Origin: Ectocarpus siliculosus
Taxonomy: Eukaryota; Sar; Phaeophyceae; Ectocarpales; Ectocarpaceae
Length of the DNA: 42,630 nt
Direction of reading: 5' to 3'
Assembly: GCA_000310025.1 (NCBI GenBank)
Contig: FN648792.1
Span: forward strand, 1 to 42,630
In this document: positions 1-42,630 of the stretch, one piece after another
Position numbering within the stretch: position 1 is the first letter of the stretch
Layout of the letters: every line of letters starts with the position of its first letter
Notes under the pieces: model-generated
What the model saw: the letters and a program-made list of their open reading frames with translations, nothing else
What the model was told of the DNA's origin: nothing
The model's database searches: none
Position numbers and translations under genes: made by a program

Positions 1-1200
1 GGAACAACGAAGTAGATGCATGTTGGAATCGCTTCCTTAAGCGAAGCGGCGCAAGCCGCTGAAACCCCTTGTAGGTTTTACAAGTGACGAAGAGCGTGTG
101 GTATCTTATGCAACCTATGCCAGGTACTCCGTATAAGCAGAGGATGGCATGTGTTGTGCCACTCAAGTACGTCCTGTAACGCCTGAACAGCGGTGACAGG
201 TAATACGTGCACACCACACACAATAATGCATGCACACCCACATGTAAGGTAGATAGAATCCGCGTCGGTGCTCCGTGGGGTTGTTCCGAGCGCGAGTGAA
301 AGAGTTTGAACATTCAAAGGTACGACATTGGCGTCCCTTCAGCCGGAGAATCCGGCAACATGCACTTAATTCTTTGCAAATCGGAAATCAACGGTGACGC
401 ACCCCGGGGAGGGGATGAACTTTGCATCTGAATTGCGCGCCCGCAGTACGTACAAACAGGGGGGGGGGTCATATTTTTCCTGCCATTGAATACCCCGGGT
501 AATGATATAACCCGGGGGAAGAACAGCAACCTCGACACACATCCACATATTCTGTGTTCCCGCAATGGACAATAAATGCGAAGTATGCATACTAGCATCC
601 AATCCGATCGATACGGCGATGTGCCCTCTTTTCTTTTCGCTACCGGCAGTCGAATGGTATTGGATACAGTATTCCGCGGCGTCCACATAGGAATTGCAAT
701 ATATAAACCATGCATTTTACAAGGACACAGGCCTTCCACTCAAGAGTTTGGTTTCTTGATTCCCACGGGGTTCGCAAGAGGACATGGTCGATGTTGGCCC
801 CCGGTTGTATCTCCGATTCGATGGTCACCCAACAAGTTCATCTCTTGCACAGATGTATGCGAGTCCATTGCTTTCTCCCTCTGCCTATAAGGCCGTTTCC
901 TACAGCAACGAAAAATCTCGGACACAAAAATGCGCAATTTCCTGCTTGATGACTTCTTTGTTTCTGCAAGAGTTTGAAATTTGGGGTGGGCCGTATCTCA
1001 CATACTGGGTGTAGATCGTCATGGTTGGCCCGAGATGGTTCATTTGTTCAAATACATAGCGCCGGCAAAGTTCCCGCCCACAGCATACCACACTCTATCC
1101 GACCAACTCATGCATTTTTGCACCCTCCGCCGTTCCCGACCTCTGTTGCCCCGTGGATGCAGGACTCGGAAGATGCCGTCCAACCCATGCAAGAGTTCGG
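1..1200. other. Non-coding or unrecognised sequence
   Basis: I find no supportable gene here. Open frames occur on both strands but overlap one another, lack convincing exon boundaries and give low-complexity or stop-flanked translations. A short G run lies near 461-468. Some of the last 100 bases may be intron or upstream exon of the tentative gene that follows. Confidence 0.5.
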
Positions 1201-1207
1201 TTCATAG

Positions 1208-2695
1208 TACGACCCGGAGAGCGACCCCGGCAACGGCTCGAGGGACGAAGAGCTGACCGTCGACTCCAACCGGTTCGACAACGGCGACAACGGCGGTGAG
1301 GGGTCTGACGCAGGCAGCGTGGACCTTCTCGCGCCGCGGCCGCTCCCGGCGGCGATGCGCGGCAACGACGCCCGCTCGGTCCGCCTGCCTTCCAGGGGCG
1401 GCGGGCATGCAGGGCAGTCCTCCAGCCGCCGCGATCCCGCCAGCACCTCTTCGGCCCATGCGGATGGTCGCGCCGCTTCCTCTTCACGCGGCGGAGCTGC
1501 CTCGGTCGTGCACCGCGCTGCCTCCACCGGCGCCTCCGGCACTTCACCGTAAGCAGATCAACTCTGGAATGACCGGGGATGAGCTTTACGACTGCCTCCT
1601 GGTCGCTCATGTGAACGTGGTGGCTAGGTCAGGTCTGCTGGTCAATCCGCAGTTGGTAAGTGATCGTTGTTTTGTACGATACCGTAGTATTCTTTGTCGT
1701 AGTCCCCCTCCGTGCAACCCCCCCCCTCCCCCAAAAAGAAAAGAAAAATACCGCCGGGGTACCAAAAATACATTGTAGTAGGCCCGGATGACCATAGTTT
1801 TTTTCGTACCCCCCCACCCCTGTTTCTTGTGCGAGCCCCAACGGGATGTTCTTCATTGACGTCAAAATTGTCCTACCGATAGGGGCATTCACACACAAAC
1901 CCAGGCATTCCATTATGGGAGAATTTTCGTGTGTGCGGTTGCCGATTTGTCGTGTAATAGTAGGTGGTTTGCTGTTGGTGTTGCTTCTAGGGTGCTATGG
2001 CAGGTGCATCACAGCAGAGAAGAGACAATACCGCGGGTACTATTCGCCCCGTGGCATTTTTTTTTTATCGTTCTTCTACCGTTGTCTCAGTGTTTTGTTC
2101 CAACAGGATATTTAGGTATGTTTCCATATGGCTTGGTTTACAGCTTCACCCCTCTTATAGTCAAAACCGGTTTACCAACACCTTGGATCTTGCCGAGTGT
2201 GTTTTTCACATCTTAGATCCGCACCGTTCAACCATAGCGACGGCACCAACACAACAGAAGCACCTGTAACCCACTGGGCTCACTTGCAGACTTGCAGCGC
2301 TGAACTTGATCGCGCGTGTGTCTCTTGCCACCTCTCCCACCGTCCGTGTTCGCGTACTTGCACCCCCCGAAACCCAGGTGCCCATGATGCAAGGGCAGCC
2401 TCCCGTTCCGTCGGACAAGGACGCGGCGAACAAGGCCCTACGCGGATCTGTGGGTAAATGTACTTCTACGTAGATGGCTCACTTGCTGACCCACTTGTGT
2501 GCTGACCCTATTTGCATGTAGTTTGCGACACCAATGCTCCTCCACGCGGTCCGCGATATGGATTTTCTGCGTGTGTCCGAGATCGGCATGCACGAGTCGG
2601 CGGCGTGCAGGGCCACCAGGCAGATGCGGTCTTGGTCGAGGCTGATCAACGGGGGATTCCCTGACCGTCGAGCGCGAGCCTTCCAGGAGAGATGA
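1208..2695 (+). CDS. Tentative spliced gene or gene remnant, function unknown
   Basis: I do not recognise this product. Two exons can be supported. The first ends at 1655 on a strong donor (GTAAGT at 1656) after the phase-0 peptide SGMTGDELYDCLLVAHVNVV followed by a short LLVNPQL segment. The second starts at 2522 after a TAG acceptor and encodes FATPMLLHAVRDMDFLRVSE onward, ending at a TGA at 2693-2695. The phases agree across an 866-bp intron, and an AATAAA lies at 2727-2732, about 32 bases beyond the stop. The 5' part is unclear. From 1208 to about 1550 a GC-rich frame reads an acidic then Ser/Arg/Gly-rich peptide (for example DEELTVDSNRFDNGDNGGEG), but it is not the frame of the exon end. 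An in-frame TAG at 1205-1207 precedes it, which could instead be an AG acceptor. Either a small intron is missed, or the copy is frameshifted. Confidence 0.4.
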
Positions 2696-2726
2696 ACATT
2701 TTGCTGATGTTGTGTTGCGATGAAAT

Positions 2727-2732
2727 AATAAA
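2727..2732 (+). promoter_or_regulatory. Possible polyadenylation signal AATAAA
   Basis: A canonical AATAAA lies about 32 bases after the TGA of the upstream tentative gene and is followed by a T/G-rich stretch. The location suits a 3' end signal. Polyadenylation signals in brown algae are weakly conserved, so this is only suggestive. Confidence 0.3.
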
Positions 2733-2905
2733 TACTCTTACTTGTGTTGTCTTATTTTAGTCCTCCCACCATAAAGAATTAGCTGCCTGCTCCCGTACGT
2801 ACATGTAGTCGACGCACCGATACTTTAGACCAACCTTATTTCTAGCTTGAGCAAGCCCAGGGCATTGTCCATATCTAAGTGTTCACACTTCTTTGTGGCT
2901 TTCAG

Positions 2906-3538
2906 ACGTTCCTCGCCAGCGTCTTGCCTGTCGCCCTATCCGACGACCCGTGTACTTATGTTTTACTTTGCCAGCATGTGGTGCCAGCTGTTCCATTATA
3001 TCACGGGATCCCGCCGCCACGGGCACGCTCTCCGGACGCTCTCCCACTGGGATTACGACAACCCCAAGATCGTCAAGTTCCTGTGCCCGTACGCCGTCAC
3101 CTCAGGTGCAACAAAACGTTAGTTGCTCACAGCTCTCAACAACATTCCCATCGACGTCGATGGTTGATAGCGCGCGTTGCGGGCGTCTGTCCCTTCCACT
3201 TGCTAAGTTAGGCCAATATCGATACGGAAAAAAGGTGGACCACAAAACACGCAGAAAGTTAATGCACGATTTCCTCCACTCGCCATACCTCGCTAAAGAT
3301 ATGTACAGGTTCGTCAACACTGTGCGTGCGATGCCTTACACACCACATGTATTCCTGCCCCATCAAAATGGTCCCATCCGACTTTCCTCTCGGTCTTGTA
3401 AATTTCTCTGCAGAGGGCGCTGCCGGAGCATCGTCCGACACGGAGGGCCGCCTCGTGGTCGCAGAGACCCTCCCCCGGGGCGACAGCATCGAGCTGGATG
3501 GCGAGGAGCTCGAGGACTTCCTTGCCGACATGAACTGA
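2906..3538 (+). CDS. Tentative two-exon 3' end of a plus-strand gene, acidic C-terminus
   Basis: Function not recognised. The exon 2906-3105 follows a pyrimidine-rich TTTCAG acceptor and contains the protein-like segment HWDYDNPKIVKFLCPYAVTS, ending in phase 1 at CAG|GTGCAA. The next exon starts at 3414 after a TTTCTCTGCAG acceptor and runs to the TGA at 3536-3538. It reads EGAAGASSDTEGRLVVAETL, then an acidic tail ending ELEDFLADMN. The phase-1 junction gives a clean codon across a 308-bp intron. The N-terminus was not found: no ATG with good context precedes 2906, so there is either an upstream exon or a link to the preceding tentative gene. Codon composition of both exons is GC-rich compared with the flanking T-rich sequence, which supports coding. 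Confidence 0.45.
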
Positions 3539-4954
3539 GCTCAGGTTCTCCCACGCCGTCCTCGCCTTCGGCTTTTGGTGGGGATGGACCTGCCTCCCTG
3601 GGTCGCCTTTTAGGACGACGAACCTCGCACTTGTTTTTTTTTTTCTCAAGATTTCTGTCTGCCCTCTACACACGGTCCTGCATATGGAGATTCGCGACAC
3701 GTGTGATGGGTTAGAATAAGTTGTGTTGGTGTGCTCTTGGCATGATTCGTCCCAAGATGTCCTATACCTCGCGTCTTGGCGTCTTAGGTTCTTAGCGGGG
3801 GTCACGAGCTGTTCGCAAAGTGAAGTTTGGACTTGTTCTGTCGCCCTTTCACATACACAGAGGGGGGCTCCGGAGGTCCACTAGTCTGTAGGCTTCGTAG
3901 AGCATGCTATATTGGCTTGTTGTCGCATCGGCTTTTTCTGCTGAAATGCGTGAGGATCCGTCTTTCGTTGTGTGGAAAGTATTCGGCTTGTCTCGTATAC
4001 TCTTTGGGTATCCTGCACTCATGGTGTGCACCACGAGGTTGTTCGCTTATCCGAGTGATAACGGGGGGCGGGTTGCGGTGTGGATGGGAGCTTGACTGCG
4101 TGTTTTGCTCTGACCTTGTCAGATCATGTGTTCAAGGGGTTGCATCGTATCTTGGGGCAAAAAATGATCCTCGCATAGGATTCGTTGTTGTTGGGATATA
4201 GGTTTTCATGGCTGGGTCTCTCGCTAAGCTGTAAGCGGGCTGAGAGAGACTTTCTATTTTGGTCTGTCGCGCGTGCGTTTTTTTTTTCGTTTTTTTTCTC
4301 AAGGAAGTCTTGTGCAGGTCAGAGAAATGCGTGCGTTGGCACGGGTGTTGTTGGTGTGGAGAGAACTCACAGCCGGTGTGGCAGGTTGTAGTTGAGCACT
4401 ACAGCCGACATCTTGGAATTGGGACCAAGTCCGCGTAGAGCGTGTTTTTTTGGGGGGGGGTACCAAGTGATTCTCTGCTTCGCCTTCAAAAAACGACAGT
4501 AGTCTAGCTGAATGCGTCGCGCGAAATGATCTTGTCCAGTGTTGTTGATGGCGATGTCATTTCTCCTCTTTTGTCGCACAGAAGCCCCCGCCGGGTGGGT
4601 TTCTTCATGTATTGTGAGAGTCAACATGTACCGAGCCGGAGTCCGGGCTACAGCTTTGTGGGGCTGCTTGCCCGAACTTTAGGATTGTGGACGATGCTTG
4701 AAGTCACGAGGAGAAACATGATGAATGAACAAACCCCGAATACGAAACAAATCGAGAAACTGAATGCTCATATAGCTAAATGCTCAGTGAAGCCTCGGCT
4801 TAACCCTGCGCAGAAGTTATCATTGCCAGGCCCCCCCCTGGCACGGTACCCCCTTGAGGAACCTCTCGGGTCTGTCCCGAGGGTTGTGACCATGCGACGA
4901 GGGTAATAGGGCATACCCTTAATGTTGTTTTTGCCAGGGCGGGACCATAAATTT
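3539..4954. other. T/G-rich non-coding sequence, probable 3' UTR or intergenic
   Basis: The plus strand is markedly T/G-rich, like sense-strand introns and UTRs elsewhere in the window, so much of this may be the 3' UTR of the gene ending at 3538. I see no exon pair with matching phases. A G-run lies near 4449-4458. Confidence 0.4.
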
Positions 4955-5196
4955 CGTCCGCCATTCTATGTCACCACCCTGCCAAGGTCGAAGTAGCCCA
5001 CCCTGCACATGGAGCAAGATTGTCATATGGTAACCATGTGTCTCGTCCGCCATTTTTTGTCACCACCCTGCCAAGGTCGAAGTAGCCCACCCTGCACATG
5101 GAGCAAGATTGTCACATGGTAACCATGTGTCTCGTCCGCCATTTTTTGTCACCACCCTGCCAAGGTCGAAGTAGCCCACCCTGCCCATGGAGCAAA
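4955..5196. repeat. 89-bp tandem repeat, about 2.7 copies
   Basis: The start motif CGTCCGCCATT recurs at 4955, 5044 and 5133, an exact 89-bp spacing. Each unit carries CACCCTGCCAAGGTCGAAGT and CACCCTGCACATGGAGCAA; the third copy breaks off after CCATGGAGCAA near 5196. Copies differ by only a few substitutions (for example ATTCTATGTC versus ATTTTTTGTC), so the expansion is recent. The segment between units contains a near-palindrome, CATGGTAACCATG. Confidence 0.9.
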
Positions 5197-6440
5197 GTGG
5201 CTACGTGTGTGGCGTTGGCCTTGGAAGCAACGAAGCAGTCGGAAACAACGAGGGACAATGATGTATGTGTCTGTTTTCGTCGCATCCTGAGAAATATCTG
5301 GTATCGACAGCAATTCCCGTACACATTTCGTTGCTCCGATAAGCGGGTGGTAAACGTTTCCGATTGACGAATGTCGCAACATGAACTTTAAACGATTTTA
5401 ATTCAGCCATCACGCCGTGAAAAGGCGGGGGGCGTACATTGAAAAAATGGACGCGGAGAGGTCTGCAACGTGGCAAATCACGCGTGCACCCACGCCCACC
5501 GTACTTGACGCATTTGACGTTGGTGTCTGGTACATGGGGGTTGTTGCTACTGTAGCAGCAGCACCATTAATTTCCTTTTCATTAAATCTGATGTTCAGGA
5601 AAGAGTTAGCATATTTGTGTGCTCCAAAAGTCTTCTTCGTAGGTGCCCTGGTGAAAAACATCCCACGTGCTGTCATTGTGGCATACTAACCTCACGAGGC
5701 AACGGAGAAAAACGATTGGAACTAAAATCAAGCTGATGATGCGCGATGCCAAAGAAGTGGTGTGGTGTTTCTCCGTGGGTGGACGTCAAACGAAACCTTT
5801 TGTATGCTTCTCGCAAGTTCGGGCCCAACCCTCGCACCGGAACCCGAAACACTCAGGTGATATGCATACAATCAGCGAAGGTTAGGAGGGGCAAGCGATA
5901 CGTCACTGGCAACCACCATGTGCCCTTGACGCCTGAGGGGTACCCACCCGCGGACGCGCCCTCACCTTGCAGTATACCACGACGTTAGACAGATACGCCC
6001 CCGTTTGTATCGTGTGCATGGTTAGACGCCAGTACTGCCAGTCCCATCAACCCTGCAAGTGCCGCTCGCTGTGCTCGTCTGGCGGGCCGGCCGCGCCTGA
6101 TTTCCGTCGGGGCTGGACTCTACGCGTCCGCGCCGCCGTTCGGCTACAGCCCGCCCCAGCCCCTTGCGGACTACACTCTGTAGTCTAGTCTACAATACAA
6201 AAAAAGCGGTTACTACGGTTGCATGCGATACCCCGCGAAATTCGCCGTCCGCTAAACAACAGACATGGCGGCCCCGAGCGAGATTCGTGCCCGTGCGTTC
6301 TCCACAACGCCCACAGGTTTCTTTTGTCTCGGCGAGCTTTTTATCGACAACCCTCGCACGTAGACGCGTAGTATACACTCGTTTTCCCGACGACGGCGGC
6401 ACGACCACCAAACGGAACCGTCCGCACCCGTGGCCATTGT
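5197..6440. other. Unrecognised sequence without a supportable gene
   Basis: Short open frames occur on both strands (for example 5417-5689, with a hydrophobic stretch) but they lack splice partners or an ATG in convincing context. The plus strand shifts from T/G-rich to A/C-rich around 5.6-6.2 kb, matching a change of transcribed strand toward the minus-strand gene to the right. Confidence 0.4.
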
Positions 6441-7290
6441 GCCCTTGCACAGGGTCCCGTCCCAGAACACCCTGTGGCCCGTAAGCATGTGGCCAGTATA
6501 ATAAGGTCCATGCACTGGTACCCTGTACATGATCATAGGTCCCTACCCTGTACATGATTAAGGGTAGAAACCTGGCCAAGGTTCTTACCCTCGACCTTGC
6601 ACATGTGGTTGTGATCACTCGACCCTGTGGGGCTGTAAGAATGTGGCCACCTTAATAAGGTCGATGCAGTCGAACCCTGTCCATGATCACGGGGCGTACC
6701 CTGTGCATGGTTATGGGTAGAACGTTGTCCAAGGTTCTTACCCTCGACCCTGTGGGGCTGTAAGAATGTGGCCACCTTAATAAGGTCGATGCAGTCGAAC
6801 CCTGTCCATGATCACGGGGCGTACCCTGTGCATGGTTATGGGTAGAACGTTGTCCAAGGTTCTTACCCTCGACCTTGCACATGTTCGTCATCACTCGACC
6901 CTGTGGGGCTGCAAGAATGTGGCCACCTTAATAAGGTCGATGCAGTCGAACCCTGTCCATGTGATCACGGGGCCTACCCTGCACATGGTTATGGGTAGAA
7001 CGTTGTGCAAGGTTCCTACCCTCGACCTTGCACATGTTCGTCATCACTCGACCCTGTGGGGCTGTAAGAATGTGGCCACCTTAATAAGGTCGATGCCGTC
7101 GAACCCTGTCCATGATCACGGGTCCTACCCTGCACATGATTATGGGTAGAACCCTGGCCAAGGTTCCTACCCTCGACCTTGCACATGTTTGTCATCACTC
7201 GACCCTGTGGGGCTGTAACAATGTGGCCACCTTAATAAGGTCGATGCAGTCGAACCCTGTACATTGGTCATGAATAAAACCCTGGACAGC
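6441..7290. repeat. ~151-bp satellite-like tandem array with internal sub-repeats
   Basis: The landmark CTGTAAGAATGTGGCCACC, with small variants, recurs at about 6633, 6759, 6909, 7062 and 7213. A diverged first copy lies near 6474. Spacing is 150-153 bp except for one 126-bp unit (6633 to 6759), which lacks an internal block containing GCACATG. Inside each unit, sub-repeats of the form ACCCTGTCCATGATCACGGG recur in variant form roughly every 25-30 bp, so the array is hierarchical. The open frames that cross it are by-products of the repeat. Confidence 0.92.
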
Positions 7291-9716
7291 GTCACGCTGA
7301 AGAAGACTTTGGTCGACCCTGAATCATCACAGTCCACCCGTCGCATACATCCCCCACGGTACGAAACATACATTTTATGCAGAGCTATACGTTGCAGTAT
7401 GCGAATCAACCCAGCCATTCCTATGTACGACTACGTACGAACTTACCACACGCCATAGGGGCCAGTGGCTGACAATACAAATGCGTGTAGAAAGGTTCAA
7501 CGGCACAGAAAATAAATTCTCCGCCCTTTTGTCGGGTGCACCCCCGCGGCTCATACCACGGAAAAAACACATGGACCTTGCGCGTTAGCCTCGCCACATA
7601 CCTTGAACCTTCACTATGTAAGGGTGATACACCAAGGCAGAGAGCGTTACCCAAAGCCCATCTCACAGGCAAATGTGACAAGGTCCGCTCCCCCTCTTCG
7701 CCCCAAAAGGTCGCCACACAACCATCTCGTATTGTATCAGCTGTGAGAGTCCCCCGACCTTTCCTCACGTATATCATTATTTGCAGCCCTGAAACTGCAT
7801 GACCAAGTATTCTAACGCCGAAAGCGCCCGCGTACCACACCCATCAAGCATGCAACTAGCCGGCAACCCCTTCCCAACAAATTCAGCCGTACGTACACAG
7901 GTGGCCCAGGTGCACTACGGTATGCACCATTGTACAATGCCGAAAAAAAAGCACTCTATTTTCAGTTAATACAACGTCTCAGGTTGCTGACCCCGGTGGC
8001 ATAACCTGGCCGGGTCAGGTAAGCACACACAGCATAACCTCGTGGGTTAGAGAAAGCCTTGGCTCACAACGTCGCCACATTGTGCCCTCTCATCATGCAA
8101 CGTTGTTCTGCCCCTCGGGACAAACGTTCGCAGCCGAATAACAAGTACCAGGTTTGCGTTCTTTCGTATTAATTCGTCGGTCGTTAACCCGTTAGCGCGT
8201 AGTTGCACATATGCAGGTTCCCGTTCGTCAACACCGTCGTGAGCGCGTGACACCCCGGCAAAAAACAAACTATACAATAGTAGCCTATTCTGCAGACACA
8301 AATAAACGACGCCTCAAACCAAGGTCCCAGCAACCACAATCGTGGCCCGTGCTTCGTTTAGGGCACGCACGACGCAAAAAAGATTGTACGTGTACCGCGA
8401 GATAATTACGGCGGAACGAGGGCGGACAAGATGGCCGCGGCTTCCCGAACAAAGAACCGTGATGACGTACAAAAAAAATAATATGCATACCTAGCCCCAC
8501 ACAGCCATGAGCGGCTCCACACAAGTTTTTCGACCGGCTCACCACTTCTCGACCTCCCGCACACACAAGCAATTGCACCAAGGAAGCCAAGAGAAGAACA
8601 AAAGTTAATTTTACCAAAGTCGGTACGAGTAAGGAAACAAGCCCCCGTAGAAACTTCTCCGCATATACTATACGGTCCGGAGATTGACCGACTACCCAAG
8701 AAAAAAAATAAAACACAGCAGTTGGCCTTGACAAAACGACCTCAATCGTGCCCCTTCGGCGACGTGTGAGCACGTCACAGATGCCAGCGAATCGAAAAAA
8801 ACGGCGGTCGCTAACGCGGGCTTCAAGTCAACGCCCGAGGTTGAAGCTTTCAACAACCGTGAACAACCTTAAAGCTGCAGCCCCCCCCCCACAGCCGCCC
8901 TCCCTGGCCCACTTTTCCCCAACTCACCCAGGCTCCACACAAAATCCCGACCAACCTGTACCACCCGAACAATTGGACTTTCCGCAACGCAAACAAGCAA
9001 CGGCGCAGGCCATCGTCAACACCCATTCCGTCCGCACATACGAATTAGTCTGGATATTGACCGAAAACACAAAAAGCATAGGGCGTATACATGCTCCCCT
9101 TCCCCACCCGTCGAAAAAAAGTGCCGCGACGGTAGCGCCAGACCGATGCCAGAGAACCGAAGAAACACACGCCGGTCGTCTCGCCGGCCTTTTGAAGAAG
9201 ATGTTCGCCACGCCGTTGTCGTGACTGAAAAACATACAGGCAGTTTAAAACAAGCAAACCGGGGACGGTGTCATCGATCGGCCCATTTGGTTTTGAGTAG
9301 AAACGACAGGGTTTTACAGACGGTCGGCCGATCACCGTGAACAAAAGTGTCGATTAAGGGCTTGGCCTTGGGCTACCAAAGAACTCGGGAAGTTCAAACA
9401 TACTCCAGTGGAAATGTGTTACATATGTAGCATACTAAAGGGTACAGTACTGTCAATAACTGGTCGTCAGCCACCCAAAAGCTCCAAAGAAGCTCCAAAG
9501 GATTATTCTTGTCTCGCGAAATTGAAGAGTTGGAATACACTGAACTTAAGGTCGTTGCGAAGCAAATAATCGCCAACGAATGCACATACCCAACCTCCTA
9601 GCCTTGAGACACCTCGAGACACCCTACGTATCTTTTTACAGCCACTGTGGAAAAACAAGTTGGACGAACAGGATGCACTGCACAAGACAACATCGGTTCT
9701 CGCCTAGATGAATCTT
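7291..9716. other. A/C-rich non-coding stretch, possible 3' UTR of the minus-strand gene
   Basis: The plus strand is A/C-rich, so the minus strand is T/G-rich like sense introns and UTRs here. This is consistent with a long 3' UTR downstream of the minus-strand gene that ends at 9717. Open frames such as 8748-9224 plus and 8285-8773 minus have no domain-like features or splice support. Confidence 0.35.
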
Positions 9717-12700
9717 CTAGTCCTCCGTCTCAGTGTCGCCGGCACCCGTCCCTTCCTCGTACTCCGACTCGATGTCGGCGTTTTCCTGGTCGTTCTGGAC
9801 GGACCCTTCATCGCTGCTCTCCTTGTCGACGCCGCCAGCGTCACCGCCAGCGTCGTCGCCACCCAGAACGCCGTTGGTGTAGTTGTAAGGAAAAAAAATC
9901 ATCGGCGACTTCCAGCGAACATTCGTTAGCTGCCGGCAGTTCGCCCCGAGCTTCCTGGACTAAGTCGAGCATAATGACCTTAAACCTGTGATGCATATGG
10001 GTTGGGCGAGGCAACCGAAGAAGAGTCAGCGGTAAGAATGCTGAGCCGAAAAATCTAGTTGCGGAAGGACAAGTCCGCGGTTGCTGCACCGCTGCACCCT
10101 TGGATGAAGGCTCAGGACATACACGACTTAAAAACTACCTCGTGATAACCGTCCGCTACCACGAGTGTCAACACGCACTTGCTCACCAAAGACTACGAAA
10201 AGTGTACAGAGGCAACAAGGTTCGAGGGAGTCTTACCGCGCGCGGAAGGCCTTGTGGTGCTTGTCGCCGCCGCCCGGGGGAAGCTTTCCCTTCGTCTTGA
10301 TCAGCTCCCGGATGGTGCGACGGGTGTTGAAGCCCGGTGGGTCTTCGGTGCCGTCATCCTCGTCGGACTCGGAGTCATCCCCTCCCTGGGATTGCCGGTA
10401 GACGCTAACCGCTGACGCGAGCTGCGCGCCAATCTCGTCCAGAAACTCCTTGGCGAGGGGGAGAATGACCTGCGACCAGTTTCATCCACGGGGGAGAAGG
10501 GTGGGATGGATGACCCAAACGATAACCTCGCCAAACGACCGAACAACCGGGCACAAAGTACAGCAAAGCACTGGAGACCTAATAACGACACCACGTCCGT
10601 TTTGCTACAGTACAATATGCCTGAAGACAACGTCGGGAAGGAGCAGCTTTGATTTCGGGCGAAGGCTCTGTTCCACGAATAGTTTGGCTACAAGTCTGAA
10701 GGCGATAGTGAGCAGTGCGGCGATCTCCCCAAAGTGACTTGGATCTGCTTCTATCAAGTCACCCGGAGGCCGAGACAACCCGGACTACACATGTCTCGAC
10801 GAGGCGGAGCAACCGTGTCAAAAAACACACGAGCAATACGAGTCGCAGCAAGCAAATGCCAGCGAACTAAGGTAGAGAAGGCGAATATTGGAACTCAAAC
10901 CGGGCCAGGAGCCTGAATATTCGGAGGGACCAAAACAGACCATCGTCACGCCAAACTTCGGCTCGGAAACGCTCTCAGCACATGCCCAACTCGCCATGTC
11001 ATAAAAAAGATACTCCGAGCAGCCGAAGACGTCGTGCCAAGGTACTTGCGTCCCGAGAGAAGGGGTCCCGGAGCCGCCGAGAGCGGTGGCGTAGTGCTTG
11101 GCCGGTGAAAGCACCGGAACCAGGGCCATACAGGCCAGCGCGGTCTTCATCTCATCAGGCTGTAGACGACACACAGGACGGCGGTATGCAGGGGAAGAGG
11201 ACGCTAGACGCTGTTGACATCGAGTCTTGCGGGATGGAGTGAACACCCCACGTTGCCTCGAGTGCCAGAAAAGAAAGCGACACGACCGATACGCTGCTAT
11301 CCTCTGTGCAAACCGGTCCAAAGAGCTGAAATCTAAGTGCCCCAAACATGGCTCGGACAAACAGCCACCGCGACCCATGTAAACAGATCCCCTCGCCCTA
11401 GAGACGTAAACAGACAAGTTAGACTTGACTAGAGTGACGTTTACCGGCCACACCGCTGTATCCGAGTCAGGCTCGCTCACAAGCATCAAACCGAAACACA
11501 GTCCTATATGTGTGCCATCACGAAGGCCCCGGGCAACCCTTAATTTTGTTACATATGGGGGGGGGGGGCTCTGGGTTAGGGTTTGTCCCTAGTCACCATC
11601 GTTTTGTTGCGATGTCGTCAAGCAGTTGAGTACCGTCTAGAAAGCTTAGGGCCAGCGTTTGACGAGAGTTGTACGTACCAATTTGCGGAGAGACCTTCGA
11701 GAAGCCTTCGGCAGGTTGCGTGCCGTTAGCTTCGAGGGCGCATCGCCCTCGTTGACGTCGGCCTCGACGCACCGGACCGCCTGGAGGGTGAGCTTGCACA
11801 CCGTGATCCGGACATGCTTGTGGCACTCCGACCACGCGGCGGCCAGGTTTTTGCCAAGCTTGCCTGTGGTAAAAAAACGAGAAGCAAGAGAATCCGCATT
11901 AGGGCTACGCTTACTGTCGAGTATATCTGCTCGTATGCTCGTGTGGGCTATACATGCTTTGCTCGTGCGGGTGACAAGCCGGATCATTCCATTCCACACC
12001 TGGGCCTATCAAGGCACCCCAAGCTTCTCAGCTTCACGTCCATCAATCATACCTATGCATACGCAATGTGCACAACAAATGGCCTCACCGACAAACATGC
12101 GTGCACTTGACACGCCTCCGCGGGCCCGATACACCCTGTAGGCCATCTTGAGGATGGGATATTCCTCGAGAGAAGCCGAGGTGCGCCAGCTCGGGTTGGC
12201 TGCGAACACCGGCGAGTACTAGAAGACCAGATGAAGAATGGCGCTTATGGCGGTAGTATCTCCCTTGGTGGCCTCCCTTGTCGCAGCCGGCCCAGCGTAG
12301 AACTGTAGCGTATGGGGGGAGGGGGGAGGGTGGTCAATGGGGTGTGGAGCGCCACGTGCAAAGGGGGGTCAAACTGCTGCGGCATGCTGCTTCCAAAAAC
12401 TCGGGAGATGAAGGGCCATTCGAAACGAGCTTGCTAGATCCAACCGGGACAACCTTCGATTTGATGCCTCAAGCGCACGAGAGAGTGACACACCAAAGAC
12501 GCACCNNNNNNNNNNNNNNNNNNNNNNNNNNNNNNNNNNNNNNNNNNNNNNNNNNNNNNNNNNNNNNNNNNNNNNNNNNNNNNNNNNNNNNNNNNNNNNN
12601 NNNNNNNNNNNNNNNNNNNNNNNNNNNNNNNNNNNNNNNNNNNNNNNNNNNNNNNNNNNNNNNNNNNNNNNNNNNNNNNNNNNNNNNNNNNNNNNNNNNN

Positions 12701-13932
12701 NNNNNNNNNNNNNNNNNNNNNNNNNNNNNNNNNNNNNNNNNNNNNNNNNNNNNNNNNNNNNNNNNNNNNNNNNNNNNNNNNNNNNNNNNNNNNNNNNNNN
12801 NNNNNNNNNNNNNNNNNNNNNNNNNNNNNNNNNNNNNNNNNNNNNNNNNNNNNNNNNNNNNNNNNNNNNNNNNNNNNNNNNNNNNNNNNNNNNNNNNNNN
12901 NNNNNNNNNNNNNNNNNNNNNNNNNNNNNNNNNNNNNNNNNNNNNNNNNNNNNNNNNNNNNNNNNNNNNNNNNNNNNNNNNNNNNNNNNNNNNNNNNNNN
13001 NNNNNNNNNNNNNNNNNNNNNNNNNNNNNNNNNNNNNNNNNNNNNNNNNNNNNNNNNNNNNNNNNNNNNNNNNNNNNNNNNNNNNNNNNNNNNNNNNNNN
13101 NNNNNNNNNNNNNNNNNNNNNNNNTATAAAGCATTGATCACAGGTCCTCCGCAAGACGTACCATTGTTCACACAGGGGCGATCACCGATGGCCAATCCTT
13201 CCTCACTACGTTGCCGAAAGCAGCTCAAAATGTTTACCTATACCATCAACATATTCACAATGAAGCAATGAAAATCAACGCCACCGACACTATTTGCAGT
13301 GCGTTAGGTAGTCGTGCGCGTTAAGTTAGCGTCGACCGAGCCGTGAAGCTACATTGCAGCAGCCTCAGCGGCATCCAAAAAATAAAAAGCAAAAAAAAGT
13401 CGCCGTAGTGGGTGGGTGGTTGTGGTGGTTATGGTTGTGGGGGTCGGGGTTGGGTTGGGTGGGGGGGGGGCGGGGGGGGTTGGAGGGGCCAAGAAAAGCC
13501 ATCCAGCTGGCATGAACGCCAACAATGGTGAGGGTTGTTCGGCACAAAAGAACACAGAAAATTTCATACGGTTGGTCCATGGCACACGAAGGAGGCTGGG
13601 TAACCCCACGACGCTCGGGAAACACTCGGCAATCAACACACACTAAAGGCAACATACGTTCATCGGCGAAGCAAACGACAAACATTACGCACCATGGCGA
13701 GGGCGATGGCGCTCCCCACGGGGTCCGAGTTCTCGGCGCTTGCCGTTGTGGACCGTAGCCTCTGCCTGTGGCTTGTGGAAGAGCTGCGCTTGCTGCGGAT
13801 GGGAGCATCCTCGGTGTACTTCCGGGAGGTTGCTCTGTTCTTGGAGCGGCCGCGGACAGCGTTGGAGCCCGCGTTGCCGAGGTCCCCGAGCGGCAAGCGG
13901 GCACGCCCCGAGCTGCTGCTGCCACCGCCCAT
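9717..13932 (-). CDS. Multi-exon minus-strand gene, function unknown, crosses an assembly gap
   Basis: I do not recognise this family. Exons in transcript order are 13932-13693 (tentative first exon), [gap], 12218-12089, 11863-11679, 11159-11046, 10469-10237 and 9985-9717. From 12218 leftward every junction has a GT donor, an AG acceptor and matching phase: 1, 0, 0, 2. Recognisable peptides include EEYPILKMAYRVYRARGG, FVGKLGKNLAAAWSECHKHV, PDEMKTALACMALVPVLSPA and VILPLAKEFLDEIGAQLASA. The 10469-10237 exon continues with an acidic linker (GGDDSESDEDDGTEDPP) and a Lys/Arg-rich stretch. The C-terminus is very acidic and ends GTGAGDTETED. The last exon needs a one-base frame change at a T8 run (A8 on the plus strand, 9891-9898) to reach that acidic tail; without it the frame stops at 9841. 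Charge pattern and lack of a signal peptide suggest a nuclear or cytosolic protein. Linking the first exon across the gap is a guess. Confidence 0.6.
12506..13124. other. Assembly gap (619 N)
   Basis: A run of 619 N, an odd number that suggests a size estimated from paired reads. It falls in the predicted minus-strand gene and probably hides one or more exons between the Ser/Arg-rich exon and the exon at 12218. Translated frames across it are meaningless. Confidence 0.98.
13125..13692. other. No gene seen; simple-sequence G/T tract
   Basis: A G/T-rich low-complexity tract lies at about 13408-13482 (GTGGTGG and GGGTTGGG repeats followed by long G runs). On the minus strand this is a C/A/T-rich pyrimidine-biased intron-like sequence, consistent with lying inside an intron of the minus-strand gene. 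Confidence 0.45.
13693..13932 (-). CDS. Probable first coding exon on the minus strand, Ser/Arg-rich N-terminus
   Basis: An ATG at 13932 opens exactly 80 codons ending at ATG|GTGCGT, a good donor at 13692. The peptide begins MGGGSSSSGRARLPLGDLGN and continues Arg/Ser-rich (APIRSKRSSSTSHRQRLRST). RLPLGDLGN recalls the short basic-plus-LGD(I/L)xN motif found near the N-terminus of A/B-type cyclins, but that is too short to call a family and no cyclin box is visible in the downstream exons. The plus strand of the same interval is also open for 81 codons from an ATG at 13694. I prefer the minus reading because of the splice donor and the natural disordered-tail composition. It is probably exon 1 of the minus-strand gene to the left. 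Confidence 0.5.
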
Positions 13933-15760
13933 CGAATGAGACGTACCGAAAAGGAAAGGTGAGGAATTCGGAAGTGAAGGGTTGAGGGAAAGGAGAGAAA
14001 ATGTTGTGTGGAGGAGGGGCGTCGAGGGTGGGGCGAGCGATTGCACGACGCTGAGAAAAAAACAACGCACCGATCATGGAAACTTTGGATTTTTGTTACT
14101 TGTACAACAAACAAAATAGTCCAGTACAAGAACAGAAGAAGAAAAAGTACGAATGCTTCTATCGCTTGAGTGTACTTTACCAATGCCCATTGCAAAGTTG
14201 AAGTTCGTGTTAGGGACTTAGGGACTACTGCTGTACATAGCATTGAGACGTCAGAACGATGCCCGTCTGTTCCGAAAGCATGGGAAACTGCAGGTGAGGG
14301 TCCGCACCCTCAAGATCCATCGTGCAATCTGAATGCCATACGAATGGCTATGGATTGCCCGAGGTGGTCTGTGGAACGTTGATAATCGGGCATCTTTCTG
14401 TCTAAGGCCATTTGCGCAACATTGGTAGTAGGTGTTTGTTCGTCCGAGGCGACCTTTGGGACAGAAATGACCGATATTGCCAGCGGTGTTTTTCTGGCAG
14501 GTCTCCGCCGTTGGTATTTGGCGGACGCATTTGAAAAGGGGCACCGCAGACACACACACATCATTCCCGGTCTCGGCAACACACAACACACATGTTTTAT
14601 TAATATAATTTTCTTAACATATATGATATGACCCAACGAATCCATCTCTAGCTAAGAAGAGAGTCTAAGATAGACTGGCAGTGAATTCAGAGCGTCAGAG
14701 AAAGCGATTCATGTTTTGGACCCCAAAACCCGTTACAATTTTTACTTGTATCTTTTCGACTCGCAACCCATCGGGAGGTTGCATTGTCCAGGCGTGCTGT
14801 CGTACTCGTATCATACATCAGTGGGTGTTTGCATCATTCGGGACCCTTAGAGTTTGGGGAATGGTCTATTGTTATCCAATTTCCTAAGCACCAGCCGGGT
14901 CTGCATGTCTGCGTCCAGCGTTCGTGCTCGTCAAATGTTGTTTTCCGTGGACGACTATATAGGCCTTGGTTCGTACATACTCTTCGTGTTTTACGGAGGA
15001 TGTGGGAAACGTACACTAATAGGGACTAATTCGGTGTAGACCCTCTATCTACACCAAAGTCTACCACCGTGAGAAGGCTGTGTAGCCCTTAACCTCCCGC
15101 GCGGAATGGTCAGCAGCCGATCATACGACACCCAGCGCTGCCCACCGCTACCTTTGGGCTTAGGAAAGAATGATACACGCTGCAGCAGTGCGATGGCGAA
15201 GTGCATGTGCGTGCCTATCCGTGATTACAAAAAAAATGACCAACGGCGATATTACCTTTTCCCTCACCCCGCGTTGCGTGCATGACCAGAGCTGGTATGC
15301 TTAGGGACACTCACGCTCCAACAAACATCGAACCCTAACCCAACATCGAACACGGTGCACAAGTCGGTTGTTCATGTGTGCAGAAACAAACAGCAGTACA
15401 CAATCTTTTTTTTTATTGTCATACACCATTGAAAAAAATCGTGATTCGCTCACATGGTTGTCTCGGTTCTCGGCTATGCGGCTGAAGAACCGGTCTCGGC
15501 CCTCATAACCATTCGCCATCGGCTGACGCATGCTCGGCACCATGCATTATCCTTTGTATCCATGCGCCCCCTCCTGTCCATGTGCGCACACATCCATGCG
15601 TGGTGAACAGGCTGGAGTGTCGGGCCGTTTAGGGGGACACGCTGTTAGGATCAACAGATTACCCCCATTATGTCAGCACTACTTCTCTACCAAGCTATGC
15701 GCCCCCCCACACGACACCCCAACCCTCCGCCGGCTCTATCTCATTGAACCACAGCAGCCC
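13933..15760. other. Intergenic sequence, no supportable gene
   Basis: The interval between the divergent minus-strand and plus-strand genes. Immediately upstream of the minus-strand ATG the sequence is A/G-rich on the plus strand. No exon pair, RNA gene or repeat stands out; open frames overlap on both strands. Confidence 0.4.
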
Positions 15761-18264
15761 ATGGCACAAACGAGGCCGCGGAGGGTGAGCCTCAAGAAGT
15801 TTCCTGGCTGCGGTTATGAGTGTAGTGCCTATGGCGCGTCGTTCAGCTCGTTGAAGAACGGTGGGGCGCACGTCGCGATATGTGGAGCGCCCTCAACGCC
15901 GCAGGCGCCACTACACCTAGTTCCGCCGCATCGCACGTCAGCGACGGCGGTGGTGGAGGGGACAGGGTTAGGAGGGACAGCGCTGATGGTGAGCACTCTA
16001 CAATCAGATGTAGTTGCGGGCTTATGTATTGCCTCGCGTGCGCACGACCCACTCGGTCGTCCTTGGGTGGTGTGGTGGTGAACCTCTCAAATCTCTGGCA
16101 ACAGTTGTTCGAATATCTCTCTGGGCTGCGATCTCTTGTGGGTAACAACACCCGTGGAGGCAGGTAGAGCAGGAGTCGGCACTATCCTCCCTCACGTATG
16201 CATACGAACACGGCAAGGCTTGATCACTGACGCTGGGATAGGTCTGGCGATTTGACGAAAACACGCACACGTCCCTCTCGGTTCGTTGGATTGTATAATT
16301 TAGTACCCTACCACTGCCGGGGAACACCGTCTTGCCTCGCAGCAATGACGCCGCGTTCACCCTCTTGTGCACCATTGCTCTTTTTATTCGAACGGGTCAC
16401 GCAATGTCTCGAAAGTCATACGTACTCCTACGTAGAACAAAGAAGCCGAGGCGATAGGCTTGAGGCCGATGCTGATGTTGTACGATATAGCCTCGCACGA
16501 TGCAGGGAGGGGGGGGTATTTAGCCGTTCGTCGCGTCGCTTCTAACAGTTGAGTCTTGCGTTCGAAGTGCGCTACAACTGCCATGTACCTCACATTTTTT
16601 TGCCATTTCACATGCATAGGTGTGCATGAGCACTCTCAATTCGAGGTTGGGGGGGGGGGGGGGCAGCCTCCGCGTCCTAAGCCCTTGAATTGTAATAGAA
16701 ATCGCGCGATGCGGTTCACTACGGCGGATGTGTGCTCTCGACCTCCCCGTCAACATCCTACACGAGATGCCGGAGTGTATGCAACACTATCGGCCTGTGG
16801 GGACGAGAGAGCGCGATGAACAACATCACCCACAGATTTCGAAGAATTTTCCGTTGCTGTATCGATCGCATGCTGCTGGTGAGCTCTGTCGATCTCGTGG
16901 TTGGCCCTCTTTCCCTTTTCCGTGGCACATCCTGGCCAAGTCGACTCGTGATTGTCTGTTGCTAACACAACTCGCTCCACTCGCCATTTGATATTCGCGA
17001 CACCAGGCGGCAGCGGTACGTGCGACGAAGGATTTGAGGGCAATGCCGGAGGTGACGACACCACGGGTGAAGCCGGCAGTGGAGCCGGTGATCCAGCGAG
17101 CGACGGGTCGGCGACGGTACCACTCTGGCTGGGACATTTGCACAAACTCATCGAGGAATACATGAACGCAGAGGTAGTCGACGGCGAAGATCTGAATTTT
17201 GCTGGTTTGGCGCTAGGCAGCCGCTTTTTTCCCTGGGCGAACCTCACCGAGATGCTCGTATCGGTATGGGCCATAGTCTGCAGGCCGTCAGGTGGAGTGC
17301 GAAAGGTCGCGTAGGCGGGGTCGAGGTCACGAAGGAGTTGACAGCTGGCCGTCTCTGCCGGGAAGTGCTTCAGGAGGTGTTCAAGATCTTGCCGTTGCAG
17401 ACGACTCCAGCAGCCTCGGAAGACGGCACGACGGGAAGAAGGGGGGGGCGGCCGCACGGTTACCAACAGTGGGATGCCGGGTTGGGTCCAACTCGGCTCG
17501 AGACCGGTCTGGACGCCCCGGCATGGCAGCAGGCGATATCGAAAACATTGCCATCCGCCGAGCAACTAGAAAAGCGCTACGACGATGCGCTTGGGTGTGG
17601 TAGGACCTCGCAGGAGGCGCCATGTAGTAGGCGGACGTGCCCTTTTTGCTGGAGGAACAGAGGCCAAGGGATCGTCCGTCAGACGGTCGTGGTGTTTAAC
17701 CATTGGGGCCAGGCTCCGGCGGAAGTCAGTGCTGGGATCGGCACCATCCGTGGCGGCCCGGTCAAAGACGCGGGTACCCCTACGTGGGTCCGGTCGGCGG
17801 CATCGCGTGGCAATGACGTCGAGATGTACCTCAAGGCCGAAGACCAGCGAGCTGGAAACCAAGGGCTAGGTCGCACGACTCTCGGGAAAGTGGCCTATTT
17901 TTTAGAGCACCAAGGCAACGACTGGAGACGAGGCGATAGCAGCAACGCCATTCCGGAGGGAGAATTCACCATTTGGGTGGCGGTGGTGGAGTATGTGACA
18001 GCAGGAGTTGGCAACAAGCGCAAGGTCGATCCGGTGACCGGTTTGGACATGCTTCGGATGCGCACGTCCCTTACGTTTTTCCCTGCCTCGGCCATCCGGT
18101 GCGTAGTGCATATGATGCATGCCTGTTCCACAACTGGGACATCCGCCCGCCGCCTGGTCGACGAGGGGAGCAAGCGGCCGGTGTGGCGGTGCAACCTGAC
18201 AGGAAACCCGAACTACCTCCTCAACAAGTACTTCCACAGTGTTCTGCGGGACTCCATCGCCTGA
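15761..18264 (+). CDS. Plus-strand gene or decayed gene with Cys-rich segments, function unknown
   Basis: Not recognised. A first segment from the ATG at about 15761 reads MAQTRPRRVSLKKFPGCGYE and contains a C-x3-C ... H-x3-C arrangement resembling a C2HC zinc finger. It then appears to change frame near 15850-15880 into WSALNAAGATTPSSAASHVS, which runs to a phase-1 donor (GTGAGC at 15989). The next exon starts at 17007 after ACACCAG with matching phase. It carries an acidic Gly-rich linker (DDTTGEAGSGAGDPASDG) and LWLGHLHKLIEEYMNAEVVD. A second frame change is needed around 17290-17325 to continue into EVTKELTAGRLCREVLQEVF and the rest, through CSRRTCPFCWRNRG and AIRCVVHMMHACSTTG, to NPNYLLNKYFHSVLRDSIA and the TGA at 18262-18264. 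The last open frame alone is 332 codons from an ATG at 17266. Two frame breaks suggest either sequence errors or a degenerate, possibly transposon-derived, copy. Confidence 0.5.
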
Positions 18265-19620
18265 GCCGTGAGTGACGACGGGTTCGTTGTGTGCGATCGA
18301 CCGTATGCATACCCTTTCTGTCTCCCCTGCCTCCGCAAGTTGTCTGAGATGGGAACCTAGAGCAACCTAGAGCCATACGGCAATCTAGTGATTTAGTTTC
18401 ATTTCCCTCCTACACCGCGGACGATCGATGTTTTGTGGTTTGCTGGAAAGAATCTGCAATTGAATGGCCTTTTGCTTCGCATCGAGCAAGCCAAGGAAAG
18501 GATACCACCGTACGTTTAGGTTCTTCATCGGAAGTAGTTGGGCTACGGGGGGGCGACTGGCAAAGGATCGTGCCTACAACTGTGGAAATTGTTTTGCCTC
18601 TCTGACACACGCACGCATGCACCAGTTGCCGTTTGCAATGAGCCTGATCCCCCGTCATGTACTCGAAAATTCTCGGTGGGAAACATGGAGTCCTAGGTTT
18701 CGCCTTGGTCTGGTATTTTACCCTCGTTTTCTGCGACTACCAGGGCATTCGATGTCCATGCATAGAGTACCGTAATCCGATAATATAAAAACATGTTGTC
18801 TTTGCTCTGTTTTTTAGTTGCATCGCCGGCGTGGATATGTTGCCGTCTACGCCCGACGGGTTGTTTCGCATTCGTGCTGTTTGTTTCTGGGTCCTTGGTT
18901 GTTCTCTTTGGTTTGTCTTAGAGTGTGCCCTCTTTGGGTATATAGGTAGCTTCCAAGCTGTGACCACGGAAGTCGTCCGCGCCATCTGTACTCGTAGGGA
19001 TTGCTCCATATTGGAGGCAAGGAGCAACAACAACAATCCGGAGGCTATGACCGCTCTTTGATTCTCGGACCCTACTGACGAGGTACCCTTCCCTCAACTT
19101 CCTTGCGCAATTCCACGCTCCTACTTTGTAATCAATCAGGTCTCAGGATGGGGATACGCGTAGATGACAATCCGGTGCTCTACAGATTTTCTCCTGTTTT
19201 TTATCGACTTCTCGAGTCGCGGGTCTCGTTGGGCGGAGTCAAGCGGGAGGGCGGGGGAGGCGCAAGGAGTGCGGGATGGGGGCGGAAGGCCACGCCGCAA
19301 GGCTGAGCTGCTGTGGAAAATGATTCTGCTTGCTTTAGGACGTGTATTGTCGGGGGCAGCCTGCATAAAGCACTTCCGGGCCCACCAGAGCCTCTTTGGG
19401 GGACAGGCGGGTCGGGATATTTTCGCGAGGAAGGTCATGGCAGGATAAGGGCACAGCCACTACGGTATGGCCGTAGACCGCCATTTTCGATTGTCGTGGT
19501 TGTCTTTGGTGTTGACCGTAAGCAAAGCGTCAGGTTGGAAAAATGAAGCACTCGGAGAGGCCTAAACGTGTGTATGTGTTTTTCTTGTAAATGCTCCTGG
19601 AGTATTTTTTGGTTTTGGGA
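18265..19620. other. T/G-rich 3' flank, no supportable gene
   Basis: The sequence after the stop at 18264 is T/G-rich on the plus strand and contains no phase-compatible exon pair, so it is probably 3' UTR followed by intergenic DNA. A GC-rich open patch at about 19190-19450 has no splice support. Confidence 0.4.
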
Positions 19621-19631
19621 AAAAAACAAAC

Positions 19632-20200
19632 ATGTTTTGCGGGGATCGAACTCCCGACCTCCTCCTTACTACACGTATCATACGCCTTCGCGATATATTT
19701 TGCGCTTACTTTTTTTGGTTTTGGGAAGAAACTTTTTTGTTCGCGGGGACCGAAGTATCGACCTCCTCCGTACTACGCAAATCATATGCCTACGCCTTCG
19801 CGGGAAATTTCGAAATTTCGCGCATAATTTGTTGTTTTGGGGGGAAAAAAAAGTTTTTTATGTTTGCGGGGATCGAACTCGCGACCTCCTCCTTACAAGA
19901 ACTACGCTTGTCATACGTCTTCGCGATAAATTTCGCGCTTACTTTTTTGGTTTTGCGAAGAAAAAAAAATGTTTCCCGGGAACCGAAGTATTGACCTCCT
20001 CCGTACTACGCTCATCATATGCCTATGCCCTCGAGAGAAAATTCGAAATTTCAAATTTCAAATTTCGCGTATAATTTGTTGTTTTTTTGGGGAAAAAAAG
20101 TATGTTTTGCGGGGATCGAACCCCCGACCTCCTCCTTACTACGCGTATGTATGTATGTCATTCGCCTTCGAGATAATTTCGCCCCTCTCCCCGCGTACTT
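19632..20200 (-). repeat. Tandem array of tRNA T-arm/B-box-like units, about five copies
   Basis: Read on the minus strand, the motif GAGGTCGGGAGTTCGATCCC or a variant recurs. The corresponding plus-strand sites start at about 19639, 19743, 19866, 19976 and 20109. The core GTTCGATCC matches the RNA polymerase III B box / tRNA TPsiC arm, and in copies 3 and 5 four of the five T-stem pairs can form around a TTCGATC loop. Copies 1, 3 and 5 share the canonical core. Copies 2 and 4 share a diverged core (ACTTCGGTCCC-like), so the real period is a dimer of about 230-245 bp. Between cores lie TTTTGGTTTTGGG-like stretches and AAATTTCGAAATTTCGCGC-like A/T palindromes. I found no convincing A box or acceptor stem, so these are not intact tRNA genes. 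Confidence 0.75.
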
Positions 20201-20380
20201 TTTACTGCGTGCGGGATCCCCCGGCTTACGTGATCGAGCTCACGTTTCGGACCTGAGGGAGTACCATATGTTTTTTCGTTTATGGCCCAATCAATCATCC
20301 TCGTGTGGTGTACTCCTTGTGTGTGTGCTTCGTAATCCTTGTGTGGGATTGTTCCTGGCCTCGACGCGAAGGCTCGCGTC

Positions 20381-20408
20381 GCTGGGTGGGGTGATTGTCA
20401 CCCAGCTG
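20381..20408. other. Perfect 8-bp hairpin GCTGGGTG/CACCCAGC
   Basis: GCTGGGTG, a 10-base spacer, then CACCCAGC form a perfect 8-bp inverted repeat just upstream of the minisatellite. A short GACGCGAAGGCTCGCGTC inverted repeat lies immediately before it. Its function is unknown. Confidence 0.5.
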
Positions 20409-20600
20409 CGGGCGAGCTTGCACCCATTTGTTTTGGATCGAGGTTGCCAGCCCGACAAGGCAAGGTTAAAATTGATTTCCTAATCCGATAGAAAACCGGC
20501 GGTTGGTAACTCAGCATGAAGAGGTTATACAGCGTATATTCAATCTGGGCAGGTTATGCGCGGGCATAACCTCCCATAACGTGCCCCACCGGCCACCTGT

Positions 20601-20977
20601 GTCCGTCTCGGAGGGACCTCACCAAGGTTCCTTACCCCCAAAGCCTGTGGAGGTCCGTCTCGGAGAGACCTCACCAAGGTTTTCACCCCCAAAGCCTGTG
20701 GAGGTCCGTCTCGGAGAGACCTCACCAAGGTTTTCACCCCCAAAGCCTGTGGAGGTCCGTCTCGGAGGGACCTCACCAAGGTTTTCACCCCCAAAGCCTG
20801 TGGAGGTCCGTCTCGGAGGGACCTCACCAAGGTTCCTTACCCCCAAAGCCTGTGGAGGTTCGTCTCGGAGAGACCTCACCAAGGTTTTCACCCCCAAAGC
20901 CTGTGGAGGTCCGTCTCGGAGGGACCTCACCAAGGTTTTTCCCCCAAAGCCTGTGGAGGTCCTACCTCACCAAGGTC
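20601..20977. repeat. 51-bp minisatellite, seven full units plus a partial
   Basis: The unit start GTCCGTCTCGGA (GTTCGTCTCGGA once) occurs at 20601, 20653, 20704, 20755, 20806, 20858 and 20909, with a truncated unit at about 20959; spacing is 51-52 bp. Each unit holds GACCTCACCAAGGTT and CCCCCAAAGCCTGTGGAG. GTCTC-GGA-GAGAC within many units can form a small hairpin. Because 51 is a multiple of three, the array stays open on both strands: 17-residue repeats such as PKPVEVRLGETSPRFSP on the plus strand and VRSLRDGPPQALGVKTL on the minus strand. I see no splice or start context that shows it is translated. Confidence 0.93.
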
Positions 20978-21085
20978 GATGTCCCTGCAGGGTGCCCACA
21001 GGAACCCTGTAGGGAAATCTGAACCCTGCAGGGTGCCCACAGGGTGTCCACAGGGTTGAAAGCCTGCAGGGTGGCCACAGGGCAG
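20978..21085. repeat. Short GC-rich repeat tract, CCTGCAGGGTGCCCACAGG units
   Basis: Variants of CCCTGCAGGGTGCCCACAGG recur about four times in 100 bp directly after the minisatellite. CCCTGCAGGG is itself a 10-bp palindrome. The tract begins with CAAGGTCGATG, also found in the 151-bp array near 6660. Confidence 0.75.
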
Positions 21086-21101
21086 GGCACAATGGCCACG
21101 G

Positions 21102-21155
21102 GTGTACTGCTGCTGTACCTCCGCGGAGCATATATATATATACAGCAGTACAATG
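21102..21155. other. Inverted repeat flanking an AT dinucleotide run
   Basis: GTACTGCTGCTGTA at about 21104 pairs with TACAGCAGTAC at about 21142, enclosing a (AT)n run and a CCGCGG palindrome. The arms are 10-11 bp. It could be the end of a small non-autonomous element or simply hairpin-prone DNA; no target-site duplication is evident. Confidence 0.45.
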
Positions 21156-22794
21156 ACATGTATTCTTGTAGCATGTAGACGTATTATTATTGTATATATA
21201 TGTGTTACTTACTACTGTGAGCTGCATACTGTAAATAAAGTAGTTAAAAGGGCGACCGACGGCGACGATCGAAGGAGCGACGGCGGCGCGATCGACGAAG
21301 GCGGCCCAGGGCCGCCCGATGGGCAGACCGACCGACGAACCTCTGTACTCAACTCTATACAATACCCTTACAGGATCCACCCTTCTTTAGTGTATAGGAT
21401 CCACCTTTTCGACAACACGTACTGCTCATTAGAAGACACAATGCTGTCGAACATCTTGCAATGTGCGCACACAATCGCGAGGGACGAGAATCTGACGAGA
21501 ATCTGACGAAGAATCTCCTTTTATCCTTTTATTTTTTTTGTGACCCTGCGAAGTATTTGCAGCGTATCTACAACAGACAAATCGTTTCTGCGGACAATCA
21601 ATGCAATCGGCGGCAACGCTGACGCGGAGGGAGGCACGACCACCACCAGCTGACGACCACACACACATACACCATTTGTGACAATTCGTGGCGCGATGAA
21701 AATCACCTTCCGGTAGAACGCTGGGATCCTTGCGATAGTGGTGCAGCCTTTCTTTGGTAGAGAACCGACACCGTACTTTGTAGGCAGTTACTACTACTGC
21801 TGTGCCTGTGAGGAGTGCGGGTTAACTGTCCGCGAGTAGTAAGTACATGTGAATCTCGCATGACATCATCATGCTATAAATAACTAGACTGCTATATGTA
21901 CTATGCATACGGCGGCGGCGGCATCGCTCATAAGGAATGGGGAATAATATCACAAGAGACGACCCGCAGCTCAGCCGATGGTGGTTCGTGACGGCACAGA
22001 TCCATCCGTGGGCCCCACAACTTGCTGCTGATTGATGTACAAAGTGCTTCTCGAGCCGTTTAGGGGTGCACAGCAGTTCAGCAACATGGCTGAACAATTC
22101 GGCAGCTGGTGGTAATTGCTTGGTGTTGCTGCACCCAGGGCTCAGCAATGAACGCCACCGCAAGACGGAAGCAGCAGTTGCAGCCGAACGGTCTGCTGCA
22201 GACGATAACACCACGTGATGACCATCAGAGTCGAGAGCCGATAAATAGCCCTATGATGATCCGTACGATTCATCATACGCCGAGGGGGGCAGGTGCTGGC
22301 GACCAACCCACACCTTCAAGATCCAGCGCGGCTCTTGTTTTCTGAGGCGGCAATCGGGCTATCATTTGAAATGAACCCGGTACGATATATATTGCCAGTG
22401 TTTTTATTCCATCGACAGGCGCCAGAACAGATGAAAAAACGCAGACGAATCTCTTCCGGTTCCATGAGAACTTTCTGACAGTCTATACCCCGAATAGCTT
22501 TTCCGTTTGATGGGATCGGACAGATCTCGTATCACGATCACTGCCGCTCGTATGAATTCGGTCCTCCTTTTCCGAACAAATGCTGGCATTGGGTAATAAA
22601 CATTTTTCCCTTTCCTCCCAAGGTCAGGTCGCCCGTCCCCTACACCGCTCATTCACACATCCCTTCTTTTCCCCCTTACCTTCTCCCTGCGGCGTCTTCG
22701 ATAGAAACTTTTCTCACCACCTCCTCCTCTCAGCACAGCACAGCGCTGCTGGCAGTAGCAGTAGTGGTAGCAGCATCAGAGCACGGACCACGCG
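21156..22794. other. Intergenic and probable promoter/5' UTR of the main gene
   Basis: No exon is supportable. The last ~200 bases before the ATG at 22795 are C/T-rich followed by AGCAG/TAGCAG-rich sequence (about 22735-22780), a plausible 5' UTR. No TATA box in clear position was identified. Confidence 0.4.
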
Positions 22795-25700
22795 ATGCGT
22801 GCCTACGCGTGTCTCGCGGCGCTGGCCGCCACGAAGGTGGCCGCGCACCCCCTCTGTTTCATCGACGACAAGCCGACTGACTATGACCAAGTTCTCACCT
22901 ACTGCGACAACTCCATCGCCATGTCCGGCGCTTGCTGCACGAACGAGGAAGAGGACATCGTGGAGGCCAACTTCAACGCCGCTTTTGGGGTAGGCGTGGT
23001 GCCCAGCACGGCGTGTGCTGCTCTCTACAAGCAGGTGGGTCAATCGTGATTTATTTTGTCGTATCAGAGGGTTTGTTTGCGAGCAGAGCGGTCGTACTTG
23101 ATATTATCTGTGGGTGAACATGGAATTGCCTCTTTTATTTTCCAGTGCGTTTGTTGGTGATGCGCACAACAGGCCCCTACAAGTACCCCCCCCGGCGGTT
23201 GTCACTCTCGCGCGTCCTCGTCTTGAGGACGGAGTCTGCCTCTTTGCTGTCGGGCTTTAGCGCTATGAATAAGATATGAGCGGAGGTTCAAAGAGTTGTG
23301 TTGGTGCCCGCCGGCAGATTTTCCTCTCTTTTTGCTTTTGGCCGGCGTGTGGCTGATCGGAGCTATATTTTTGAACTTCGTTGAGAGGAGAAGAGAACTT
23401 GACACCTCCGTTCGCTTTGTTCCGACGACACGATGATAGACAGCAGTGAACGGCACACGCGATCGTAGGTGCGCGTGCGCACAGCAATGACAGTCGTGCG
23501 TCCCGAGAGTGCAGCACAAGAACGTGACCTTGGTTTTTGCTGCCGTCTTTCCATGGGAATGGAGCGGGTCGGGGTATTGTTCGGTTGTTGCCCGCGCTAT
23601 CTAACGCGACCGAAATCCGACGAGAATAAAGGAAACAGAATGAGACCCAGCAGACAGACCAACAAACACATTATATTGCGTGCCGGCCACCCACCACGTG
23701 CTGCATCGTGCGCGTGGGCAGCGTGGGAGCAGCAGCAGCAGCAGCAGCCCTACTCCGCTTGCTGCTTATCTGCAAGCAGCCTGACACGTCAAAAAGAAAT
23801 GAAGAACGGGCACGGCGCCCCAACCGACAAAAATGAGAGGAGAAAAAACACAGAACAACGGCTGTCCACACGGCCACGGCCTATAATTTTTTCTTCTTGC
23901 CCTTGATAGTGTCCCGCAGGAGGATCCTGGCGTGCGCCATTCCGCGTGATAATACCCGTCACGCCAGGCCGGGCGGGTGCGCAGCAGCTGTTTACACTTT
24001 ATTGTCGGGTTAATAAGATGGACAAACTCCTACACCCGGCCGGCCCGGCCCCCGCCAGCGATTGCAGCAAGCTGCTGACTCACTAAATTTCCGTGAACAG
24101 ATTGTTTGCAACCAGCCACGAGACGCTTTCTTTCTCCTTTCCGGGCGGGGCGGCCGCTGGCCGGCCACAAATCTCGGGGAGCGGCTTGCGGAACGAATGA
24201 GGAAAGGCATGTCGCATGCAATGTGGGACGTGCACCCCATCGCGAGAAGCTCTAGCGCCGAGCTGACGATCCTGCTCTTTTACCGTCGCGGTCGGTGTTT
24301 ACTCTCATGTTTTAGTTTGTATTCCGTGTCTTCGCTTTGGTGGTTTTGTGAACCGACCCGAATATATTGAAGAATCGGATAAAACTACGCCGAGAAGAGC
24401 CTGACCACGAAACAGCCAGAGGGCAGCTGCTTGTTGTCCGTCCGGCGGTCTGTCGACGTTGTTGCTACCAAATTGCGGGCTGGCTCTCCCCCGGTTCTTC
24501 TGGAACACGGAAGAAAGAGCTTGCAAAGCTATACAAGGCGTGTTCTTTTGCCAAAATTTTCTAACGTCTTTCCTTGGCACCAACTGGGTTTGCAGCCTTT
24601 CGGGACGGACGTGAAGCGCGTCCGGTGTGTGTCAGCGCACGAACTGAGAGTTTCTCTCACGAGTTGTGCACTGCTGTCAATAATGTGTCCGCATACTACA
24701 CGCTCCCTACGGTTTGAAAAAGTCATTGTAGTCATCATCCCTTCCCTGTTGAGATGGGCGAGGGAGAGGTGAGGTTTCCTGACACGAACAGGACTCGGCC
24801 CTTCTTTCTGTGTAGCGCGCCCGTTAGATTCAGTCAAAACACAAGCGAGCAGTATTAAGGGGTGCGTGATTATCCCAGCACCACCACCGCAGAGAGTTCG
24901 AGGCAGTCTTCCCCATCCTTTCCTGGAATACAGTGATGAAGCCAGACAAAAAGTAATTTTTTTTCACATACCCCGACAACGACCACCGCGCGACAGCAAG
25001 AGAATCTCAACAGCTGGTACCACACGATTGCTGCGAATGCGGGATGATTGTCGAGGTGGTTGGTTGTGTCAGCAGCAAGTTGACGTAAATCGAACACAAA
25101 CCAGTGCGTGTCTCGGCGATCTTCCTCCTCTTGCTGTGGCAGCAACCAACCGTCGAGAGGCAGTCATCCGTTGCATCTATATACAGGTTGTTCATTACCG
25201 TATCGCACATCATCCGCAGCAGTATCGTCAAATCCCTGTAATTTATACCCTTTGTTGAGTTTGTGGAAGTCGTTGGTCGTCGGGTGAAGTCACACCGCCT
25301 GTGTTACCCCCGCCACGCCGAGTTAGCCTGTTCATGGTTATCATTCGCCTGAGTTGAAGCTTGAGCATTCCATTCGGGGTAAAATAGAACAAGCAGCCTT
25401 CGCAGGAAGGGCGAGATCCTCTCTCACGACGAAATTGCACCCAATATCGAAATATCTGCACGGCGCGTGGTTCGTTCGTCATACCTTCCTCGTAAGCATT
25501 CGTTGAAGAAGATGGTCGTTCGCATCTTCCTGCAAAGCAGTAGCTGAGTCTCCATCTTCTTTGCTTTTTTCGTCAACCCTCCTGGTGCTTGTACATTTCA
25601 CACTGACTCACGTCCTTCCACTGGTGATGATACACTGCTTCTGTGGCTTGGTCGCCTCGCTGTTTTGTCTTGGACGACCGGCCGGCTAACGGCGGGGATT

Positions 25701-25974
25701 GTGGGTGCGTGCGTTCGTACCGCGCGAAAAAATCACTCAACACAACCGAACCAGGTGGTGTGCGGAGTATGCCACTCGTACAGCGCCCACCTGTACGAGT
25801 ACCTGACGGACGGCGGCATGCTGGACGGGCTGACCATGAAGAGCGAGTTTTGCGAAGAGTTGGTCGACGAGTGCGCGGCGTACATCGAGTTCCCGACCTA
25901 CGACGGTACAAGCTACTGCGACCACCACACCGGTGGCGGGAACGACTTCTTCTGGTCTTACCCGTACGAGGAAC
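22795..25974 (+). other. Exons 1-2: signal peptide and folate-receptor-like Cys-rich domain
   Basis: Residues ~19-153 are rich in paired cysteines: [34 protein letters not shown] and [10 protein letters not shown], then [31 protein letters not shown] and SYCDHH. The spacing resembles the N-terminal folate-receptor-like domain of HHIP and HHIPL proteins (established family architecture). Intron 1 is 2,720 bp and I found no further exon in it. It carries a run of AGC triplets at about 23729-23748. Ligand-binding residues for folate were not assessed, and in HHIP relatives this domain is not known to need folate. Confidence 0.75.
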
Positions 25975-28900
25975 GTGAGTTCTTGGGGCCGGCTCGATCC
26001 AGGCCAACCTTTTTCCTATGTGTATGCTATTATTTTTCGGTGCGCTGTTTTAAGAAAAGTGTCTTGTCAAAGCTTTTCGCACCTCGAGGTGCCGTAGGAC
26101 GGGAGTCCATGGGGTCACTTCCACTCATCAACACACAAGTTTTTTTTTTGTTCGTAGAAAACATTTGTCTGCCTTCCTCTTCGAACGACCTCCCCGATTT
26201 ATCGTCTGGTCCTCACACTCCGTCGATCTGTTTGCATGAAACATCAGCGGAGATTTTCGAGCCCGGGCTTAACGAGGTTTTCCCCGACCTCGGCGACGGA
26301 GAACAGCCGGACGACACGGTTAGCGTCAGACAGGTGCGTGTTGGTGACGACTCTTCGGGACAAGGAACATACAGTCCCGGTCAGAGTCATTTCTTCAAGA
26401 TCGTCTCTGTCGCGCTGCACCCACAACACTGAAATGGGCGGTCAAATCTCACATTTTTCACATGTCGGCCTTTCGCGCGGCGTTTTATTGAGCGTGCCCC
26501 ACCCCCCCCCCCCCCCCCCCCCCCNNNNNNNNNNNNNNNNNNNNNNNNNNNNNNNNNNNNNNNNNNNNNNNNNNNNNNNNNNNNNNNNNNNNNNNNNNNN
26601 NNNNNNNNNNNNNNNNNNNNNNNNTGTTCCCCTTTCTTTTTAAAAACCCCCCCCGATTTTTTTTTGGGGCCCCCCCACCCCGGGATTTGTTTCCAAGAAA
26701 ACTCAGGGGGAATTTTTGGGCCCGGGTTTAAAGGGGTTTTTCCCCCCCTTGGGGGGGGGAAAACCCCGGGCCACCCGGTTTGGTTTAAAACGGGGGGGTT
26801 TGGGGGAGATTTTTTGGGGAAAAGAAAAAAACGTCCCGGTTAAAGTTCTTTTTTAAAAATTTTTTTTGGCCGGGCGCCCCCCCAACCCAAAAAAGGGGGG
26901 GAAAATTTCCCCTTTTTCCCCATTCGGCCTTTCCCGGGGGGTTTTTTTGGGGGGGCCCCCCCCCCCCCCCCCCCCCCCCCCGCTCCCCCGTGGCCGATAT
27001 TCCTCTTGTTTTTCCTTTTTGTTTGCCTCGGCCATACAGACCCCCGACGGCAGCCAGTGGTGGCTGTTGGGCATCGCGGGAGAAATCTACGCGGTGAGCA
27101 GCCAGATGTTCGTCTCGTATGACGACGTACGGTCGTGTTTGCCACCCTACCGTTTGGTTTTCTCACAGGGTGTTGTGGGTGGTGATGCGTGTCTTGTTCC
27201 GAGGGAATGATGCCTTGTGCATTGCTGAACCTTCTTCCCAAGTGAAAAAAGGATGTGTTTTTAAAAAGACAATTTGAAGTCTTCTAGGTTGTACATGCAA
27301 AAAAGGAGCAACGTTTGTGTGATTGTATTGGGTGCGGTTCTTTTGATTTCTTTGCCGGACACAGGTGGATTCCGACAACATGGATGACTCAGAACTGGTG
27401 ATCGACGTCTCCGGATCGGTTACTGGCGGCACCTTCTACGTGGACTACGAGGAGGTACGATGCGCGGGAACGGCATACTACTTTACACAAATGACTTCTC
27501 TGACGTTGTTTATGGGTCGGCTTGGAAGGCAGTTCCGACTTCGGTCGCCGAAATGCCAGTGACGTTCCACAGACCGTGAAACAATCAACATGTTAAGTGC
27601 TGCCGGTCGGTCCCACCTTGTATATCTGTTTTCCTGTTTTTTGCGCGTTTGTGCATGGACAGGGTCTGCTCGACGTAGCCTTCGGGCCTATGTTCAGCGA
27701 AAGCGGGTACCCGAACTACTTCTACGTGAGCTACACGGTCGACCTTAACGATGACGTGAGTGTCCTTGATGAAAGGCGGTGGTCTGATTTCTTGGGTTTG
27801 TTCTCCCATCTCGCCTGGTTGCGGTTTGTCGTCCCTGCTATGTTTGCGGTCCTGACCGTGTGTACATGATGCATGCATTTCAATATGCTGCTGCTGCGGG
27901 TTTGTAACGGGAAGGGCGTGGAAAGTGTTCGCCCAAAACTCGCTCTTCGGTGTGCTGTGTCGGGTCTCGTCCCACCTTAATTTCAATGCGTGGGTCGTGG
28001 TCGAGGAATCACCCCGTCTTTGTGTTTTTTTTTCGTTCTTCACTTCTTTCTCTTGTGCAGTTGATGCAACGCAACCGGCTTGCGAGGTTCACGTACATCC
28101 CGGGTGACCCGGAGGGCACCAAGGCTTCGGAAGAGGTCTTGCTCACCACCGTCCCCAAGTACAACAGCATCCACTCGGCCGGATGGCTCGGCTTCAAGCC
28201 GTCCGTGTACGGTAACGTGAGTTTTGGCGGCGTGCCGGTTTTTTGTTCCACCTATGGAGGAGACCCATGCGCGGCACGCGACGGCGGGTTTCTATCGAGA
28301 GGAAAATTCGAGCGAGTTTGAAACGCGGGTGACCGACGTACGTTTTTTGTGGCTTTTTCTGTGCTATTGTTTTACTGAAAAACGATTTTACTCTCACCAC
28401 ATTTGTTAATTGTTTGGTGTATCATTTTTTGTCCACAGTCCTCCCCCCAGGACCTCTACTGGACAACCGGCGACGGCGGGCCGCAAACTGACCCCGAGAA
28501 CCACAGCCAGGACACGCAGACCATGCTTGGCGCCATGATGCGTATTACTGTGCCTTCCGACGGCGATGGCTACACCATCCCCTCCGGCAACTATGGAGGT
28601 ATCGATCATCAGTCCGTCGATTTGCGTGTTTTCTTTTTTCTCCTGACGGCCTGTGGAGGCGTTGCAATGCAGTTTTCTTTTCGTCCCTCCCTCGTGTGTG
28701 TGTGTTGATTTTTTCTTCCTCGTCTTGTGGTCTAGGGATGGGTGTGTGGGGAAGTTCTCGTTTTCTCACACGACACGATATTATTGAAGTTTTTTGTTTT
28801 TCCTTTTTCTCACCAGCCGGTGTGTTCTTTCGTTGTTTAGCGTGGTGACGACAATGAATGAACCCACAATGATTTCGTCCACCACCAGGTGGTGCTTTGG

Positions 28901-31900
28901 ACGAGATCTGCGCGATCGGCTTCCGCAACCCGTGGCGGTGCAGCTTCGACCGCGAGAACGACAACCTCTACTGCGGTGACGTCGGACACACGTTTGTGGA
29001 GGAAATCGACCTTGTGGAGTGAGTTTTCCAGGGAGGAACTCTCTCATGCATGCCTACGGCAGCATGGAAGGCAGCGCGTCTCATAATGTTTGTGATGGAG
29101 GTTCGCGGCCTGGGGTCTTGCTTGGTTTCGACCTCGAGCTCTCGCACGCATGCAACACTCGTCTCGAATTGGGCCAAACTGTCCTTCAGGCCCGTGTTGT
29201 CTTTGGGCGACAAAAGTGTTAAAAGTGATCCAGCGCCCGTTGTTGTTTCCGATGATGGCACACACACACACACACAGGTGCGGCAACAACTACGGGTGGT
29301 CGAGATTCGAGGGCTCCCGCTGCCAGGAGGCCGTGGAGGACAACGAGTTCAACCCTGCCTGCGACGGTATCAGCCGCTCTGGCTTTACGTTCCCTCTCTA
29401 CGAGTACTGCCACCCCGACTACCAGTCAACCGGGGACGATGAGTTCACCGCTGGTAACGACATCTGCGGCGACCGCGTTCTTCTCGGTAACGCCGTTATC
29501 GGAGGTTACGTATACCGCGGTAACTACTTCTCGGACCTCCTGAACGGCGCCTACATCTTCGGAGACAGCACCATGAAGTGAGCATTGGGGCAGGTTGTGG
29601 CTCTTTTTGGTGTTGGCTTGGGCAAGGCTGTTGAATGAGCGGCTTACCGTTGAAGGTTGTGGTGACTTAGCTTTTTGTCCGCTCTCGGGTTGTTGGGTAC
29701 GTGTGCGTGCTAAGGACCCTTGGCAAGGATTTTGGATCCTCATCCTTGATTCTGTTTTGGCCGGTGCTCCTTCGATTTCGATGTTCAGGAACATCTACTA
29801 CCTCGTGGAGGAAGATGGCGGCTGGAGTCTCGGCACGATCATCAGCGACGCGAGCGTGCAGATCATCAGCTTCTCCGAGGACATCAACGTAAGAAGCGCA
29901 TAAAGACGTGCTGTCGTCTGCATGACCGCCCTGTATTCTACTATTATTTAATAGTCTTGTCTGCAAGCGTCAAGCAGTCTTTTTTTTTCCCGAATTTGCT
30001 TGGTGCAACCAGAGCAAGTGCCAATGCATGTGCCTCTTTCGGTTCACAACACGGCTGCTCCTACTGGACGGTTGGGTTGAGTTTGAAAGGCAATGAACCG
30101 GGACTTCTCGACGCCCTTTTTCATGTTTTTTTGCCTATTATCTCATGCGCATTGTTTAGTCCGTTTCCGCATCGTGCTGTGTGCTGAACGCCGCTACTGT
30201 AACTTTACCTGATCTGTCTTGGCTGGACAGGGTGAGATCGTGCTCCTCGACCTCCAGCACAACATCTACCACATGCCCTGCGGGGACCTGTGCGCCACGA
30301 CCTGCCTGGACCAGACCGAGGACCAGCCGACTTACGATGTACGTTCTTACACCTCGATGGTTGACGACCGGCTGTTTGGTTCAAAGGGGATTCCGGTTTC
30401 CCTCGACTCACTTACGGACTTCAAAGTGATTGTGTATTCATGTAGGTAGGATATATCTTCTTGAAAGTGATTCGGGCGTGTGTGCTCGTCATCGCTGTTG
30501 AGTTCTGCACAACTTGTTGTGCGCGTTGCTGACAATCCGTGATTTTTATTGGTGTTGGATGGGAAGGCTCTGTTGGTGGGTTGACCCTTCCCGTCCGTCC
30601 CGTAAAAGCCTGCGAACAGTGACGCGAACGTTTTTCTCTTCCGAGCAACAATCAAAAACCAACCTTTCGCGCCCCTTTCCTCCACACGGTCGACAGTCCG
30701 TGGGTTGCTTCGCCGACGAGGTTGACGACCGCGCGCTGCCCGACCAAGCCGACAACTGTGGCGAGGGCGAGACGGCCATGAGCCCCTCGGTAAGTTGGTT
30801 GCGACAGCAGCGTGTGACGCCAGGTTAACCATTATTATTGTTTTTGGTGTAACAAAAAATCGCGCCGCATGGACGACGAAAATTCCCTAAAATTCCCAGG
30901 TGCTGTTACCCAGACTGTGGCTTTTTTTCGACCTTGACCGCCACGCTCGTTCTCTTAACGATGGGTTCGCCGTCCCTGTGCGTTTCTGTTGCCTCTTCAT
31001 TTCTTCTTGGCGCAGATCTGCGCCTCGTACTGCGAGACTCAGGGCGCGACCTATTTCGGCGTTGAGTTTTCGTACGAGGTAAGTGAGGCTGATGTCCGAT
31101 ACAGCCACGTTTACCATCGCTCGCAGATCTAGCCAGCATGTACCGCATTTCGTTGACTACAAGTACATCCCCGAGCTGTCGTGGTTCGTTTACTTCCCGA
31201 TGATGTAGTGTGTGGCGCAACTGTAGCGCATTATTTGGTGTCGAGCTTGACATTGACGTTGACGAAACCCCCCCGCTTTGTTTATCTTGACGTCTGGCCT
31301 CTCTCGGTCCTGTTCCGTCGCGGTCTCCGTTGTTGTGGACTCCTGCTTGACGCTTCGGTCTTTACCCCGACCTAGTGCTTCTGCGGCTCTTCCACCGCCG
31401 ACTTCGACAAGCACGGATCGTTGCCCGACTCGGAATGCGAATACCTGTGCGATGTAAGTGTGGGATGGAGCGATAAAGACCCGCTGAAGGACCCGTAGTC
31501 TGGTATGAGCACGAGGCGTCGGTTTGTTCCATCACGTGTGGTTTTCTCGGCCTACATATTTTGGCTCGGGGAGCGTTCATTTCTAAGATTGTTGTCATGT
31601 TGGTTGATGCCTGAACTAACATTTCCGTTTTCACGTCCCTCTTTTTCAGGCTAACCCGGACCAGTTCTGCGGTGGATTTGGTGCGATTGAGGTGAGGTTC
31701 ACGCCCAACACCTCCGTTTTCAAATGCAACACATGGGTGTGGTGATGTGGTGTATGGTGTCTACCTGACGCGTAGCGTTGTACGGATTTCACCGAGGAGT
31801 GACGGTACCCGTTTTGGGACTTGACTCTACTCCCTGCCGGCGGGCGTACCAGATGTTCGAGGTGTTGAGCAATTCGTTCTGTTGTAATAAGCGCAAGAAA

Positions 31901-34900
31901 AACTCGCCAGACGCCCACTCCCATTTCGTATTTTCGCTATTGTGCTGATTTTTGTATTTAGGCCTTGACGATTGGGCCATTCCTTCCGTCCCTCTCTTCC
32001 TTGCCTTTATCTTGACCGTTACCCCGCCTCCCACCCGTTGATGATCAGGTCTTCACGATCGAAGCCCCGGCTGAAACCGAGGCTCCCGCGACCTCTCCTC
32101 TCGTGGCCCAGCCTATCGAGCCCATCGCCCCCTCTCCCACAACCCCCACAACTCCTACCCCATCGGACGCCAGCTACCTTGGCTGCTTCGGAGACGCCGA
32201 TGACCGCGTGTTCCCGGAGTCCACGTCGTCTTCCTCAATGACCACTGCGGTGAGAGACAAGAGAGCGTGCGTGTCTTGTCGACGGCTGGTGGCGATCGGA
32301 ACGTGATGACTGCTGAGCGGACGGACATGCTCCCTTTTTTTATTGCCCTCTTGCTTGTCAGGCCGCCTGTCATTTGTGTTCGTGTGTGTGTGTTTCGTGT
32401 TTGGAAGGGCGTTTTTTCGTCCTGCACGCTGACATTGTTGCTCCTGTTCCCTTCTACCCCCTTCCCTGCCCCCTGTTGCGGACATGAACAGACGTGCGCG
32501 GCGTTCTGCTCCGACTACGCCTACTACGCTACTCAGTACGGAGTAGAGGTGAGGGAGACAGACTTCCAAGCATTCCTGGTGTTGCTTGATTGTTGAGGAC
32601 GTCATGGGTGGAAACTATTGCGTGGAGTTTCTACTTTTTTTAACAAACTTGAAGAAGCACGCGTGCCTGCGCCCGGACATTCAAAGTACTGTTATTTTCG
32701 GCCCTGACCTTCCCATGAACCGATACACACTTACACATGCTGTCCCGTGTTTCTTTGTTGGTGCCCTCCTACATCATGACAGTGCTGGTGCGGCAACAAC
32801 GACGCCTACGACATTTACGGTGTTGCTGACTGCGACATAGCATGCTCTGGTGATGCCAGCGACATCTGCGGCGGGGACTTCGCCATGTCGGTGCGTGAGC
32901 GCTGTTATCCGTCCACCTGCATATCGTTGCATCACAAAACGGGTTCCACAGAGTCTGCGCGACCTCTGCCTAGACTCTCTTGACGTATTTTCGCGTAGGC
33001 TGCCAAGTGTGGTTTGGGTGTAAGATAGAATCGGCGGCGATGTTGGGCATCGGTTTTATTCATTCTGTTCCGCGTCTCTGCTCCGCCTGTTGCAGGTGTA
33101 CTCGACTGGCTCCGAGCCCGTGGAGACGCCGACGCCCGTGGACGTGGTCGATCCTACCGACCCCACTTACCTTGGCTGCTTCGGCGACTCGCAAACTGAA
33201 CGCGTCTTCCCGGTCACCACCGACTCCGGCTCCATGACCACTGCGGTAAGCAAACGAGTGTTGTCTCTGCCCCCCCCCTCCTCGACCGGATGGCCGTTGA
33301 GAACGTAGCAACCCGACCTGGGTGTTTGGATGTGAAATCATCAGAAGAGATGGGAAGGGAACGGCGTCGACGCATATCGACTTGCGATGGATGATGTTTT
33401 GCCCGTTATGCCTGCTCCTAACCTCTGGTGCCTGGTCCGCTTGTCGCCTTTGTCGAACACGACGCGACGCTATCGCCGATAATTCGAAACAACGCAGTTC
33501 TGCGCCGCCTTCTGCGCTGACTACGCCTACTACGGAACCCAGTACGGTGAAGAGGTGAGTTTAGACTTGGACGCGAGCCATTGTTGGCAGTTCAGGGTTA
33601 CCGTACCGGTTTGTTGTGACTTGGAAAGACAGCCGTTTAGTGGTGTACGTGCCATGTTCGGACGTAGTGGGCGATGGAACGGAGAATCTGCTCCCGAGGT
33701 GGGGAACGGTGATAGATGGTCGTGAAACGAGGCTTCGGCTGCCGAGGATGTAGGAGGCGAAGCGATGGCTTCGGACGAAGTCTCAGGTCGTCAGCTTGAA
33801 CGCGGTTCATGGCGTTACATCAAAACCTCGTCGGCTCATGTAGTAATGACGCCCGTTACCCATTGTTCATTCTGATGTAGCCAACGCGGTTCCTTACCCT
33901 TGCAATGTCTTGTGTAGTCATGCTGACAACGCCATCCCCGACCCTTGAAACCGCAGTGCTGGTGCGGCAACAACTCCGCGTACGACACCAACGGTGCGGC
34001 AACTTGCGACATGGCGTGCTCTGGTGATGCCGATGAGATCTGCGGAGGCTTCGACGCCATGTCGGTGCGTAAGCACAGCCATTAACTGCTGTGCGTCTCG
34101 ATGGTCCGTTGGTGGAGGTCTTGCGTGTGCTGCAGCAGAGCTGCGTTGTTCAATCACTCATGTTTTTGAACTTTGTCCTCGGCAGTGCCTAGCATACTTC
34201 CGCCTGTCTTGTCGGTTGTTGTCGCGTAGGGTAGGATTTTTTTTTTTTTACGTTTCGGGAAGCGCCTCACATCCATCTGTTGCATTCCCCATCTAACCAA
34301 TCCTCTTTTGGTGGGTCTCGTCCTCGCTCTCCGCCGCCGCAGATCTACTCGACCGGCTCCGACCCCGTCGAGACCCCGACGCCGGTGGACGTGGTGGAGA
34401 CGCCGACGCCCGTGGACGTGGTGGAGACCCCGACCCCTGTGGACGTGGTCGATCCCGCCGACCCCACGTTCCTCGGATGCTTCGGCGACTCGCAAACTGA
34501 ACGCGTCTTCCCGGTCACGACCGCCTCCGGCTCCATGACCACTGCGGTGAGCAGAAGCGTGTTTTGGGTGGCCTCGCCCGACTGGATGGCCGTTAAGAAC
34601 GTAGCAACCCGACGTGGGTGTTTCGGTATGATGGCGTAAGAATGGCGAAAGGGTTGGCTGCTTGCTCTTCTCCTTTACGACCGTTAGTCGTGGTGACATT
34701 CGGTGGTTGATGTCTCCTTAGTTGACGGCTTTCACGCATATCGACTGGCGATGGATGATCGTTCGCCCGTTCTGCCTGCTCCTAACCTCTGGTGCATGCT
34801 GCGGTTGTCGCCTCCGTCGAACACAACGCGACGTTATCATCGATGTTACAAAAAACAACGCAGGCCTGCGCCAGCTTCTGCTCTGACTACGCCTACTACG

Positions 34901-36925
34901 GAACGCAGTACGGTGAAGAGGTCAGTTTAGACGTTAGCGAGCCCTTGTTGCAGTGCACGTTTGCCGTACCTTGGAGACCCAGTCATTGTAAATGGTGTCG
35001 TACGTGCCTTTTTCGGAAGTAGGTGGGCGATGGATGGAGAATCCGTTCCCGGTGCAGAAAACGGCGATACGTAGTCGTGAAACGATCTCAAGGCTTTGCC
35101 TGCCGAGTATGGGAGAAGAAGCAACGGCTTTGGACGAAGTCTTGTGTTGTCCGCTTGAAAGCGGTTCATGGCGTCACGTGAAAACCGCTGCGTCTCTCGT
35201 AGTAGTGACCGTGGTTGTACCCATCGCTCGTGCTGACCTTTGAAAATGCAGTGCTGGTGCGGCAACTCCGGGTACGACACCTACGGTGCGGCAACTTGCG
35301 ACATGGCGTGCTCTGGTGATGCCGATGAGATCTGCGGAGGCTTCGACGCCATGTCGGTGCGTAAGCACAAATAGTAACTGCCGTACGTCTCGTTTGGCGT
35401 AGGGCTAGTGGTGGGGGTCTTGTGTGTCCTGCTACAACGTGCGCTGTGCACAGCATCGACGAAGGGCTTCAACTGTCTGTTTTTTTAATTGTTCAACCAA
35501 AAGTGCTGTCTACTCCCAACAACTACCGCGTGCTCCGCATCAGCCAGTGCCGACCACTCCGCCGCGCACTCCGTCGTTCGGCTTTGCACGTCCGAGAGTA
35601 ATTCCCCCCCCCCCCCCCCCCTCCCCTCATGTGCTCACGTTTGCTCGGTAACAACCCCTGCCACCGTAGATCTACTCGAACGAAAACGTTGACCCCGTGG
35701 AAGAACCGACCACCGGCGACGGTTACACCAACCTGGGGTGCTGGAGCGACCCCCAGGACTCTAGGATGATGGTGGAGACCGCATTCGATTCCAACATGAC
35801 CACCGCGGTAAGCGGGTGGATAATTAATTTGTAGACTTGTGGCGTGGACGACTGAATTCGTGGGTTTGGTTCCGTATTAAGAGGGGTTTTGGCCGAAGGA
35901 TGGTACTTTGGTGTTGAGCAAGCGCCATGCGTGTGGTGTGTTGGGCATTGTAGCGATGGTACCCAGCCGATGATGCAATAGGTGCTTTTGACGTTGCTGC
36001 CCTCATGTCGAATACACAAGCAGGCCAACTGACTTCCCCCACCCCGACGATCGTTCGTTACCCCGCCCCACTCGCGAGCAGATGTGCGAGGAGTTGTGCG
36101 ATGGCTCTACGTACTACGGAACGCAGTACGCGTACGAGGTGTGTGTAACACACTTTTTTTTTGTTATTTTGTGCGTGTTGTGCGTAGGGTTATTTTTCAT
36201 GGCCGGTTGACAAATGAAAAGACGTCGGTGTTGGGTGTTTGAGCATGAGCCGTGTGCCGCTTCCGGTTGGTCGGATGTGATGATTTGCGCGCTCTCGCTT
36301 TCGGCGAAATAACAGTAGAATTTCCCACCGCGCAGGGCCGTGTACATGGCGCACGGAACCATCGGGGATTCTGCGCTTGCTGACCCTCGCATCATCTGCT
36401 GCTGCTCTGTTTGATTTTTTTTTCGTGCGCGTGGTCGCTGTTTTGGTGCATCGAATGGCGTGAATGGTGTCTTTTGTTGTTATTTGATGGCAGTGCTGGT
36501 GCGGAACCGCCGATACCGATTACCAAGCTGACGGGCCCGCTACCTGCGACGCCGAATGCGGTGGCGACCCTGACGACATATGCGGTGGCACTGACGCCAT
36601 GACGGTGAGCGCATGTAGGCAGCAAAGAGGCTGAATCGTCGATTGTCTGCACGTACCGTGCCGCGCGCCACGCGCACTTGGTTGCACCCACCCGTATCTT
36701 GTTTAGTGATATTTTTTCCGGATCATGTTGACGTTTTTACTACGCAAGAAGTGAGCCTCTGACTTGGCTGTACGCTTTCCGACACGTGACGATATCTGTT
36801 TACTATGCCAAAGGTGTCGTTGCTTGCTTGTTACTAATGTAGTAAACCCGCTATCCACGATCTCAACCCCTCCCCCCGCTCATTCCCTGCAATGCCGCCC
36901 ATCCCAGGTTTACGGCCCTGAGTAA
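22795..36925 (+). CDS. Secreted HHIP-like protein: folate-receptor-like + GSDH propeller + five WSC domains (29 exons)
   Basis: Coding exons are: 22795-23034, 25755-25974, 26158-26333, 27040-27126, 27365-27454, 27663-27755, 28061-28216, 28439-28598, 28889-29018, 29278-29577, 29789-29888, 30231-30338, 30697-30789, 31016-31078, 31376-31453, 31650-31691, 32049-32249, 32492-32548, 32783-32890, 33096-33245, 33498-33554, 33957-34064, 34343-34546, 34864-34920, 35252-35356, 35670-35807, 36082-36138, 36494-36604 and 36908-36925. All junctions are GT-AG with matching phases, giving about 1,168 residues. Order: signal peptide ([19 protein letters not shown]); Cys-rich folate-receptor-like domain (to ~180); propeller (~185-620), with [33 protein letters not shown] and [20 protein letters not shown]; then WSC domains at about 622-712, 755-834, 858-939, 983-1061 and 1082-1163. 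There is no C-terminal membrane segment, so it is probably secreted to the wall or matrix. The substrate is unknown. Exon 4 could instead end at 27093 (GTGAGC donor, same phase). Confidence 0.88.
26525..26624. other. Assembly gap (100 N)
   Basis: A run of exactly 100 N, the conventional placeholder for a gap of unknown size. It follows a long poly-C run (from about 26505) inside intron 3 of the main gene. The sequence after it re-states the sequence before it, so the gap is probably artificial. Confidence 0.97.
26625..26990 (+). other. Homopolymer-smeared duplicate of 26166-26524 (assembly artefact)
   Basis: This stretch consists almost wholly of homopolymer runs, yet aligns base for base with 26166-26524 at an offset of 459-460. 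For example, GATTTATCG at 26196 becomes GATTTTTTT at 26655; GCCCGGGCTTAA at 26261 becomes GCCCGGGTTTAA at 26720; CATGTCGGCCTTTCGCG at 26461 becomes CATTCGGCCTTTCCCG at 26921. Both copies end in poly-C. It is best explained as a poor-quality read end kept by the assembler. It includes a ghost of exon 3 at about 26625-26793, which should not be annotated. Confidence 0.9.
34370..34450 (+). repeat. 27-bp in-frame coding repeat (ETPTPVDVV x3)
   Basis: Exon 23 holds three consecutive copies of a 27-bp unit, GAGAC(C/G)CCGACGCC... encoding ETPTPVDVV. The equivalent linker in exon 20 has a single copy. The repeat lengthens the linker before WSC domain 4 by 18 residues and is likely to vary between strains. 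Confidence 0.9.
35599..35622. repeat. Poly-C run in intron 25
   Basis: A run of about 19-20 C lies in the intron before exon 26. It resembles the poly-C run that precedes the assembly break in intron 3, although here the assembly continues cleanly. Confidence 0.85.
36908..36925 (+). other. Terminal coding exon, five codons (VYGPE) and stop
   Basis: A C-rich tract ending CCCATCCCAG leads to GTT TAC GGC CCT GAG TAA. The other exons that follow a WSC domain begin VY or IY ([22 protein letters not shown]) or VF, so VYGPE fits the pattern and truncates it. The intron from 36605 is in phase 0. An alternative last exon at 37453-37497 (VEVVFALAAERRQA) has a similar acceptor but does not match the repeat pattern. 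Confidence 0.65.
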
Positions 36926-39120
36926 AAACCTCAAGTGTAGTCAACGGCAGCGCCAGGGTGGATAGAGTAGCCGAGAACGCGAAGCCGTCGTCGTGTGTGC
37001 CCGTTTGGTGGTGGGGGCAACGCATCGATGGCTCAGCCTTGCTTGGTTCATATTCGACCGGGCGCTCGTTGGTCCCTTGATCAAATGAACGGGATTGGTT
37101 CTGTTGTCGTTTCGTGGACTCCGAACCCGATCTCGTTCCGTAGTCGTCCGTTCGTGTAAAATACTGACCGGTTGGGTCTGTTTTTAGCAAGTGTACGATT
37201 CAGCCGGACCGGGGGGGGAAAGGGTTTGGTTTGTGCTATTATTCGGGGAAAAAATGTAGAGTTTGAGTGGAAGCTTTCGGGCTGAACCTTTCCGACCCCT
37301 TCCGACTTGTTGCCGGCCACCTAGTGGCGCAGTCCGGATCGCTTGCGTGATTCGGACTTAGAACGAAACGAACCATGTTTACTTTTGGGAAGGAAAAGGG
37401 TGGGGTGGGAGGTTGCATGGTGACAGTCCGATTTTGTGCCCCCTCCTTCCAGGTGGAAGTAGTGTTCGCTCTTGCGGCCGAACGTCGTCAAGCGTAGCAA
37501 TCATGAGCAAGAATGGCTAACTCTTGCGGGACTGTGACGCGTCGCCCAGTCGACCTTGGCGAAGGATGATTTTGATGTTTTCTGTCGGTCGGTAGTGGCG
37601 GAAACGCTTACGCTTGTCGGCGAGAATTGGAATCATGCACCTGACGCAAAGGAAGGTGAACGGGGGTGTCGTGCGGGGAGCGCCGAAGGTCTTCGGTTTT
37701 TTGTTGTCCTCAGCAGTTGTGTTTTGTACGTGTCCACCCGGCTCCTTTGTCATTTGTCTCATCGTCGTTTCCTGTCTTGTACCATTGAAGCTTTCATGTG
37801 TGTCAGGAGTAATAGGTTGTGTTTCGTTTCGGAGTTAATAGCTCGTATGCGTCTTTGGCCGTAGTTGCTTTGCATTTCCTCTGTTGCCGGTTTGCGTGTG
37901 TTTTGTAGCTCTCAGTCTCATGTTTTCGCCAGTTCACCTTCTGCCCGTCCGGGCTTCTGCTTTGGGTAGACGTGATCAACACGAAGAAGAAACACATGGT
38001 GCGCCTAGTAGCACAGTCTGAAGATTTGTTGTAACTTTGTGAATCGATGTTGCTGCCACGAAATGAACGACAACGTGAAATGATTCGGTCATTGTGCGTG
38101 CTTTGAACGTTTCTTTCACAAATGCCGTTCCTAGATGTCAAAACCTCTTGTCTCTATTTCTTGCCTTTCTTGAATGAAGGGGGCGGGGGATGCGCCTGCG
38201 TGTTTAAAATCGGAGGTGGGTCGCTAGTGTGCACCGGTGTGGTTTGTGACTACCCCCTTTTTTTCCTTTTCTTGTGCGCCCGCCGTGTGAGTTGTTTGGG
38301 CTGATAAATGACGGTCGGTTGCGTTTGGGGGAGGGGGGGGGGTGGCATGTTGTCTGAACAAGTAGTTTCGTTTGGGTACGCAGTGTAGCGCGCACTTGTG
38401 ATGTTTTGCGAGTGAGAGCGTTCGTCCACGCTCCACACGCAGCGTCGAACATGCGTTTTTGTGTAGCAACCCTATAAGGAGGGGGGGGGGGGGGGGAGCG
38501 AAGGGAGGGCATTCGCAGCAGTAGAGGAAGGGGCTGACGTCTGGCGTTTTTTATTCGGGGATGGGGCATGGAATGCGCCACAGAGTACGTTGTTGTTGCA
38601 CTGGTCGTGTTGGCCTAGGCCTTTTGCGTTGTGAGGTGCTGATGCTCGACAATGCACACGTGTCACGCTGACGTGAGGGAAGATGGTACACTGTTCATCT
38701 TTCGACAGCACGCCCGAACACACACGCGGTGTTCCCTCTGATGAGCTAGCTGAAGAGACTTTTCTGCTTGTGTGTTGGCGGTCTGCAGTAGTAGTCGACT
38801 GGTGGTGATGTAGATCGGAGGAAACAAAAGATTATACGAACACATGCATGCATGAATAATAATAATGAATGATTAAATTGAATAGTTGTGGTGTAAATAT
38901 ATCGAATACATGCGCCGAACAAATTGATTGAATTGTTGTTGGCAACTTTGTCCAGGCTTTCGATGGAATTGGCTGCCAGCCTTTGATTGATTCTGTTCCA
39001 TCAGAGACCGAGCTGATGATACATGGGTCTCGAGAGGGGAAGGGTTTATTAACCTGCCCACGAAACAACCATTACAAAATCCAAAACGAACGCTCATTTT
39101 TGTTGCCTACATTATTAGAC
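36926..39120. other. T/G-rich 3' flank, probable long 3' UTR and intergenic DNA
   Basis: The plus strand remains T/G-rich after the stop at 36925, as expected for UTR of a plus-strand gene. A long poly-G run lies at about 38480-38496 and a shorter one near 38333-38341. No phase-compatible exons were found. Confidence 0.4.
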
Positions 39121-42100
39121 AATAAATGGCGTATTTTGCGCCTAATGCATACGGTCTGATTATTTCGGAGAATTTTTTTTCTCTCGGTCGGGGGAGGCGG
39201 CCTGCACCGAAAAAATTATCCAGATTCAAACGACAGTCTTCGGTTCCTCGAGGAATTTGGGCTGCTGGTGGATTTTGCCATCATTCTCCTACCCGTAAGA
39301 CCAAGACGCCCAATTATTTTGTAGGCTCAGAAAAGGACCCCTCCGCCAAAAATCCAATCCGGAAATAATCACGCCGTATGACTCAGCCTAACCCACCGGT
39401 GGTACAAAAAGTCAAAGCCCGAAAATAAATACAGATGATGCACATCGTCTGCTCTACTTTTTTTACCTCATTCACCGAGTTTGGGCCCAAAATGGTACCA
39501 ACAACATACGATCGATCGATGATGATGTGTGTGGTGAGTGACAAGCAAGTCCCGCCCCCCCGCGGAGAGAGCTACTACTACTTCGCACCCTAAACCAGCC
39601 TGAAGAAGGGGTTGAAAAAAATCCAACACCCGCCAGAACGTCGTGTGTTCCATCCAGTTTGTTGGGACTTGCAGGCTAGATTCACAAACAAACAAGAAGA
39701 GCCCGTGGTGCTTGCAATGAACGGCTGCCTCCGAAGTAAGCACGCTACACATACATACCACCTCTGGGATGATGGTTGTTAGTTGTTAAGTAGTAACAAC
39801 GGTGGTACGAGTAAAAAAATGAATCGATATCATCATCATCTCGGTATTACTCGGAGTATTTTGTTTATCGCACATGGAATCCCTCCCACCGTACCTACAA
39901 TGTCTACCCGTCACCCCGTCTCGCTGACTCTCACCTACGAATTGAAGACTACGACGAACGAACCCATCAATCATATACTGCTGTATACCCATCTGATGAT
40001 TGATACTGTTATCTTTCTTTATCCGTCCAAAGTTTGACACAGCATCCATCCATCCATCCATGAACGACTCCTCCTCCTCCCACCACTCACTCCCACCACT
40101 CACTGTCTGTCGTCGTCGTCATCATGAACGAACGAACATGGTTATTATATTGCCGATCGATCACAGCAAAAACCAGCAGCAGCATCGATCGCATCATCAT
40201 CTCGTCGTGCCGAACACTACTATCTACTACTACTGCTTACTACTTTACTTCATCGTTCATTATTAGTATTGTTATTCCGACAGATTGATTAGTCTTCTTC
40301 TCATGAATCCTCCGACCTCCGACCCAACAGCGCGCTTTATCAAAGACACCCCCCCGTCTTTCTTTCTCCTCGCAGTACATAGTACATAGTATGTATGTAG
40401 TAGCATTTCCTTCCCACCGCGGTCGGTCTTGAGCAAGGCCCACACCAGACCACCACCACCACTCGGTCGGATGGTTATGGCACTTTTTTTTCTCCATCCC
40501 GTCAGGAGATTATTACAGAAGAGAGGAGGGCTCGCCAGAACCCAACAGCAGCAATAATAGTAGCAACAATAATAGCATTGATTCCGCATTTCTTCAACAA
40601 TAGCAACATCGGACGGGCTGATTCCAGCAGACACACACCCGACGAACGCACAACGGAGCCGAACGCTCGCCGCAGCGAACAGTAGGAGGAGTACATAAAT
40701 TTACTTCTTCTATGTTTCGCGATTCTTGGATGCGAAAGGCAGCTAGCTACAACTTTCCCTCCACACGTCGACAAGCAAGCCTCTCCCTGGTGGCTCGTTC
40801 ATGTTATTTACCGACGGCCACGTCTTGGGTGTGGGCGCCCGGATACCGTACGTACATCAAGAAGGCCGATCGATATCGCTACATAAATAAACCGGCTGAT
40901 TGATTCCTGACAATGAAACGGCAGTGGATGCTACACCATCCAGCAAGCAGGACGAGAAGGGCGTAGAGGGAGCATGCATGCGGATTCCAACAACCAAGCA
41001 GAACGTGGCAAGTGATATATTTCTCTCCCGAAACCACCATCATCATGGTATCTATCCATCATCTGCCTATGTATATATCTGCGCTTCAAAGTGCAGGTAA
41101 GGACAAAAATCACAGACGGCCGGCCGGAGGGGGGGGGGCTACATACACAGTTAGGCAGTTCCCCCCTTTATTTACCTCCTCGCCCGATGATGATGTGGTA
41201 GCGGACGCAAACAAAAAACATCAGGCTCTTTCTAGTGCAGGATGACTCCGCCTAGCTAGTTAGTCATCTACACCCAGCAACGGAAAAAAAGCAAGGATAT
41301 TTGCCCAGTCAGAAACTGCGTGCCTTTCCTCTTGTGTGTACCAGCATTGAGTGACTGGCGGTCCACTCGACCACGTGATGAAGTATTACTTTGTCGCCTT
41401 CTTTCCCCGCCTCCGCCCGCGCCGCACCAGCAAAAAAACAGCTGTGGTTTCCATGCCTGAAGTTTTGCTACACAAACTGTGGTTTCCATCCTTAAGGTTT
41501 GCTACAGATATATATGGGAGCGCACGCAATGTTTGCTTGGAACGCTCCTCCTCGCGAGGGATACCTCCCAATCCCCCAAGAATCCAAAAACGAAAACGCC
41601 TACACACTACTACACATACCTAACGAGAACGAGGAGAAACGGCACCAACCGCTATGCAAAGAAAGACTATCGTTATTATTATGTAGGACCGAGGCTGACT
41701 GCTGTTTGTTGCAGCAGCAGCAGCAGCAGCAACGGGGTTTGTTTCCCCATCCGTCCAACAGATGATAAAACACCAAGCAAGCAATTCCCGCTCTAGATAC
41801 ATTCCAAGAGACACCGACGATAAGAGGAATGAAATACACCGACGGCTGACTATTATAAAAGTCCCTTCGCCCTTCAAAACAAAAAAATATTCTTCCGCCG
41901 TGTGTGTAAACTGAACAAGTGACTATCAGTGGAACGAGACTTTGGGTCCGTTTCTCGCATCGCTTCCGGACCGGGTGGGACAAGACACGAGTGGGTTTCA
42001 TCGCGATCGTCCACACCCTTGCCACGAAGGGTTGATTCCACAGAGCCCCGCCCCCCCCTCTTCCGAAAAAGCCTCTTACGTGCGAATCATGACTTATACA

Positions 42101-42630
42101 TCCGACCGACCGTCCTGCACACAACGACACCTTACTACTCTACTTCATCTCCCCTTTACGTACTGCCGCGGATCCCCTCCTTCCCTATCTAACCCCGAGA
42201 AAAGTACAAACACCGATCAACGATCACGATCACGAGCGATTCTTTGTCGAAAGAAAACGTCCACACTAAATCACTAACATTGCCGGCCTCGGAGCGAAAA
42301 CAACACACGGAACACTGCACAAGAAAACAAACAAAAAACAAACAAGGCTTCCCCCAGACAGGCTGGTTTTGACCCCAAGCCACACACCGGGCGACCGCCG
42401 TGATCCTTAGGGAGGGTTGATTCCCTCCCCGCCCCCCGGCCCCTATCCCCCACTCTCTGACGCTTTCCTACAAGCCTAGAACACCTCCGTCTCCTCCGCC
42501 AGACAGACGGAGTCAAACGCAGCAAGGACATGGAGGGGGCACCGCAACGACGATTATCTCGTAGTACGACGGAACCCCCCCCCCCCCCCCCCAAAGGGGG
42601 CACCCCGGGGGGGCCCCCAACAACGGCGAA
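39121..42630. other. A/C-rich sequence with simple repeats, no supportable gene
   Basis: From about 39.8 kb the plus strand becomes A/C-rich, which here usually accompanies minus-strand transcription, but I found no minus-strand exon pair. Simple sequence includes CATC repeats (about 40043-40062), TCC/TCG/ATC triplets nearby and (GCA)7 at about 41713-41732. The window ends in a C run (42575-42592) followed by homopolymer-rich sequence. Confidence 0.4.
41712..41733. repeat. (GCA)n microsatellite
   Basis: About seven uninterrupted GCA/CAG triplets occur in sequence with no other coding support. A similar AGC run is present at about 23729-23748 in intron 1 of the main gene. Confidence 0.85.

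Follow-up and report, generated by a model that had tools for sequence, protein, structure and literature searches.

A gene on the forward strand of Ectocarpus siliculosus contig FN648792.1 (22,795–36,925 of the window, i.e. the whole stretch of 42,630 nucleotides analysed) is predicted to encode a protein in which a Cys-rich domain and a GSDH-type propeller are followed by five WSC domains. Judging from sequence comparison, this gene and its relatives form a small brown algal family of apparently secreted proteins in which the two-part core of hedgehog-interacting protein (HHIP) ends in WSC domains, which are thought to bind sugars. This hints at an old eukaryotic module linked to the algal cell wall, and the protein is tentatively read here as a secreted, wall-bound binding protein, a role that we regard as quite possible.

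Gene structure

A single open frame, from the ATG at 22,795 to the TAA at 36,925, passes through all 29 predicted exons (28 introns, all GT-AG), bearing out the extent given to the gene in the preliminary description; all features below lie on the forward strand. Exon 1 (22,795–23,034) encodes a signal-peptide-like start (aa 1–17) and the beginning of the Cys-rich domain (HPLC...), the remainder of which, HHIP-N-like, lies in exon 2 (25,755–25,974). The propeller begins in exon 3 (26,248–26,333) and continues as a GSDH/HHIP-type propeller through exons 4–12 (27,040–30,338). The start of exon 3, at 26,158 in the first model, was moved to 26,248 because the acceptor lies at the same place in the three paralogues examined (C30c, C30a and C2). 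On this comparison 26,158–26,247 was dropped as coding sequence, and the predicted protein is therefore 1,127 aa long. Spliced alignment of the protein of the first model back to the window returned identical exons, a test of the aligner rather than of the gene.

In the intron after exon 3, a run of N is followed by a second version of the exon 3 region, rich in homopolymers (26,625–26,985; local alignment score 279, best of 50 shuffles 104), and 26,622–26,780 gives a 43% protein match. This copy was rejected as a second exon and read as a sequence artefact, a garbled duplicate of the exon 3 region; it is easily mistaken for an exon, which calls for caution in annotating this assembly. Four of the 16 long open frames listed were without a Pfam match at E up to 0.01; the same holds for the open frame of 390 aa at 17,092–18,264 of the window.

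Measured over 19 residues, hydrophobicity of the protein peaks at residue 5 (1.64); beyond the start its highest value is 1.34, at residue 68 inside the Cys-rich domain, and no later segment equals the first. The signal-peptide-like start is in keeping with the secreted half of an earlier proposal, that of a secreted enzyme or receptor-like protein, the enzyme half of which is taken up with the propeller.

Cys-rich domain

The N-terminal domain had been called folate-receptor-like. A Cys-rich domain is indeed present, but the Pfam model Folate_rec (PF03024) scores 20.9 bits on the N-terminal 167 aa, under its cut-off of 29.8, and is absent from the Pfam matches of the whole protein at E up to 1, and HHIP-N is a nearer PDB match than folate receptors. 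Of five paralogue Cys-rich domains, three are matched by Folate_rec (E up to 1; lowest E 6.3e-7). The model scores 26.5 bits for C2 and 29.8 as printed for C41b (cut-off 29.8), and gives no match at E up to 0.1 on those of C30a and C30c. When a profile of five Cys-rich domains was compared with PDB, the N-terminal domain of HHIP was the sole match under E 1 (E = 4.2e-4); the domain of one paralogue, searched alone, found HHIP-N first (E = 0.0037), followed by riboflavin-binding protein (0.17).

Ten Cys are kept in all five Cys-rich domains. For HHIP-N, the available text of PMC8660895 gives six disulphides (39–78, 69–112, 79–115, 103–152, 141–179 and 145–168). In the profile alignment, six Cys of the algal domains pair with Cys 103, 112, 115, 145, 152 and 168 of HHIP (HHIP numbers assigned by spacing), and Cys 141, numbered in the same way, has no algal Cys partner. 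The alignment does not extend to Cys 179, nor to the four most N-terminal algal Cys; these four may be equivalent to HHIP 39, 69, 78 and 79, as their order, an adjacent pair and the total suggest. If this assignment is right, five of the HHIP-N disulphides would persist, and the sixth would be missing as a pair.

The algal domain contains 24 D+E versus 3 K+R. Glycosaminoglycan contacts of HHIP are made by basic residues, according to the available text of PMC8660895; with so few of these, binding of sulphated fucan or glycosaminoglycan in the HHIP style is therefore unlikely, a point against the reading as a wall-bound binding protein.

Propeller

A GSDH propeller after the Cys-rich domain, as previously predicted, is confirmed by Pfam (PF07995, cut-off 25), the first model scoring 75.5 bits and residues 1–676 of the corrected protein 77.0 bits. 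A six-row propeller profile found HHIP first in PDB (E = 8.8e-20), with soluble glucose dehydrogenase behind (3.3e-10). The HHIP-like architecture proposed for this gene thus holds at the level of profiles, those of both halves finding HHIP first; 609 residues of the window protein, searched alone, did not find HHIP in PDB at E up to 1. Asp383 of HHIP, whose position and role in the Hedgehog-binding loop we take as given, falls on Gln in the propeller profile alignment, where a shift by one residue is possible.

The propeller also bears on a rival reading, which we consider doubtful: a secreted GSDH-type oxidoreductase acting on a sugar or polysaccharide, with the WSC domains delivering it to this substrate. 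Besides the GSDH score, this reading draws on NCBIfam TIGR03606, which matches all six propeller rows (E up to 0.01; window row 50.8 bits versus a cut-off of 434.55), and on two examined plasmid relatives that carry the annotation PQQ-dependent sugar dehydrogenase. Moreover, an RNP motif and a His at the aligned catalytic place, which we take to be the catalytic histidine of sugar dehydrogenases, are kept in the three aligned algal rows, and the kept His counts against a binding protein. The RxRD motif, which binds PQQ in soluble glucose dehydrogenase, is however missing at the aligned place in all three algal rows (sequence alignment), and the RxRD pattern is also missing from the best frames of all 80 bacterial loci described below, the pattern having had no positive control in either case. 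The enzyme of the earlier proposal is conceivable but not favoured, a wall-bound secreted binding protein being a likelier role than a PQQ enzyme.

WSC domains

All five WSC domains of the preliminary description were recovered by Pfam (PF01822; five stretches, 240.1 bits, cut-off 27.8, first model); no EGF family is among the protein's Pfam matches at E up to 1, its C-terminal part being WSC. WSC 1 (9 Cys) is encoded by exons 13–16 (30,697–31,691), and the other four, with 8 Cys each, by exons 17–19 (32,049–32,890; Pro/Thr linker and WSC 2), exons 20–22 (33,096–34,064; WSC 3), exons 23–25 (34,343–35,356; linker and WSC 4) and exons 26–28 (35,670–36,604; WSC 5), before exon 29 (36,908–36,925) supplies the final codons and the stop. 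The WSC 4 unit duplicates the WSC 3 unit, introns included, in a tandem duplication of ~1.3 kb (33,096–35,670; dS 0.16). Exons 13–28 begin in phase 0, so that gain and loss of WSC domains is easy, and their number may shift whenever such a unit, three exons in phase 0, is duplicated. Within the linker leading to WSC 4 (34,343–34,546) lie three in-frame 27-base repeats, and paralogue C30a has its own repeated Pro-rich linker.

WSC exons are abundant in the genome: 150 of the 244 candidates were scored, and at least 141 match at E up to 0.1. By manual tally, 74 of the 141 begin at model position 44–49, which we read as the start of the third exon of the WSC unit in the window gene. Clusters of WSC exons on contigs C10, C21, C139 and C244 resemble long WSC arrays.

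Paralogues and genome searches

Residues 1–609 of the first model, searched against the genome (E up to 10), gave 62 matches, 13 of them on the gene's own contig, one weak match on C12 (E = 0.81) and the rest on C30, C2 and C41. Six more loci were obtained by spliced alignment with the window protein as guide (C30a, C30b, C30c, C2, C41a and C41b), carrying five WSC domains in C30a, three in C41b, one in C2 and at least two whole ones in C30b; C30c and C41a are readable only as far as the propeller. Two further places on C30 match the first 109 residues only and were left out of the locus count; one of these precedes C30b on its strand and may be the start of that locus.

The junction between propeller and WSC domains falls at an intron, as would also be the case for two adjacent genes, one HHIP-like and one WSC, misread as one. 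We regard this as very improbable: the reading frame is continuous across the junction, and the propeller runs into WSC 1 in all four loci readable there (C30a, C30b, C2 and C41b; models guided by the window protein). Compared with the window gene, dN/dS is 0.290 for C30a, 0.269 for C30b, 0.211 for C30c, 0.205 for C2, 0.343 for C41b and 0.423 for C41a, calculated on the first gene model in windows of at least 40% local identity, a choice that lowers dN. Since the paralogues keep the domain order with dN/dS of 0.21–0.42, the architecture goes beyond chance.

The same values, together with 39 invariant columns across the five Cys-rich domains, argue against an acidic wall protein that serves a structural purpose or holds calcium, its head no longer having specific ligands. 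Such a protein would fit the very acidic composition (194 D+E versus 28 K+R across 1,127 aa; paralogue pieces likewise acidic), and is in our judgement unlikely.

Searched exon by exon against the genome, the HH_signal model (PF01085) gave no matches, in a search that had no positive control and of a type that misses known genes. The GSDH model gave none either, though the GSDH gene of the window is present, and exon-wise misses therefore mean little. Expansion of EsV_1_7, a Cys-rich motif, is a mark of brown algae, and this model (PF19114) had at least 150 genomic matches over its cut-off on many contigs (every one scored), from 880 candidates. Together with the plentiful WSC exons, this makes the genome look brown algal, in keeping with the alga proposed earlier.

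Bacterial relatives and origin of the core

Relatives of the propeller were confirmed in 308 of 403 candidate bacterial stretches; 80 of the 308 were kept, and these show 32–42% identity in their best segment. Because CGNNYGW and G[FL]RNPWRC were the patterns that found these 80 loci, any tally of either motif among them is biased. None of the 80 has a Cys-rich or WSC domain according to profiles made in this analysis and run without a positive control. Among plasmids, 64 of 72,556 records match the propeller (~33% for the best listed), and viral contigs searched with a 193-residue piece gave two pattern matches, none of them confirmed.

A tree of 83 rows (79 bacterial, three algal and HHIP; L095, under 250 aa, left out) united the three algal propellers in one clade (support 100/100) and left HHIP unplaced, on an end branch of 2.43 with support 93/64. 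Forcing HHIP together with the algal rows changed the likelihood by +4.1 (AU p = 0.591), and such a clade is neither shown nor rejected.

Plant HIPL proteins presumably share the two-part core, a Cys-rich domain plus a propeller, and lack WSC domains. The names HIPL1 and HIPL2 occur in rice and Arabidopsis: hedgehog-interacting protein-like proteins are described for rice in the available text of PMC9645239, and HIPL2 is named for Arabidopsis in that of PMC5387099. Because of these, the two-part core seems not to be confined to animals nor, as far as names tell, to have been invented by them. The preliminary description had likened the domain order to that of animal HHIP/HHIPL proteins, and the HHIP-like order remains, while its restriction to animals seems not to. 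The further suggestion, that the gene may bear on where the HHIP-like module came from, is supported only in part, given similar propellers in many bacteria, the plant HIPL names and an unplaced HHIP.

Proposed role

As a secreted, wall-bound binding protein, the algal protein would be held to wall glucans by its five WSC domains through many weak contacts, with the Cys-rich domain and propeller forming a two-part head that may bind a ligand of the wall space, either a small molecule or a protein, in the manner of HHIP with a different ligand. HHIP sequesters its ligand and also binds glycosaminoglycans, as described in the available text of PMC8660895. By analogy, two enzymes of fungi, each carrying a single WSC domain, which in the available text of PMC13094651 bound none of six polysaccharides including laminarin, would count against wall binding; an array of five WSC domains may bind where a single one fails.

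In a wider and rather improbable version, the HHIP core would be an ancient eukaryotic head for trapping ligands, with a C-terminal holder swapped from lineage to lineage: EGF repeats in vertebrate HHIP, wall-binding WSC arrays in brown algae. Tethered to the wall, the algal proteins would act as decoys for an extracellular signal in brown algal development. If it is true that the two-part core is common to lineages thought Hedgehog-free, Hedgehog binding was not its original job; brown algae, having become multicellular independently, would be a place to look for that job. A literature search, which left most subscription papers outside its reach, found nothing joining HHIP-like and WSC domains, and earlier publication is possible; within the same reach, the related literature listed did not use the terms 'sorbosone dehydrogenase' or 'hedgehog-interacting'.

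Comparison with known systems

Vertebrate HHIP has the same order of Cys-rich domain and propeller, and both algal profiles match it best in PDB. Six Cys of HHIP-N align with the algal Cys-rich domain, which differs in having no Cys partner for Cys 141 and in being poor in basic residues. HHIP ends in two EGF repeats, according to the available text of PMC8660895, where the algal protein instead has five WSC domains. Likeness to plant HIPL1/HIPL2 is by name (available text of PMC9645239 and PMC5387099), the comparison covering names and presumed make-up only. Bacterial GSDH-family proteins with RNPWRC, itself part of the search pattern, have propeller motifs in common with the algal protein, e.g. 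GGYVYRG, but unlike it they have a Cys-rich or WSC domain in 0 of the 80 loci. Fusion of WSC to another domain is already known in brown algae from the available text of PMC12879055: PR-1 proteins with WSC likewise join a secreted domain to WSC, with a partner domain different from the HHIP-like head.
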